Part shown: positions 1 to 59,887 of the stretch, piece after piece
How the letters are laid out: every line of letters starts with the position of its first letter
Position numbering within the stretch: position 1 is the stretch's first letter
DNA from: Akkermansiaceae bacterium
GTDB taxonomy: Bacteria > Verrucomicrobiota > Verrucomicrobiia > Verrucomicrobiales > Akkermansiaceae
DNA length: 59,887 nt
Reading direction: 5' to 3'
Assembly (NCBI GenBank): GCA_030725745.1
Contig: JANRFH010000051.1
Coordinates: forward strand, 1 to 59,887
Position numbers and translations under genes: made by a program
The notes under the pieces: model-generated
Database searches by the model: none
Told to the model about the DNA's origin: nothing
What the model saw: only the letters and a program-made list of their open reading frames with translations

Positions 1-1
1 C

Positions 2-469
2 ATGGACAGTTTCGAGGACAAGGTCGGCAGAGCATTGGAATCGCCGGAGAACCAGGGCGAGATGAAGGATGCGGATTCCGTGGGCACGGTGGGCTCGCCG
101 GAGTGCGGGGACATGATGCGCATGTGGCTCAAATTTACCGAGAAGGATGGGAAGAAGGTGATCGACCGAGCGTCCTTCCAGGCCTTTGGCTGCCAGACGG
201 CAATCGCGGTGGCCTCGGTGGCGACGCGTTTGCTGCAGGGGAAAACACCGGAGGAGGCGCGCCACCTTTCGGCCACAGATCTTGCCGGGGATCTGGGTGC
301 TTTGCCGCCGATGAAGATCCATTGCGGGCAATTGGTGGAAGGTGCGTTGAAAAATGCGCTGGATCCTGACGTAGATAGAGAGTCCCCTGCTCCTTCGCAG
401 AACACGCTATTGGGTGGGATCAACTCGCAGAAACCTGCTGGCATACGCATCGTCCCGCTCGCGGAGTGA
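2..469 (+). CDS. iscU: IscU/NifU-type iron-sulfur cluster scaffold
   Basis: Cytoplasmic scaffold on which Fe-S clusters are built from sulfur delivered by a cysteine desulfurase. The three ligand cysteines of the family are present: C35 (in SPECGD, with D37 after it), C64 (in FGCQTA) and C108 (in KIHCGQL). The core ends near residue 125, where IscU proteins usually stop; the last 30 residues are a tail with no recognisable motif. The ATG at base 2 fits the normal N-terminus of the family, so the gene is probably complete although it sits at the window edge. A cysteine desulfurase (36573-37733) and SufE (41788-42204) are encoded elsewhere in the window, so the Fe-S genes are scattered here rather than in one operon. 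Confidence 0.85.
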   Translation: MDSFEDKVGRALESPENQGEMKDADSVGTVGSPECGDMMRMWLKFTEKDGKKVIDRASFQAFGCQTAIAVASVATRLLQGKTPEEARHLSATDLAGDLGALPPMKIHCGQLVEGALKNALDPDVDRESPAPSQNTLLGGINSQKPAGIRIVPLAE

Positions 470-503
470 TCGACTTTCATTTTCAAAAAACCATCCAATC
501 CCA

Positions 504-2249
504 GTGCTAGAACTCAACGATGTCTGCTTCTCCATCCGCAAGGACGGCGAGGAAATCAATCTTGTCGACCACATCTCGATCCGTGTGCCGAAAGGTCACT
601 TCATGGCCATCGTTGGCCCCTCGGGCTGCGGAAAGACGACCCTGCTGAAGACCATCGCCGGGCTGAACCCGGAATCCGCCGGCTCGCTCCACTGGGAGGG
701 GCGCAACCTTTCCGAAGACGGGGATTTCTCACCGACGGAGATCGGATACGTCCCGCAATTCTCCATCGCCTATGATCCGCTGACGGTGGATGAATCCGTA
801 GAGGCGGCCACGCGGCTGCGCGTGAAATCCCGCAACACGGCGGAGCTGGATCACCGCATCGACCGCGTGCTGGGAGAGACCGGGCTGGGATCGATCAGCG
901 ACCGGCCGGTGAAAGTCCTTTCCGGAGGCCAGAAGCGCCGCCTCGGGCTGGCCATGGAGCTGGTGTCCGATCCAAAAATCTTGCTCTGCGATGAGGTGAC
1001 CTCCGGGCTCGATCCCCGCTCGGAGCGTGAGATCGTGAGGCTGCTGCATGACCTTTCCCGAAAGGACGGGCGCATCGTGCTCTCCGTCACGCACTCGCTC
1101 GCGCACCTTGAGCTTTATGATTCCGTGCTAGTGCTGCACGAGGGTCGCGTGGCTTACCACGGCCCGCCGGAAAAGCTGAACCATTACTTTTCCGTGAAGG
1201 ATACGGAGGAGGTCTATCCACGCCTTGCCGGGCAGCCCTCCGAGCGTTGGCAGAACTCCTGGCAGAAGCACAAGGAATCCTACTACAAGATGATCGGCGC
1301 GGTGGATCCGAAGCCGCAGGAGGCAAAGACCGAACCGGCAGTGCCTGAGGAAGCGAAAGCAAAAACGACACACAAGGCGGATGATACGGAGTTGAGGCTA
1401 CCGGGCTTTTTCGCACAGTTCTCCACCCTGCTATCGCGGCGCTGGCGCATCTTTTTCCGGGACAAGGGGCAGGTCTTCCTCCAACTCGCCATCCTCATCT
1501 GCTTCCCCGTAATCGTGACGCTCTTCAGCGACAAGGCATCAGGAAATATCCGCCGCTACTCGGATGTGCGGCAGAATAATGTTTTCGAGGACATCCAGGA
1601 GCAGCAATCCGTGCGCTCGGATCAGGCGAAGGTCGGCTCCGCGGTCTCGGGCATCATCATGTTCCAGGTGGTGCTCTTGGCGCTGATGGGATCGAACAAT
1701 GCCGCTCGCGAGATCGCCTCGGAGCGGCAGATCTATGAGAAGGAAAAATTCGGAGGGTTGCGGCCATCCGCCTACCTCCTGTCAAAGATCGCCTTCCTCT
1801 CCACCCTAGTCATCGCGCAATCCCTGTGGATGGCGTTCTTTGTAGATTTCTTCGGCACCTTCCGAGGGAACTTCACCGAACACGCTCTTTTCCTACTGCT
1901 CATCAATGGCTCGATGACCGCCATCTGCCTCGCCATTTCCTCACTGATGCGCACGGCGGAGCAGGCCTCGCTGCTATCCATCTATCTAGTCGGCTTCCAG
2001 CTGCCGCTCTCCGGCGCGGTGCTTGCGCTGCCAGAGCACATCGAGGCCTTCACCCGGCCTTTTATTTCCGCCTACTGGGCATGGTCCGGCTCGGTCGCCG
2101 CGCTACAGGGACAAGTGAATGGTGCGGTGAAATCCGTGATCGATACCTCGCTTTCCGCCCAGAATGCCTGCCTCTACATGCTCGCCGCCCACATTTGCGT
2201 CGCCCTCGGCCTCGCATGGATCGGCTCCCGCCGCCCTCAGTGGGACTGA
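504..2249 (+). CDS. ABCG-like half transporter (ATPase fused to ABC-2 membrane domain)
   Basis: The N-terminal ATPase domain has Walker A GPSGCGKTT (residues 38-46), signature LSGGQ, Walker B ILLCDE and an H-loop (SVTH). The order ATPase then membrane domain and the wording around the signature resemble the ABCG/White group. The C-terminal half has about six hydrophobic segments, with a large loop after the first, as in ABC-2 permeases. The substrate cannot be told. I chose the GTG at 504 because the domain starts there (LELNDVCF). The frame is open back to a GTG at 414, which would overlap the iscU-like gene and add 30 unrelated residues. No Shine-Dalgarno sequence helps decide. Half transporters of this type normally act as dimers. 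Confidence 0.85.
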   Translation: MLELNDVCFSIRKDGEEINLVDHISIRVPKGHFMAIVGPSGCGKTTLLKTIAGLNPESAGSLHWEGRNLSEDGDFSPTEIGYVPQFSIAYDPLTVDESVEAATRLRVKSRNTAELDHRIDRVLGETGLGSISDRPVKVLSGGQKRRLGLAMELVSDPKILLCDEVTSGLDPRSEREIVRLLHDLSRKDGRIVLSVTHSLAHLELYDSVLVLHEGRVAYHGPPEKLNHYFSVKDTEEVYPRLAGQPSERWQNSWQKHKESYYKMIGAVDPKPQEAKTEPAVPEEAKAKTTHKADDTELRLPGFFAQFSTLLSRRWRIFFRDKGQVFLQLAILICFPVIVTLFSDKASGNIRRYSDVRQNNVFEDIQEQQSVRSDQAKVGSAVSGIIMFQVVLLALMGSNNAAREIASERQIYEKEKFGGLRPSAYLLSKIAFLSTLVIAQSLWMAFFVDFFGTFRGNFTEHALFLLLINGSMTAICLAISSLMRTAEQASLLSIYLVGFQLPLSGAVLALPEHIEAFTRPFISAYWAWSGSVAALQGQVNGAVKSVIDTSLSAQNACLYMLAAHICVALGLAWIGSRRPQWD

Positions 2250-2339
2250 AACCTTTTGCCTTCTCCAGTGTTCCTTTACATATTTCTTACACGGAAGACC
2301 TTTCCACTCCCTTAGAATCCACACTAGATTACCAAACAC

Positions 2340-2744
2340 ATGGCTCGCCGCGCTAGCTCCAGCACCAACCCCGCCCTCATTGTAGGCATCGTCATCGCCG
2401 TAGGCGCCCTCGTCTACGGTGGCAAGATGCTGCTGTCCGGGAAATCCTCTTCCTTCGACGATGTCCAGCCACTCGTGGTCGAAGAGCTCTTAGAGAACGG
2501 AAACAGCCTCCGTGGCAATGAATACATGGTGGAGGGCACCATCGACGGCAAGCTGCGCTGGACTTCAGATAACGGCCAAGTCGTAAGCGTTCGCGTAAAA
2601 TCCTCCGGAGGGGATGACATCATCCCGATCCTCGTGCCGCAGAAATTCAGCAAGCTCAACATCGAGCGCGAACAACGCTACGCCTTTAAAGTGGAGTTCG
2701 AAAAAGGCGGCGTCCCCGTCGCCACCGGAGTCAGCCGACTATAG
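2340..2744 (+). CDS. Membrane-anchored small beta-rich protein, CcmE/OB-like
   Basis: 134 residues. An N-terminal hydrophobic anchor (about residues 13-31) is followed by a soluble domain of roughly 95 residues with alternating beta-type segments (YMVEGTIDGKLRW, VVSVRVK, YAFKVEFEKGG). The pattern recalls an OB fold such as the soluble part of CcmE, but the heme-binding histidine of CcmE is not evident, so a role in cytochrome maturation is not supported. It lies 18 bp before the secreted protein at 2763 on the same strand and the two are probably co-transcribed. The function is unknown. Confidence 0.6.
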   Translation: MARRASSSTNPALIVGIVIAVGALVYGGKMLLSGKSSSFDDVQPLVVEELLENGNSLRGNEYMVEGTIDGKLRWTSDNGQVVSVRVKSSGGDDIIPILVPQKFSKLNIEREQRYAFKVEFEKGGVPVATGVSRL

Positions 2745-2762
2745 CCCAACCCATTTCCCACC

Positions 2763-4646
2763 ATGAAAACCCCTTTCCTTCTCATCGCTCTCGCCGCCAG
2801 CGCCGGCGCACAAGTCTACACACCTCCATCGGGCGCACCCGCACCGAACAACGTGATCCCTGCGGACAACGCCCCTGCACCGAGGCCAACCGATCCCGCC
2901 AGCCCTCTCGGAGAGGAGTTCCCCATGCTCGATCCCTCAGCGGAAACGATCACCATCGGCGGCGTAGCCATCCCGCTGGGTGATAACCGCCTGCTCAAGG
3001 CACGCTTCGAGAAATATCTCAGCCAGCCACCCGAAGACGGCGAAGAGGCCGCCGAATACCGCGCGACAATCAAAGAGATCCTCGACACCATTTCCCCTTT
3101 CCACGAAGGCGGCCCGAATCTGCAGGCCTCAGCCAAGCTCCTGCCCAGCGCCGCCACCTACCCCGGCGATGCAAACCTCTGCATGACCCTTGTCGAGGCG
3201 CTATACCGCGCGCTCCTTTCAAAGCGCGATGTCAAAACCCTCGGCGAGCTGAATGCCTCCATCGAGGAAGAGAAGCAACAGATCATCCGCGAGGCAGACT
3301 GGGATACAAGCACCGCAAGAAATTCCGGCAATGGCGATAGCCAGCCCCTTGCTCAGGATAACAAAAACAAGAAGGGGAAAAACGAAGAGGCGAACACGAC
3401 TCCCGGCAAGGGCACTTCCTCACTCAAGTATGTGGAGACCCTACGCCGCATCGCAGAGATCGAGTTACTGAAAAAGGAAAACATCGTCCGCACCGAGGCG
3501 CAGACGCTTCAGACGAAAGTCCAGTATCAGGTAAACATGGTTCAGTGGTTCATGCAGCGCCGCTACGAGCACGTGCTCATGGCCTCACGCTTCTACAGCC
3601 AGATCTGGAAAGATGGCGATGCCTCGCTCCACGTCGACAAAGGCTCGGATGTCTCGAAGCTTTTCTCAGAAGCCCTCGGCATCTCCCCCACCGTTTCTTC
3701 GCTCGACTCACTGGCAAACGAAGCCATCCGCGAAGTGGACAAATACATCGAAGCCTTCGATTACCTACTCTCTCGTGATGAACTCCACTCCGCCTCCCAG
3801 CGCCTGCTGGAAGCCTACGCGATCGGTGAATACCTCTCGCCGGTAGCCACCCTGCCGATTGAGAAAAAACAACGCGTGGCCGACTACATGCGCGATATCA
3901 ACGAGCTCTTCGGAACCCTCCAGGCACGCGACTACACACGTGCCCGCGAGCTCACGGCAAACATCAAGGCAATGGCCAAGGATTTCCCTTCCTCGAAAGT
4001 GGACTCGGTCATCGCCGCCTACACCCTCGCCTCGGATCTCTCCATCGAAGAAGCCAAGGCCGCCCTTATGTCTCGCGATTCCGATAAGGCAGCAGAGAAA
4101 ATCAAGACCGCCACCGAGATCTGGCCGACCAACCCGAAGCTCGAAGAATTCCGCACGCTCATGAACAATGCGGGTGGCGTGGTCTCAGCGCGCAACGACT
4201 TCGACCGCCTGCTCTCCGAGGGGAACTATCGCGAGATCGCTCGCCGCCAATATGAATTCGCCCCAGCTATCCAAGGAGATGCGACACGCGAGGATGCCTT
4301 CCGCCAGATCATGGAAAACCTCACCCGTATCGAAGCAGCACTTGGCAAGGCAGCCGAGTTTTCCCGCATGGGCCAGGACTACGGCGCATGGGAGCAACTT
4401 GCCAAGATACGCGAGGAATTCAAAGATGATCCAAAGCTAGGCCGCGAGCTGGAGCTACTCGCCCCGAAGGTCGCTGACTTTACTCTAGCCCTCGACAAGG
4501 CGCATCAGTTCGAGCAACGCACCCCGGCGCAAACCGGCTCCGCGCTCTCATGGTATCTCAAGGCGAAATCAATCCACCCGCAATCCGAGCAGGCAGAGGA
4601 AGGCATCAAACGCCTCCTAGATGAGATTCTACCAGAAGAGCAGTAG
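2763..4646 (+). CDS. Secreted helical-repeat protein of unknown function
   Basis: 627 residues with an apparent Sec signal peptide (MKTPFLLIALAASAGA, cut probably just after). Next comes a Pro/Ala-rich stretch to about residue 45, then a long charged, mostly helical region. The second half is full of Ala/Glu/Arg-rich segments spaced like degenerate TPR helices. A Lys/Asn/Gly-rich linker lies near residues 190-220. I see no enzyme motif. Starting 18 bp after the small membrane-anchored gene suggests a joint envelope role, which is inference only. Confidence 0.6.
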   Translation: MKTPFLLIALAASAGAQVYTPPSGAPAPNNVIPADNAPAPRPTDPASPLGEEFPMLDPSAETITIGGVAIPLGDNRLLKARFEKYLSQPPEDGEEAAEYRATIKEILDTISPFHEGGPNLQASAKLLPSAATYPGDANLCMTLVEALYRALLSKRDVKTLGELNASIEEEKQQIIREADWDTSTARNSGNGDSQPLAQDNKNKKGKNEEANTTPGKGTSSLKYVETLRRIAEIELLKKENIVRTEAQTLQTKVQYQVNMVQWFMQRRYEHVLMASRFYSQIWKDGDASLHVDKGSDVSKLFSEALGISPTVSSLDSLANEAIREVDKYIEAFDYLLSRDELHSASQRLLEAYAIGEYLSPVATLPIEKKQRVADYMRDINELFGTLQARDYTRARELTANIKAMAKDFPSSKVDSVIAAYTLASDLSIEEAKAALMSRDSDKAAEKIKTATEIWPTNPKLEEFRTLMNNAGGVVSARNDFDRLLSEGNYREIARRQYEFAPAIQGDATREDAFRQIMENLTRIEAALGKAAEFSRMGQDYGAWEQLAKIREEFKDDPKLGRELELLAPKVADFTLALDKAHQFEQRTPAQTGSALSWYLKAKSIHPQSEQAEEGIKRLLDEILPEEQ

Positions 4647-4737
4647 ATCTCCCACTGCCTGAGCGAGCCGAGGGTCAGTGAGATTGGCGTCTAGGAATCG
4701 TCTTCTGTCAGACACTGAAAATACCCATACCCACATC

Positions 4738-4985
4738 AACCCCAAGCGGGGTTGCGTATTTCAGCCTAGAGTTGACGCAGTGAAACGGAGGCTACCCTAG
4801 GATGCTGTGACTGAGGATGATCCAACCCCAATCGGGGTTGTGTCCATGCCGTCACCACCCCCGCGCATGGACGCAACACCTTTGGCGTTGTAATCATCTA
4901 CGGTTCAATACCCAGGGTAGGCTACGCGCCTCTCCGAACCGCTCCGCCAACCCTGGGCTGAAATACGCAAGCCCGTTGGGCTAGT
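4738..4985. repeat. Two inverted, diverged copies of a structured intergenic repeat
   Basis: The gap 4647-5043 holds no gene. It contains two short perfect hairpins, CAACCCC/GGGGTTG at 4738-4754 and 4823-4840, and an imperfect one at 4874-4890. The segment 4755-4800 (GCGTATTTCAGCC then GGCTACCCTAGG) is repeated as a diverged reverse complement at 4907-4970 (CCCAGGGTAGGCT then GGGCTGAAATACGC). The block looks like a non-coding repeat that folds into stem-loops. No transposase is adjacent. Confidence 0.6.
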
Positions 4986-5043
4986 CATTGCGCTTCGCCG
5001 ATTTCACGCCGCTCATGTTCGCGATGTTAGGCTTTACGCACTA

Positions 5044-6759
5044 CTAGTTTCCTAGTCGCTCGACAAACTCATCAAGCAGCGCCTTGAGCCGTGCCTCGCC
5101 GGCAATTTTCTTCGGCACATCGAAGCCAATCCAGATCGCGGTGGAACCGCTGGGGCCGAGCCGCAAGGTCCAGGCATCCCTTTCCGAGCCAGTGGCGCCC
5201 GTGAAGCAGCGTGTTCCGGCACGATCCTGCAACACGCCGACCGCTTCGGAAGCTGCCTGCTCGCTGAGCGCCGCATCCCTTCTCGGCTCTGCCTTGTAAA
5301 TGAGCTTGCCCTCGGAATCCTTGATGCTCTCGATGAAATACGGCTTCGGTTTCTTCCCCTTGTTTCCAAGTGTGGCCAGCCCCACGGACATTTCCATGGT
5401 CGTGGCGGCCACCGCTCCGCGAAATAGATCCTCGGTCTCAAGGAATGGCCCCGAGATCCCGCAACGTTTCGCCAACCGCACAACCTCCGCCGGTCCGATC
5501 TGCCGACCCGTCTGAATGGGCTTCCCGGCAAAGACTAGCTTCCTCCGCTCCGCCGCGGCCGCCGCCACGAAAGGCTCAAAGGCTGAGCCAAGATCCCGCT
5601 TCGAACGTGTCCGATCATAAGCGGAGTGCGAGTAATCACGGCCGCCAAGCAAGGCGAGCACCGCTCCGGTATTCGTCTGGGTGGTCACTGCCGCGCATTG
5701 CAGATATTCCGCTTCGCTGCCCGGCTCGTGTGATGAAAGTGTGGGATGCTCCCATCCACCCTCCGCCTCGATATCAGAAAGCGCACGCCGCAGCTCATTC
5801 TCCAGCCGCTTCTGCCAGCTAGCGTCAAGAGTGGTTGTCACCCGCAGGCCACCGGATACGATTTCCTCCGTTTCCATGATGCGCTCAAGCTCTGCCTTCA
5901 CATGGCGCATGGCATAGGAGGAAACGGTCGCTCCCACTGTCGGCTTACCCTCATCCGCCAAGCGTATTTCAAGCTCCTTCACCGCATCCGCACGCTCCTG
6001 GGTGATGAATCCCGCAGCCACCATGCGCGCGAGCGTCTGATTCCGCTGCTCCATAGCTGCATCCAAATTCCGCAGCGGAGAGAAGATGTGCGGCCCGCGG
6101 ATGATGCCAACAATCATCGCGCATTCACCCGGATGTAGTTGAGATACCGTTTTCCCGAAATAGATCTGCGCTGCCTGCTCGACCCCGTAGGCACCTGAGC
6201 CGAAGTAGATGCGGTTCAAGTAGCTCGTCAGAATTTCATCCTTCGAATACCTGCCCTCAATCCTAAGGGTGAGCGCGATCTCCACCGCCTTCCGATGCAA
6301 CGATTTCTGGCGCATGTCGAAGGTGTTGCGCGCGAGCTGCATAGTCAGCGTCGATGCACCCTGAGTGAAATCCCTGTCCTTAATATTCCTAACCGTAGCT
6401 CGTAGCAGCCCCTTGAAGTCCACGCCCGAGTGATTGAAGAAATTCGCGTCCTCGCGTGCCGCAAGCGCCTCGACGAGAAAGTCGGGGATTTCCTCACGCT
6501 TCACGAGCTTCCTACCGGCTCCGCCCACGCCTTCGAGCGCCTTGCCATTCCTATCGTAATAAAGTGTCGCGGTGGGAAGCTGGACAACCTCATCGAGATC
6601 ATACTTCGAAGCGGCGATGAAATAGAAAAAACACACGCCGAGTCCGACGACGACAGCCGCAACGAAAATTTGGAAAAGCACCACCGCGGGCGCGTGCAGC
6701 CAACCGGGTAGGCAACGCTTCCACAGCGAGGGTTTTGTAATGGGGCGCCAAGTTGACAT
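5044..6759 (-). CDS. Class A penicillin-binding protein with a degenerate transpeptidase domain
   Basis: 571 residues from the ATG at 6759; a GTG 33 bases further upstream is less likely. A transmembrane segment lies near residues 30-52. The glycosyltransferase (GT51) domain is intact: AREDANFFNHSGVD with the catalytic Glu, QGASTLTMQLARN, and LTSYLNRIYFGSGAYGVEQA. It should therefore polymerise lipid II glycan. The transpeptidase domain is recognisable but all its active-site motifs are changed. SxxK reads SAFE (in DLGSAFEPF), KTG reads FTG (in RCFTGATGSERDAW), and no clear SxN is seen. The protein is also short for a bifunctional enzyme. It may act as a glycosyltransferase with a structural second domain. 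Confidence 0.85.
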   Translation of the reverse strand: MSTWRPITKPSLWKRCLPGWLHAPAVVLFQIFVAAVVVGLGVCFFYFIAASKYDLDEVVQLPTATLYYDRNGKALEGVGGAGRKLVKREEIPDFLVEALAAREDANFFNHSGVDFKGLLRATVRNIKDRDFTQGASTLTMQLARNTFDMRQKSLHRKAVEIALTLRIEGRYSKDEILTSYLNRIYFGSGAYGVEQAAQIYFGKTVSQLHPGECAMIVGIIRGPHIFSPLRNLDAAMEQRNQTLARMVAAGFITQERADAVKELEIRLADEGKPTVGATVSSYAMRHVKAELERIMETEEIVSGGLRVTTTLDASWQKRLENELRRALSDIEAEGGWEHPTLSSHEPGSEAEYLQCAAVTTQTNTGAVLALLGGRDYSHSAYDRTRSKRDLGSAFEPFVAAAAAERRKLVFAGKPIQTGRQIGPAEVVRLAKRCGISGPFLETEDLFRGAVAATTMEMSVGLATLGNKGKKPKPYFIESIKDSEGKLIYKAEPRRDAALSEQAASEAVGVLQDRAGTRCFTGATGSERDAWTLRLGPSGSTAIWIGFDVPKKIAGEARLKALLDEFVERLGN

Positions 6760-6840
6760 AATTAGGTTCGCTGTCCTCGCGGACGGGAACACAAATTCAG
6801 CGCTAGACCAACACCAAACCGCCTATCGCGATTTGGTGGA

Positions 6841-7590
6841 TCACTCCGCAGGGTAGCGGAAATGGCCGACGATTTGGTAGCTGAAAAGGGCGTTCTCCCA
6901 TTTCACTCCACCACCAGCTGGGTGATGTGCAACCCATGGCGCGGAGCCTTCGCTCGCAGGCCCGGGAACTACGATGCCGATGTGCGTCTCTGCATTCGAA
7001 AGCGCCCAGACGACGATATCGCCCACCTTGTAATCCTCAGAATGGCGAGAAGCGCTCAGCTCCTGACCCTCGCGGCTGAAAAAGCGCTGAAGATTCGGAA
7101 CGCGACGATGATCGATGTTTTCATCCGTGCCAGTGGCTGCCCAAAGCTGCGGGTAGACGCGGAAATTCGCTTCCATGTCTTCATGGACTTTTTCCTGAAG
7201 ATCGATGCCTAGTGAGCGGTAGCTGCGCACGACGAGATCTGCCGCAACGCCTTTGCCAGCAGGAACATCGCCGCCGGGATAGGTGATCTTGTAGTATGAA
7301 GGATCATACGAAATATCGCTGCCAGAGTATCTCAGAGCCTCCGCAGCTAGCTTGGAGCCGAAGTCTTGGGAGGAGGCTAGCTGCTGAATGATGACCTGAT
7401 TTTCCGCCTTCGTCGGGTCATCATCGGATGCCAAGGCCTTGGTTACCAACGGCTTACCGAAAAAGATACAGGCACCAGCTGCGATCGCTACAATCACCCA
7501 TCCGCCGAACAAATTCGGCTTTTTCGGCTTCTGTGGGCGAGGGCCGATATATTCAATTGCGCTGTAATATCCTGAACGTGAACGAGCCAT
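6841..7590 (-). CDS. DUF1287 protein, membrane-anchored, expected Cys missing
   Basis: 249 residues. An N-terminal membrane anchor lies near residues 29-47. The DUF1287 domain, thought to have an NlpC/P60-like peptidase fold, carries its usual landmarks: YPGGDVP, VHEDMEANFRVYP, NIDHRRVPNLQRFF, GDIVVW and THIGIV. Family members usually read GVCTDVV and VVHN, supplying a Cys and an Asn near the presumed active site; here these positions read GVAADLV and VAHH. The His of HIGIV remains. It may therefore be a non-catalytic relative. It lies 81 bp upstream of the start of the penicillin-binding protein, on the same strand. Confidence 0.75.
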   Translation of the reverse strand: MARSRSGYYSAIEYIGPRPQKPKKPNLFGGWVIVAIAAGACIFFGKPLVTKALASDDDPTKAENQVIIQQLASSQDFGSKLAAEALRYSGSDISYDPSYYKITYPGGDVPAGKGVAADLVVRSYRSLGIDLQEKVHEDMEANFRVYPQLWAATGTDENIDHRRVPNLQRFFSREGQELSASRHSEDYKVGDIVVWALSNAETHIGIVVPGPASEGSAPWVAHHPAGGGVKWENALFSYQIVGHFRYPAE

Positions 7591-7725
7591 GTATTCGTAA
7601 AAAGTTAGGTATTAATAACTCTTCACATGAGAGACCACCATCACTAATTCCATATTTTCTATGTTTTTTCCTTTGCGGCAATAGACTTTGCGGATGTCCG
7701 AAATTTCAACCAACATCGCCGTGCG

Positions 7726-8319
7726 ATGAAACTTTTCATGTCAAAAGACCCTCTGAAATGGGGTGAACTGGATCTGCCCCTTCTCGGCATCGGCTCAGAT
7801 TGGTCTGGAAAACCGCTGCTCCCTCCTCTGGCATTTTCTCTGGCAGCTGATGCTGAAAATCTCTGGTTCGTCGCCACTCGACAAGCAGAGGCCTGCGTCC
7901 ATCCCGATGCCTTCCTTGGATCGTTTACGCCCGAGCTTTGGAAATACGACACCGCAGAACTTTTCATCGCAGACGACAAGACGGGACGATACCTCGAGTT
8001 CAACCTTGCCCCTAACGGCGCGTGGTGGGCGGCGGAATTTTCCTCTCCCAGAGTCGCTTCCGTGACGCAGCCGGATTTCAAAAGCAACGTCACCTCCCAC
8101 AGCGGCGATGAATCCGGCCAGTGGCTCGCCGCTCTATCCATCCCTCTCGCCTTCCTGAGAGATACGGTGGACTTCGGCACCGGAACGAAGGCGAACGCTA
8201 CATTCATCCTCGGCTCCCCAGAGCAGACCTTCCACAGTGCCGCGAAGCTCCCAGGAGCCGAGCCGGACTTCCACCAACCCTCCGCTTTCCCAATCCTCTC
8301 GACTTACCCGATTCCGTAA
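7726..8319 (+). CDS. Hypothetical protein resembling a CBM9-type sugar-binding fold
   Basis: 197 residues, no signal peptide. The middle reads like the CBM9-type beta-sandwich in secreted proteins of this phylum: ELWKYDTAELFIADDKTGRYLEFNLAPNGAWWAAEF. The match is by pattern only. Divergent from the DUF1287 gene (135 bp apart) and 67 bp before the pseudokinase gene on the same strand. Function unknown. Confidence 0.55.
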   Translation: MKLFMSKDPLKWGELDLPLLGIGSDWSGKPLLPPLAFSLAADAENLWFVATRQAEACVHPDAFLGSFTPELWKYDTAELFIADDKTGRYLEFNLAPNGAWWAAEFSSPRVASVTQPDFKSNVTSHSGDESGQWLAALSIPLAFLRDTVDFGTGTKANATFILGSPEQTFHSAAKLPGAEPDFHQPSAFPILSTYPIP

Positions 8320-8386
8320 ATTTACAAATTTTTCAATAACCTTACCGCTTGGACAAACGGCTCATACTGGTATTCTTCCCTTTGAA

Positions 8387-10099
8387 ATGGAGCGCTTCGA
8401 GATAGAGGACATTGTTGCACAAGACAGCAACGGAGTGGTTTTCCGCGCACACATTCGTTCATCCGGTGCCCCGGTGGCTATTCGGCGATTTTTCCCTTTC
8501 GGAAAAGAAGGAGAAGGACTGGAGAAAGAAGAAGGCATCGCCTTCGCAATCGCCGCATCACGCCTTGCAAGCCTCAACCATCCGGCGCTGCGTAGCGTCA
8601 TCGAAGGCTCGGTCGATCCCATCGATGGTATGCCCTACCTCGTTAGCGAATGGATCGAAGGGGAAACCCTACCCGATGTACTCAAGGGCGAACATCTTGA
8701 CCCTGTCCTAGTCATCGATGTGATGCGCCTTGCCCTCGAGGTTTCTCTCGTCCTTTCCAAAGTGCTTGGCGAGGAAGCCCTCTGGGTGGAGACCGATCCT
8801 GAATCCATCCTTGTAGGTAACACCACCAGCGACCGTGGATTCACCTTCTGGATTTCCCCATTGAAATGGCTCGGATCTGCCAGCGGACAGCGCGACCTTT
8901 CGGAACTCGTCAAGCTAGGTGAAGGACTCGCCGGATGGAGCAACAAGCTCGTGAGCGATCAAGCAGGCAACGGCCTCGGGGGCTGGTTCAAATGGCTCAA
9001 GGAAAATCCCAATACCGGGATACGCCAGGCGATGGAGTCGCTTGCCTCCGCCACCGGCAAAGAACCGCCGCCAGCCGATGAAATTCTCGTCAAAGCCGCA
9101 ACTGCGAAGCCCGCTGCATTGGTCAAGCAACCCACTTCAAAGACTCCTCTGGTCATCGTAGGGGCATTCATGGTGCTGGTGCTCGGGATGACACTCGCCT
9201 ACCTGCACAAAACGACACAAGCCCCTGTCATTGACGATGAGATCGTAAAACAGGAAATTTCCGAAGTCATCATCGTAGCAGAGGAATCAGCGGCAACCGA
9301 AACCTCAGACGAATCACCGGATGGAAGCGCACAAGTCACGAATATTACCGAAGCGCCAGCCCCGGCTCCTTCAGCAGCACCAAAGCCAACATCAAAATTC
9401 CTAAGTCTGAGCCCCGATCAGATCGCCGACATACGCCAGCTAGATCCAGGTACCCTGATCGAGCTGACTGGCACGCTCAGGGACGTCATCTACATCAAGC
9501 CAAAAGAGACACTCGTTCTGGATTTCGAAGGAACAAAGGGAGCGGCACCGATCCGCGGCATCATATTCAAGAAAGGCTTCAAGGGTCCCTTTTCCATCGC
9601 ATCGTTAAAGCCATATATAGGGAAACAAATCATCGTCCGAGGCATCAGCTTAACTAATAAAACCAAGAAATCCCGGGATGTCTCAGTCAGACGATTCGAG
9701 GACATCACCTTGGTGCAAACGCCTGAGGAAAAACCGCCTGAGTCCATCGCAAAGGCGGAGAGTGAAGCCGCACCCGACAACCCCAAGCTATCCCCCGAAG
9801 ACAGGGAAACCATTGAGGGACTCGATAACGGCACGGAGGTGACGCTATCCGGCCTTTTCCGCTCCACCAGATTCTCTAACACCGGCAAGAGCCTCTACCT
9901 TGAGTTCGCCTCACAGGATCGAGCCTCAGTCAGAGGTGTCATCCACCAAAGTGACTATCCAGGCACCTACACAAAAGAAGCTTTCGATGAACTGGTCGGA
10001 AAAACAGTAACCATCACCGGAACCGTCTTTAAAGACAACTTCAACAACCCGGCCCTCGTAAAAGTCCGCTCCTGGGACGACATCGTAAAAGCTCCCTGA
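8387..10099 (+). CDS. Membrane-anchored protein-kinase-like pseudoenzyme with two C-terminal OB-like domains
   Basis: 570 residues from the ATG at 8387. Residues 1 to about 220 resemble the N-lobe and hinge of a Ser/Thr protein kinase (RFEIEDIVAQDSNGVVFRA, VAIRRF, LNHPALRSVIEG, PYLVSEWIEGETL). The ATP-binding Lys of VAIK is Arg, and no HRD or DFG motif follows. A transmembrane segment sits near residues 260-281 (LVIVGAFMVLVLGMTLAYL). After an acidic, Pro/Ala-rich linker come two similar domains of about 100 residues. They begin LSPDQIADIRQLDPGTLIELTG and LSPEDRETIEGLDNGTEVTLSG, each with a GxxRD/STRF then RGVI pattern that suggests an OB fold. It is probably a signalling or scaffold protein across the membrane. 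Confidence 0.7.
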   Translation: MERFEIEDIVAQDSNGVVFRAHIRSSGAPVAIRRFFPFGKEGEGLEKEEGIAFAIAASRLASLNHPALRSVIEGSVDPIDGMPYLVSEWIEGETLPDVLKGEHLDPVLVIDVMRLALEVSLVLSKVLGEEALWVETDPESILVGNTTSDRGFTFWISPLKWLGSASGQRDLSELVKLGEGLAGWSNKLVSDQAGNGLGGWFKWLKENPNTGIRQAMESLASATGKEPPPADEILVKAATAKPAALVKQPTSKTPLVIVGAFMVLVLGMTLAYLHKTTQAPVIDDEIVKQEISEVIIVAEESAATETSDESPDGSAQVTNITEAPAPAPSAAPKPTSKFLSLSPDQIADIRQLDPGTLIELTGTLRDVIYIKPKETLVLDFEGTKGAAPIRGIIFKKGFKGPFSIASLKPYIGKQIIVRGISLTNKTKKSRDVSVRRFEDITLVQTPEEKPPESIAKAESEAAPDNPKLSPEDRETIEGLDNGTEVTLSGLFRSTRFSNTGKSLYLEFASQDRASVRGVIHQSDYPGTYTKEAFDELVGKTVTITGTVFKDNFNNPALVKVRSWDDIVKAP

Positions 10100-10107
10100 G
10101 GAAGCCC

Positions 10108-10668
10108 TCAAGCCACGCGTTTCACCAGCCTCACATCCACCTCGCGCTCAACGTAGCGCCATTCCTCGCTCGCACGCAGGCAGGCGACCATTTCCTCAAA
10201 CGCACCAGCCTCCTCCGGCTTATACTCGAACCAAGCGAGAAAATCGAAAGGCTCTCCGAGATCTCTACTGTGGTGCAGCTGGTTAGCAATACCTTGAAAA
10301 TTCCTCAAACTGGAAGCCGTCTTGAGCGGATCTCCGCTATAAATTTCCAGCTTCTCCTGCTCGCTCAACTCCCACCACGCCTGCTTTTTCTTCAACGGTA
10401 TGAATGCAGCACAGGTCGCCCCAAGCCTACCGAGCTGCGGAAGCGGCAACATCTGGCAGGACTCTTTGGAGGTATTGGCAAAACGCTGATGACTCGTCAC
10501 GCCCCGCAACAACCAACGGAAGTCGACCGGCACCCTCATCAGGTATTCGTTCCTGATCTCGAAAAACGGAGCAGGCTCCAATGGCTGTCCGATGAGCGGA
10601 AGCATCGAACACACCTCCCACGATCCACGATCTCCGGCGATGAAACTGTAAGAGGGGGAAATAGACAT
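10108..10668 (-). CDS. Chlorite dismutase-like family protein
   Basis: 186 residues from an ATG. The C-terminal part (FDFLAWFEYKPEEAGAFEEM, LRASEEWRYVEREVDVRL) matches my memory of proteins annotated as chlorite dismutase family in other phyla. That superfamily has a ferredoxin-like alpha/beta barrel and includes HemQ. I cannot confirm a heme-binding His, so enzymatic activity is uncertain. It is convergent with the pseudokinase gene (8 bp apart) and lies downstream of trmL on the same strand. Confidence 0.5.
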   Translation of the reverse strand: MSISPSYSFIAGDRGSWEVCSMLPLIGQPLEPAPFFEIRNEYLMRVPVDFRWLLRGVTSHQRFANTSKESCQMLPLPQLGRLGATCAAFIPLKKKQAWWELSEQEKLEIYSGDPLKTASSLRNFQGIANQLHHSRDLGEPFDFLAWFEYKPEEAGAFEEMVACLRASEEWRYVEREVDVRLVKRVA

Positions 10669-10705
10669 GCTAACCTAAAGAGTAAGCAGTTTATATACCA
10701 CCCGC

Positions 10706-11164
10706 TCACCATTCGGGAGCCTGCTGCCTAACTGCCTCGTAAAGCACGATCGCCACAGCCGTGGAAAGATTCAAACTCCTCGTCGAGCCCGGTCTCATGG
10801 GTATTTTCAACGCCATCTCCCCTGCCTCCGCAATCATTTCCTCCGGCAGGCCTTTCGTTTCTTTTCCGAACACCAAGCAGTCCCCCGCCTCGAACCCCGC
10901 CGTCCAAGGAGATTTCTTTGCTTTCGTAGAAAGGAACCACATCCGCTTGCCTGCCATCGCTTCCGTGAACTCCGCGAAATTCTCCCACACATGCAAATCG
11001 ACATCCTGCCAGTAATCTAACCCCGTCCGCTTCACATATTTATCCTCCAGTGAAAAACCCAGCGGCTTCACAAGATGCAGCGAAGACCCGGTCGCCAGCG
11101 CCAATCTCCCCGCAGCCCCGGCATTATGAGGAATCTCCGGCTCCAGCAAAACGATATTGAACAT
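10706..11164 (-). CDS. trmL: tRNA (cytidine(34)-2'-O)-methyltransferase
   Basis: A SPOUT-class enzyme that 2'-O-methylates the wobble base of tRNA-Leu isoacceptors. It is 152 residues, the typical TrmL length. Landmarks are NIVLLEPEIPHNAGAAGRLA, DYWQDVDLHVW, LVFGKETKGLPEE, IPMRPGSTRSLNLSTAVAIVLYEA. The last segment forms the SAM-binding knot. I chose the ATG at 11164 because FNIVLLEP is the normal N-terminus; a TTG at 11185 would add seven residues. A GAGG-rich stretch lies just upstream of the ATG. Confidence 0.9.
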   Translation of the reverse strand: MFNIVLLEPEIPHNAGAAGRLALATGSSLHLVKPLGFSLEDKYVKRTGLDYWQDVDLHVWENFAEFTEAMAGKRMWFLSTKAKKSPWTAGFEAGDCLVFGKETKGLPEEMIAEAGEMALKIPMRPGSTRSLNLSTAVAIVLYEAVRQQAPEW

Positions 11165-11175
11165 CCCCGAACCCT

Positions 11176-11262
11176 CAACTTCCAACCCTCAACATTCAAT
11201 TTCCAAAACCAAACAACCCAAGTCTTTCTTGAAAGTTGAAACTTGAGATTTGAAATTTTCCG
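11176..11262. repeat. Inverted repeat of short TTGAAA-like phrases
   Basis: Between trmL and tRNA-Pro, CAACTTCC and CAACATTCAATTTCC-type phrases are mirrored by GAAAGTTGAAACTTGAG and TTTGAAATTTTC on the right. The arms match imperfectly over about 28 bases. It resembles the infB-rbfA element at 30991-31073 in design. Confidence 0.4.
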
Positions 11263-11265
11263 AAA

Positions 11266-11342
11266 TGGTCGGGCTAGCGGGATTCGAACCCACGGCCTCT
11301 ACACCCCCAGTGTAGCGCGCTACCAGACTGCGCCATAGCCCG
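11266..11342 (-). tRNA. tRNA-Pro (anticodon GGG)
   Basis: The minus strand folds as a cloverleaf. The acceptor stem is CGGGCTA/TAGCCCG, the anticodon arm CTACA-CTGGGGG-TGTAG gives anticodon GGG, and the T-loop is GGTTCGAATCC-like. CCA is encoded at the 3' end (11266-11268). Confidence 0.93.
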
Positions 11343-11417
11343 TTCATTGACGGACGGCGAAAAAAGCAGCGGAATCGCCCATTGGCAAGCACGGAAAACC
11401 ATGGGAAGAATTCAGCC

Positions 11418-12461
11418 ATGGAACGCATCAAGACCGCCATCGTCGGAGCCAGTGGATATACCGGCATGGAACTCCTCCGCATTTTGCTCACCCACCCTTC
11501 CGTAGAACTCACCGCCGTCACATCACGTGCCGAGGCCGGCAAGCGTCTCGACGAGGTTTTCCCACGCTTCGCAAAAGCTGCGTCCGCCTCGCTCGCCTTC
11601 AGCGAGCCAGATCCCGATCACATCGCCTCCACCGGCGCGAAAGTCGCCTTCCTCGCCCTCCCACACGGAGTCGCTGCGGAAATCGCCCGCGCCCTCCTCG
11701 AACGCGACATCAAAGTCATCGACCTCAGCGCCGATTTCCGACTCCACTCCCCTGCGGTTTACGAAGAATTCTACGGCCACCCCCATCCCGCTGCCGATCT
11801 TCTCAAAGGTGCCGTCTACGGCCTGCCCGAGATTCGCGCTAAGGAAATCGCCGCCGCGAAACTCATCGCCTCACCTGGCTGCTACCCTACCTCCATCATC
11901 CTGCCGCTCCTTCCCTTGGTGCGGGAAAACCTCATCGACCCCACCACCATCGTCGCAAACTCCATGAGCGGAGTCTCCGGAGCAGGCCGCAAGGCCGACA
12001 TTTCTTACCTCTTCTGCGAGTGCAACGAATCCGCCCGCGCCTACGGTGTGCCCAAGCACCGCCACCTTTCCGAGATCGAGCAGGAACTCTCTATCGCCGC
12101 CGGCGAAACCGTCACCATCTCCTTCCTCCCCCACCTCATCCCGGTCAATTCCGGCATCGTCACCACCACCACCGCAAAACTCCGCGAAGGCGTCACCCCG
12201 GAAAAAATCGGCCAAGCCCTAGAATCCGCCTACGCAAACGCCTCCTTCGTCCGCCTCCTCGGCAGAGGAAAACCCGCCGATACCAAGCTCGTTACCCGCA
12301 CGAACTTCATCGACATCGGCTACGAAACCGACCCACGCACCGGCCGAGTCATCCTCATGTCTGCCGAAGACAACCTCGGCAAAGGCGCAGGCGGCCAAGC
12401 CGTCCAGTCTTTCAACATCATGCACGGCCTTGATCAAACCACCGGCCTTTCCACCTGGTGA
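11418..12461 (+). CDS. argC: N-acetyl-gamma-glutamyl-phosphate reductase
   Basis: Third step of arginine synthesis: NADPH-dependent reduction of N-acetyl-glutamyl phosphate to the semialdehyde, in the cytoplasm. The N-terminal Rossmann motif is IVGASGYTGMELLR, and the catalytic Cys is in ASPGCYPTS. Later landmarks are SGVSGAGRK and PHLIPVNSGI. It is 347 residues, as expected. The ATG at 11418 (MERIKTAIVG) is chosen over a TTG at 11382. No other arg gene is in the window, and tRNA-Pro lies divergently upstream. Confidence 0.95.
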   Translation: MERIKTAIVGASGYTGMELLRILLTHPSVELTAVTSRAEAGKRLDEVFPRFAKAASASLAFSEPDPDHIASTGAKVAFLALPHGVAAEIARALLERDIKVIDLSADFRLHSPAVYEEFYGHPHPAADLLKGAVYGLPEIRAKEIAAAKLIASPGCYPTSIILPLLPLVRENLIDPTTIVANSMSGVSGAGRKADISYLFCECNESARAYGVPKHRHLSEIEQELSIAAGETVTISFLPHLIPVNSGIVTTTTAKLREGVTPEKIGQALESAYANASFVRLLGRGKPADTKLVTRTNFIDIGYETDPRTGRVILMSAEDNLGKGAGGQAVQSFNIMHGLDQTTGLSTW

Positions 12462-12535
12462 CCCTTCCTCTGCTCATTTCATCAAAAAATGAGCTTGCCC
12501 ACCATCCCCGCCCCCCCTAGCGTCCCGCCCTCCAA

Positions 12536-12625
12536 GGGCAGATGTCAGAGTGGTCGAATGAGCACGCTTGGAAAGCGTGTGTAGCAGCAATGTTACCGAG
12601 GGTTCGAATCCCTCTCTGCCCGCCA
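12536..12625 (+). tRNA. tRNA-Ser (anticodon GGA)
   Basis: Acceptor stem GGGCAGA/TCTGCCC, anticodon arm CACGC-TTGGAAA-GCGTG giving GGA, a long variable arm typical of serine tRNA, T-loop GGTTCGAATCC and encoded CCA at 12623-12625. Confidence 0.93.
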
Positions 12626-12660
12626 TCACCCCAGCCCAGTTCATCTGGGCTGGGGTGATG
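12624..12660 (+). terminator. Perfect 16-bp hairpin directly after tRNA-Ser
   Basis: CATCACCCCAGCCCAG at 12624-12639 pairs perfectly with 12645-12660 around a five-base loop TTCAT. The stem begins inside the CCA of the tRNA. No T-run follows, so it could be a terminator or a processing signal. The rest of the gap (12661-12915) shows no gene or clear promoter. Confidence 0.55.
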
Positions 12661-12915
12661 GCGTTTAGAGGGGAAAGACCCTTTGCAAAGCAACGGGTTT
12701 GACTGCCCTTCGAGCGCTAGCAAGAAAATCATTCCTTCCGCGCAGCGCACACCGCAGAGACGCAGCACAGCGGAGGCAATTCCTCTTGTGCGCAATACCT
12801 CCTAAGCCCGCAACCAACATCTTTTAGATACAACATTTTTTCCCATCTGTAATATCCAGCCCCTCACATTCGTAGTTGGAAAAACCCTTTTCCTCGCGGA
12901 TATTCCTACGCCTCC

Positions 12916-14130
12916 ATGAAAATCCTCTTTCGAGCCGCCATCCCCGTCGCCATCTTGGTGATCGGCTTCATTTTGTGGAAAATACTCGGTATCCCTGTGG
13001 AGACACCGAAACCCTCCCATCATGCGATCCAGCGCATCAAAACGGAGAAAACAGTCCTCAATCCCACCTCCTACCAAATCACTCTCGAAACCCAAGGCGA
13101 AATTAAATCCCAACAAGCAACCACCATCACTCCGCTCGTTTCAGGTACAGTCATCAAAGTCCATCCAGGCTTCGAAGACGGTGCCTTTTTCAAAGAAGGA
13201 GAAATTCTCCTCGAACTCGACCCCGCAGATCTCTCCACCGCCGTCCTCGCCACCGAGTCCCGTCTCGCCCGCGCCGAAGCAGCCCTCATCCAAGAGCAGG
13301 CTCGTGCAAAACAAGCCCGCCTCAACTGGCAGGACATCGGCTACGAAGAAGAGCCTTCGCAGCTGGTTCTGCGAGTCCCCCAGCTCCGCGAAGCTGAGGC
13401 AAACGTAAGCGCAGCAAAAGCCGATCTCGACCAGGCCTCTCGCAACCTCGAACGCGCCAAAGTCAAAGCCCCCTTCGATGGCCGCGTGCAGCAACGCCTC
13501 ATCGGTCTCGGACAAGCCGTGGGAGCCACCACTCAGCTAGGCGAAGTTTTCGGAACTGCTACCGCTGAAATTCGACTCCCACTCGCCCCCTCCCAGCTGC
13601 CTTTCGTCGATCTTCCCACCGATGAAAACGACAAGCCGGTAGAAGTTGTCCTCACCGATGCACTCCGCGATCCCACACTTCCTACCGAGCATCAGTGGAA
13701 GGCCACAATTGTCCGCACGGAAGGCACCCTCGATCCCGATTCACGCGAGCTCTTCGCCATTGCCCGCATCGACGATCCATTCAGCCTCAACTCCCAACTC
13801 CCCGAGTTACACATCGGTCAGCCTATGCGCGCCGCAGTTAAGGGCATCATACTCGACGATGTCTATGTAATCCCCCGCACCGCCATGCGCGGCCTAAACA
13901 GGATCTACCTCATCGACCGCGACGCCCTAGAAATCGTCAAGACCGACATCCTACCCGTCTGGTCAAACAGCGAAATCCTGATCATACGGAACGAACTATC
14001 GCCCGGCGATTGGCTCGCCACATCTCGCCTCCCCTACGCGCCGAACGGTGCGCCAGTGGACATCATCACACCGCCTCCCGCCGAGCAGGCCGTCGGCCCC
14101 ACGGGAGAAGCCTTGCCGGAAGGTTCGTGA
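12916..14130 (+). CDS. HlyD-type membrane fusion (periplasmic adaptor) protein
   Basis: 404 residues. An N-terminal membrane anchor (about residues 7-24) is followed by a lipoyl half-motif (VSGTVIKVHPGFEDGAFFKEGEILLELD). A helical hairpin at about residues 110-190 comes next, then the second lipoyl half (APFDGRVQQRLIGLGQAV) and a beta-barrel. It would link an inner-membrane pump to an outer-membrane channel for drug or metabolite export. No RND, MFS or ABC pump gene and no TolC-like gene is adjacent. The stop codon overlaps the GTG start of hrpB, so the two are probably translationally coupled. Confidence 0.85.
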   Translation: MKILFRAAIPVAILVIGFILWKILGIPVETPKPSHHAIQRIKTEKTVLNPTSYQITLETQGEIKSQQATTITPLVSGTVIKVHPGFEDGAFFKEGEILLELDPADLSTAVLATESRLARAEAALIQEQARAKQARLNWQDIGYEEEPSQLVLRVPQLREAEANVSAAKADLDQASRNLERAKVKAPFDGRVQQRLIGLGQAVGATTQLGEVFGTATAEIRLPLAPSQLPFVDLPTDENDKPVEVVLTDALRDPTLPTEHQWKATIVRTEGTLDPDSRELFAIARIDDPFSLNSQLPELHIGQPMRAAVKGIILDDVYVIPRTAMRGLNRIYLIDRDALEIVKTDILPVWSNSEILIIRNELSPGDWLATSRLPYAPNGAPVDIITPPPAEQAVGPTGEALPEGS

Positions 14131-16664
14131 CTCTCCCCATCCACGAAATCTCGGCACAGCTACGCACAGCCGCTGCCGCAAACGATCGCATCCTCCTCAC
14201 CGCACCCACCGGTTCAGGAAAATCTACAGAAGTCCCCGGCATCATCGCTGACCTTCCGGAAATCAAAGGCCGCGTCATCGTCATCGAGCCACGCCGCATG
14301 GCCGCCCGCCTGCTCGCTGGATTCGTCGCAAAAAACCGCAATGTTCAGCTCGGCAAAGAAACCGGATACGCCGTACGCTTCGATGCGAAATACACACGCG
14401 ACACGAAAATCCTCTACCTCACCGACGGGGTCTTCCAGCGCATCCTCCAGGAAAACCCGAACCTCGATGGCGTCTCCGCCGTCATCTTCGATGAGTTCCA
14501 CGAGCGCCGCCTCGCCGTGGACATCGCCCTCGCCCGTTGCCTGGATCTACAGGAAAACGCACACCCGGATCTGCGCCTCATCGTCATGTCCGCCACCTTG
14601 GAAACGGACAACCTCACCACCTACATGGCTCCGGTGAAAAAACTCACCGCCGGTGGCCGCACTTTCCCCGTCGAGATCCTGCACCGCCCCCACCGCCAGC
14701 CGCAGAACCACCGCCAGGCTGGCCCGCCACGCGAAGTCCCGATCTGGGATCAGGTCGCCGCGCTCACCCGCGAGGCCATCGCCATGCCAGATCCCGGAAA
14801 CATCCTGATCTTCCTCCAAGGCACCCACGAAATCCGCCGCACCATCGAAGTTCTCGGCAATATCTCCGCCTGCAGACCCTACGATATTTTCCCCCTCTAC
14901 TCGGCACTGCCCCCGGCAGAACAGGAACGCGCTATCGCCCCCTCAGCGAAACCAAAAATCATCGTCTCCACCAACGTCGCCGAAACCTCCCTCACCATAC
15001 CCGGCGTCCGCACCGTCATCGATACCGGCCTCGCCCGCGCTTCCGCCTTCGATCCCCGGCGGGGCATCAACACCCTGCTCATCCGCAAAATCTCCCGCGC
15101 CGCCGCCGACCAGCGTGCAGGCCGCGCAGGACGCACCGCACCCGGCCGCTGCCTGCGCCTCTGGTCGACCACCGACCACTCACGCCGCGAGGAATTCGAG
15201 ACCCCGGAAGTCCACCGCATCGACCTCGCCGAAGCCATCCTGCTCCTCAAAGACGCAGGCACCTCCGAACCGCGCGACTTCCGCTGGTTCGACGCCCCCA
15301 CCGAAGCCTCTCTCGAAAAAGCCGAAACCCTCCTCCGCCAGCTCCACGCCACCGATCAGGAAAACCACCTCACAGACATCGGCAGGGAAATGGCCGCCTT
15401 CCCCCTCGAACCACGCTTCGCTCGTCTCCTCCTCGCCGGGGAAAAATTCGGCTGCTTCGCGGAAACCGCCTTCATCGCCGCCGTCGTGCAAGGCGAAGGC
15501 ATTTTTCCAAAGGGCAAAGGCGGCGAATCACGCAAGGACTTCATCTTCCCCGATGACCCCTCGGACTTCGCCGGAGAATACCGCGCCTTCTCATCCGCCG
15601 AGGCGATGAACTTCGACCCCCGCCGCCTGTCCCAGCTCGGCATCCACGCACGCGGCTCCCGCGATACCGCCCAGATCTTCCGCCGCCTGCTTGCCCTGCG
15701 CGGAGGTTCCGGATCGTCCCCCGATTTCAACTCCCGGCATGAGGCCGTCGCCAAAGCCATCCTCTCCGCCTTCTCCGACCAACTCGGCATCCGCCTCTCC
15801 CAAGGAAACCTCGCCTGCCGCCTCGTCGGAAATCGCCGGGGAAAACTTGACGACCAATCCTGCGCCCGCAAGTCCGCGGCCTTCGTCGCCTGTGAAATCA
15901 CGGAGGTGGAAGCCCGAGAAACCATCACCCACCTCCGCCTCGCCACCGCCATCGAGCTACCATGGCTGGAGGAACTCTTCCCCGAGGACATCGCCACTAG
16001 CGATGGAGCTTCCTACGATGAATCCCGTAGAAGAGTCGTCCGTCGCCAGCAAAAAAAATTCCGCGACCTCGTCCTCGAAAGCAAGGAAACCGATCAGAAC
16101 GTTCCCCCCGATGCCGCAGCGGAAATCCTCGCCTCGCGGGTGATCTCGGGCGAGCTAGTCTTGAAAAACTGGGACGCCCAAGTTGAGCAATTCACCCACC
16201 GTCTCGCCTGCATATCCAAATGGATGCCAGAGCTAGAAATGCCAACCTGGACGCAAGAAGACCGCATCGCCGCCATCTCCCAGATCTGCCACGGCGCAGT
16301 CTCATACAAGGAAATCAAAGAAGCCCTCGTCTGGCCGGTGCTCAACGACTGGCTTTCATCCCACCAGCGCCACCTACTTGACACTCATTGTCCAGAACGC
16401 ATCAGACTGGCTTCCGGTCACACGCCCAAGCTCACTTATCACCCAGAAAACGATCCGTTTTGCTCGGCGAAAGTCGCCCAACTCGTCGGCACCAACCGCA
16501 CGCCCACCATCTGCGAAGGGCGTATCCACCTGCTCGTCCACATTCTCGCCCCTAACCAACGCCCGTGGCAGATGACCAAGGACATCCCGAACTTCTGGGC
16601 AAACGGCTACCCACAGATGAAAAAGGAACTAGCAGGTCGCTACCCACGCCATCCTTGGCCGTAG
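14127..16664 (+). CDS. hrpB: ATP-dependent helicase HrpB
   Basis: DEAH-box superfamily 2 helicase, 845 residues, near the usual HrpB length. Motifs in order: Walker A TGSGKST, DEFHERR (DEAH position), MSATLE, TNVAETSLTIPGV and QRAGRAGRTAPGRC. The HrpB-specific C-terminal region follows. I chose the GTG at 14127, which overlaps the TGA of the adaptor gene (GTGA) and gives the family's short N-terminus (LPIHEISAQLR). The frame is open further upstream, but that sequence lies inside the adaptor gene. The cellular RNA substrate of HrpB is not firmly known. Confidence 0.92.
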   Translation: MTLPIHEISAQLRTAAAANDRILLTAPTGSGKSTEVPGIIADLPEIKGRVIVIEPRRMAARLLAGFVAKNRNVQLGKETGYAVRFDAKYTRDTKILYLTDGVFQRILQENPNLDGVSAVIFDEFHERRLAVDIALARCLDLQENAHPDLRLIVMSATLETDNLTTYMAPVKKLTAGGRTFPVEILHRPHRQPQNHRQAGPPREVPIWDQVAALTREAIAMPDPGNILIFLQGTHEIRRTIEVLGNISACRPYDIFPLYSALPPAEQERAIAPSAKPKIIVSTNVAETSLTIPGVRTVIDTGLARASAFDPRRGINTLLIRKISRAAADQRAGRAGRTAPGRCLRLWSTTDHSRREEFETPEVHRIDLAEAILLLKDAGTSEPRDFRWFDAPTEASLEKAETLLRQLHATDQENHLTDIGREMAAFPLEPRFARLLLAGEKFGCFAETAFIAAVVQGEGIFPKGKGGESRKDFIFPDDPSDFAGEYRAFSSAEAMNFDPRRLSQLGIHARGSRDTAQIFRRLLALRGGSGSSPDFNSRHEAVAKAILSAFSDQLGIRLSQGNLACRLVGNRRGKLDDQSCARKSAAFVACEITEVEARETITHLRLATAIELPWLEELFPEDIATSDGASYDESRRRVVRRQQKKFRDLVLESKETDQNVPPDAAAEILASRVISGELVLKNWDAQVEQFTHRLACISKWMPELEMPTWTQEDRIAAISQICHGAVSYKEIKEALVWPVLNDWLSSHQRHLLDTHCPERIRLASGHTPKLTYHPENDPFCSAKVAQLVGTNRTPTICEGRIHLLVHILAPNQRPWQMTKDIPNFWANGYPQMKKELAGRYPRHPWP

Positions 16665-16723
16665 CTGCGAGACACGCAGCTTCCACGGCCTGCCCCGAGA
16701 CGGGGCAGCGACGCGCGGAAAGC

Positions 16724-18022
16724 TTACCCGAAGATCGAAGTCACAGGAGTTCCCTTGTCGGCGATCTGGAAAGGGCGTTTCGATGGAGACATCAGAACAA
16801 GATCGTGCGGCAGGCCAAGCGCGTAGGCGATGGTCGCATTGAAGTCCGGCACTGTAACTTTGTCCCTGACGACCTTGTTACCGCCCTTGTCGGTCTCTCC
16901 GTATTTCTGGCCACCATTGACTCCGCCACCTGCGAGAACGCAGCTGAAGGCAGAAGGATGGTGATCGCGTCCGTCCTTGTGGTTTGATTTGATCTCCGGA
17001 GAGCGGCCAAATTCAGTAGCGACTACAACGAGAGTATCTTTCAACAAGCCGCGTTTTTCTAGGTCGGTAAGTAGAGCCGCATATGCTTGGTCAAATTCCT
17101 TACAGCGTGCCGCAACCGCAGTGAAATTGTCCACGTGCGTGTCCCAACCGCCCAGTTGCACCTCTACGAACCTCACCTTGTGCTCCACAAGGCGACGTGC
17201 AAGGAGACAGCCTTGAGCGAACTGCCCATCGCCATAGAGTTTACGAGTAGCGCTATCCTCTTGGCCTAGATCGAAGGCCTTGAGATCCTCTGAATTCATC
17301 AGAGAGATCGCATCCTTGTAGAGTTCTTCGTATGCTTTTACGTCTGTATTCTGATAGCGCGAGTGGAATTGTGTGTTGAGCTTATCTGCAAGAGCGAGCC
17401 TGCGATCAAAGGACTCATCCGTAACAACATTCGGCTTGGTCGAGTCCTGAAGACCATCAGTAGGGCGTCCGATAGGTGCAGCCGAATATTTAGCTCCAAA
17501 GAAGCCACCGTTTCCGGCTTTTGCACCAGAGTTGATCGTCACGAAACCTGGCAGCTCGGGATGGAGTTTTCCTCCGAGTTTCATAACCCAAGAGCCAAGA
17601 GCTGGGTGGGTAATAGTGCCACGCGGCGAGTAACTCGTGTGCATCATGTAGTTACCTTGCTCATGTGCTCCCTGTGTGGAAGTCAGAGAGTTGATAATAC
17701 ACATCTTGTCAGTCACCTTGGCAGTGTTCGGCAAGTATTCGCTGAGTTCGACATCTGCCACAGACTGGATGGTCTTAACAGGCCCCATGTTCTCTTTATT
17801 AGCCGGCTTAGGATCGAATGTATCGAGATGGCTCATGCCGCCCGCCATGTATAGGTAGATGACATGTTTTGCTTTAGCGCCTTTCGAGGCTCCTTCAGCA
17901 GCAGCACTTGCGATCGATGGCCCGAGCATGGGGAAGAGATGCACACCGAGGTAAGCCCTCGCTGCGTTGGTCATGAACTGGCGGCGAGTCGGCTCGTCGG
18001 CTTTATTAAGAAACTGTTTCAT
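16724..18022 (-). CDS. DUF1501 protein with twin-arginine signal
   Basis: 432 residues. The N-terminus PTRRQFMTNAARAYLG is a likely Tat signal, followed by the DUF1501 (sulfatase-like fold) landmarks: LYMAGGMSHLDTFDPKP, GAHEQGNYMMHTSYSPRGT, FVEVQLGGWDTHVDNF, VVATEFGRSPE and GRDHHPSAFSCVLAGGGV. Members are abundant in Planctomycetes and Verrucomicrobia, exported, and of unproven function. The gene follows the DUF1549/DUF1553 gene by 29 bp on the same strand, the usual order for this pair. Confidence 0.9.
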   Translation of the reverse strand: MKQFLNKADEPTRRQFMTNAARAYLGVHLFPMLGPSIASAAAEGASKGAKAKHVIYLYMAGGMSHLDTFDPKPANKENMGPVKTIQSVADVELSEYLPNTAKVTDKMCIINSLTSTQGAHEQGNYMMHTSYSPRGTITHPALGSWVMKLGGKLHPELPGFVTINSGAKAGNGGFFGAKYSAAPIGRPTDGLQDSTKPNVVTDESFDRRLALADKLNTQFHSRYQNTDVKAYEELYKDAISLMNSEDLKAFDLGQEDSATRKLYGDGQFAQGCLLARRLVEHKVRFVEVQLGGWDTHVDNFTAVAARCKEFDQAYAALLTDLEKRGLLKDTLVVVATEFGRSPEIKSNHKDGRDHHPSAFSCVLAGGGVNGGQKYGETDKGGNKVVRDKVTVPDFNATIAYALGLPHDLVLMSPSKRPFQIADKGTPVTSIFG

Positions 18023-18051
18023 TATCTTAGGTCTTTAGGTTTTGAGATGAG

Positions 18052-19965
18052 TTATTGAAGGAAAAGGAATTCCGACGACATCACGAGAGCGGAAACGATG
18101 TTACGGAATCCGTCTTCACCTTGTGCGTCTAGCTCTTCGAGCATCCAGTCCAGTTCTTCCTTGTTTGGAGGTCTATTTAAAATAGCAACGTAAACCCTTC
18201 TAATACGCTCCTCATCGGTATCTGCACCTTGAAGGCTCTTGTAGAGGTGGGCTCCGTTGTTGTTCACGAGCTTACGCTGAACGAATCCGTTCATCATCGT
18301 GAGCACTTGGCCGACATTTGGTTCAAGGCTGGCATCTCCTACCACTTCCCTTCCGGATGCTCCGAAGGTGTAGAGGAAGTGATCCTGTGGAGCTGGAGAG
18401 GGCAGTTCTGAGGCACGCACCGGTGCATCTTTGCCGTAGCTATTGCCAGTGGAGCCACCCATCATCATGTCATCATCAGAACCACGGTTATTTTTGCCCT
18501 TTTTGCCGCCTCCGACCATGTCCATGAGCTCATTGAAACGGGCTCTAACTTCCTTCTCCGTCTTCATCGAAAGGAACTCATCGGTAAATGTAACGATATC
18601 AGTATTTGCCAATATGGTTCCTGCGAGATTCACCCGCATATCCGGCTTACGGATCGGCTTGAGGTCAGGATTTCCGTCAGAAAGGGTAATAAGTGAGTCC
18701 CAGAGTTGCTCGGAAGTGAGGCGCTCGATCTTGCGTCCGTGGAAATCATCACCACCAACGAGTGTCGAAGGATTAGGGTTGGTCGCAAATTGAAACGTCT
18801 TCGTAAGCAGCAACACGTGCTGGAAAGCACGGAGGTCGTAATCGAGGTCAACCATCACTTGCGTGATGTATCTAGTAAGCTCTGGATAGACGGTCTTATC
18901 AGAATCTATATACTGATCTACTGGTTCATAAATCCCTTTACCCATGATGCGCTCCCACATGCGGTTAGCGATCACGCCGGGAAATTGTGGTCCGGTTTTT
19001 GTGATGACCCATTCAGCGAGCTTCTCCCGCCCTTGTCCGTCATTATCACGATCCGAAGTCCTGACTGACTTACCGAAAGGAGTTCTTCCTCCAACCATTT
19101 CCCCTGGGCTCCCGTCACGGTATTGGTAATCCGAAGGCAGCTTGATCCTGCCATCTCCGCCGCCGGAGAGGGAAAGTCCATATACCTCATCATTGATGAA
19201 ATTAGCCACTCGGAATGCAAGGGGATCCTCGACTCGGTTCTCACGCGCTTCCCCGTAAATTTTCCTGAATGCACCTGCGTTAAGCTCACTCTGTCCTTCT
19301 GTGAAGGCGGCAAGGCTATAGAAATCCATGCGCTCGGTGTCGCCAAAAGGATCATCATGGCATTGTGCACATTCCATATAGGTGCCGAGGAAAATGCGCA
19401 TGCTATTGGCCAAATTATCCAAGGGCATACCACGGTCGATGGTGTAATAACCCACCGAAGCCGTCTCAGGATCCCAGCCGTTACCGGATGAACTCAGCAA
19501 CTGCTCGACAAACTCATCCCATGGCACGTTGTCTTGCATCGCGGTGCGCACCCAATGGCGATAGGCTTGGAAGTTATACCCGCCGGATTTGGTATCTCTC
19601 AGGCGAAGGAGATCGAATGCCCAGTTCGACATGTGGCTGGAATAACCCGGGGAATTCACCAGATATTGCACCAAAGCAGCACGTTTCGTATCATCCTCAA
19701 TTTCCAGAAAAGACAAAGCCTCCTCCGCTGTCGGGATACGTCCAGTTCCGACAAGGAATGCTCTTCTTATGAAAGTCGCATCATCCGTGACCGCCGGCAC
19801 AGGAAGATTCTTTTTCCGGTAAAATGAAGCAATGAGCGTATCGATTCCTAGTGCTGCTTTTTTGATGACTTCAATGTCGTCCCCAGGCCTCGGTTGCTCG
19901 GCGGCATGACCGGAAAACGGAAGAAGTCCGGCGGCAATAGTGAATAGTAGATTCTTGGCTTTCAT
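18052..19965 (-). CDS. DUF1549/DUF1553 protein with one CxxCH motif
   Basis: 637 residues with a Sec-type signal peptide (MKAKNLLFTIAAGLLPFSGHAA). DUF1549 comes first (FIRRAFLVGTGRIPTAEEALSFL) and holds CAQCHDDPF near residue 200. That is a single CxxCH motif that could bind heme c. DUF1553 follows (GVIANRMWERIMGKGI, ERLTSEQLWDSL, RRVYVAILNRPPNKEEL). Unlike many relatives it has no N-terminal cytochrome c domain. It is followed by the DUF1501 gene, its usual partner. A Gly/Met/Asp-rich low-complexity stretch lies near residues 480-510. Function unknown. Confidence 0.88.
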   Translation of the reverse strand: MKAKNLLFTIAAGLLPFSGHAAEQPRPGDDIEVIKKAALGIDTLIASFYRKKNLPVPAVTDDATFIRRAFLVGTGRIPTAEEALSFLEIEDDTKRAALVQYLVNSPGYSSHMSNWAFDLLRLRDTKSGGYNFQAYRHWVRTAMQDNVPWDEFVEQLLSSSGNGWDPETASVGYYTIDRGMPLDNLANSMRIFLGTYMECAQCHDDPFGDTERMDFYSLAAFTEGQSELNAGAFRKIYGEARENRVEDPLAFRVANFINDEVYGLSLSGGGDGRIKLPSDYQYRDGSPGEMVGGRTPFGKSVRTSDRDNDGQGREKLAEWVITKTGPQFPGVIANRMWERIMGKGIYEPVDQYIDSDKTVYPELTRYITQVMVDLDYDLRAFQHVLLLTKTFQFATNPNPSTLVGGDDFHGRKIERLTSEQLWDSLITLSDGNPDLKPIRKPDMRVNLAGTILANTDIVTFTDEFLSMKTEKEVRARFNELMDMVGGGKKGKNNRGSDDDMMMGGSTGNSYGKDAPVRASELPSPAPQDHFLYTFGASGREVVGDASLEPNVGQVLTMMNGFVQRKLVNNNGAHLYKSLQGADTDEERIRRVYVAILNRPPNKEELDWMLEELDAQGEDGFRNIVSALVMSSEFLFLQ

Positions 19966-20078
19966 GAGTGGGCTAACGTGGTTTTTTCAGCGGAAATTAC
20001 CGATAATCTTTATTTACGGTGACGTCAACTTCACTATTTCAGCAAAAGATCATCAAAAATTTCGCCCCAATCCACAAG

Positions 20079-20087
20079 TTATTCACA
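20079..20087 (+). promoter_or_regulatory. DnaA-box-like 9-mer TTATTCACA
   Basis: A match to the relaxed DnaA consensus TTATNCACA. A second copy lies at 20220-20228 in the same gap between the DUF1549 gene and htpG. Two sites alone do not make an origin. Confidence 0.3.
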
Positions 20088-20174
20088 GAATCGCGACAAG
20101 TATCCAAATATCGCTGGAAGGACTCAGAAAAGCCCATTGCCTTGCCATAGCAGAAGAAACTCAGGTAAACACGC

Positions 20175-20197
20175 AAAACGGCCGGGTCTCCCCAGCC
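20175..20197 (-). terminator. Probable terminator of htpG
   Basis: On the minus strand GGCTGGG-GAGA-CCCGGCC (one G-T pair) is followed by GTTTTG, about 50 bp after the htpG stop. A second small hairpin CCCATGT/ACATGGG at 20214-20232 encloses the second DnaA-like box. Confidence 0.6.
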
Positions 20198-20243
20198 GCC
20201 ATTACAGGATCTTCCCATGTTATTCACATGGGGTTTCCGCGCT

Positions 20244-22088
20244 TCAGCCCATCGCTTTTTCCATCAGGCTGTTCATGCGCCTGATCGTTTCACGGGCGTC
20301 ATCAAGTAAACCTGCCGAAATCAGGGCGTTGTCTAGGAGTTGTGCAGCGACAAGTTTCGCCACATCCGGATTACTATCGCGAATTTCAGACAATTTCCTA
20401 ACGAGCGCGTGGCGTGGATTGATCTCCAGCTCCACTTTCACCTCGTCTTTGAAATTCTCGTCCATGGCCTTCATCATCTGACGCACTTGCGGGCTCATCC
20501 CGTCCTCAGGCACGAGGGCGATCACTGGGCTATCCACTAGGCGCTTTCCGCTGGAAACTTTCGTGACTGCATCGCCGAGTTCCATTTTGAGGAATTCGCA
20601 GAGTTTTTCCGTTTCCTCCTCCGAAAGCGCCTCGGCATCCGCAACAACGTCTTCGAGATCTACACCAGCGTGGCGGACGGAAGAGAGCTTCTTGCCATCG
20701 AACTCACCAAGCGAATCGACAATATACTCGTCCACCGCGTCCATAAAGTAGATCACCTCTAGGCCACGAGCCTTGAAAGCTTCGACGTAAGGCCCGCTCT
20801 CGATCTGGTCGCGATTCTGGCCGATGAGGAAATAGATTTTCTCCTGCCCATCCTTCATGCGCCCTACATAATCCGTCAGGCTGCAAACCTCTCCAGCCTC
20901 GGTCATCGAGGTCTCGAAACGCAGCAGCTTCGCCAGCGCGTCCTTGTTCGCGTAGTCCGTGGCGATGCCTTCCTTGAAAAAGCGCTCGAATTTTTTGTAG
21001 AACGCACGGTATTTCTCAGGATCGGCCGCAGCCTCCTTCTCGAACATCTTGATGATGCGCTTCGAGATCACGCTGTTGAGCTTCTGCACAAGCGCGCTGT
21101 CCTGCATGGTTTCGCGGGAAATATTCAGGGGAAGATCAGCACTATCGACCACACCTTTCACGAAACGTAGCCACTCCGGCAAAAGACCTTTCGGCTCGGG
21201 ATCGATTAGCACCTTCTTGCAGTAAAGCGCGACACCGCCATCGACCTTGCCAAAGCCCATTTTCTCAGGATTCTCGCCCGGGGCGAAAATGAGCGCGTTG
21301 ATCGTGATCGGCGCATCCGCAGCGAAGTGCAGGCGGTAGGCAGGCTCATCGAATCCCTTGCAGGCGAACTGGTAGAAAGCTTTGTATTCCTCATCGCTAA
21401 CCTCGGATTTGTTCTTCAGCCACAGTGCCTCGACCTCGTTGATGCGCTTACCGTCGAGCAGAATCGGGAAACCGACGAAATTGCTGTAACGCTCGATCAG
21501 GCCTTTTACCCGGAACTCTTCCGCGAAATCCGCACTGCCCTCATTCAGGTGCAGCACGATTTTCACGCCGCGCGGCAGCTCATCGACCGTTTCGATCTCG
21601 TAGCCAGTTTTTCCATCACTTTCCCAACGGAGATTTTCCGCACCAGCTTTCCAGGAGCGGCTGAATACCTCCACCTTGTCAGCCACCATGAAAGCCGAGT
21701 AAAAACCAACACCGAACTGGCCAATCAGACCTGAGGCATTGCTTCCGCTTTCCTTCATCTGCTCAAGGAACGCCTTCGTCCCCGAGTGGGCGATCGTACC
21801 AAGGTTTTCCACAAGCTCGTCGTGCGTCATTCCCACGCCACGGTCGGTGAGGGTGATGGTCTTTGCTTCCTTATCCAGCTCCAGAGTGATCTGAAGGTCG
21901 TCGCCCGCGTCCTTGATGTCCTTTTCCGTGCCCTCGAGGTGGCGCACTTTTTCCATCGAGTCGGAGGCGTTCGAGATCAGCTCCCGGAGGAAAATGTCCT
22001 TGTCCGTGTAGAGTGAGTGAACCACCAGCTCGAGAAGCTGTTGGATCTCCGCCTGGAATACGTGTTTTTCTGCAGTCGTTTCGCTCAT
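20244..22088 (-). CDS. htpG: Molecular chaperone HtpG (Hsp90)
   Basis: Cytoplasmic ATP-dependent chaperone, 614 residues. The GHKL ATPase domain shows IFLRELISNASDSMEK, DRGVGMTHDEL and GQFGVGFYSAFMV. The middle domain contains NISRETMQ, and the C-terminal dimerisation domain follows. I chose the ATG at 22088 (MSETTAEKHVFQAEIQQLLELV), the normal N-terminus; the frame stays open 189 bases further but that sequence lies over the mutT gene. It is transcribed alone or after mutT (55 bp gap). Confidence 0.96.
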   Translation of the reverse strand: MSETTAEKHVFQAEIQQLLELVVHSLYTDKDIFLRELISNASDSMEKVRHLEGTEKDIKDAGDDLQITLELDKEAKTITLTDRGVGMTHDELVENLGTIAHSGTKAFLEQMKESGSNASGLIGQFGVGFYSAFMVADKVEVFSRSWKAGAENLRWESDGKTGYEIETVDELPRGVKIVLHLNEGSADFAEEFRVKGLIERYSNFVGFPILLDGKRINEVEALWLKNKSEVSDEEYKAFYQFACKGFDEPAYRLHFAADAPITINALIFAPGENPEKMGFGKVDGGVALYCKKVLIDPEPKGLLPEWLRFVKGVVDSADLPLNISRETMQDSALVQKLNSVISKRIIKMFEKEAAADPEKYRAFYKKFERFFKEGIATDYANKDALAKLLRFETSMTEAGEVCSLTDYVGRMKDGQEKIYFLIGQNRDQIESGPYVEAFKARGLEVIYFMDAVDEYIVDSLGEFDGKKLSSVRHAGVDLEDVVADAEALSEEETEKLCEFLKMELGDAVTKVSSGKRLVDSPVIALVPEDGMSPQVRQMMKAMDENFKDEVKVELEINPRHALVRKLSEIRDSNPDVAKLVAAQLLDNALISAGLLDDARETIRRMNSLMEKAMG

Positions 22089-22143
22089 ATTGTATGTGGG
22101 ATGAAAATCGGGGACGCGACATAACCCCGCACCGGTGCCCTTG

Positions 22144-22533
22144 TCAAAAAGAACAGCGAAGCGTCTCAAGGATCGGCAAATCGGCTTCCGCCCAGTCCAA
22201 TCGCTCCATTTCCTCCTGCCTGCACCAGCGGATCTCCGAATGATCGATCGCCACGGGTTGCCCTTCGGAAATTTCACAGAAAAATGCCGTCAACCTGATC
22301 GTGACTTTCTCATCCGACCACACCACCGGCTCCCCGACCTGTCCCGACACCTCCACAGAAATCGCCAACTCCTCCATGAGTTCCCTCACCAAGGCAGCTT
22401 CATAGCTTTCCCCAGCATCCACCTTCCCTCCCGGAAACTCCCACAAGCCGCCCAGATGCCTTTCCGCAGATCGCCGGCAAGCCAGCACCCTGCCTTCGCC
22501 ATCACGGATCACGCCACACACCACCTCGATCAT
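22144..22533 (-). CDS. mutT: MutT-like Nudix hydrolase
   Basis: 129 residues, the size of E. coli MutT, which removes 8-oxo-dGTP from the nucleotide pool. The Nudix box GGKVDAGESYEAALVRELMEE is complete. IEVVCGVIRDGEGRVLACRR at the start and WEFPGGK are typical. I chose the ATG at 22533; the open frame further upstream runs antisense to the thioesterase gene. Specificity for 8-oxo-dGTP is inferred from overall resemblance. Confidence 0.88.
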   Translation of the reverse strand: MIEVVCGVIRDGEGRVLACRRSAERHLGGLWEFPGGKVDAGESYEAALVRELMEELAISVEVSGQVGEPVVWSDEKVTIRLTAFFCEISEGQPVAIDHSEIRWCRQEEMERLDWAEADLPILETLRCSF

Positions 22534-22581
22534 TTCCTCGCAAACTTGCAGCAACACCCCGAAACAGGCAACATTTCCTCC

Positions 22582-23028
22582 ATGCGAAAGGAAGCCCCGG
22601 AGAAAACCCTCGAAGACTTCCTCCACTCGGAAATACCCCTCACCCGCGCCATGGGCATTCTTGTGGAAAGCTGCAGCTCCGAGAATCTCATCCTCACCGC
22701 ACCGCTGGAGCCGAACCACAACCACCTCGGCACCGCCTTCGGAGGCAGCCTCGCCACCATGGCCACCCTCGCGGGTTACTGCGCTCTCTGGACGGCTCTC
22801 GGTGATCGTAAAATCCACATCGTCGTCCGGCGCAGCAGCATCGAATACCTCCGCCCAGTCACCGGTGCAATCCGCGCCACATGCGGCATCCCAAACAAGG
22901 AACAACTTAAACACCTCCGCAAAACCCTGTCTACACGAGGAAAGGCACGCCTAGCGCTCGATGTCGTCATTTCCGAAAACGACAGCGAATGCGTGCGCTT
23001 CACCGGCGAGTTCGTCGCTCTTCTCTGA
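22582..23028 (+). CDS. Thioesterase, YiiD C-terminal type hotdog fold
   Basis: 148 residues from the ATG at 22582. The pattern LEDFLHSEIPLTRAMGI, then EPNHNHLGTAFGGSLATMATLAGYCALW and VRRSSIEYLRPVTGAI, is that of the putative thioesterase domain in the C-terminal half of YiiD. It probably hydrolyses a small or medium acyl-CoA; the substrate is unknown. It starts 48 bp from the divergent mutT gene. Confidence 0.75.
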   Translation: MRKEAPEKTLEDFLHSEIPLTRAMGILVESCSSENLILTAPLEPNHNHLGTAFGGSLATMATLAGYCALWTALGDRKIHIVVRRSSIEYLRPVTGAIRATCGIPNKEQLKHLRKTLSTRGKARLALDVVISENDSECVRFTGEFVALL

Positions 23029-23033
23029 GCGAC

Positions 23034-23831
23034 TTACCGTTGCGGAACAAAAGGGTTCTGCGTTGGGTCACTGCTCAGCTCTGCTTCTTTTTTGGCTTCC
23101 TTTGTTTCGCCAAGCGTTTCACCCATCGTCTCCCCCCAGTGCTGGAGGAAGAATTTCTTCTCCGTCGTCAACAGCTTATCAGAAGTCCCGAGGATAGGCC
23201 GCAGACTGGTCGATAGCTGGAGCGTCACCAGCAGGAAAATCACATACCAGACCACCAGCGGCGCTTTCTGTGAGGCTCCGGTCTCACCCATCGCCGTCCG
23301 CAGAAATTTAAACGCGAACAGCAGCGCGATCAACCATGATGCAATGGCCAGGCAGCCCATGAAGCCAAACGAAGCCGTTCCTTGAGCAAAAATCCACAGC
23401 GCCGGCGCAAAACCCAGCAGCAGCAAACCCGCAAGCGCGAGCATGCCTCCCAGCAGTGCCGCCATCTTCGAGGCCGATGCCCTCGATCCAGCGAGACTTG
23501 AGAAAATGTAGAAGCTAGGGAAACAGATCAGCCCGGCGAACAACAGGCCTCCACCCAATTTCAGCGGCGCCGCCCATAGCTGTTTCCCATAGGCGAAAGT
23601 CCCGAGCACAAAGCCATAGACCAAAATCGAAACCACCGCGATCAGGGCGAAGCGCAGCATCGTGGAGCCTTCATCACATGCCGAATGACGTGCGAGTTCC
23701 GCAGGGCGGCGCAGCAAAGCCTCGAAGAGATCGCGCATGCCCGGCTTGTCGGGAATGGGTTCGGGCGGCGGAGCTAATGGCGGCGGTGTCGCGGGATTGG
23801 CGGGGATCGGGTTGTTAGGTTCTTGGTTCAT
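23034..23831 (-). CDS. Polytopic membrane protein, paralogue of its neighbour
   Basis: 265 residues from the ATG at 23831. A Pro-rich cytoplasmic N-terminus (residues 1-30) is followed by five or so hydrophobic segments, resembling Yip1-like membrane proteins. The last segment ends in LSTSLRPILGT, which parallels FSWILRPFFGT in the upstream gene, so the two look like diverged duplicates. Its start overlaps the stop of that gene (ATGA). Function unknown; it is the last gene of the creB-creC cluster. Confidence 0.65.
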   Translation of the reverse strand: MNQEPNNPIPANPATPPPLAPPPEPIPDKPGMRDLFEALLRRPAELARHSACDEGSTMLRFALIAVVSILVYGFVLGTFAYGKQLWAAPLKLGGGLLFAGLICFPSFYIFSSLAGSRASASKMAALLGGMLALAGLLLLGFAPALWIFAQGTASFGFMGCLAIASWLIALLFAFKFLRTAMGETGASQKAPLVVWYVIFLLVTLQLSTSLRPILGTSDKLLTTEKKFFLQHWGETMGETLGETKEAKKEAELSSDPTQNPFVPQR

Positions 23832-24601
23832 GGTCTCGGTTTCTTGTTCGTTTTTTGGTTCTGGATAAAAATGAAAGCCACGAGCGCGACCGCACCCGTG
23901 ATGAAAAAATAGACTACAGGCTCCAACCCACCTCCCACGCGCACCAGCGAACCCCACACGGCCTCGACAAAACTTCCCTGCATCGGTTCGTCCCTCAGGA
24001 ACGCCACTTCAAGCTTTGGCGTTCCAAAGAACGGCCGCAGGATCCATGAAAACTGCATGCCAAGGAACGCGTTCCCCGCCAACCAAGCTGCAAGCGTCAT
24101 CCGCGCCACCGCCTTGGTGCTGCAATACGATTCCAAAAGCTTCCCCAACCGCACCACCCCCGTCACCCCGGCCAAGCCGATCAGAAGCACATGCGCCAGC
24201 AAGTAGCCCGAATGAGCAGAAGCCGCCTGCGGCGAATCCGGAGCAGGCACATTCACCGCCAGGAAAAACGTCACCGGAGCCACAGACCCGAGGATCACCC
24301 CGGAAATTGCAAACGCACTCAGCAGCGCATGCAGCGATTGGCGGAAGCCCAGCCCACTTCCAAGCAACATACCCAGAAGCCCGTTTAGCAGCCCGTTGAA
24401 AGCCAGGGTCAGCGCAATAAGCAGAGGCATCTTCACCGCCACATATGCACCCATCACCGGAGACCTCCACCAGCCGACCGTCAGCCCATAGAGCCCGAAA
24501 CCCACCGCCGCGATCAGCGCCACCCGCGCGATCTCGCGTCCAGAAGGAGCAGTGAGACTAGAAGCAGATGGTGAAAGGATGCCGTGCATTGGATGACCCA
24601 A
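23828..24601 (-). CDS. Polytopic membrane protein downstream of creC
   Basis: 257 residues, about six hydrophobic segments, conserved-looking motif MQFSWILRPFFGTPKLEVAFLRD near residues 190-212, and a basic C-terminal tail. It starts 54 bp after creC and overlaps the next gene by ATGA. In enterobacteria creD occupies this place; this protein is smaller and I do not see CreD features. A role as output or sensor partner of CreBC is inference from position. Confidence 0.65.
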   Translation of the reverse strand: MGHPMHGILSPSASSLTAPSGREIARVALIAAVGFGLYGLTVGWWRSPVMGAYVAVKMPLLIALTLAFNGLLNGLLGMLLGSGLGFRQSLHALLSAFAISGVILGSVAPVTFFLAVNVPAPDSPQAASAHSGYLLAHVLLIGLAGVTGVVRLGKLLESYCSTKAVARMTLAAWLAGNAFLGMQFSWILRPFFGTPKLEVAFLRDEPMQGSFVEAVWGSLVRVGGGLEPVVYFFITGAVALVAFIFIQNQKTNKKPRP

Positions 24602-24655
24602 GTGCAGGCCATCCCCGTGATCGTTTTATGAAGTTCCCATGAAAATTCCGCAAAT

Positions 24656-26098
24656 TCACCCCACCGGAATCTCCAGCACCGCCCTCGTCCCTTTCGGCTC
24701 ATTCGCCTCCAGCGAAACTTTCCCCTGATGCAGCTCCGCCGCCTCTTTCACCAGAGTCAGCCCAAGCCCTGTCCCTTTCCGACCCTTGCGCAGATGCCTG
24801 AGCGAAAAGAATCTATCGAAAACCTTCTCCTTCGCATACTCAGGAATGCCCTCACCCTCATCCTCGACCACCACACGATGATAGCCCCCGACCGTTTCTA
24901 CCTTCACGGAAACCACCCCGCCTTCTGGCGAAAAATCGATGGCGTTCTCTAACAAATTCGTCACCGCCGCCTTCAGAATGAACGCATCCCCTCTCACCTT
25001 CCGATTCCCCACATCTAGCAAAGAAAGCGTCACCTTAGATAGATCCGCCATCGCGCCGGATTCCGAAACCACTCGCTCCACGATTCCACCCAAATCCGTA
25101 TCCTCCGCCACATCCAGCTCCGCCTTACCCTCCAGCACCGAGAGTTCCAGCAATTTCCCTAACAGCCGATCCGCCCTCAAAGTCTCTGCGGAAATATTCC
25201 CAAGAAACCTCCGCCTATCCTCCAGCGACATCGTCTCCGCATCCTCGTCTAGCAACTCCGACGCCCCGCGTATCGCCGCAAGCGGACTCTTCATCTCATG
25301 CGTCAGCGTCTGCACATAGCGCTCCGCAAAACGCCTGCCCTCCAGCGACTCACGCATCGATTCCAAGGCGCGCGCCAAGGTATTCACCTCTTTTCCCAAG
25401 CCCAGATAAGGCAACGGCGTCCGCTTCCCTTTCTCGATGTCGCGGGCATATTCCGTCAGCTTACTAATCGGCAGGTATTGCCAGATAAAAACCACGCCCA
25501 CGCAGAAAAGGATACCTCCCCCCACCAACCCAGTGCCCCACCAGATCTCCGAAAACCTGCGCCGGATGATCGGCAGCACATCCGCCTGAGGCTTGTAGGC
25601 GGTCAACACCCCGATCGGCCTCTGCGAATCTCCAATCGGCGCCGCCACATATAGCACCGAACTCGTATCATCATCCTCCACCATCCTACTACTACGCGCA
25701 CCGTATTTCCCGGAAAGCGTCAGATACACATCGTTCTGTTCCGAAAAATCCTCACCCTCTCTCTCGGGAAATCCGGAATCGAACAGCACGATCCCCTCCG
25801 CATTCGTCACATAGAAATCCATGCCCACATCCTCCTTGCTGTGGTTGAAGATCTCCGCCCGGAGCTCCTTGCCGTGCACCTCCTCCATCACCTCACGAAA
25901 TCGGTAGGCATCGAACGCCCCGTCCGTGAATTCCCTCTCTGCAAACACCGCCATGATGTTCGCCGCATCCACCATCGCCTCCTCGGTCGCTTGGAAAAGC
26001 TGCGGCTCCACCTCCGCAAGCTGCTTGCGCACCAGCAAGTTGAAACCCGCCAGAATGATCAGCGCGATGATCGCCAGGGTGATTCGGGTCAGACGCAT
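24656..26098 (-). CDS. creC: Sensor histidine kinase CreC
   Basis: 480 residues. Two transmembrane segments (about residues 7-24 and 187-208) flank a periplasmic sensor domain whose wording follows E. coli CreC closely (YVTNAEGIVLFDSG, NDVYLTLSGKYGARS, VLYVAAPI, IGVLTAYKP). A HAMP-like linker comes next, then the dimerisation and phospho-acceptor segment LTHEMKSPLAAIRGASELL (His in THE). The N box NLLENAIDF and G boxes EDEGEGIP and GTGLGLTLV follow. It starts three bases after the creB stop, so the two are one operon. In E. coli CreBC responds to growth in minimal medium and some carbon sources; the signal here is unknown. Confidence 0.9.
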   Translation of the reverse strand: MRLTRITLAIIALIILAGFNLLVRKQLAEVEPQLFQATEEAMVDAANIMAVFAEREFTDGAFDAYRFREVMEEVHGKELRAEIFNHSKEDVGMDFYVTNAEGIVLFDSGFPEREGEDFSEQNDVYLTLSGKYGARSSRMVEDDDTSSVLYVAAPIGDSQRPIGVLTAYKPQADVLPIIRRRFSEIWWGTGLVGGGILFCVGVVFIWQYLPISKLTEYARDIEKGKRTPLPYLGLGKEVNTLARALESMRESLEGRRFAERYVQTLTHEMKSPLAAIRGASELLDEDAETMSLEDRRRFLGNISAETLRADRLLGKLLELSVLEGKAELDVAEDTDLGGIVERVVSESGAMADLSKVTLSLLDVGNRKVRGDAFILKAAVTNLLENAIDFSPEGGVVSVKVETVGGYHRVVVEDEGEGIPEYAKEKVFDRFFSLRHLRKGRKGTGLGLTLVKEAAELHQGKVSLEANEPKGTRAVLEIPVG

Positions 26099-26101
26099 AA
26101 C

Positions 26102-26797
26102 TCAGCAACCCTCCGGTGAATACGCATAGCCCAGTCCCCTGCGCGTCGTGATCAACTCCTCCGCCCCAGCTTTCGCCGCACGCAGCTTCGCACGCAGCGA
26201 TTTCACATGCGCATCCACTGTCCGATCCGTCACCGCCCCCGGATCATCCCAGGCATGTTCCAGCAGCTGATCCCGCGAGAAAACCTGTTCCGGATGCCTA
26301 ATCAACACCGAAGCCAACTTAAACTCATGCGCCGTAAGATCCAACCGCACCCCGCCACAAATAATCCGCTTCGAGCTATTATCCAAACTCAACCCTGAAA
26401 CCTCCCCGCTCTCCGCTTTCTTCTCCACCACACCTCCCGAACTCCTCCGCAAAATCGCCCGCACACGCGCCGCCACCTCCCTCGGTGAAAACGGCTTCGT
26501 CACATAATCGTCCCCACCAATTTCCAAGCCCAGCACCCGATCCAGTTCGTCATCCCTCGCCGTCAGGAAAAGGATAGGAATCTCCCATTTCTCACGCAGT
26601 TTCCGGCAAAGCTCAAACCCTGTCATATCCGGCAGCCCCACATCCAGAATCGCCAGATCATGCGGCGCACCCGCCTGCATCTCCAGCGCTTCCGCCCCCG
26701 TCAGCACATGATTCACCTCATGGCATTCCCCGGTCAGCGCATACACCAAGGTATCCGCAATCGCAGGCTCATCTTCTACCAAAAGGATCCGTGGCAC
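26102..26797 (-). CDS. creB: Response regulator CreB
   Basis: 231 residues, OmpR/PhoB class. The receiver domain has acidic residues in LLVEDEP, the phospho-acceptor Asp in ILDVGLPD, Thr in FLTARD and Lys in VTKPFSP. The C-terminal winged helix (LDLTAHEFKLASVLIRHPEQVFSRDQLLEHAW) binds DNA. Start is a GTG; MPRILLVEDE is the normal N-terminus. A fragment of this gene's 5' end is duplicated at 30266-30351. Confidence 0.92.
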   Translation of the reverse strand: MPRILLVEDEPAIADTLVYALTGECHEVNHVLTGAEALEMQAGAPHDLAILDVGLPDMTGFELCRKLREKWEIPILFLTARDDELDRVLGLEIGGDDYVTKPFSPREVAARVRAILRRSSGGVVEKKAESGEVSGLSLDNSSKRIICGGVRLDLTAHEFKLASVLIRHPEQVFSRDQLLEHAWDDPGAVTDRTVDAHVKSLRAKLRAAKAGAEELITTRRGLGYAYSPEGC

Positions 26798-26868
26798 CCC
26801 CGCATCCTAAGAGAAATTTTCCGCTGCGGTAGGAGAAAAATGAAGGCGGATTTGATGGTGGGGGAATA

Positions 26869-26950
26869 TTACAATGAAGCGCCTCTGCCCCCGATGAAAC
26901 CCGGTACCATTTTCGGGGGTAATGCGTGATGCGACTCCTTACCTCGAACA
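26869..26950 (+). repeat. Dispersed element, copy 1 (creB / pilus-ATPase gap)
   Basis: Contains the hairpin-forming CCCCCGATGAAA...ATTTTCGGGGG (26889-26919) and then AATGCGTGATGCGACTCCT (26921-26939). A second, inverted copy lies at 30057-30132. The rest of the gap 26798-27066 shows a T-rich stretch at 26996-27010 but no clear promoter. Confidence 0.5.
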
Positions 26951-27066
26951 GACCCCGAACAATGTATTGGCTTTGTTAAATCTTCGTAAGTCGGTCTTTT
27001 TCTTTTCATTCGCCGAACCAATGGCCTAGGGTTCTCAGCTAGAGTTCCAAATTCAATCCACCTTTC

Positions 27067-28116
27067 ATGGACAACGCCCTTCACCAGCTTATTCGAGACG
27101 CATTCCGCTATGAATCGACGGATGTGTTCCTCGTCGAGGGCGAGCCGCCCCGCATCCGTCGGGAGGGGAATGTGGTCGTGCTGCATCCGGGACCCATACC
27201 GCGCACCGGGTTGGAGGATCTTTGGAAAAGCTGTGGGGTCGATCACGAGACAGTGAAGGAAACCGATGTTTCCTGGCAGATCCCGGAAGGCAGTCGGTTG
27301 CGTGTCAATCTCTACCATACGCTTGATCGTCTCGCCGCCGTTCTCCGCCCCATCAATAGCGAGATTCCGGATCTCGCCGAGCTCTGCATGCCAGCGGAAA
27401 TTCTCCAATCTTGGATGCAGCGTAAAAATGGTCTCATCCTCGTCACGGGTCCTACCGGATCTGGAAAATCCACCACCGTCGCCTCCTGCCTGAACTGGGT
27501 GAATCAGCACATGTGCCGACATATCGTCACCTTGGAAGATCCCATCGAATTTCTCTTCGAAAGCGATAACTCACTCTTCTCCCAACGCGAGATCCGGCTT
27601 GATTCCAAAGACTTTGCTACCGGCCTTCGCTCTGCTCTTCGCCAGAGTCCCGATGTGCTTTTCATCGGGGAAATCCGCGACGCGGAAACTGCGGAAACTG
27701 CGCTCCATGCCGCAGAGACAGGCCACCTTGTCGTCTCCACAATGCATAGCAGTAGTGTAGTGGAAACGGTGGATCGCTTTACTCACCTCCTCGGCTGCGG
27801 AGGAGGCGGTGCCCTTCATTTGCTCGCATCTCAGTTAATCGGAGTCATGTCCCAGCAGCTTCTCCCCAAGGCAGGCGGTGGACTTTTCCCCGCACTCGAA
27901 TACTTCCAAAACGAGGCAGCCACCCGCCGCTGGATCCTCGAATCCCGTATGGCCGATCTGCAGGATCACTTTTCCAATTCCGGCTCCACCTCGAACTGCT
28001 CCTCCCTCGACTATCTCGTCGCCTCAGTAAAACAGGGATACCTTGAACTCGAAGTCGCACGTGGCGCATGCTCGCGTCCGCAGGATCTAGACCGTGCCAT
28101 GCGTGGCATCAGCTAA
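27067..28116 (+). CDS. PilT/PilU-like twitching ATPase
   Basis: 349 residues, a hexameric secretion ATPase of the type IV pilus retraction group. The N-terminal PAS-like domain (LIRDAFRYESTDVFLVEGEPPRIRREG) is followed by Walker A TGPTGSGKST (near residue 130), the Asp box TLEDPIE, Walker B DVLFIGEIRD and the His box STMHSSS. The C-terminus is diverged: the AIRNLIRE segment of PilT is not recognisable (ATRRWILESR instead). It lies 14 bp before a second, more canonical PilT on the same strand, so it may be the PilU-like partner. Confidence 0.85.
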   Translation: MDNALHQLIRDAFRYESTDVFLVEGEPPRIRREGNVVVLHPGPIPRTGLEDLWKSCGVDHETVKETDVSWQIPEGSRLRVNLYHTLDRLAAVLRPINSEIPDLAELCMPAEILQSWMQRKNGLILVTGPTGSGKSTTVASCLNWVNQHMCRHIVTLEDPIEFLFESDNSLFSQREIRLDSKDFATGLRSALRQSPDVLFIGEIRDAETAETALHAAETGHLVVSTMHSSSVVETVDRFTHLLGCGGGGALHLLASQLIGVMSQQLLPKAGGGLFPALEYFQNEAATRRWILESRMADLQDHFSNSGSTSNCSSLDYLVASVKQGYLELEVARGACSRPQDLDRAMRGIS

Positions 28117-28130
28117 AAACCACACGACTC

Positions 28131-29222
28131 ATGCCACGCGAAATTACCGAATATCTGCGAGAAACCATCGAGAGGGGAGGCTCCGACTTTCACCTCAGTG
28201 CATACGCTCCCGCTTGCGCCCGCGTGAACGGTTCCCTCGTCTCCCTAGATGATGAATCGCTCGATCCCGCAAGCGTCCGGAGTCTCATTCTTGACACACT
28301 CACTGAGTCGCAACGTTCTACCCTAGAGGATGAAAAGGAGCTCGATTACGCACTTCAGGTCGCAGGCGTGGGACGTTTCCGAGGGAACGTCCACATCGTT
28401 CGCGGAAATACGGAGGCTGCATTTCGTTTTATCAGTGAGAAAATTCCGCTTCTGGAAAACCTAGGGCACCTCCCCGTGATCCACGATCTCTGCCGCATCC
28501 GCAGTGGACTCGTGCTCATCACCGGCGTTACCGGATCAGGGAAATCAACCACCCTCGCATCCATGGTGCAGGAAATTTCAAACAGCCGAAACGGGATCAT
28601 CATCACCCTAGAAGACCCCATCGAATACGTCTTCCAACATTCTTCCTGCCTCATCAAACAGCGCGAGGTAGGCAGCGATACCAAGAGTTTCCCCAAAGCC
28701 CTGCGTCAGTGCCTGCGCCAGGATCCGGATGTTATCGTCGTATCCGAGCTACGCGATTTGGAGACGATTCGCATCGCCTTGACCGCTGCGGAAACCGGAC
28801 ACCTCGTGCTAGCGACCCTGCACACCGCGGACGCGCCCCAGACCATTGATCGTCTCGTAGATGTCTTTCCCGGAGATCAGCAGCCTCAGATCGTAACCAT
28901 GTTAGCCAGCGTATTGGAAGGTGTCGTCTGCCAGCGACTCATCCCACGCGCGGATGGGCAGGGGCGCGTGCTCGCCACCGAAGTCATGCGCCCCGGCCAT
29001 GGCATCCGCGCCTGCATCCGGGATCAAAAACTCGAACAACTCGTCGGCCTCATGGAGATCGGAGCCAAGGACGGCAACCACACCATCGACGAAAGCATTG
29101 CAAACCTCCTTAACGCCGGGCTTATTTCCCGCGAGGAAGCCATCTTCAATTGCCGCGAGCGGCGCATTTTCGAAGAAGCCCCCAAGCCAAAACCCAAACC
29201 AAAGTCCATCTGGACAAGCTGA
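28131..29222 (+). CDS. pilT: PilT-type pilus retraction ATPase
   Basis: 363 residues from the ATG at 28131. It drives disassembly of type IV pili at the inner membrane. Motifs are GGSDFHLS, Walker A TGVTGSGKST, Asp box TLEDPIEYVF, Walker B DPDVIVVSELRD, His box TLHTADAPQTIDR and a PilT-like C-terminus (GIRACIRDQKLEQLVGLMEIG). The residue before the Walker B Glu is Ser rather than the usual Gly (SELRD for GEMRD). No other pilus structural gene is in the window. Confidence 0.88.
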   Translation: MPREITEYLRETIERGGSDFHLSAYAPACARVNGSLVSLDDESLDPASVRSLILDTLTESQRSTLEDEKELDYALQVAGVGRFRGNVHIVRGNTEAAFRFISEKIPLLENLGHLPVIHDLCRIRSGLVLITGVTGSGKSTTLASMVQEISNSRNGIIITLEDPIEYVFQHSSCLIKQREVGSDTKSFPKALRQCLRQDPDVIVVSELRDLETIRIALTAAETGHLVLATLHTADAPQTIDRLVDVFPGDQQPQIVTMLASVLEGVVCQRLIPRADGQGRVLATEVMRPGHGIRACIRDQKLEQLVGLMEIGAKDGNHTIDESIANLLNAGLISREEAIFNCRERRIFEEAPKPKPKPKSIWTS

Positions 29223-29234
29223 TTCGCCCCAATC

Positions 29235-29936
29235 ATGAACCTGCGTTACATTCTTACCCGCGCCGCAGCGGCCATCCTTATCATTGTCGTCGCACTCTAC
29301 AGCATCGACTATTTGAAGAAAAAACAGCGACTCGGCGCCATCGTCTCCGAGCTAAAATCGCTCTCCAGCGATAGCTCCTTCTTCCGCCAGTTCTCTGCAG
29401 CTGATGCGGAAAAATCCCTGATCCGCGCCATCGGTCTCATCGCCGAGGCGAACAAGCTCGGCCTCGATCCTGAAGCTGCCATCGATCAGGGACTCGGCAT
29501 TAAGAAAAAATATTTTAACTCCGATGACGACAAGGAGCCAACCTATCGCGAGCAGCTGATCCGTTCCACCCTTCGCTCGAATTACGAGAACTTCCGAAAG
29601 CTCGGCTACACACCTGATTTCTATACTCTGGAGAGCTTCGAAATAGGTGAACTCCCTCCAGTCCGCAACGGCCCCCTCCAGGGTAGCATGGCAGAGGTCG
29701 GCACAATCATTGATTCCGCTCTCTCGCCCGGTCTCGATACCGTTCTCGCCAATCTCGAAATCCGCCCCATTCGGGAAAAAGGCAAGCCGCTGACTGATGT
29801 TGAAATCGCCATTGCGAAGAAGCTCGCAGTCGATCTTGAAGAGGCCGGCGTCATCGAGGAGATCGCTTTCCTCCGAATCCAATCCAATCTATCCGGAGAG
29901 AAAAAAGCAGAAGAGGCTGAATCGATGGAGGAGTAG
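29235..29936 (+). CDS. Small membrane-anchored protein linked to pilT genes
   Basis: 233 residues. One N-terminal transmembrane helix (about residues 8-26) is followed by a charged, helical soluble domain and an acidic C-terminus (EKKAEEAESMEE). No known domain recognised. It follows pilT by 12 bp on the same strand, so co-transcription and a link to pilus function are likely but unproven. Confidence 0.6.
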   Translation: MNLRYILTRAAAAILIIVVALYSIDYLKKKQRLGAIVSELKSLSSDSSFFRQFSAADAEKSLIRAIGLIAEANKLGLDPEAAIDQGLGIKKKYFNSDDDKEPTYREQLIRSTLRSNYENFRKLGYTPDFYTLESFEIGELPPVRNGPLQGSMAEVGTIIDSALSPGLDTVLANLEIRPIREKGKPLTDVEIAIAKKLAVDLEEAGVIEEIAFLRIQSNLSGEKKAEEAESMEE

Positions 29937-30056
29937 ATAAATCTACTTCTCGCAAATGGCTTCCTCGGCGTGATTACTGAACCCGAACTCCCTCATCCAC
30001 TTTGCGGAAGCTTCCCTATCCTGTGTGAGCGGCTGCAAAGATCCGGCTCCTTTGCA

Positions 30057-30132
30057 TGTTCGGGCTCAGGAGTCGCATCACGCATTTTCCGCGCAAATCA
30101 TCCGGGGCAGATCTGGTCGCATTGCAACATTT
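30057..30132 (-). repeat. Dispersed element, copy 2 (inverted relative to copy 1)
   Basis: AGGAGTCGCATCACGCATT at 30068-30086 is the exact reverse complement of 26921-26939. Similarity continues on both sides (CCCGAACA; ATCCGGGGCAGATC; TTGCAACATT) with small gaps; the G/C hairpin of copy 1 is mostly deleted. It lies in a gene-free stretch (29937-30618). Confidence 0.5.
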
Positions 30133-30265
30133 CGTTCAGTTCGTGGATTTTTCATAGGATCATTTTCTCCGTTCCGAAAGCCCCTACCAGTCGGCTCAAG
30201 CTTCAGATATGACCCATCGCCCATCGCTCCGGCAAAAGCGCGGCGGCCACCAGCACCTTCCCTGC

Positions 30266-30351
30266 ATCACCTCATGGCACTCCCCCTCCAACACATACAC
30301 CAAGGTATCCGCAATCGCAGGCTCATCTTCTACCTAAAGGATCCGTGGCAT
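30266..30351 (-). pseudogene. Fragment of creB 5' end with an internal stop
   Basis: The first 28 or so codons of creB are duplicated here: 55 of 56 bases matching 26741-26796 are identical. The start is ATG where creB has GTG, and the sixth codon is TAG where creB has TTG, so MPRIL is followed by a stop. Similarity ends soon after the GECHEV codons. Too short to encode a receiver domain; a non-functional duplicate. Confidence 0.75.
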
Positions 30352-30462
30352 CCCCACAGCAGTAGCAGAAAAGCCCGGATATCAATGCCGCCGAAATAGT
30401 CACGACATTGCTTCATACTTATCCATTCCTCCGCAAATTCTACCGCATCGAGTGGCACAGCC

Positions 30463-30552
30463 ACCGGTGAGTGTCGGCAGCCTCCTTATCCTCCGCTGTG
30501 GACAGCAGGCTGTCTCACGGAAAGCGGCAGCAGGCTGCCGACACTCACCGGT
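30463..30552. repeat. REP-like inverted repeat with 21-bp perfect arms
   Basis: The arm at 30463-30483 (CCGGTGAGTGTCGGCAGCCT plus a leading A) pairs perfectly with 30532-30552. The 48-base interior repeats parts of it (CAGCAGGCTG twice). It sits downstream of rbfA and could stop or stabilise that transcript. No REP-associated transposase is nearby. Confidence 0.65.
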
Positions 30553-30618
30553 CTTCAACTTCTCATCGCTTCTTGCAGCAGCGGCCAATTGATACGCTAC
30601 CCACACTGACGGAAGAAA

Positions 30619-30978
30619 TCAGTCTTCCTCTTCCGCCGGAGCCTTCGGAAGTTTATCCACCTCTTCGAGGAGGTTCACGATCTCCACTCCGCGCACTGCG
30701 GAATTATCATGACGGAAAGTGAGAACCGGAGTCGATTTCAGCACCACGCGTTTCATCACCGCTTTCTGGATGGATCCGTGCGCCTTATTGAGCTTTTCAA
30801 TAACAGGAGCGGCTGCACCACCGATCACGCCGATCCAGACTTTTCCTTCTTTCAGATCCTGAGTCACATCCACAGAGCTGACCGTGACCATTCTGCCACT
30901 CCACTCGTAATCATGCTGGATCACCGTGGAAATTTCACGGCGAAGCAGTTCGTTCACTCTATCGATGCGGCGGGACAT
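30619..30978 (-). CDS. rbfA: Ribosome-binding factor A
   Basis: 119 residues. A KH-type protein that binds the 30S subunit during late 16S maturation. The N-terminus MSRRIDRVNELLRREISTVI and VTVSSVDVTQDLKEGKVWIGV are characteristic. I chose the ATG at 30978; an upstream in-frame ATG-like start would run through the inverted repeat. It follows infB in the conserved nusA-infB-rbfA order and ends in an acidic tail. Confidence 0.92.
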   Translation of the reverse strand: MSRRIDRVNELLRREISTVIQHDYEWSGRMVTVSSVDVTQDLKEGKVWIGVIGGAAAPVIEKLNKAHGSIQKAVMKRVVLKSTPVLTFRHDNSAVRGVEIVNLLEEVDKLPKAPAEEED

Positions 30979-30990
30979 GGTTTGGTAAAT

Positions 30991-31073
30991 GCTGAAATTC
31001 TGAAAAACTGAAAAGCTGAAATGGTTCCGAACTGCCAAAAAATTTCAGCATTTCAGTTTTTCAGCATTTCAGC
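30991..31073. repeat. 32-bp inverted repeat of CTGAAA phrases between infB and rbfA
   Basis: The arm 30991-31022 (GCTGAAATTCTGAAAAACTG and on) pairs with 31042-31073 with two mismatches around a 19-base loop. Each arm is four copies of a 7-8 base phrase CTGAAA(A/T). It sits in the transcript just before the rbfA start and could control translation or act as a partial terminator. Confidence 0.7.
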
Positions 31074-31082
31074 TTTTACCCA

Positions 31083-33221
31083 TTAGAGTTCCTGAGCGTA
31101 TTTCTCGAGTTTGTAGCACTCGATGATGTCGCCTTCCTCGTAATCGTTGAATTCGCCGAGGCGGATGCCGCATTCGAAGTTCGTGCGGACTTCCTCGACC
31201 TCTTCGTGGAAGCGGCGGAGTGTGGACATCTTGCCGTCGAAGACGGGGACGCCTCCGCGGATGACGCGGGCGTGCGCCTTGCGGTGCACCTTGCCGTCGG
31301 TGATGAAACATCCGGCAGCCTTGCCCTTGTTGACCTTGAAAACCTGGCGGCACTCGGCATGGCCCATGATGGATTCGCGGGTGAGAGGATCGAGAAGACC
31401 CAGCATCGCTTCGCGCACCTGATCGATGAGTTCGTAAACGATCGAGTAGAGCTTGATCTCAACGCCGGCGGCCTTGGAGGATTTCACCGCCTTGGCATCC
31501 ACCTTGACGTTGAAACCGATGACCACCGCTTCCGAAGAAGCTGCATAAGCGATGTCCGATTCGGTGATCGGCCCCGCAGCGGCGGTGATGAACTGGGTTT
31601 CTACCTTGTCGGATTCGATGGCCTCGATGGCCTTCTTAATCGCTTCGACCGAGCCCTGCACATCGCACTTGAGGATGATCTTGAGCTGATTCTTTTCGCC
31701 GCCGTCGTTGACCCTGGAGAACAGATCCTCCATGCGGTTTTTATGCTGCGGCTTGAGACGCTTGAGGCGGAGCTCATCTTGGCGCTCCGTGGCAAGTGAC
31801 TTGGCCTCGCGTTCGGTCTTCATCTCGGTGAGATGGTCGCCGACGTTCGGGAGCTCTTCGAATCCGATGACTTCCACGGGCATGCCGGGAAGGGCGCATT
31901 TGACCGGCTGGCCGAGGTCGTTGATGAGCGAGCGGACTTTTCCAGAGAACGGGCCGCAGATGAATGGTGTGCCGACTTTGAGCGTTCCGGCTTCCACGAT
32001 GACCGTGGCAGTCGTTCCGCGACCCGGGACAACCCGCGCCTCGATTACGCCTGCACGTGTCGTAGCCTTTGGATTCGCTTTGAGTTCAAGAACCTCTGCC
32101 TGAAGCACGATGAGTTCGAGAAGATCGTCCATTCCATCGCCCTTGAGCGCGGAAATGCATGCAAATTCGGTGTCGCCACCGTAATCCACGGTCTGGAGTC
32201 CGATTTCCGCGAGCTGTGATTTCACCCGATCCACATTGGCAGCAGGAAGATCGCACTTGTTGATCGCGATGATGATGGTCTTTTTAGCCTTCTGAGCGTG
32301 CTTGATAGCTTCCTTAGTCTGCGGCATGAGCCCGTCATTAGCGGCAACCACGATGATGGCGATGTCAGTGACGGCGGCTCCGCGCTCGCGCATGTCGGAG
32401 AAAATGGCGTGTCCCGGTGTGTCGAGGAAGGTGATGACCTGGTTGCTGTGCGTCACCTGATAGGCACCGATGTGCTGGGTGATGCCGCCGGCCTCGCCGC
32501 TGACCACCTTGCTCTTCCGGTAGAAGTCGAGGATCGAAGTCTTGCCGTGGTCGACGTGACCCATGATCGTGACGATGGGCGGACGTGTCTTAAGTTCGTC
32601 CTCCGGCTCCTCTTCGGGAAGTTCCGGCTCTTCGATGACCTTCTCTTCCTTGTGGAAACCTTTTTCCTTATCGCGTTTCTCACGTTCGAAATGGAATCCG
32701 TGGATCTCGCACACCTGTGCGGCGATATCAGGCTCAAGCGGCTGGTTGGGCGCAGGAAACACCCCGAGCTTGATCAGATCCGCCATGACTTCGAAAGGCT
32801 TCAAACCCAACCTTGCCGCCAGATCTGGCACTAGGATGGGTGGCTTGATGACAATAAGTTTTGGATCGTCTGACTCATCGCCATCGGAATCATCAGAAGC
32901 GGCAACCGGAGCTGCCGCAGCGACAGGAGCGATGTCCTGACCGCCAACAAGTGACAGATCTTCATCGTCTTTCTCAAGGATCTTGGAAATGCTTCCCAAT
33001 ACCTTTTTCGCCGTGGCGTTCTTTTTTTTCACCTTTGGCTTCTCGTCTTCGGCAAAAAGGTCGAGGGCATTGGCTTTCGCCGCTTCCACTTTGCTGGGCG
33101 CGGTGGTGGCCTCAGCCTCCAATTTCTGGCGCTGCCTGCGTGAAGGCTTCTTTTTGGTGTCATCGATGAGATCGAGGACGTCCTTGGAATCTTCGGTGGA
33201 TTTATCGCTTTTTTTCGGCAT
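31083..33221 (-). CDS. infB: Translation initiation factor IF-2
   Basis: 712 residues from the ATG at 33221, rather short because the charged N-terminal region is brief. The N-domain is followed by the GTPase domain with G1 [10 protein letters not shown]3 DTPGH and G4 NKCD, then domains II, III and IV. It brings initiator tRNA to the 30S subunit. It follows nusA by about 70 bp on the same strand. Confidence 0.96.
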
Positions 33222-33290
33222 TCGGCGTTCTTGAGTAGGTATATTCGGCAAATTGTATTTTTGTAAATGTGGGGCTTGCCCACTGATGGA

Positions 33291-34592
33291 TCAGTCTTGG
33301 GCTGCGAGGTCTTCCTCCGCTGGTGCCGCTTCTTCGGCAAGGATGGCTTTGGCACGATCCAAGATCGATGTGGCGGCTTCCTCGTCTATTTCGAGTGCGC
33401 CCGTGAGGAAATCGACAGGCATGTCGATGATCATTTCCGCGCTAACACCTCCGAAGAGAGTAAGCTTTTCAGCAAGTTCATCAGTAATGCCGAGTTGCTC
33501 TCCAAGTGAGTGGGCAACTCCGCCGATCTTCTCCTTGAACTGCTCTTCCTTGGTCTCGTCCTTGCGGACTTGGACATCCCAGCCCATCAGGCGGGAGGAA
33601 AGGCGGGCGTTCTGACCCTTGCGGCCGATGGCTTTGCTGAGATCGTCTTCGCTAACGGTCACGAGAATGACTTTTTCAGCTTCATCAGGAGTGATCGAGA
33701 TAAGTTCGGCTGGCTTAAGCGCCTCGCGGACGAGTTCGCTAGGATCCTCACTCCAACGAATGATATCGACTTTTTCGTTGTTGAGCTCGCGGACGATGTT
33801 TTTCACACGCGCACCACGCATGCCTACACAGGCACCGACAGGATCGACCTTCGGGTCGTTGCTCCAGACGGCGACTTTCGTGCGGAAACCAGCTTCGCGG
33901 GCGATGGCGCGGATATCGACGGTGTGGTCAGAAATCTCGTTTACTTCAGCTTCGAAGAGGCGGCGGACAAAATTCGGATGGCTGCGGGAAAGGATGATTT
34001 CCGGGCCGCGACCTTCGTTCTCAACAGCAAGGACGTAGCAGCGGATGCGGTCACCAATATTGTAATCTTCGCCTTGGACGCGCTCGCGGTTTGGCATGAT
34101 ACCCTCGAATTTTCCGAGATCGATCATCACGTCGTTGCGCTCAAAGCGGCGGACGGTGCCGGAGACTACGTCGCCCGCCCTGTCCTTGAATTCCTCGTAG
34201 ATCATCTCTTTCTCCGCTTGGCGAAGACGCTGCATCATCGTCTGCTTCGCAGTCTGCACGGCGATGCGGCCGAAATCCTTCGGTGTGACATTGAACTCGA
34301 GGGTGCCACCGACCTCGATCTCGGCGTCCTTTTTCTTAGCGAGGGTCACAGGAACCTCGTTGAACTTGTCCTGATGGTCATCATCCGCGACGACGGTGAG
34401 GGATGCGAAAATCTTGGTGTTGCCCTTCTTCGTATCGACCTCGGCGCGCAGGATCTCGATAGCATCAGCACCAGGCACCATTTTTCGATACGCAGAAACG
34501 AAGGAAAACTCGAGCGCGGAGACGATTTTAGCGCGTTCGATTCCTTTTTCTTTTTCGTAAAATTCGATGAGGGCGACGATGTCGTTGGTCAT
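33291..34592 (-). CDS. nusA: Transcription termination/antitermination factor NusA
   Basis: 433 residues. The N-terminal RNA polymerase-binding domain is followed by S1 (GDVVSGTVRRFERNDVMIDLGKFEGIMP), KH1 (VGACVGMRGARVKNIVREL) and KH2 (LSKAIGRKGQNARLSSRLMGW). A short helix-hairpin region and an acidic tail end the protein. In most bacteria rimP lies immediately upstream; here that place is taken by two unknown genes. Confidence 0.95.
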   Translation of the reverse strand: MTNDIVALIEFYEKEKGIERAKIVSALEFSFVSAYRKMVPGADAIEILRAEVDTKKGNTKIFASLTVVADDDHQDKFNEVPVTLAKKKDAEIEVGGTLEFNVTPKDFGRIAVQTAKQTMMQRLRQAEKEMIYEEFKDRAGDVVSGTVRRFERNDVMIDLGKFEGIMPNRERVQGEDYNIGDRIRCYVLAVENEGRGPEIILSRSHPNFVRRLFEAEVNEISDHTVDIRAIAREAGFRTKVAVWSNDPKVDPVGACVGMRGARVKNIVRELNNEKVDIIRWSEDPSELVREALKPAELISITPDEAEKVILVTVSEDDLSKAIGRKGQNARLSSRLMGWDVQVRKDETKEEQFKEKIGGVAHSLGEQLGITDELAEKLTLFGGVSAEMIIDMPVDFLTGALEIDEEAATSILDRAKAILAEEAAPAEEDLAAQD

Positions 34593-34753
34593 GGTGGCAG
34601 GATGGTTGGCTCCGGTGGTTCCGGCGGGTCGTATGAGTGTTCTATAGACGCAAAAGAGTGGGTTTGTGACCCACTCTCCTTTGACAGAGTTTGTTCGTTA
34701 GACGTTTGATAGCCCGGCCACTAGAGCCTTGCAAGCCGAAAGTCCGTGCAGAA

Positions 34754-35824
34754 CTAGGCGGCACTAGCCGGTGCTTGGATAAGCAGGCAGTCCTCGAGAA
34801 ATGGCTGGAGTGCGTGCATGAGTGCTGAACCGGCTTGCTCGAAGCGCTCTTTGAAGTGCGCCTCGATGCGATGAAGGCAGAATCCAAGATCCGCAAGGAT
34901 GACTTCGTTTGGCTGGCCGCGCACCACGGCGGCAAGCAGCACGTGCTCACCGATTTCAGTAATGACATTTTTCCCGTCCGCTCGCTCGAACGAGCGCAGG
35001 ACATTGCCTTCTTCGTCGCGCAGCTTCATTGCAATGCGATGCGCAGAGCTCTCGACACGCTTTGCCGTGGAATGACGGGCGGGGTCACAGCTCGCAAACG
35101 ACACCAGAGCCAAAGTCTTCGCGTCAAAAAGAAAGACCTCGTCCACCTGGAAGCGATGGGTCTTTTCAAATAAGACATCCTCATATGTGCTGCTAGAAAA
35201 TAAGGCCTGCATCCGCCAGATCGTCCGATCCATGAATCCGGGAGCCTCAAAGGGACGATTCGCAGGGCTATACTCAGCAAGCGCCCGCCTAACGGTGGCT
35301 CGCAACATCGGCTCCAGCATCGCATCCACATTGCTGCGCTCCCCGGCATAGACCACGTCCCGCACCACGTCCTGCATGAGCGGAGCTAGCGCTTCCTTCA
35401 GATCATTGTCGCTGTATTCTGGTTCGAGCGGAGCTGCTGCGGTGAAATACGTCTGGGCGACAGGATCTGGAACGCTCTGGTCGGGCGCTATTGTAAAAGG
35501 ACTTGCTGGCACGGGTGCCTTCGGCTTCGGCGTGTCGGGAAAAACCGGTTTCTCGATCTTCCTTTCAGCGAATTTTGTGTCGCGCAGCTCCGGGTTCGAA
35601 GGCAACCCGGCGACTGGCTCCGGCCACGGCATCGAAAAAGCTTCCACATCGCCTTCCGAAACCGACGGCAGACTGGGATAAAGCACCAATTTCGGAAACA
35701 GGGATTTGCCCATTTCACCTCCCGATACTGGAATCTCCGGCACAGCACATTTGCTACGAGATCCCGATCCGGCAGCGTCACCGGCAGCGTCTTCGGCGGG
35801 TATGGGATTGAAACTCCGGCTCAT
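34754..35824 (-). CDS. Hypothetical protein upstream of nusA
   Basis: 356 residues with no signal peptide or membrane segment. The first 150 residues are Pro-rich and likely disordered. A folded-looking C-terminal part (about residues 140-350) contains DALMQDVVRDVV-like helices, RHRFQVDEVFLFDAKTLALVSF-type strands and GEHVLLAAVVRGQP. I recognise no family. Its start overlaps the stop of the upstream gene (ATGA), so the two are co-translated. It lies 161 bp before nusA. Confidence 0.6.
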   Translation of the reverse strand: MSRSFNPIPAEDAAGDAAGSGSRSKCAVPEIPVSGGEMGKSLFPKLVLYPSLPSVSEGDVEAFSMPWPEPVAGLPSNPELRDTKFAERKIEKPVFPDTPKPKAPVPASPFTIAPDQSVPDPVAQTYFTAAAPLEPEYSDNDLKEALAPLMQDVVRDVVYAGERSNVDAMLEPMLRATVRRALAEYSPANRPFEAPGFMDRTIWRMQALFSSSTYEDVLFEKTHRFQVDEVFLFDAKTLALVSFASCDPARHSTAKRVESSAHRIAMKLRDEEGNVLRSFERADGKNVITEIGEHVLLAAVVRGQPNEVILADLGFCLHRIEAHFKERFEQAGSALMHALQPFLEDCLLIQAPASAA

Positions 35825-36429
35825 GCGACAGGTGGCCTAGTTCGAGAAAGCAGCGCCGCACTCTCCGCCAACGCCTTTGCAGCATCGGCAATCCTACCAA
35901 AGCCATCACCGACATTATCCGGCAAACGACTTTCCAAATCCATCATACGATTCTCCAGCCCCTCCTTAATTTCTGCTAGATCTGCCTTCATTCTCGCAGA
36001 AAGGTCACGGTCACGGTCATCCAGCCTATGTTGTAGCGATTTCTGCCACTCGGTCAGCCATGCACCAAGCTTTCGATCCAGTTTTTCCACCGCAGGCAGT
36101 GCTGTGGCATTGGCCTTTTCACGGGCAATATCATGGATCTGCAGTGCAAGCCTCTGAGCATCCTCGCGCTGCATCGCAGCCGCATACTCAAGCTCTTCAC
36201 GGGAAGATTCGAAGCGCTGCAAGTGATCTTGAAGTGCCTCCACACGGGCTTCCGTCATCAATAGACGGTCTTCAAAAATATCCGGAGTCGGACTTTGCAC
36301 AATGGCTGCCGGGACGGATTCAAGACGGGAAACGCGACCTTCGAGGCGCTCCAGATGGCGACCCACGATAATTTCGCGGATTCTTTCCACCGCTAGTGAC
36401 GGATTCAGGGTAGGGGGTGTGGGTGACAT
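35821..36429 (-). CDS. Hypothetical coiled-coil protein
   Basis: 202 residues from the ATG at 36429. Heptad-like pattern over much of residues 20-170 (RHLERLEGRVSRLE, RVEALQDHLQRFESSREELE, ADLAEIKEGLENRMMDLESRL) suggests a long coiled coil. No membrane segment. Overlaps the next gene by ATGA. Probable partner of that gene; function unknown. Confidence 0.6.
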   Translation of the reverse strand: MSPTPPTLNPSLAVERIREIIVGRHLERLEGRVSRLESVPAAIVQSPTPDIFEDRLLMTEARVEALQDHLQRFESSREELEYAAAMQREDAQRLALQIHDIAREKANATALPAVEKLDRKLGAWLTEWQKSLQHRLDDRDRDLSARMKADLAEIKEGLENRMMDLESRLPDNVGDGFGRIADAAKALAESAALLSRTRPPVA

Positions 36430-36572
36430 GGCAAACTCTCCGTGGTGGGGTGATTCGGGAGGGGGGACTCCAAAACTCGGCTGAGGTAGCAGAAGAGGAT
36501 TACCAGAAATCTTGCGATCTTGTAAACGCAATCCAGCGTCCTTCGCTTATCTAGGAAATTCAGATTAGTGAA

Positions 36573-37733
36573 TCAACTCGTGTAGATCACCACTGGCCCC
36601 ACGCCATGCCCTTGGACCCTGCGGAGTTTTTCGACTGCTTTCGCGACTTTTTCCGCAGCCTCCAGTGCTTCATCCGGGGTATTGAGTCGTGAAAAACTGA
36701 AGCGTAGACTGGTCTTCGCGCGCTGCTCGGGAATCCCCATCGCAAGCTGGACATGGGAGGGCTTACTTTTCCCCGTCATGCAGGCGGAGCCAGCCGAGCA
36801 CGCAACACCCGCATCATCGAGCAGAATGAGCAGACCGGCAGAATCGCAACCATCAAACGAGAGATGCGAGGTATTCGGCAGCCTGTGATCCCGGTCACCA
36901 TTTTGCAAACAACCAGAAACCTTCTCAAGCAACCGCCCCTCGAAAGCATCCCTCATCGCGGAAATCTGCACCGGCGCGCCTTCTTGGATCGCCGCCTTCG
37001 CCAGCCTAGCCGCTTCTCCCATCGCCACGATCGCCGCCGTGTTTTCCGTCCCGCTGCGCTTTCCCGACTCCTGCCCGCCACCCATCAGCAAGGGGAAAAA
37101 TGGCATTCCTTTCCGCAGATAGAGCGCCCCGATTCCCTTCGGCCCATGGAGCTTGTGTGCCGACATCGAAAGCATGTCCACCGGTGTCTCGCGCACATTA
37201 ACCGGTATTTTCCCCACTGCCTGAATCGCATCCGTATGCACCGACAGCCCGTTCTCCTTGGCGATGCGCACCAGCTCGCTGAGCGGCTGGATCACACCCG
37301 TCTCATTGTTCGCCGACATCACAGATACATAGGCAGCGGTGCCGCAGGCTTTTTCTAGAAAATCCAATTCAATCCGCCCTCCAACTCCCACCGGCATGAT
37401 CACAACCTCCCTGCCACGGCTTTCCACATACCTCAAAACCGCGCTGTGCTCGATGGAGGAAACCACCGCCGCACCCTTACCGCATAGCTTATCCAAGGAG
37501 TGCAACGCCGCGTTCACACTCTCCGTCCCGGAGCCGGTAAAAATGATTTCCTCAGCATCTGCCCCGATCAGATCGGCAACGTGACCGCGCGCCTCATCAA
37601 TCGCCTTGCGCGCCAGCTTCGCCGAACGGTAGCTGCCGGAGGGATTCGAGTGGTTTCCAGATAGCCACGGCAACATGGCCTCCACCACTTGCGGAAGCAT
37701 CGCCGTCGTCGCATTGGAATCGAGATCGATCAC
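36573..37733 (-). CDS. Cysteine desulfurase, NifS/IscS family
   Basis: 386 residues. PLP enzyme that removes sulfur from cysteine for Fe-S cluster and thio-cofactor assembly. Landmarks are IDLDSNATT, HSNPSGSY, FTGSGTESVN, the PLP Lys in SAHKLHGPKG, RSGTEN and the active-site Cys loop ACSAGSACMTG. I chose the GTG at 37733, which places IDLDSNATT at the N-terminus and avoids overlap with the upstream gene. A TTG at 37811 would overlap it. It could supply the IscU-like scaffold (2-469) or SufE (41788-42204); which one is not shown. Confidence 0.9.
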   Translation of the reverse strand: MIDLDSNATTAMLPQVVEAMLPWLSGNHSNPSGSYRSAKLARKAIDEARGHVADLIGADAEEIIFTGSGTESVNAALHSLDKLCGKGAAVVSSIEHSAVLRYVESRGREVVIMPVGVGGRIELDFLEKACGTAAYVSVMSANNETGVIQPLSELVRIAKENGLSVHTDAIQAVGKIPVNVRETPVDMLSMSAHKLHGPKGIGALYLRKGMPFFPLLMGGGQESGKRSGTENTAAIVAMGEAARLAKAAIQEGAPVQISAMRDAFEGRLLEKVSGCLQNGDRDHRLPNTSHLSFDGCDSAGLLILLDDAGVACSAGSACMTGKSKPSHVQLAMGIPEQRAKTSLRFSFSRLNTPDEALEAAEKVAKAVEKLRRVQGHGVGPVVIYTS

Positions 37734-37788
37734 CCCTTCATCCTCCCGCCGATAGCGCTGGAAAACAATGCCGAAACTCTCTGCGAAT

Positions 37789-38709
37789 TCACCACCCAGG
37801 ATTTCCCGCAAAATCCTCGACCCATCTTAATGCATCGGATCCCCAGGTCATCGCCGTGCCTACCCACGAATAACCGAATTCCCTAAGACTTTCCAACGGT
37901 GCCGGCGCAGCAAGACATAGCAATGCGATCAGCACCACCAGATTTCCGAAATAAATCAACACTAGCGAAAGGAAGGTTCCGTTGTCTTTCAGATCCGGCT
38001 GGTCACGCGGGATCATCCACAAAGTCCATGCCAGATGGAACGACCACGTCGCACCCATCGCACCGTAGAATACCAAATTTCCGAGAGGAGTGACCTCAAA
38101 GAAAAATTTCGCCCCGAGGTAGAAAACAACAACCACACTGCTCCAGAAAGGAACAAAATAAGGGGAAAGTGCGATCACCCAGTTCGTCTTGTTCGTCGTC
38201 ACATAGCCGCCTTGCGAGCCCCAGTTGATATCCAGCACCTTGCCTCCGAAGCATTTCACAAAAGCCGCATGCGTGAGCTCGTGCCCGAATACATAGCAAT
38301 AAAGAAAGGCCGGCTGACCGATCTTCGACCAAAACCACCCCAGCATGACCAGCGACCCCACCGTGAAATACCAGAACTGGCTGCTCTGCCAGAACCCCTG
38401 CTCCACCGTCGCGTGGGAAAATTGCTTCAAGAACGTCCAAGTCGTCACCCAACAAATCGGCAGCAACACCAGAGCGAGCAACACACGTATGGTTTGGGTG
38501 AGGAAACCCGCCGCAGCGTCCTCCTCAGGGATCTCCTCGATCGCGATTGATGCCCATACCGACTTCCCACCTTTGCGTGGCAGACGGCGGTTGGTCTTCT
38601 CGTGACTCCGCTTACTTACCGACGCAAGGAAACCGCCAGCCTTTGCAGGGCGTAGCTTTTTTCTGTTTCCGGGCGATTTCCCGGCTAGCTTTGTCTTCCG
38701 CTGGCTCAT
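37789..38709 (-). CDS. Polytopic membrane protein with HExxH motif (M50-like)
   Basis: 306 residues. A basic N-terminal tail (residues 1-50) is followed by about six hydrophobic segments. YVFGHELTHAAFVKCFGG in the third or fourth segment is a zinc-protease-type HELTH motif, as in site-2-like membrane peptidases. A clear second-motif Asp (NxxPxxPxxDG) as in true M50 is not seen, although FVPFW is present. It may be a diverged membrane metallopeptidase. It lies 55 bp upstream of the cysteine desulfurase, on the same strand. Confidence 0.6.
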   Translation of the reverse strand: MSQRKTKLAGKSPGNRKKLRPAKAGGFLASVSKRSHEKTNRRLPRKGGKSVWASIAIEEIPEEDAAAGFLTQTIRVLLALVLLPICWVTTWTFLKQFSHATVEQGFWQSSQFWYFTVGSLVMLGWFWSKIGQPAFLYCYVFGHELTHAAFVKCFGGKVLDINWGSQGGYVTTNKTNWVIALSPYFVPFWSSVVVVFYLGAKFFFEVTPLGNLVFYGAMGATWSFHLAWTLWMIPRDQPDLKDNGTFLSLVLIYFGNLVVLIALLCLAAPAPLESLREFGYSWVGTAMTWGSDALRWVEDFAGNPGW

Positions 38710-38780
38710 CCGATACGTCGGAAAGGAAGATATTTCGGAAAACTTAAGGAATCAAGCACGCGTTCCTGATATCACGACAC

Positions 38781-38808
38781 AAAAAACCCGCGCCCTTACG
38801 GGCGCGGG
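38781..38808 (-). terminator. Rho-independent terminator of the PEP-CTERM gene
   Basis: On the minus strand CCCGCGCCC-GTAA-GGGCGCGGG, a perfect 9-bp stem, is followed by TTTTTT, starting 28 bp after the stop codon. Confidence 0.9.
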
Positions 38809-38835
38809 AAAACAATTCCATGAAATATTGAGTTC

Positions 38836-39528
38836 CTAGCGACGGCGGCGGAAGCACACACCAATAACGCCGAGGAGTGAGAGAAGTGCCGTAGAAGGCT
38901 CAGGAACCACTACCGTAGCCTTGACATGTTTGATCTTGAACTGGTCAAGATACTTTCCGGAATCAAGACCACGCTCCGCTCCGAAGAGAATCGCGTTGAT
39001 GCCGGTTACCGGGGAGTCAATGTTAACCGTTCTTGAACTGATGTTGGCGTTGATCTGATCAATTACCTCGTTCTGGAAGCCCAGCGAACTGAGTCCCGAG
39101 TAAGTCTTTCCCGCGAGATTGCTGGAGCTAATATTCCCGACCCAGAAACTGACGTCGCTGTCGTCCACGATCGAAGCGATCTGGATCGACTTCACATCCA
39201 CGAGAGTATCGAAAGTAAAAAGAATGTAGTCGTTGTTGGAAAATTTATCCACTCGGTGCTCAGGAGCGCTGCCATTTTCATTCTTGTTGGTTACACCAAG
39301 TCCAGAACTGTAGCGACCCAAGCGAGAAGCTTCAAATGAAGTGTTATTTCCGCCTGTATAAGACCACGCAGAAGCCGTCATGGTCACACCATTGGATGTA
39401 TAGGTGCGTGTTGCTCCTGTTGAGAGCAAGCTGCTACTACCGGTTAGGCTATAATTAAGATCCTGCCCTTGAGCAGACATTGTAGTGGCAACAACAATAG
39501 CAGCCGCCAAAGCGATGAGTATTTTCAT
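38836..39528 (-). CDS. PEP-CTERM surface protein
   Basis: 230 residues. Sec signal peptide (MKILIALAAAIVVATTMSAQGQ), a Ser/Thr/Asn-rich beta-type domain, and a C-terminal sorting signal: VPEPST, a hydrophobic stretch (ALLSLLGVIGVCF) and RRRR. It is expected to be cut and anchored by an exosortase, which is not encoded in the window. Its own terminator (38781-38808) and an AT-rich region upstream (39555-39714) point to a single-gene unit. A striking C-rich leader precedes the start. Confidence 0.88.
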   Translation of the reverse strand: MKILIALAAAIVVATTMSAQGQDLNYSLTGSSSLLSTGATRTYTSNGVTMTASAWSYTGGNNTSFEASRLGRYSSGLGVTNKNENGSAPEHRVDKFSNNDYILFTFDTLVDVKSIQIASIVDDSDVSFWVGNISSSNLAGKTYSGLSSLGFQNEVIDQINANISSRTVNIDSPVTGINAILFGAERGLDSGKYLDQFKIKHVKATVVVPEPSTALLSLLGVIGVCFRRRR

Positions 39529-39534
39529 GTAAGT

Positions 39535-39554
39535 GGGGGGGGTGGGGGGTGGGG
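39535..39554 (+). promoter_or_regulatory. G-run tract just upstream of the PEP-CTERM start
   Basis: Runs of 8, 6 and 4 G separated by single T on the plus strand end six bases from the start codon of the minus-strand gene. The mRNA leader is therefore a C-run, and the template strand could form a G-quadruplex. A Shine-Dalgarno sequence is absent. Confidence 0.5.
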
Positions 39555-39714
39555 AAACTTCCGAGGATTATCCCGAGAGCAGATGCAATTTATCCTCTAA
39601 GCAAACTCACCACAAGCCATAAATATAATAAAGCGCAACACATTACATGCATTTAAGTATATCTTTATATAAAGACACACCTTACTTAAAAGAACTCAAT
39701 AAATTCAAGTCAGC

Positions 39715-40278
39715 CTAACTAATGGCAGCCTTCAGCAGCTTCAAATACCGCTCCTGTGGGACTTCCACGCCCCCAAAGGTTCGCAAGTGATCGGTCATCC
39801 ACTGGGTATCCAAAAGGCGAAAATTCTTCTCCCTGAGTCGTTCCACCAGAGCTACCAGTGCAATTTTAGAGGCATCAGTTTTTCTCGAAAACATGCTTTC
39901 TCCAAAAAAAACCTTACCGATCGCCACCCCATACAAGCCTCCTTGGAGCCCCTCCTCATCCCAGCACTCAACCGAATGGGCGTGCCCGCGTTCGTGGAGA
40001 TAGCAGTAACTTTTCAGGATCACCTCATCGATCCACGTTTCTTCCCGCTCAGCACAACCCTCCATCACCTCCCTGAAAGCCGTGTCGAAACGTATCTCAA
40101 AAGGTTTTTTCCGGAGCGCTTTCTTCAGACCGGTGGGGATATGAAATCCCTCATCCAGTGGTATCAGCCCTCTCATGCGCGGCTCGACCCAGACGATCTC
40201 ACCTTCCTCAGCCATCGGAAAAACCCCCTGCGAATAAGCTCCCAATAGCACCTCAGGCGGTATGATTTCTTGCCTCAT
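39715..40278 (-). CDS. aat: Leucyl/phenylalanyl-tRNA--protein transferase
   Basis: 187 residues, shorter than the E. coli enzyme (234), mainly at the N-terminus. It adds Leu or Phe to proteins with N-terminal Arg or Lys, marking them for ClpAP. Landmarks are GAYSQGVFPM, VEPRMRGLIPL, WIDEVILKSYCYLHERGHAHSVE, GGLYGVAIGKVFFGESMFS and LLDTQWMTDHLRTFGG. It follows the GGCT-like gene by 6 bp on the same strand. Confidence 0.93.
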   Translation of the reverse strand: MRQEIIPPEVLLGAYSQGVFPMAEEGEIVWVEPRMRGLIPLDEGFHIPTGLKKALRKKPFEIRFDTAFREVMEGCAEREETWIDEVILKSYCYLHERGHAHSVECWDEEGLQGGLYGVAIGKVFFGESMFSRKTDASKIALVALVERLREKNFRLLDTQWMTDHLRTFGGVEVPQERYLKLLKAAIS

Positions 40279-40284
40279 TCGCTA

Positions 40285-40692
40285 TCAGCAGTCCTTCGAA
40301 AACGCCAACCAATCGCCTCCCTCAAGCACTCTGGAATCCCCGAGCTCACCTGCCCATTCCCAAACCCAGGCCAACCTAGATTCACCCGAATCCATTCTCA
40401 CCTCCACTTTGATCCTTCTATATTCATCTGCCTCAGGGGAACCGGCATTGATCCCCTCAAACAAATCCAGCTGAGCCAGATGTTTCGTATCCTCCACCAG
40501 AAATAACTCGCCAACTACACGGCTATCACCGCCGCAAACAAGCGCCGGATAAACGAACGCCGGGTGGCTGTCGATGTAGTGGATCCTTCCTGCCACCGTC
40601 CCGCCACCGACATATTCTGCACCGGCCATGCGGGAGTGATTGGAAGCCCCACGCCGCAGCGTGCCATAGACGAATACTGGTTCCGTTTTCAT
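40285..40692 (-). CDS. Gamma-glutamylcyclotransferase-like protein
   Basis: 135 residues, GGCT-like fold. The signature VFVYGTLRRGASNH at the N-terminus and VVGELFLVED, LDLFEGI and DEYRRIKVEV later are typical of the YtfP/GGCT family. The family cleaves gamma-glutamyl-amine bonds, although many bacterial members are untested. Its ATG overlaps the obg stop (ATGA). Confidence 0.85.
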   Translation of the reverse strand: MKTEPVFVYGTLRRGASNHSRMAGAEYVGGGTVAGRIHYIDSHPAFVYPALVCGGDSRVVGELFLVEDTKHLAQLDLFEGINAGSPEADEYRRIKVEVRMDSGESRLAWVWEWAGELGDSRVLEGGDWLAFSKDC

Positions 40693-41741
40693 TTTTTCGC
40701 ACGATGCGAGACCTCATCGTCCAGCATCAGTTTGAGATCATCGAGTCCATCACCTTTGTCTGCGGAAATGGCAATGGTATGCACTTTCGGGAAACGCGAC
40801 TTGAATATGTCTAGATTTTCCGCAGCACCCTCCAGATCCATCTTGTTGGCGATCACCTTCCACGGGAATTTCGCGAGATCTTCGTCATACTCCTTGATCT
40901 CTTTGCGGAGGATTTCCAGATCGCTGATCGGATCGCGACCCTCGCTCCCCGCCATATCCAGCACGAATAGCAACACCCGGCAGCGTGTGATGTGCCGAAG
41001 AAACTCGTGGCCGAGCCCGCGGTTCTCGTGCGCTCCTTCGATCAATCCGGGAATGTCCGCCACTGTACAACGTCGGAAACCATCGAACTCCACCACCCCG
41101 ATCATCGGCTGTAATGTCGTGAAAGGATAGGAACCCACCTTCGGCTTCGCATGTGAGAGCTTTCCTAGAAGTGTCGATTTCCCTGCATTCGGGAACCCGA
41201 CAAGCCCCGCATCCGCGATACGGCGCAGCTCAAGGTAATAAACCCCCTGCTGCCCCGGCGTGCCCAGAGTATGCTCGATCGGTGTCTGGTTGGTTGGCGT
41301 CCGGAATTTGAAATTTCCCTCACCACCGATGCCATTTTCGCAAAGAACGATAGTCTGTCCCTCTTCCACTAGATCCGCAATAGGCTCCAGATCGATGCCA
41401 TCATCGCTACGTTCGGCATCGACTGCCTCGTTCACTGTCCCAGCATCAGTCCGGTAAACCACCGTTCCCGGCGGCACCTTACCAATGATGTTCTTGCCGC
41501 TCTTGCCGGTCTTTTTGTGCTTACCGCCCGGCTTGCCGTCCTCGGCGATCAGCTTCGGATCGTAATGATACTGGCGCAGTGTGTCGGTAGAGTTGTCCAC
41601 CACTAGGATGACCTTGCCGCCATTCCCGCCATCGCCGCCGTCCGGCCCCCCGCGTGGTACGAATTTCTCCCGCCTCCAGGAAACAGCTCCATCTCCGCCG
41701 TCCCCGGCTTTCGCCAAAATCCTGATGTGATCAATGAACAT
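40689..41741 (-). CDS. obgE: GTPase Obg/CgtA
   Basis: 350 residues. The glycine-rich Obg domain (DGGDGAVSWRREKFVPRGGPDGGDGG, residues 14-39) is followed by the GTPase domain: G1 GFPNAGKST, G3 DIPGLIEGA, G4 NKMD. The protein acts in 50S ribosome assembly and stress control. The C-terminal OCT domain is absent. rplU and rpmA, the common upstream neighbours, are not here. Confidence 0.95.
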   Translation of the reverse strand: MFIDHIRILAKAGDGGDGAVSWRREKFVPRGGPDGGDGGNGGKVILVVDNSTDTLRQYHYDPKLIAEDGKPGGKHKKTGKSGKNIIGKVPPGTVVYRTDAGTVNEAVDAERSDDGIDLEPIADLVEEGQTIVLCENGIGGEGNFKFRTPTNQTPIEHTLGTPGQQGVYYLELRRIADAGLVGFPNAGKSTLLGKLSHAKPKVGSYPFTTLQPMIGVVEFDGFRRCTVADIPGLIEGAHENRGLGHEFLRHITRCRVLLFVLDMAGSEGRDPISDLEILRKEIKEYDEDLAKFPWKVIANKMDLEGAAENLDIFKSRFPKVHTIAISADKGDGLDDLKLMLDDEVSHRAKK

Positions 41742-41787
41742 TTCCGCAGTCTTCGTTTCTCAGCAGCAAAAGGTCAACGGCAATGCG

Positions 41788-42204
41788 CTATTGCGCGAAA
41801 GCAAGCGCACACTGCTTCATCTGCGTCGCCATAAGGTTCAGTGCGTTCGCACGTGTCGGCGCGAGGTGCTCCTTTAGCCCCGTTTTCTCCACGAAATCCA
41901 TATCCGCCGTCAAAATCGCATCCGCTGACTGACCATTCAGCACCCCGATGAAAAGCGCGATCATCCCTTTCGTGATCAGCGAATCCGAGTCCGCGTAGTA
42001 AAATACGAGCCCGTCTTTCTTCTCCGCATCCAGCCATACCTGCGATTGGCAGCCTTTGATGAGATGCTCCGCATCGCGCGCACCCTCGGGCAGCGGATCA
42101 AGCTTCTTACCCAGCCCGATCACATACTCATACCGTTCCGTCCAGTCTTGGAAAATCCCTAGATCCTCCAGCAGCCTCTCCTGTTTCTCTTTGATCGAAC
42201 TCAT
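41788..42204 (-). CDS. sufE: SufE-like sulfur acceptor protein
   Basis: 138 residues. It takes persulfide sulfur from a cysteine desulfurase for Fe-S assembly. The acceptor Cys is in HLIKGCQSQVWL (near residue 51); KQERLLEDLGIFQDWTERYEYVIGLGKKL and ADSDSLITKGMIALFI are typical. No suf operon is next to it. Confidence 0.92.
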   Translation of the reverse strand: MSSIKEKQERLLEDLGIFQDWTERYEYVIGLGKKLDPLPEGARDAEHLIKGCQSQVWLDAEKKDGLVFYYADSDSLITKGMIALFIGVLNGQSADAILTADMDFVEKTGLKEHLAPTRANALNLMATQMKQCALAFAQ

Positions 42205-42254
42205 AAATCGTCTGCCGTAATGGAGACCGGATGCCCGGAAACTTCAAGCCCCGA

Positions 42255-43169
42255 TCAGGTCGCCGGCGCCAACCGCTGCAACATCCGACCAAGCACGTAG
42301 CAAAACGGAGCCAACAGAAGTGCCGTCAAAAACATCCCGCCACCAGCCTCCACACGTCCCAGCTTTAACCAGATAAACGCCATCGGGAAAAGCACGATCC
42401 AATCCACCAGCGGAATCCCCGCCAGCAACGCGGAGACATGCGCAGGCACCGGCGATCGGTATTTTGTCACGCAAAGCCCCAGCCACATGAAAAAAGGTAG
42501 CAACCCGATCCACCCCACCAGCGGCATGATCATCAGCGGCAACAACGCCGCCACCAACCCCGCTCCCACCAGCATCCCACGAGCCATCCACTTTTCACCC
42601 GGCTCCACATCAGCCCTCGATTCACCCCGCGCACTCAGCGAAAGCGCCACCACATAAAGTAAAAGCCCCACCGCAGGAAAAAGCACCTGCCCACCCAAGC
42701 TACCCCGCACCGCCACAAAACCCAACACCGGCAAACAAGCCCTGCACAGCCCCATCGGCACCACCGACCACCCCACCCGCTTGTGCACCCGCGTATAAAG
42801 CACAATCAACCCCACCAGCACCGCCGCCACAAGCCATGCCACCCATCCATAAAACCCCGCGATCACCAACCCAACGCCCATACCTCCCACCGCCACTTTC
42901 AAATACAAACCCTCACGGAAAAGCCCCCTCGGCAGCGCCCGCTCCGGTCGATGCTCAGCATCCCACTCACGATCCGCCCAGTCATTCAGGAAATTTCCCG
43001 AAACATAAAACATCACTGCCGCCACCGAAAGCGCCCACGGCCACGTAAAACCAGCTCCTTCAGTCGCGCATCCTAGCAACACCCCCACGGCCAAATTGCT
43101 AAGCACACTCGGCACATTCGCGATGCGCGCTGTCGCGAGCAGTGCATGCAATTTCCCCTCCTTGTTCAT
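42255..43169 (-). CDS. UbiA-family membrane prenyltransferase
   Basis: 304 residues from the ATG at 43169, with about eight or nine hydrophobic segments. The first Asp-rich prenyl-diphosphate site is NFLNDWADREWDAEHRPERALP. The second Asp-rich motif is weaker. Such enzymes prenylate quinone precursors, heme or other aromatics; the substrate cannot be told from sequence. It lies 50 bp before sufE on the same strand. Confidence 0.85.
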   Translation of the reverse strand: MNKEGKLHALLATARIANVPSVLSNLAVGVLLGCATEGAGFTWPWALSVAAVMFYVSGNFLNDWADREWDAEHRPERALPRGLFREGLYLKVAVGGMGVGLVIAGFYGWVAWLVAAVLVGLIVLYTRVHKRVGWSVVPMGLCRACLPVLGFVAVRGSLGGQVLFPAVGLLLYVVALSLSARGESRADVEPGEKWMARGMLVGAGLVAALLPLMIMPLVGWIGLLPFFMWLGLCVTKYRSPVPAHVSALLAGIPLVDWIVLFPMAFIWLKLGRVEAGGGMFLTALLLAPFCYVLGRMLQRLAPAT

Positions 43170-43216
43170 GGCGCAAGAACAACCCACAGACGGAGAAACG
43201 CAAGGTTTCTATCCAT

Positions 43217-44509
43217 TCAGGAAATCATCTCGAATTTCCCGTTCGAGTCACCCACACGATCCGCCCTCCCACCCATACGATCAATCAACGATAGATAGAG
43301 ATTAGTCATCGGAGTTCCTTCGTTAGCCTTAATGACACGACCTTGCCTGATCCCTCCGCCGTGACCTGCGAGAATCACTGGCAGATCTCTATGGCTATGC
43401 CTATTGCCATCTGCAATTCCACCTCCATAAACGATCATCGAATTATCCAAAAGGTTGCCGTTCCCATCCGGTGTTTCGCGGAGGCGCTTCAAGAACCACG
43501 CAAATTGATCCGCGTAGAACCTATCGATTTTCGCAATTTTTGTCAGATTCTCCACCTTCCCCTTGTGGTGAGAAAGAACATGGTGCCCGTCGTTGATACC
43601 AAGATCTGGGAAATTCCTTCCCGACCCATCATGAGCCAGCATGAAGCTAGCGATCCTCGTGGTGTCTGTCTGAAATCCTAAAAGCATCATCTCATACATC
43701 ATGCGGATGTGCTCTTGATAAGTCCCCGGCGCTCCCTGTGGGCGGCTTTCCTCGGGAGTCTCGATTCTGAAATTCTCCGCATTTTCGATCCGCCTCTCTA
43801 TCTCCCGGACGGATGTCAGATACTGATCCATTTTCCCTCGATCCGATGCATCGAGCCTGCGGTTGAAACGCTTCGCATCCTCTGACACAAAATCCAAGAT
43901 GCTCTTCTGCCGTGCTCGCCGCGCCATATCTTGCTTCACATCCCCAGAGCCGAACAATTTCTCGAAAACCTTCCGCGGACTGCTTTCCGCAGGCATCGGG
44001 GTGTTCTTATTTCTCCAAGAAAGGTTGTAAACATAAGCGCACGAGTATCCCGAATCACAGCGTCCTGAGCTTCTCCCCTCATCCGTGGAAAGCTCAAGCG
44101 ATGGAACACGCGTCTGATAACCGATCTGAGACGCCAGAATTTGATCAACCGACTGGCCAAGACTAATATCGGATCCAGCCGTTTTCTTCGCCTGGCAACC
44201 CGTCAAAAACGTAGCGTTCGCTCGCGCATGATCGCCCGCGCCATCTCCATTGGGCGCGGCCTTGTCGTGATCTAGATTCCTCAGAACCGAATAGTGTTTC
44301 CTCAGATCCGAGAGTCCTTCCAGCGAGTTTGAAATATTGTCGTTACCCTTGGGATACCACTCGTCCACATTTACTCCGTTCGGTATATAAACGAAAGCAA
44401 CCCGGTTTGGTGAAGCCACCTTAGGAAGAGCCTCTGCAAAACTCGGCAAGCTCGGAAGAGCCAAGGTCGTGGCTAAGCCTTTGAGGAACTTTCGGCGCTG
44501 GTTGATCAT
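43217..44509 (-). CDS. DUF1552 protein with Tat-like signal
   Basis: 430 residues from the ATG at 44509. The N-terminus NQRRKFLKGLATTLALPSL is a twin-arginine signal. Landmarks of DUF1552 are VAFVYIPNGVNVDEWYP, GDHARANATFLTG, SLELSTD and DGSGRNFPDLGINDGHHVLSHH. It is probably exported and is the usual partner of the DUF1587/1592-type cytochrome protein that precedes it by 22 bp. Function unknown. Confidence 0.9.
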   Translation of the reverse strand: MINQRRKFLKGLATTLALPSLPSFAEALPKVASPNRVAFVYIPNGVNVDEWYPKGNDNISNSLEGLSDLRKHYSVLRNLDHDKAAPNGDGAGDHARANATFLTGCQAKKTAGSDISLGQSVDQILASQIGYQTRVPSLELSTDEGRSSGRCDSGYSCAYVYNLSWRNKNTPMPAESSPRKVFEKLFGSGDVKQDMARRARQKSILDFVSEDAKRFNRRLDASDRGKMDQYLTSVREIERRIENAENFRIETPEESRPQGAPGTYQEHIRMMYEMMLLGFQTDTTRIASFMLAHDGSGRNFPDLGINDGHHVLSHHKGKVENLTKIAKIDRFYADQFAWFLKRLRETPDGNGNLLDNSMIVYGGGIADGNRHSHRDLPVILAGHGGGIRQGRVIKANEGTPMTNLYLSLIDRMGGRADRVGDSNGKFEMIS

Positions 44510-44531
44510 TTTGGGTTCTAATGGCTCAGTT

Positions 44532-46826
44532 CTAATTGCGTTGGTATTGGAAAGGAACGGATTGCACGGTCGCATTCACCCATGATAGGAAACGCCCTTC
44601 CCCGGCCTCTCCTTTCATCATGATTTCGTCGATCGCCGGTCGGTCGTAGTATTCCACGCCGCGTCCCATCGCATAGGTAAGCAATTTCACCGCAAACGCG
44701 CGACGAAAAACCTCTTTGTAATCATTGATAAAAATATCCCTCATTTCCTCCGCAGAAGCGAATTCCTGTCCTGTAACTAAGGTGCCGGTCGGGTCGATGG
44801 GCTTACCATGATCGTTATCGCGCCAGCGTCCGACGATATCGTAGTTGTCCAAACCGAAACCAATGGGATCCATAAGCGCATGGCACGAGGAGCATGCCGG
44901 ATCATCTCGGTGGCGTTCCAGCTCCTGACGCATCGTGAGTTTATTGCCACGGTTATTACCGCCCTCCAAAGCCGGAACATTTGGTGGCGCCGGTGGAGTA
45001 GGAGTATTGAGCAGATTTTCCAAAACGAATTTCCCCCGAAGAACAGGCGAAGTCTCCCGGTGGTGTGAGGTGAGCGTGAGGATAGACGCGTGTCCCAAGA
45101 GCCCACGACGCTTGGTCTGTTCAATTGAGACCTTCCGGAAATGATCACCCTTCACACCTTTGATTCCGTAGTGATCAGCAAGACGCTCGTTGAGGAACGT
45201 GAAGTCAGCGCTCATCAGTGTATCAATCGGTAAATTCTCTTGGATGACATGCCTCAAGAGCATTTCGGTTTCAGTCCGCATGTCACCCGGCAGCTCTCGG
45301 TCGATACCCATGTAGGCATTCTTTGTTGGTGATATCCGCCCCATATCGCGCAGTTGGAGCCATTGCCCTGCAAAATTATCGACAAGCGCTGACGCTTTTG
45401 GCGACTCCATCATACGCTTCACCTCACTTCCAAGTTCTTTGCGAAGCCTACCCTCATCAGCTAGTCTCAGAAGCTTCTCATCCGGCATTGAAGACCACAG
45501 GAAATACGATAAGCGCGAAGCAAGCGCGTGCTCGCTGATCAATGATTTTCCTTTCCCTCCCTCACCCGTCGGTTCCTCTCTAAAAAGAAACGATGGAGAA
45601 ACAAGTGCCGTAGTGAGCCCTTGTCGCAGGGCGGATTCAAAACTCTCACCATTGTCCCGCGCCAGCGAAAGGAAATGACGAAAACGCTCAACCTCTTCTC
45701 TTGCGACCGGCCTGCGGAAGGCACGCGGCAAAAAGCCAGCCATCACCCGATCAAAGTAAGCGGCATCAGCCTCACCTTCCCCGCGCTCCGGAACCAAAGC
45801 AGCATGACTCTTAGAAGCCTTGAACGGCGGCTTGTCCACCGGCCCCTCCAAAATGATTTCCGAAACCAAGATATTCCGATCCCGCATGCCTTCCGGCGCC
45901 TTCGGATCTTTGAGATTATTTAAGAAGCCCAAAACCAATCGGTAGTTGCCGCCTCTCTTGATCTCGACCTCCACAGAATACTCTTCTTGCGCATTCATGG
46001 GATTAGGAATTTCAAAAACACCCAACGACTTTCCATCGAGCTTCACTTCAAGTTTTGGAAATTCATCCCCGCATAGTTCACTCCCAGCCTTCAGCTTGAT
46101 GCGATACTTCCCCGTTCCACCGAATACAATTTGAGCCTCATCCTCACCGGTCACACCGAGATGTAAGCCTGCCTTCTTCTTTTCCCCCGGCCCCTTGAAC
46201 TGATCGCCGTTCAACACCTGCTGCGGATACCGCGCCGGTGAAAAATCCAGAGCCTTATCCAGGGCTATCCTTGCCGCTTCAAGATAGCGCTCCATGTGTA
46301 CCGGCGAAATCGTCAGCGCATCACCAATATTATCGAAACCATCGCCACTGTCGTCCGGCGGCAGGATCTCCTCGGCATTGATGCCTACCCCGAGCAGATC
46401 CCGTATCGTGTTTTCATACTCCGTCCGATTCAGGCGTCTTAAAGCCACCTTGCCCGGATCCGGATTCTCAGGATCCACATGAAAGACCGCGTCATCGATC
46501 CACTCAACCAGCTTCGCGCGCTCATCCTCTTCAGGCGCAAATTCATCGGGCGGAGGCATGAGCCGGAAATCAATGTGATCCCGAATCTTCTTCCACTGAT
46601 CCCTGTCCGCGATCATCTGGGAAATCGACTCGAAGGAATCTAGGGCAAGCTCCCCCTCCTTCAGTCCATCGCCATGACAGTCATAGCAATAATCGACCAT
46701 GATCGGTAGAATCTCTTTCTCAAACCTTGAAGCCACATCCGCACCTTCAGCCGCCACTCTTGCGCTGAAAACTAACAGCGATGCCGACAGTCCCGCTATG
46801 ACGACGAGTGAAAAATGGGAATTCAT
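44532..46826 (-). CDS. Cytochrome c-like protein with DUF1587/1595/1592/1588/1585 domains
   Basis: 764 residues from the ATG at 46826 with a Sec signal peptide. The N-terminal planctomycete-type cytochrome domain has YCYDCHGDG (CxxCH) near residue 45. DUF1587 follows (VALRRLNRTEYENTIRDLLGV), then a carbohydrate-binding-like segment and DUF1595/DUF1592 (FLPRAFRRPVAREEVERF, ASRLSYFLWSSMPDE). DUF1588 (RRGLLGHASILTLTSHHRETSPVLRGKFVL) comes next, with a second CxxCH (CSSCHALMDP), and DUF1585 ends the protein. Possible dihaem protein of the periplasm. Paired with the DUF1552 gene. Confidence 0.9.
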   Translation of the reverse strand: MNSHFSLVVIAGLSASLLVFSARVAAEGADVASRFEKEILPIMVDYCYDCHGDGLKEGELALDSFESISQMIADRDQWKKIRDHIDFRLMPPPDEFAPEEDERAKLVEWIDDAVFHVDPENPDPGKVALRRLNRTEYENTIRDLLGVGINAEEILPPDDSGDGFDNIGDALTISPVHMERYLEAARIALDKALDFSPARYPQQVLNGDQFKGPGEKKKAGLHLGVTGEDEAQIVFGGTGKYRIKLKAGSELCGDEFPKLEVKLDGKSLGVFEIPNPMNAQEEYSVEVEIKRGGNYRLVLGFLNNLKDPKAPEGMRDRNILVSEIILEGPVDKPPFKASKSHAALVPERGEGEADAAYFDRVMAGFLPRAFRRPVAREEVERFRHFLSLARDNGESFESALRQGLTTALVSPSFLFREEPTGEGGKGKSLISEHALASRLSYFLWSSMPDEKLLRLADEGRLRKELGSEVKRMMESPKASALVDNFAGQWLQLRDMGRISPTKNAYMGIDRELPGDMRTETEMLLRHVIQENLPIDTLMSADFTFLNERLADHYGIKGVKGDHFRKVSIEQTKRRGLLGHASILTLTSHHRETSPVLRGKFVLENLLNTPTPPAPPNVPALEGGNNRGNKLTMRQELERHRDDPACSSCHALMDPIGFGLDNYDIVGRWRDNDHGKPIDPTGTLVTGQEFASAEEMRDIFINDYKEVFRRAFAVKLLTYAMGRGVEYYDRPAIDEIMMKGEAGEGRFLSWVNATVQSVPFQYQRN

Positions 46827-46881
46827 GAGACTTTCTCCAAAGCAATACGCCGGGAAAGCTACGATTCTCACAAAAAGACAC

Positions 46882-48477
46882 TCATCGTCCCAATCTCTTC
46901 CTCAACATCGCCACCATTTCTCCCACCTCATCCACCTTAAGCGCCAGCGCTGCCACGAAATAAGCACCAGCAGCCACTCCCACCAACCCTACCACTAGCA
47001 ACGCCTTCATCAGGAAGCCCATGCCCGCCAAATCACCGAAGAACATCCGATTCCCGAAATAACATACCACTGCCATCACCGCCGTCGCCACACCGATTTT
47101 GAAAAACGCCACCACAAGGCTCTTCGTTCCCACATCTCCCGCATAACGCGTCATCGCCGCATACAAGAACATGAAATTCAGGCTAGCTACGATACTCGTC
47201 GTAAGTGCCAGCGACTCGTGCCCCCACTTGAAAACGAAGACGAACACATAGTTGCAGCCTGCGTTGACGAACAACGCCATAATACTCGCCATCATCGGGA
47301 ACCACCTCTTGTCGATCGCATAGAACGCCGGTTGCAGCACTTTCAGCCCAGCGTAGAACAACAACCCATACCCATACGCCTGCAGCGCTCCCACCGTCGC
47401 CAGACGATCCGCCACTGTGAAATCCCCCCTCTCATAAATAAGGCTGATGATCGGCCCCGCCAACACCACCAGCCCCACAGTCGCAGGGAAAACTAGGAAC
47501 ATCACCATCTTCAGCCCCTTCGCCAGAGTCGGCGCGAAATCTTCCCCCACCCCATTGATCGCCGCCCGCGAAAGCGCAGGCAAAGTCACTGTGGCCACCG
47601 CCACGCCAAATACCCCGATCGGCAGCTGCATCAGCCGAAACGCCCACGTAAGCCAGCTCACAGCCCCCTCGCCCACCCCGTAGGCGAACATCGAGTTCAC
47701 CGCCACATTCACCTGCGTCACAGATGCCGCAATCACCGCTGGCCCCATCAGTTTTAAAATCTGCTTCACCCCCGAGTCATTCCATCGGAAATCCGCCACA
47801 AACCGATACCCCACCGCCCGCAACGCCGGAAACTGACACACCAACTGCGCCACCCCACCAATCACCACCCCCCAGGAAAACCCCACCAAACTTCGCGGCC
47901 CCCAGCTAGGATCCATCCAGTATCCAATCGCCGCCCCGCCCGCCATCGACCCGATATTGAAAAAACACGAAGCCAGCGCAGGCATTCCGAACACATCGCG
48001 CGCATTCAGCATCCCCATCACCAGTGCCGAAAGTGACACCAGCGCAATGAACGGATACATTACTCGCACCATCTCCACCATCAGCGAGATCTCCGCTGGG
48101 TCATAGTCTGCCTTCGTTGCCTCACTCCTCGAAAGCAGAGTAAGCAAATCCACAATCCATGGTGCAGCGAAAATGCCCACCAGCGTCACCACACTCATGA
48201 AAACCGCAGCCAGCGTCATCATCCGGTTCGCAAGCACCCACGCATTCTCCGGCCCGTCTGATTTTACCTTCTTCGAAAACGTCGTCACAAACGCCTGTGA
48301 AAGCGCCCCCTCCGCAAATAGATCCCGCAACAGATTCGGCACCCGGAACGCCAAGTAAAAGCAATCCATCCACCGGCTCCCGCCAAACAACCCCGCAAAC
48401 ATCATCTCACGCCCCAGCCCCAGCACCCGGCTCAGCATCACCGCCGCACTCACCCTCCATGTAGCCTTAGCAAACAT
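46882..48477 (-). CDS. murJ: Lipid II flippase MurJ
   Basis: 531 residues with about 14 hydrophobic segments. The N-terminus RVSAAVMLSRVLGLGREMMFAGLFG and SQAFVTTFS are typical of MurJ/MviN, which moves lipid II across the inner membrane for peptidoglycan synthesis. VNSMFAYGVGEGAVSWLTWAFRLMQLPIGVFGVA is a further signature. Confidence 0.93.
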   Translation of the reverse strand: MFAKATWRVSAAVMLSRVLGLGREMMFAGLFGGSRWMDCFYLAFRVPNLLRDLFAEGALSQAFVTTFSKKVKSDGPENAWVLANRMMTLAAVFMSVVTLVGIFAAPWIVDLLTLLSRSEATKADYDPAEISLMVEMVRVMYPFIALVSLSALVMGMLNARDVFGMPALASCFFNIGSMAGGAAIGYWMDPSWGPRSLVGFSWGVVIGGVAQLVCQFPALRAVGYRFVADFRWNDSGVKQILKLMGPAVIAASVTQVNVAVNSMFAYGVGEGAVSWLTWAFRLMQLPIGVFGVAVATVTLPALSRAAINGVGEDFAPTLAKGLKMVMFLVFPATVGLVVLAGPIISLIYERGDFTVADRLATVGALQAYGYGLLFYAGLKVLQPAFYAIDKRWFPMMASIMALFVNAGCNYVFVFVFKWGHESLALTTSIVASLNFMFLYAAMTRYAGDVGTKSLVVAFFKIGVATAVMAVVCYFGNRMFFGDLAGMGFLMKALLVVGLVGVAAGAYFVAALALKVDEVGEMVAMLRKRLGR

Positions 48478-48627
48478 CTGCGCTGTTCTCAGCTATGGCG
48501 AAGTGCTTTGCAACCCCTTTGCTAAGCAAGTAGCTGCCCCGTCCCGCAGCGTTTCATCTGGCGGTACAATACAACTCTTCTCCATCGCATCTCTGAGTGA
48601 TGCACTTTGAGGTAAAAGGAAGCGATC

Positions 48628-49035
48628 TCACCACTCCCTCATCATTTCATAAGCATCGATGCACTTGTCCGCAGAGATGATCCCCAATCCCATGCGCTTG
48701 GCCTGGCAGATGAGCATGCGATCAAACGGATCAGCATGATGCTTTGGGAGTTCCTGCAGGAGGCGGCAGTCATCGATAGTGGGAGAAAGGAGCGGCACGC
48801 CGATGCGCTTCAGCTCTTCCGGGAATGTCCGATTCCAATCGGGGTCGATCTCGAAATCGAATCCTTTGCCGGAAAGTTTGATAGAGATTTCCCAGAAACT
48901 CGCCGAAGAATGATAGAGCGGGAGTTCGCCGTCGATGGTCTTGGCGGCGTTCTTTGAAAGTCGCTTGTCGCCGTGCAACATCCACAATAGCGCGTGGGTA
49001 TCCAGCAACCAACCTTTCACTGTGGTGCCGCTCAT
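48628..49035 (-). CDS. vapC: PIN-domain toxin, VapC family
   Basis: 135 residues. PIN-domain RNase with the acidic metal ligands in LLDTHALLWML, SFWEISIK and HHADPFDRMLICQA. The start ATG overlaps the stop of the antitoxin gene (ATGA), the normal arrangement of such pairs. RNA target unknown. Confidence 0.9.
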   Translation of the reverse strand: MSGTTVKGWLLDTHALLWMLHGDKRLSKNAAKTIDGELPLYHSSASFWEISIKLSGKGFDFEIDPDWNRTFPEELKRIGVPLLSPTIDDCRLLQELPKHHADPFDRMLICQAKRMGLGIISADKCIDAYEMMREW

Positions 49036-49271
49036 GGATTGTCGAAGGTTCTGGCGATTTCCGCATTGAGAGCCGGGTCGTCGAACCGCTTCGTCATTTT
49101 GAACTTCTTCCCCCTGAGACCGCCGATCCGGGTCTTTCCAGTATATTCTGCTATCATGCTCAGCCTCACCACCGGCTTATCGCGCCGAGCGATGATGACC
49201 TCCTCACCACGTTCGGCGGCGGCGATCAGCCTGGAAAGCTGGGTTTTTGCTTCATGTATGGATACCTGCAT
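49032..49271 (-). CDS. Antitoxin, Phd/YefM family
   Basis: 79 residues. The DNA-binding N-terminus MQVSIHEAKTQLSRLIAAAERGEEVIIARRDKPVVRL is typical of Phd/YefM. The C-terminus would wrap the toxin encoded directly after it. Autoregulation by the complex is usual for the family. Confidence 0.9.
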   Translation of the reverse strand: MQVSIHEAKTQLSRLIAAAERGEEVIIARRDKPVVRLSMIAEYTGKTRIGGLRGKKFKMTKRFDDPALNAEIARTFDNP

Positions 49272-49402
49272 GACGTTTGGAACTTAGCTAAGTTAGGCCG
49301 AAGTGGCAATCTGAATCTCATAGTTCAGCCGACGAGGAGGAGTTGTGAACTGGATCAGGAACCGCCTCAGTCGGGGCACTTCTCAGAGAAGACATGCTTC
49401 AC

Positions 49403-50305
49403 TCACTGCGGCACATACTTCGAAGGCGGAATCTTCCTTTTCCTCCCCGCCACCCGCCAGATCGCGACTAACGTCACCAACGCACCAACCAGCTCGTGCG
49501 CCTGAAACCTCTCCCCAAACCAAAAGAACGCCCCCACCGCCGTGAAAATCGGCAGCGTCATCTGCAATGACGTCCCTTTCGCAATCGAAAGTCGCTGATA
49601 CGCACTCGTCATAATCAGCTGTGAAAACGTCACAATCACCGCCCCAGCCGTCAGCAAACCCCAACCAGCAAACGGCAATTGCACAGTATCTCCAAGAAAC
49701 GGCAAACCCATGAGAATCGAGCAAGTCGCCTGCGCTCCGTAAATCGTCGCCGGATGCTCTTGGTTCCGCAGCTTCCGGATAATCACCACCACCCAGCCCG
49801 CCGCAAACGCACCCGCCAGCCCCACAAAATCATAGAAACTCGGAGCCACATTCATCCTCTCATCACTGAGGAAAATCACTAAGCCAATAGTCGCGACAAC
49901 AAGCCAACAAGCCGTTGTTACCGTCACCTTTTCCTTCAACCACAGCGCCGCAATCACCGTCCCAAACATCGGGTAAGTGAGGTTGATCACAATCGCACGC
50001 CCCGCACCCAGCTCCGTGATGGTGATGTAAAAGGTAATGATCCCAAACCCTCCGATCAGCCCCCGCATCACTACCAGCCGGTTCACAAACATGCGCTTCG
50101 GGGAAAAACCCCGCCCACCCCCGAAGAAAATCAACAGAATAAGAATCCCCACTCCACCCCGGAATAACGCCGCCTGCCAACCGTCTGCCCCACCAGCCGC
50201 TAATGATGCCGCACGTATCAACAAAGTATTCGCCGCAAACAACAACGCCGAAGACAACATCCAGATCGTTCCTTTCAGATCGTCGCCATCCTCTTCGTTT
50301 TCCAC
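49403..50305 (-). CDS. EamA/DMT-family transporter
   Basis: 300 residues from a GTG at 50305, with ten hydrophobic segments in two EamA repeats (GTIWMLSSALLFAANTLLIRAAS; GLAGAFAAGWVVVIIRKL). The exported metabolite cannot be inferred. The frame is open to another GTG at 50413; an ATG at 50260 is also possible. Divergent from the dGTPase-like gene with a gap of about 110 bp. Confidence 0.82.
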   Translation of the reverse strand: MENEEDGDDLKGTIWMLSSALLFAANTLLIRAASLAAGGADGWQAALFRGGVGILILLIFFGGGRGFSPKRMFVNRLVVMRGLIGGFGIITFYITITELGAGRAIVINLTYPMFGTVIAALWLKEKVTVTTACWLVVATIGLVIFLSDERMNVAPSFYDFVGLAGAFAAGWVVVIIRKLRNQEHPATIYGAQATCSILMGLPFLGDTVQLPFAGWGLLTAGAVIVTFSQLIMTSAYQRLSIAKGTSLQMTLPIFTAVGAFFWFGERFQAHELVGALVTLVAIWRVAGRKRKIPPSKYVPQ

Positions 50306-50418
50306 ACCCGCTTTTCCATCCTCGGAGCACCAATAGCAAGCATAGCCACGCAAAGCCACTCGCTCTCCGAAAACTCTTCCTTGAACCCCATCGCACGAAA
50401 CCTCCACACTCACCCCAC

Positions 50419-51702
50419 ATGAGGAACGAATTCTACGGCAGCTTCGATACCGAACGCCTCTCCGGCTCCTCGGACGCAGCAGACTACCGCACCCCCTTCC
50501 AGATCGACCGCGACCGTGTCCTCCACACCCCCACCTTCCGCCGCCTTCAGAACAAAACCCAGGTCTTCTGGTCGGGCGAATACGACTTCTACCGCACCCG
50601 CCTCACCCATTCCCTAGAAGTCGCCCAGATCGGGAAATCCATCTGCGCTTGGCTCCTCAAACAACCCGGCACACCCCTCTCGGAAAACTTCCACATCGAT
50701 ACCGATCTCATCGAGGCCATCTGCCTCTCCCACGATCTCGGCCACCCGCCCTTCGGCCACGCAGGCGAGCGCACGCTCAACCATTTCATGCAGCAACACG
50801 GCGGATTCGAAGGCAACGCACAAACTTTGCGCATTCTCACCCAGCGCATCTTTTCCGCAAAGCGCACCGGCATGGATCCATCCCGCGCTTTCCTCGATGG
50901 CATCCTCAAATACAAAACCCTCTGGGCAGAGCTCAACGCATCCGGCAAACCGCCGAAAAACCATTTCATCTACGACGCTCAGGTGAAATACCTCGATTGG
51001 GCGCTCGACGGCGCCGACTTTCCCGCCGAGTTCACACCCGGCAAATCCCGCGACTCCTTCAAATCCATCGAATGCCAGATCATGGACTGGGCGGACGACA
51101 CCGCCTACTCCCTCAACGACCTTTCCGACAGCGTCCGCGCCGGATTCCTCCACATCGAGAAAATCGAATCCTGGGCGGAAGCAAAAGGCATCTCCTTCTC
51201 CGATGGCACACCCCTCGGAGATCTCATCCGTGCCATCCGTCGCAGCGGCGTCGATCCCTTTGTCGGCAAACGCATCGGCAAATACATCCAGGCAGCAACC
51301 ATCGAGCAGGACTCAAATTTCCTCTCCGGCGTCTCGAACCGTTACAAATACCGCCTCACCATCGCCCCCAACATCCGCGCAGAATCCGAGCTCTTCAAAC
51401 AGCTCGCTTTTGAGGTCGTCTTCCTCTCCCCCCAGCTCAAGCAACTCGAACACAAAGGCTCCCGCATGCTTCGCCAGCTCTGGGAACTCCTTGAAACCCG
51501 CTACGTTCACGGAGAATCCATCGACGGCCAGGACTTTCAGCTGCTTCCAGAAGACACCGTCCGCGAAATCGAAAGCGCTCCAGACAAACCCACCCGCGCA
51601 CGCCTCATCTGCGACTACCTTGCAGGCATGACCGATGGCTACGCAGCACGCACCTACAAGCGGCTCTTCTCGCCGGACTTCGGCTCTATCAACGACCTCT
51701 AA
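50419..51702 (+). CDS. dgt: dGTP triphosphohydrolase-like HD protein
   Basis: 427 residues from the ATG at 50419. It hydrolyses dNTPs to nucleosides and triphosphate. Landmarks are SSDAADYRTPFQIDRDRVLHT, FRRLQNKTQV, RLTHSLEVAQIGKSI (first His), CLSHDLGHPPFGHAGE (HD pair) and MDWADDTAYSLNDL. Sequence resembles the Dgt group of the HD superfamily. Confidence 0.92.
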   Translation: MRNEFYGSFDTERLSGSSDAADYRTPFQIDRDRVLHTPTFRRLQNKTQVFWSGEYDFYRTRLTHSLEVAQIGKSICAWLLKQPGTPLSENFHIDTDLIEAICLSHDLGHPPFGHAGERTLNHFMQQHGGFEGNAQTLRILTQRIFSAKRTGMDPSRAFLDGILKYKTLWAELNASGKPPKNHFIYDAQVKYLDWALDGADFPAEFTPGKSRDSFKSIECQIMDWADDTAYSLNDLSDSVRAGFLHIEKIESWAEAKGISFSDGTPLGDLIRAIRRSGVDPFVGKRIGKYIQAATIEQDSNFLSGVSNRYKYRLTIAPNIRAESELFKQLAFEVVFLSPQLKQLEHKGSRMLRQLWELLETRYVHGESIDGQDFQLLPEDTVREIESAPDKPTRARLICDYLAGMTDGYAARTYKRLFSPDFGSINDL

Positions 51703-51738
51703 TAAAGAGTCATCTCCATATAATTAACGAGAGAAGAG

Positions 51739-51809
51739 TAGCCTTACTAGGGCTCGAACCTAGAATGACGGAATCAAAATCCGGAGTGTTACCATTACAC
51801 TATAAGGCT
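51739..51809 (-). tRNA. tRNA-Gln (anticodon UUG)
   Basis: Minus-strand cloverleaf: acceptor AGCCTTA/TAAGGCT, anticodon arm CGGA-TTTTGAT-TCCG giving TTG, T-arm CTAGG-TTCGAGC-CCTAG. CCA is not encoded, unlike the Pro and Ser tRNAs here. Confidence 0.9.
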
Positions 51810-52049
51810 TTTCTCTCGGAGCTTTTACCCCGGGCGCGGGAAAATACACGCACCTCCCCGACTTTGGCAACCCGGAAATTAGGCAGTATTAAGAAAATAT
51901 TCAGCTTATGATTTTAACAAGAAGCATGAGAGAACGTCGCTCTCCGAGCAGGAGCACGGGTGATGCGGCAAACCATCCGGGATACAAACAGTCAACAGGG
52001 AAATTCTTATTGACTTGGATATGCCATCCAACGAGAAACGTTACCCCAC
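51810..52049 (+). promoter_or_regulatory. Leader region of the BMC operon
   Basis: About 240 bp between tRNA-Gln and pduL without a gene. It contains an AT-rich stretch with TATGAT at 51907-51912 and TTGACT at 52010-52015, neither of which has a convincing partner at 17 bp. The promoter of the microcompartment operon is probably here, but I cannot place it. Confidence 0.35.
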
Positions 52050-52730
52050 ATGGCTTCTCCGATCATTCAGTCCACCCCCCGAGCAGTTGTTGAGCACCTC
52101 GTCCGTGAACAGGTTTATGCGAATATGGGTCTTCCATTGCCAGCTGCCTCCAAAGCTCCAAACGCGTTGCTCGTAAATATTTCAGCGAGGCACTGCCACC
52201 TCACGCAAGAGGCTGTGGAAGCTCTTTTCGGAAAAGGTCACCAGCTCACGCCTATGAAAGGGCTTTATCAAAACGGGCAGTTCGCCGCAAAGGAGTCTAT
52301 TACTTTGATCGGCCCTCGTAGCCGCATCATTTCCAATCTCCGAATCCTCGGCCCTTGCCGCGATCTTAATCAGGTCGAGCTAGCATATACGGATGCCATC
52401 TCACTCGGCTTTGACATTCCCGTCGCCATGTCCGGTGCGATCACCAATACCCCAGGCTGCATGCTAATGGGGCCAAACGGATACTTTCAAATGAACGAAG
52501 GCGTCATCCGCGCCCAACCCCACGCTCACATGCATCCGGACGATGCCGCCTACTATGGCGTAAAGCATCTCGATGTAATGAAGCTCAAGGTTCACGGCCC
52601 GCTTGCGATGACCTTCGACCAGCTAGTCGTCCGCGTGGATCCTTCATTCAAACTTGAAGTCCACATCGACACCGATGAAGGCAACGCCTGCGGCCTCAAG
52701 CCAGACACTTTCTGCGAACTCACCAAATAA
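52050..52730 (+). CDS. pduL: Phosphate acyltransferase PduL of a microcompartment
   Basis: 226 residues. It converts acyl-CoA and phosphate to acyl-phosphate and CoA, regenerating CoA inside the shell. Zinc-site landmarks are NISARHCHLT, RAQPHAHMHPDDAAYYG and HIDTDEGNACGL. The first 25 residues (PRAVVEHLVREQVYANM) form a likely amphipathic helix, suited as an encapsulation peptide. First gene of the BMC operon. In this BMC type the expected substrate is lactyl-CoA, which is family knowledge rather than visible here. Confidence 0.93.
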   Translation: MASPIIQSTPRAVVEHLVREQVYANMGLPLPAASKAPNALLVNISARHCHLTQEAVEALFGKGHQLTPMKGLYQNGQFAAKESITLIGPRSRIISNLRILGPCRDLNQVELAYTDAISLGFDIPVAMSGAITNTPGCMLMGPNGYFQMNEGVIRAQPHAHMHPDDAAYYGVKHLDVMKLKVHGPLAMTFDQLVVRVDPSFKLEVHIDTDEGNACGLKPDTFCELTK

Positions 52731-52763
52731 TCTCAATCCCATCCTATACCACCAACTAAAAAT

Positions 52764-53036
52764 ATGAGCACTGCACTCGGCATGATCGAAACCAAAGGCT
52801 ACGTCGGCAGCGTCGAAGCCACTGACGCAATGGCTAAAGCCGCCAACGTCGAACTTATCAAACAAATCCAAACCGGCGGGGGCTTCCTCACCGTGCTTGT
52901 CAAAGGCGACGTCGGCAGCGTGAAAGCAGCCGTTGACGCAGGAGCTGAAGCAGCAGGCCGCGTAGGCGAGCTGGTCTCATCTCACGTAATCGCCCGCCCA
53001 CACGAGGAACTTCTGAGCCAGTTCGGCATCGCTTGA
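52764..53036 (+). CDS. BMC-H shell protein 1
   Basis: 90 residues, single BMC domain (GMIETKGYVGSVEATDAMAKAANV, VLVKGDVGSVKAAVDAGAEAA, SSHVIARPHEEL). Such proteins form hexamers tiling the shell facets. The loop lining the central pore reads QTGGGFLT, unlike the other two BMC-H here (GSG and GSA). Follows pduL by 33 bp. Confidence 0.96.
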   Translation: MSTALGMIETKGYVGSVEATDAMAKAANVELIKQIQTGGGFLTVLVKGDVGSVKAAVDAGAEAAGRVGELVSSHVIARPHEELLSQFGIA

Positions 53037-53072
53037 TCTTTAAATTTTCAACCAATCTAACTTACCAATATT

Positions 53073-53351
53073 ATGGCCAAGCAAGCAATCGGCATCATCG
53101 AAACCAAAGGTTTCATCGCCCTCATCGAAGCCTCAGACGCAGCACTTAAAGCAGCTGATATCACCATGACTGGCTGGGACAAAATCGGCTCCGGTCTTGT
53201 CACCGGATTCTTCACAGGCGATGTCGCCGCGGTGAAAGCCGGTCTGGACGCAGCAGCTGAAGCGGCTTCGAGAATCGGCACCGTCACTTCCGTTCAAGTT
53301 ATCCCTCGCCCGCACGACGATCTGTCGAAGCTCGGCACTTGGATCGCTTAA
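53073..53351 (+). CDS. BMC-H shell protein 2
   Basis: 92 residues, single BMC domain (IGIIETKGFIALIEASDAALKAADI, FFTGDVAAVKAGLDAAAEAA, VIPRPHDDL). The pore loop KIGSGLVT is the canonical form known from PduA-type shell proteins. It sits 36 bp after BMC-H 1. Confidence 0.96.
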   Translation: MAKQAIGIIETKGFIALIEASDAALKAADITMTGWDKIGSGLVTGFFTGDVAAVKAGLDAAAEAASRIGTVTSVQVIPRPHDDLSKLGTWIA

Positions 53352-53379
53352 TTTGATTTCTCAAAACTGAGTTCCGCAG

Positions 53380-54555
53380 ATGCTCGTACTCGTCGCCAAC
53401 CTAGGCTCAACCTCATTTAAATACCGCCTCTTCCGCCTGGATGAGAACGGTGGGGATGTTGTGGCCACGGGTGGTTATGAGCGGGTGACCGATCATGCAT
53501 CAGTCATCGAAGACGCATTAGCGGTTTTACAGAAGGATGGAGTCATCGCTAGTCCCGATGAGATCGAAGCCGTTGGATTCAAGACCGTGCTCGGTAAGGA
53601 TCTCAGCGGCTGCGTTATCGCTGATCAAAAAGTGATCGACGCGCTGGACGGATTTACCGCCGTCGCGCCCGCTCACAATCCTCCTTATGCTGCAGGAATT
53701 CGACAGTTTGAAAAGGCGCTGCCCAAGGCACGTCTTGTCGCGCTGTTTGAAACTGCATTCTACCAGTGGACTACACCGGACTACTACAATTATGCCATAC
53801 CGAAAGCATGGCGTGACATCGGCATCCGGCGCTATGGCTTCCACGGTGCCAGCCACAAATTCATCGCCGAGCGCTCCGCAGAACTCTGCGATCGCCAGGA
53901 CATCGCAGAAATCGCGCGCCGCCTCTATCTGGACGGCCCCCAATCCGTTTCGGGCAAGCCATTCCGCGTGATTTCCTGCCACCTCGGCGGATCAAGCTCG
54001 GTCACCGGTATCCGCAACGGTGTCGCCATCGGTTCCAGCATGGGCTTCTCGCCGCAAAGCGGCCTCCCTCAAAACAACAGAGTCGGAGATCTCGATTCCG
54101 GTGCCATTCCCTATGCCATGCGCACCCTCGGCATTTCACTTGATGAAGCGGAGCGCCAGCTCACCAAGGAATCCGGCCTGCTCGGTCTATCCGGTGTTTC
54201 TAACGACTCCCGCGACATCGAAAAAGCCGCTGCCGAAGGAAATGCCGATGCCCAACTCGCCATTGATGTGAGTGTCCACGCCATCCGCCATTGGATCGGC
54301 GCATTTCTCCTCGATCTCGGCGGTCTTGATGCCCTCGTCTTCACCGCCGGCATAGGCGAAAACGGCAAGGCAACCCGCGCTGCCGTTTGCGAAGCACTCG
54401 AATCATTCGGCATTCATCTTGATCCCGCCAAAAACGCTGCCTGCCGCGCCACCGAGGCCATCATCAGCAGCGATGACTCACCCGTCAAAGTCATCGTCAT
54501 TCCTGCAAACGAAGAGCTCGTGCTCGCTCGCGAAGTCTATCGCAAACTTTCCTGA
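53380..54555 (+). CDS. Acetate/acyl kinase of the microcompartment, divergent
   Basis: 391 residues, ASKHA fold of acetate kinase. It should transfer phosphate from acyl-phosphate to ADP. Clear landmarks are LVANLGSTSFKYRLFRL, GFHGASHKFIAE, CHLGGSSSVTGIRNG, MGFSPQSG and TAGIGENG. Several canonical positions differ: the usual HRVVHGG segment reads FKTVLGK, FDTAFHQ reads FETAFYQ (the catalytic Asp is Glu), and GTRTGD reads NNRVGD (Arg kept). This fits a separate family branch serving the BMC, perhaps acting on lactyl- or propionyl-phosphate. No other substrate-level phosphorylation gene is in the window. Confidence 0.88.
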   Translation: MLVLVANLGSTSFKYRLFRLDENGGDVVATGGYERVTDHASVIEDALAVLQKDGVIASPDEIEAVGFKTVLGKDLSGCVIADQKVIDALDGFTAVAPAHNPPYAAGIRQFEKALPKARLVALFETAFYQWTTPDYYNYAIPKAWRDIGIRRYGFHGASHKFIAERSAELCDRQDIAEIARRLYLDGPQSVSGKPFRVISCHLGGSSSVTGIRNGVAIGSSMGFSPQSGLPQNNRVGDLDSGAIPYAMRTLGISLDEAERQLTKESGLLGLSGVSNDSRDIEKAAAEGNADAQLAIDVSVHAIRHWIGAFLLDLGGLDALVFTAGIGENGKATRAAVCEALESFGIHLDPAKNAACRATEAIISSDDSPVKVIVIPANEELVLAREVYRKLS

Positions 54556-54598
54556 TTCTCTCTCATAACTTAACACTCACACCAAAAAATATACTACC

Positions 54599-54907
54599 AT
54601 GGCTAAACAAGCAGTTGGACTCCTAGAAACCCGTGGCCTCGCATGTCTCGTCGTTGGCGTTGACGCGATGCTCAAATCAGCAAACGTCGAGCTCGTCGGC
54701 CCGATGAAGCAAGTCGGCAGCGCTCTTTGCAACGCAGTCGTCAGCGGAGACGTCGCCGCCGTTAAAGCAGCTCTCGATGCAGGTGCCGCAGCGGCAGCTC
54801 AGTCGGGTGAAGTCGTTAGCGCACACGTTATCGCCCGCCCGGACGATGCGATTGATGGCGTGATTACCAAATCCGCATCCGCTCCAGCGCGCGCTGCACG
54901 CAAGTAA
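54599..54907 (+). CDS. BMC-H shell protein 3
   Basis: 102 residues, single BMC domain (VGLLETRGLACLVVGVDAMLKSANV, VVSGDVAAVKAALDAGAAAAA, SAHVIARPDD) plus a basic Ala-rich C-terminal tail (SASAPARAARK). The pore loop reads KQVGSALCN, with Ala and a nearby Cys in place of the usual GSG. Lies after the acetate kinase gene. Confidence 0.95.
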   Translation: MAKQAVGLLETRGLACLVVGVDAMLKSANVELVGPMKQVGSALCNAVVSGDVAAVKAALDAGAAAAAQSGEVVSAHVIARPDDAIDGVITKSASAPARAARK

Positions 54908-54913
54908 TTTAAA

Positions 54914-54951
54914 TGCTGTATCCGTGGTTCTAACGAGCCACGGATGTAGCA
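54914..54951 (+). other. Intercistronic hairpin A with UAAC loop
   Basis: TGCTGTATCCGTGGTTC (54914-54930) pairs with 54935-54951 over 17 bp, including G-U pairs, around the loop TAAC. No T-run follows. It lies between BMC-H 3 and the first BMC-P gene, so it could lower downstream expression or protect the upstream mRNA. Confidence 0.65.
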
Positions 54952-54966
54952 TCTACCCAAACCAGG

Positions 54967-55275
54967 ATGTTCCTAGCAGAAGTCATAGGTCAGGTTGTTG
55001 CGACCAAGAAAGACGAGCTCATGGTGGGAAGGAAACTTCTCCTGCTCCGTCCACAGCTGGTTGATGACAAGGATGCTTCCAAGTTCAAGAACGGCCAGAA
55101 CACCATCGTCGCTATTGATACGGTAGGCGCTGGTGAGGGTGAGCTTGTTCTCTTCTGTCAGGGAAGTTCAGCACGCGCCGCGCAAGGGTTGAAACAAATC
55201 CCTGTCGATGCCGCCATCGTCGCGATCATCGATCGTGTCGAGGTTCTCGGTAAGACGATTTACAAAGGCGGTTGA
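54967..55275 (+). CDS. BMC-P (EutN/CcmL) shell vertex protein 1
   Basis: 102 residues of the EutN/CcmL family (FLAEVIGQVVATKKDELMVGRKLLLL, VAIDTVGAGEGELVLFCQGSSAR, PVDAAIVAIID). Pentamers cap the shell vertices and are needed in few copies. The gene is flanked by two similar hairpins (54914-54951, 55286-55316). Confidence 0.95.
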   Translation: MFLAEVIGQVVATKKDELMVGRKLLLLRPQLVDDKDASKFKNGQNTIVAIDTVGAGEGELVLFCQGSSARAAQGLKQIPVDAAIVAIIDRVEVLGKTIYKGG

Positions 55276-55285
55276 TCCGTCACGT

Positions 55286-55316
55286 GCTGGATTGATTTCT
55301 AACGAGATCACCCAGC
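55286..55316 (+). other. Intercistronic hairpin B with UAAC loop
   Basis: GCTGGATTGATTTC pairs with GAGATCACCCAGC around TAAC, with one small internal loop and one G-U pair. It sits between BMC-P 1 and the aldehyde dehydrogenase gene and resembles hairpin A in loop and closing pairs (TTC-TAAC-GAG). Confidence 0.5.
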
Positions 55317-55340
55317 GCTCCATAATTCTCCATTTTCTCC

Positions 55341-56831
55341 ATGAAAACTCTCGATCCAGAAACTCTACGCTCCGTCGTGGAATCCGTCGTAGCCAAACTC
55401 TCGGCTCCCGGAGCCAGTGCGGCTCCTGCTCCAACACCAGCACCAGCGGCGAAAGCCTCTGACTGCGGATGCGGATGCACTGGGAAATCCTCTTCCGGAC
55501 AACGCGGCATCTTTACCTGCGTTGACAAGGCTGCGAACGCTGCCACTGACGCTCATCTGCAACTCAAGAAACTGGGTGTGGCTGGTCGCGCAAAGGTGAT
55601 CGACATCGTCAAGACGATGGCAGTCTCGAATGCGGAAGCATGGGGCAAATTCGAGATGAATGAAACCAAGATCGGACGTCTCGACCACAAGATCGGCAAA
55701 CTCCAGATCACTAAGAACGTTCCTGGCACAGAGTGGCTTCGCCCCGATGCGATGAGCGGAGACGGTGGCATCACTCTTGAGGAATACGCGCCATTCGGCG
55801 TGATTGGTGCGATCCTTCCCGTCACCCACTCGGTTCCTACTCTTACCGGCAACGTGATCAACATGGTCGCCGCCGGAAACTCCGTTGTCTTCAATCCGCA
55901 CCCAGGTGGTGCCAAGAGCGCGGCACTCGCTGTGCGCTCTTTCAATGATGCGATTTTCCGCGAGATTGGTATCGATAACATTATCACCACCATCGAGGAA
56001 CCGAGCATCGAATCGTTTAATCTTCTTTGCAAAAATCCTCTGGTCAACCTGCTCGCCATCACTGGTGGCCCAGCAGTTGTGAATGCCGCGATGAAATCCG
56101 GTAAGCGTGCCATCTGTGCAGGCCCAGGTAACCCGGTCGTCGTCGTCGATGAAACCGCGGATCTTGCGAAAGCTGCCCGCAGCGTTGTTGAAGGTGGTGC
56201 TTTCGATAACAACCTCCTCTGCATTGGCGAGAAAGTCGTATTCGTCGTAGCTTCAGTTTTCAACCGCTTCTGCGAAGAACTCACCAAAGCCGGTGGAGCT
56301 CGCCTTAACTCGCAGCAACTCGAGCGCCTTACCGATGCTGCCTTCAATATCACACCTGGCGAGGGTGGTGGATGCTCTCACGCTTCAGTCAACCGCGCTC
56401 TCGTTGGAGCGGATCCTGATGTGCTAGCACAACACGCAGGTGCTACTATCCCTTCCGGCACTCAGTTACTTTTCGCCGAAACAGATGCAGATCATCTCTT
56501 CGTTCAAGAAGAACAAATGATGCCGATGATGCCCATCGTCTCGATGCCGGACTTCGAAACGGCGGTCCGCGAGGCCAAACGTGCCGAGCACAACTACCGC
56601 CACTCCGCAATCATCCACACCAAGGACGTAGATCACATGACCTACATGGCCAAGGAAATGGACACCACCATCTTCGTGAAAAACGGCGCATCTGTCGCGG
56701 GTCTCGGCCTTGGCGGAGAAGGTTACCTTTCCTACTCCATCGCCACCACAACAGGTGAGGGAATCACCACGCCGAAAACCTTCACCCGCATCCGCCGCTG
56801 CGTGCTTGTGGAAAACCTACGCATCATCTAA
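55341..56831 (+). CDS. CoA-acylating aldehyde dehydrogenase of the microcompartment
   Basis: 496 residues, PduP/EutE-like. It oxidises an aldehyde (lactaldehyde or propionaldehyde expected) to acyl-CoA with NAD+. The catalytic Cys is in DNNLLCIGEK; EYAPFGVIGAILPVTHSVPTL and ICAGPGNPVVVVD are typical. The N-terminus LDPETLRSVVESVVAKL is an amphipathic helix like known encapsulation peptides. An Ala/Pro linker then contains DCGCGCTG, a CxCxC motif I do not expect in this family. It follows hairpin B. Confidence 0.92.
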   Translation: MKTLDPETLRSVVESVVAKLSAPGASAAPAPTPAPAAKASDCGCGCTGKSSSGQRGIFTCVDKAANAATDAHLQLKKLGVAGRAKVIDIVKTMAVSNAEAWGKFEMNETKIGRLDHKIGKLQITKNVPGTEWLRPDAMSGDGGITLEEYAPFGVIGAILPVTHSVPTLTGNVINMVAAGNSVVFNPHPGGAKSAALAVRSFNDAIFREIGIDNIITTIEEPSIESFNLLCKNPLVNLLAITGGPAVVNAAMKSGKRAICAGPGNPVVVVDETADLAKAARSVVEGGAFDNNLLCIGEKVVFVVASVFNRFCEELTKAGGARLNSQQLERLTDAAFNITPGEGGGCSHASVNRALVGADPDVLAQHAGATIPSGTQLLFAETDADHLFVQEEQMMPMMPIVSMPDFETAVREAKRAEHNYRHSAIIHTKDVDHMTYMAKEMDTTIFVKNGASVAGLGLGGEGYLSYSIATTTGEGITTPKTFTRIRRCVLVENLRII

Positions 56832-56835
56832 TTTC

Positions 56836-57111
56836 ATGCTCCTCGCTCAAGTCGTCGGCCACGCGGTCAGCAGTCATTGCCACCCTTCACTCAAGGGTTA
56901 CAAAATGATGCTGTGTCAGGCATACGATCCAGAGTTAGGACTAACCGGTGCGCCTATGGTCGCAATCGATCTTTTTGGCGCAGGGCTCCATTCCAAAGTG
57001 ATGGTATCCACCGATGGACTCGGCGCACGCCATATTGTCCATGATGACAATTCACCTATCAGAAACTTCATTCAAGGAGTTGTAGATGAACCAACCCAAG
57101 CCATTGCCTAA
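56836..57111 (+). CDS. BMC-P (EutN/CcmL) shell vertex protein 2
   Basis: 91 residues from the ATG at 56836, four bases after the dehydrogenase stop. EutN/CcmL wording: LLAQVVGHAVSSHCHPSLKGYKMMLCQ, VAIDLFGAG, NFIQGVVDEP. Longer open frame upstream overlaps the dehydrogenase gene and is not used. Confidence 0.9.
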   Translation: MLLAQVVGHAVSSHCHPSLKGYKMMLCQAYDPELGLTGAPMVAIDLFGAGLHSKVMVSTDGLGARHIVHDDNSPIRNFIQGVVDEPTQAIA

Positions 57112-57117
57112 CCAGAA

Positions 57118-57423
57118 ATGCGCGTAGCCCAAGTCATAGGTCGAGTGACCCTAAGTGTCCAAGATCCCTCCTTCAAGGGCGGGCGTTGGCTGATGCTAAG
57201 TCCGCTTGATTCAGGGCAATTCAATGATGCCTGCAACAAGGCTCCCGCTGTCTCTTCGCAATCGAGCCTAATCACCTATGATAATTTGGGCGCCGGAGAT
57301 GGCGATATCGTCGGCTTCGTTGAGGGTGCCGAAGCAACTGCTCCCTTTGATTTTCCAATTCCCATCGATGCAATCACCGTCGCGATTTTCGATTCACTTT
57401 CTTATCAACCACCACTTTCCTAG
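57118..57423 (+). CDS. BMC-P (EutN/CcmL) shell vertex protein 3
   Basis: 101 residues (RVAQVIGRVTLSVQDPSFKGGRWLML, LITYDNLGAGDGDIVGFVEGAEAT, PIPIDAITVAIFDSL). Six bases after BMC-P 2. Three BMC-P genes is the usual number for this BMC type. Confidence 0.92.
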   Translation: MRVAQVIGRVTLSVQDPSFKGGRWLMLSPLDSGQFNDACNKAPAVSSQSSLITYDNLGAGDGDIVGFVEGAEATAPFDFPIPIDAITVAIFDSLSYQPPLS

Positions 57424-57441
57424 TATTAACCGCTGAAACAC

Positions 57442-58560
57442 ATGAGCAAAAAACTATTTACCGGAGCCGATGTCGAAGCCCTTTTCAAGGCAGGCAAAAC
57501 CGCAGCAGACATCCCCAAGGACGCGATCCTTACACCATCTGCGCGCGACATCATCCGTGATGCGGCACCGCGTTCTTCCGGCGTGGCCAGTTCTGCGGGT
57601 TCTAAAGATAACCGTTTCCCACCACTTCCTCCCGGCGTGCCTACCGTTCCTCCAGTGCCTGTTGTTCCTTCTTTTGAATACAGCTGGGTTCCCGGTGGCG
57701 ATGCGATCACACCTGAAGACATCCAACGCTTCTTCTACAGCCCCGCAATTGTTGAAATCAAAAGGCAGATGGTTCACGTGGGCCACAAAATGTGGGGACG
57801 CAACATGGTTGATGGCAACGGCGGTAACATCACTGTTCGAGTTGGTGATAATCTCGTTCTCTGCACACCGACACTACGCTCCAAAGGTGAACTTCAGGTA
57901 GATGACATTGCTCTCGTCGACCTGGAAGGAACTCAAAAGGCAGGTTGGCGTAAGCGTACGTCCGAGGTGAACACCCACATCGCTATCATGAAGCAGCAGC
58001 CGCTTGCCAAATGCTGTATCCACGGGCACCCACCATATTCCACCGCATTCGCCGTAGCAGGTATAGAGCCTCCTACTTGCCTTTGCTCTGAGGCGGAAAT
58101 TTTCACCGGCCCTATCAAGCTCATTCCTTACCAGACTCCTGGTAGCGTAGAAAACGCGGAGGCCGTCGGCGCAGTAGCCAAGGACAACCCAGCCGTGCTA
58201 CTTGAAAACCACGGTGTCATGACATGGGGAACGGATGCCGAGGATGCCTACTGGAAACTCGAAAACATGGAAACTGCCTGCCAGACGATCTGGGTGGCTA
58301 GCCAGCTCAACGGTGGCAAGCTTCACGCGATTCCTTTCGAAAAAATGCAGGACATCTTCAAGATTCGCCGCCAACTCGGCATGGTGGATCCACGCGAAGA
58401 ATGGACCGAATGCAAACTCTGCGACAACAGCGAGTTCATTCCGGGCGCTGTCTGTCAGGTTCCTGACTCTTCTACGCCATCCTCCAGTGCCAAACTGGAT
58501 CCGGATGCGGAGAAGCTCGTTCAGATGCTCACTGATCAGATCCTAGCCGCGACTAAGTAA
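57442..58560 (+). CDS. Class II aldolase (fuculose/rhamnulose-phosphate type) of the microcompartment
   Basis: 372 residues. The aldolase core shows GNGGNITVRVGDNLVLCTP, HGHPPYSTAFA (zinc His) and LENHGVMTWG. It would cleave fuculose- or rhamnulose-1-phosphate to lactaldehyde and dihydroxyacetone phosphate. An extra N-terminal segment (TGADVEALFKAGKTAADIPKDAILTPSARD) resembles a small domain seen in several BMC-associated proteins, followed by a Pro-rich linker. The C-terminus LDPDAEKLVQMLTDQILAATK is a likely encapsulation helix. Confidence 0.9.
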   Translation: MSKKLFTGADVEALFKAGKTAADIPKDAILTPSARDIIRDAAPRSSGVASSAGSKDNRFPPLPPGVPTVPPVPVVPSFEYSWVPGGDAITPEDIQRFFYSPAIVEIKRQMVHVGHKMWGRNMVDGNGGNITVRVGDNLVLCTPTLRSKGELQVDDIALVDLEGTQKAGWRKRTSEVNTHIAIMKQQPLAKCCIHGHPPYSTAFAVAGIEPPTCLCSEAEIFTGPIKLIPYQTPGSVENAEAVGAVAKDNPAVLLENHGVMTWGTDAEDAYWKLENMETACQTIWVASQLNGGKLHAIPFEKMQDIFKIRRQLGMVDPREEWTECKLCDNSEFIPGAVCQVPDSSTPSSSAKLDPDAEKLVQMLTDQILAATK

Positions 58561-58595
58561 TCATCTCACACTAGAACCAATACCTTATTTCATTT

Positions 58596-59585
58596 ATGAA
58601 AGCTCCAATCACAGTCTCCATCACCGGTGCCGCCGGGCAGATCGGCTACGCCCTTCTTTTCCGTATCGCATCCGGCTTCGTCTTCGGCCCCGATCAACCG
58701 GTCAACCTCCGCCTGATTGAAATCGAGCCGGGTATGGCCGCACTTCAAGGTGTGATCATGGAACTCGATGACTGCGCCTTTCCGCTTCTCAATGAAATCG
58801 TCGGCACCTCAGATCTAAACGAAGGATTTAAAGGAGCTAACTGGGCGTTACTTGTAGGTTCTGTCCCTCGCAAAGCAGGGATGGAGCGCAACGATTTACT
58901 TGGCATCAATGGCAAGATCTTCACAGGCCAAGGCAAAGCCATTGCCCGCAACGCCGCCAAAGATATCCGCGTGCTCGTCGTCGGAAATCCCTGCAACACC
59001 AATTGCCTGATCGCCATGGCCAATGCCGAGGGCGTTCCTAAGGATCGCTTCTTCGCCATGACCCGCCTTGACGAAAACCGCGCGAAAAGCCAACTCGCCA
59101 AAAAGGCGAGTGTGCACCAGTCCAAGGTCACTAACCTCTGCATCTGGGGAAATCACTCTGCCACGCAGTATCCAGATTTTACGAACACCAAGATCAACGG
59201 ACGCCCCGTCACTGATGTGATTTCCCATGTCGAATGGCTCAAGGGCGAATTCATCAGCACCGTCCAACAACGCGGTGCCGCTATCATCAAGGCGCGCGGT
59301 GCATCTTCCGCAGCGTCGGCCGCTAACGCTGCCCTCGATACTTTGAAAAGCCTCATCACCCCGACTCCCGCCGGTGACTGGCATTCCGTCGCCGTCTGTT
59401 CGGATGGTTCTTACGGCGTTGATAAAGGTCTTATCTTCTCCTTCCCCATTCGTACCATTTCGGATGGCAAATGGGAAATCGTCCAGGGCTTGCCGGTCGA
59501 TGCATTCAGCCAACACAAGATTGATGCCACCATGCAAGAGTTGAACGAAGAGCGAGACGCGGTCAAAGCCTTGCTTCCTAGCTGA
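58596..59585 (+). CDS. Malate dehydrogenase-like NAD-dependent enzyme
   Basis: 329 residues, LDH/MDH superfamily. NAD site [17 protein letters not shown]; substrate Arg in [34 protein letters not shown]; catalytic His in [12 protein letters not shown]. The pattern is that of the cytosolic-type malate dehydrogenase. Genes of this kind occur in BMC loci of this phylum, where they may recycle NAD; the real substrate is unproven. It is the last gene before the operon terminator. Confidence 0.88.
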
Positions 59586-59607
59586 TCTGAAATTACATAT
59601 TGATTTC

Positions 59608-59638
59608 AAAGTCCGGGGGGTAAACCTCCGGACTTTTT
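59608..59638 (+). terminator. Rho-independent terminator of the BMC operon
   Basis: AAAGTCCGG (59608-59616) pairs with CCGGACTTT (59628-59636), part of a TTTTT run follows. Starts 23 bp after the last stop codon. Confidence 0.85.
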
Positions 59639-59676
59639 GCATATTTCACGTGCGTCTTACTTGAACGGACAAGATC

Positions 59677-59690
59677 TTCCGCTAGCGGAA
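59677..59690. promoter_or_regulatory. Perfect 14-bp palindrome, possible operator
   Basis: TTCCGCTAGCGGAA reads the same on both strands. It lies between the operon terminator and a possible gene start at 59865. No regulator in the window can be matched to it. Confidence 0.3.
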
Positions 59691-59864
59691 CAAATCCTCA
59701 GTGTGCAACCTTAGGAAAGCGAGTGAGAAACTCATACAGGTGAAAATTGTCCACCGTTACGCCAGCCTTAGGTAGATTTCCAAGAGAGTAAATTTCAGTG
59801 GCATAATGACCTGATTACTTCCCGTCTGCCATCCGCCTCAACAATCTGTTAGATTCGCATTATC

Positions 59865-59887
59865 ATGGCAAAAAAAGAGCCCGGCTC
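59865..59887 (+). CDS. Possible start of a gene cut by the window end
   Basis: ATG followed by codons for AKKEPGS reaching the window edge. Too short to identify. The 225 bp before it (59640-59864) show only the palindrome at 59677-59690. Confidence 0.3.

Follow-up and report, generated by a model that had tools for sequence, protein, structure and literature searches.

The window analysed here is a stretch of 59,887 nucleotides from an Akkermansiaceae bacterium (contig JANRFH010000051.1). On its minus strand, which carries all the features of the gene given below, it contains at 5044..6759 a gene for a protein that resembles class A penicillin-binding proteins (PBPs) and ends in a pseudo-transpeptidase (pseudo-TP) domain; we refer to this gene and its orthologues as S-type, or S. 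The uninterrupted open reading frame (5044-6792, 582 aa) has its likely start at the ATG at 6759, as the alignment of many orthologues begins only at residues 9-14, and an in-frame GTG at 6792 is also possible. The N-terminal helix of the predicted model (residues 30-62, 6607..6705) is likely to be a membrane anchor, a role suggested by the architecture of class A PBPs. The GT51 glycosyltransferase (GT) domain (residues 91-257, 6022..6522) is matched by Pfam PF00912 with a score of 193.9 bits and its motifs are intact, as an earlier note on this DNA had read them: the catalytic Glu114 of the ED motif (6451..6453) is kept in 107/107 rows of the larger alignment described below and the second glutamate, Glu171 of RKxxE (6280..6282), in 106/107, with L159 as the sole exception, while the GT motifs as a whole are conserved over the 77 rows of the smaller one.

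The remaining C-terminal part of the protein, the pseudo-TP domain (residues 352-582, 5047..5739, ~230 residues), was assigned from the predicted model and from a weak match to PF00905 (26.2 bits), which covers residues 459-524 only and lies C-terminal to the SxxK helix. The same note had given SAFE for the SxxK motif and FTG for KTG, and both can be read in the gene: the former corresponds to S403-A-F-E406 (5575..5586, with GAG as the Glu codon) and the latter to F530-T-G (residues 530-532, 5197..5205). The third motif, SxN, had been described as not visible, and the reason is an outright deletion, since ~41 residues including SxN are missing at residues 419-431 (5500..5538) in comparison with intact paralogues. 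Further downstream, a W-x-G-x-D motif (residues 554-558, 5119..5133) is invariant across the S-type rows and is found in most of the intact PBPs aligned as well.

Class A PBPs are among the main targets of antibiotics and serve as textbook examples of bifunctional enzymes. Like E. coli PBP1a and PBP1b or S. aureus PBP2, S has the N-terminal helix, the GT51 domain with its catalytic glutamate and motifs, a linker and a C-terminal domain predicted to have the penicillin-binding-type TP fold. Unlike them, it has lost SxxK, SxN and KTG together with the ~41 residues, and for this reason we do not expect it to be bifunctional. The match to the NCBIfam PBP1A family (TIGR02074) reaches 359.3 bits, below the curated cut-off of 508.75. 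S presumably resembles the monofunctional GTs (Mgt/MtgA/SgtB) in possessing GT activity only; however, it carries a full pseudo-TP domain and groups beside class A PBPs (in a tree that held no MtgA), and its assignment as an MtgA-type monofunctional GT was rejected on account of this additional domain and of the TIGR02070 score (122 bits, cut-off 182.65).

The loss of the motifs was followed in two alignments of S-type proteins, the first of 77 rows and the second of 107 rows, i.e. 106 distinct proteins, with the window gene counted twice. Both hold only the sequences that were fetched rather than all matches, and many of the genomes are fragmented assemblies; for instance, L075 (468 aa), which reaches a contig end before KTG, is included in the 77-row alignment and left out of the larger one. 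The 107 rows were chosen by length (500-690 aa) and by a higher score with a pseudo-TP profile than with a profile of the intact class A paralogue B, so that the count of motif-less rows is partly conditional on this selection. Neither SxxK nor KTG occurs near the expected columns in any of these 107 rows, all of them from Akkermansiaceae. The SxN columns read S-R-N in 33/33 aligned B paralogues versus gaps in 77/77 S-type rows, and the stretch that starts at the SxxK lysine position and runs through SxN has a median length of 60 residues in B versus 19 in S. The position of the old SxxK lysine is occupied by E, T, A, S, Y, V, Q, I or L. Of 20 loci examined from the 76 genomes of the genus Akkermansia, all 20 lacked SxxK, SxN and KTG, including the one from G565, for which the earlier match had covered the GT half only. 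All three motifs are present in 16/16 inspected rows of outgroup class A PBPs from other families, one of which ends at a contig end behind KTG. The earlier proposal that transpeptidase function has really been lost is strongly supported at the level of sequence, given that orthologues with intact SxxK and KTG were sought and none was found among the 107 rows. The earlier count of three independent losses did not hold: the losses are common to the family and look ancestral, rather than like independent recent hits on the window gene.

The residues of the pseudo-TP domain that are invariant family-wide (G376, G402, G459, G479, W554, G556 and D558) are mainly of a structural kind, and because these Gly, Trp and Asp residues belong mostly to the fold, the analysis did not point to a conserved binding surface. 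Likewise, no alternative catalytic cluster was seen at the old TP site in the 107-row alignment, and the residues retained in at least 75% of its rows include no visible conserved polar cluster. These observations bear on the idea that the domain is a sensor with a ligand of its own (a stem peptide, a glycan or a precursor) that tunes the GT activity. The overall fold kept in the models and a T-G-R-x-x-G segment beside the old SxN site, each residue of which is retained in 92-103 of the 107 rows, would agree with such a role; however, with the old lysine position variable and the polar cluster missing at this threshold, we regard it as highly improbable.

Selection on the two domains was estimated from 104 close pairs drawn from 47 loci (dS 0.1-1 in both domains, GT dN < 0.15), which are not independent, as sequences are shared between pairs. 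The median dN/dS is 0.085 for GT and 0.124 for pseudo-TP (maxima 0.262 and 0.442), so that, by this measure, purifying selection acts on the pseudo-TP domain as well. Distant pairs with Akkermansia gave pseudo-TP values up to ~1 or above among the pairs listed, but these are saturated and were set aside. Between genera, the pseudo-TP sequence diverges much faster than that of GT. The domain is predicted to fold well: AlphaFold2 gave a mean pLDDT of 88.4 for the window protein, whose pseudo-TP domain reaches at least 90 in 19 of 24 ten-residue blocks, and a mean of 85.7 for an Akkermansia member. A VIA-align search with the window model returned exclusively PBPs or annotated peptidoglycan glycosyltransferases in its top 50 rows (Z 26-32).

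A protein search of 195 Akkermansiaceae genomes gave matches in all of them, with full-length orthologues from 76% identity downwards among the matches listed, and the S-type was seen in 12 of the 16 sampled genera (among the matches listed, with rechecks). The genus of the window (g1) has an S-type match in 42/44 genomes among the matches listed (a 520-aa piece in G098), the two genomes without one, G168 and G182, having both been rechecked. In Akkermansia (g3), an S-type open frame of 504-700 aa is present in 75 of the 76 genomes searched; the remaining one, G574, is 84% complete. No S match was obtained in G003 (g4, 69% complete), G004 and G017 (g5), G005, G018, G029 (g6), G015 (g15), G060, G068, G081, G097 (g13) and G151 (g9). 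The genera without S are g4, represented by one genome, g5, g6 and g15, and in single genomes of g13 and g9 the gene is absent or present as fragments only. Seven further rechecked genomes contain S fragments only, of ~170-430 aa and in several cases at a contig end; in G008, the eighth, a piece of 468 aa lies at a contig end. Outside Akkermansiaceae, no S-type protein was found among the matches listed at the order and phylum levels; these align only up to model position ~400-475, ending about the SxxK region, and their open frames are mostly of 700-900 aa, with a few shorter ones (e.g. 495, 587, 621).

The phylogenetic tree was calculated from GT columns only, for 86 of 101 rows (15 near-redundant ones were dropped), with a quick method, midpoint rooting and no bootstrap. 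A single branch (SH-aLRT 99) sets off all 46 S-type rows, including those from Akkermansia, and no intact protein lies inside the S group. As the TP domain is ignored in this tree, it bears on the concern about the selection of rows. One ancestral loss of the TP motifs is the simplest reading of these sequences, and it agrees with the deletion of the SxN segment common to the S-type rows. Altogether, family-wide loss within one group, purifying selection and a good predicted fold indicate that S is neither a sequencing error nor decaying. SAFE is a single base away from SAFK, yet the loss in all aligned orthologues, the low dN/dS, the intact open reading frames and the failure to find, within the S group, the motif-bearing relatives that this reading predicts leave a practically negligible probability for an error of sequencing, an assembly artefact or a decaying gene.

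The gene neighbourhood was analysed for those 103 S loci whose upstream sequence extends to 1.3 kb or more. The intact class A PBP B is encoded directly upstream of S (same strand, within 600 nt) at 48 of them; the other 55, including the window, lack this arrangement. In the window's lineage B is located on another contig (L082), beside a divergent gene whose homologues (32-49% identity) are found beside B in many tandem genomes. Since the neighbour of the lone B thus also adjoins B in tandem genomes, it was apparently S that moved. In two genomes of the genus Akkermansia, a large protein is encoded directly upstream of S in place of B (L080 6752-9304 and L081 2445-4916); the L080 copy is a TPR protein and the L081 copy belongs to the same cluster.

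The genome of the window encodes four GT51 proteins detected with PF00912: S, B, a third one that we call PBP1C-like on the basis of a weak BiPBP_C match, and C. Intact TP motifs are present in B (SIFK, SRN, KTG) and in the third protein (STLK, SLN, KTG), and three more proteins with strong PF00905 matches and no GT51 domain were taken as class B PBPs. The C protein (814 aa; L083 3327-5768, plus strand; G000:C47:55.8-58.3 kb) has an intact GT51 domain, with TAFY, SKI and KGG in place of SxxK, SxN and KTG. Its relatives were collected as the nearest 30 matches to the window's C and seven further loci (37 in total), 33 of which were aligned. All 33 have Thr as the first residue of SxxK and none has Lys as the fourth; 32 of them have also lost the SxN asparagine, and KTG is kept in many. 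Three of the four unaligned loci have the same GTA[FL] and SKI signature and one, L297, was not caught by the pattern. C-type matches occur in 58/60 family genomes (rows above 490 bits), and on the GT-only tree the 7 C rows form one group (SH-aLRT 99) apart from S. C has thus lost the TP nucleophile and lysine separately from S, and two of the four class A PBPs in this genome appear unable to transpeptidate.

The reading that we prefer, with a probability of roughly two in three, is that S is a glycan polymerase whose strands are cross-linked by other PBPs, and that it retains its pseudo-TP domain as a scaffold for docking or regulation. S would have originated when a bifunctional class A PBP was duplicated in the ancestor of Akkermansiaceae or soon after; SxxK, KTG and the SxN segment would have been lost early, and the TP domain retained since then as a compact, folded, non-catalytic domain. 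Anchored in the membrane, the GT51 domain of S most likely turns lipid II into uncross-linked strands, and cross-linking would be provided by the intact sister B, often encoded directly upstream, or by class B PBPs. Motif loss, a single group on the GT tree, constraint and the tandem arrangement are established as far as sequence comparison goes; polymerase activity would follow from the conserved GT51 motifs, and S should not bind penicillin and may dock to a partner. A regulatory or partner-binding role of the pseudo-TP domain fits the purifying selection, the confidently predicted fold and the intact tandem partner at about half of the loci, and cross-linking by other proteins is supported by the two class A PBPs with intact TP and three presumed class B PBPs that the genome retains. 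On the other side, neither the pairing with B nor S itself is universal in the family, and the pseudo-TP domain diverges much faster than GT between genera.

This divergence, together with the structural appearance of most invariant residues, could also mean that the pseudo-TP domain is a structural remnant that stabilises GT, S being in effect a monofunctional GT whose C-terminal half has no regulatory role. We consider this unlikely, as ~230 residues have been kept across 12 genera, are predicted to fold and are under purifying selection in close pairs, and a pure remnant should be dispensable, because free-standing GT51 enzymes such as Mgt exist, as noted in a 2015 review (PMC4632607). Nearly all of the relatives examined, among them the gut bacterium Akkermansia, are in the same state, and this suggests that the dead TP half is kept for a purpose. 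Such a purpose might be insensitivity to beta-lactams, S working on as a polymerase when other PBPs are acylated; the acylation motif is gone from S, and C is retained as another TP-dead class A PBP. The gain would be little, however, since ordinary class A PBPs generally stay active as GTs after acylation at the TP site. Moreover, the habitats of the relatives (best 80 of 585 loci) appear varied and give no hint of beta-lactams as a shared pressure, which makes this purpose quite improbable.

How strands made by a docking, TP-dead polymerase could be cross-linked, as we propose for S, may be judged from laboratory variants of class A PBPs. The review describes TPase-dead S. pneumoniae PBP2A and E. 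coli PBP1A/1B (PMC4632607), and a TPase-deficient form of C. difficile PBP1 appears in another study (PMC12539705). S is like these mutants in that the TP active site is lost and GT is intact; the mutants are man-made, whereas in S this state occurs naturally and widely across a bacterial family. According to the review, class B PBPs of S. pneumoniae were active in TPase reactions with a TPase-mutated class A PBP, and TPase-dead PBP1B combined with a GTase mutant showed no significant TPase activity (PMC4632607). The latter result speaks against a simple handover of strands from S to B; taken together, the two make cross-linking by class B PBPs, or within a physical complex of S and B, more likely than free handover. 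In C. difficile, the class B PBP3 reportedly has a non-catalytic role with a class A PBP in which its catalytic activity is dispensable (PMC12539705); unlike this class B protein with catalytic activity, S is of class A type and has no TP motifs. Akkermansia is counted as having an aPBP in the available portion of PMC8406291, where TP motifs are not discussed, and in the portions of the open-licence PMC literature covered, no class A PBP of Verrucomicrobiota is described as naturally TP-dead.

We speculate, more tentatively, that Akkermansiaceae have split polymerisation from cross-linking within their set of class A PBPs, with S and C as old GT-only lineages of pseudo-transpeptidases and S as a non-catalytic partner subunit of B in a heteromeric peptidoglycan synthase, in which one TP domain would now serve for docking or allosteric control. 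As a class A PBP that occurs naturally across a family with its TP domain dead yet preserved, S offers a ready system for studying non-catalytic roles of TP domains. Furthermore, counting GT51 proteins as penicillin targets would lead to an overestimate of the cross-linking capacity of Akkermansiaceae.

Several features were observed around the S genes. On the 3' side of the gene in the window, two near-identical palindromic 21-mers lie 86 bases apart (4737-4843). A 49-nt imperfect inverted repeat overlaps the first of them with one of its arms; the core pattern of the 21-mers has no other occurrence within the window. A Fic-domain protein is encoded directly behind the S gene in one relative (L098 4043-5080). 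The upstream neighbour of S in the window is a DUF1287 protein (6841..7590, minus strand), which adjoins S only in the closest relatives of the window. Its GVCTD motif reads GVAAD, with Ala for the canonical Cys, and the same substitution is found in 7/7 relatives in which the gene adjoins S and in one further copy (L270). The Cys is kept in the other 24/25 fetched DUF1287 loci, including a paralogue from the same genome (L255), and from this pattern of substitution the neighbour of S is likely to be a second pseudoenzyme.
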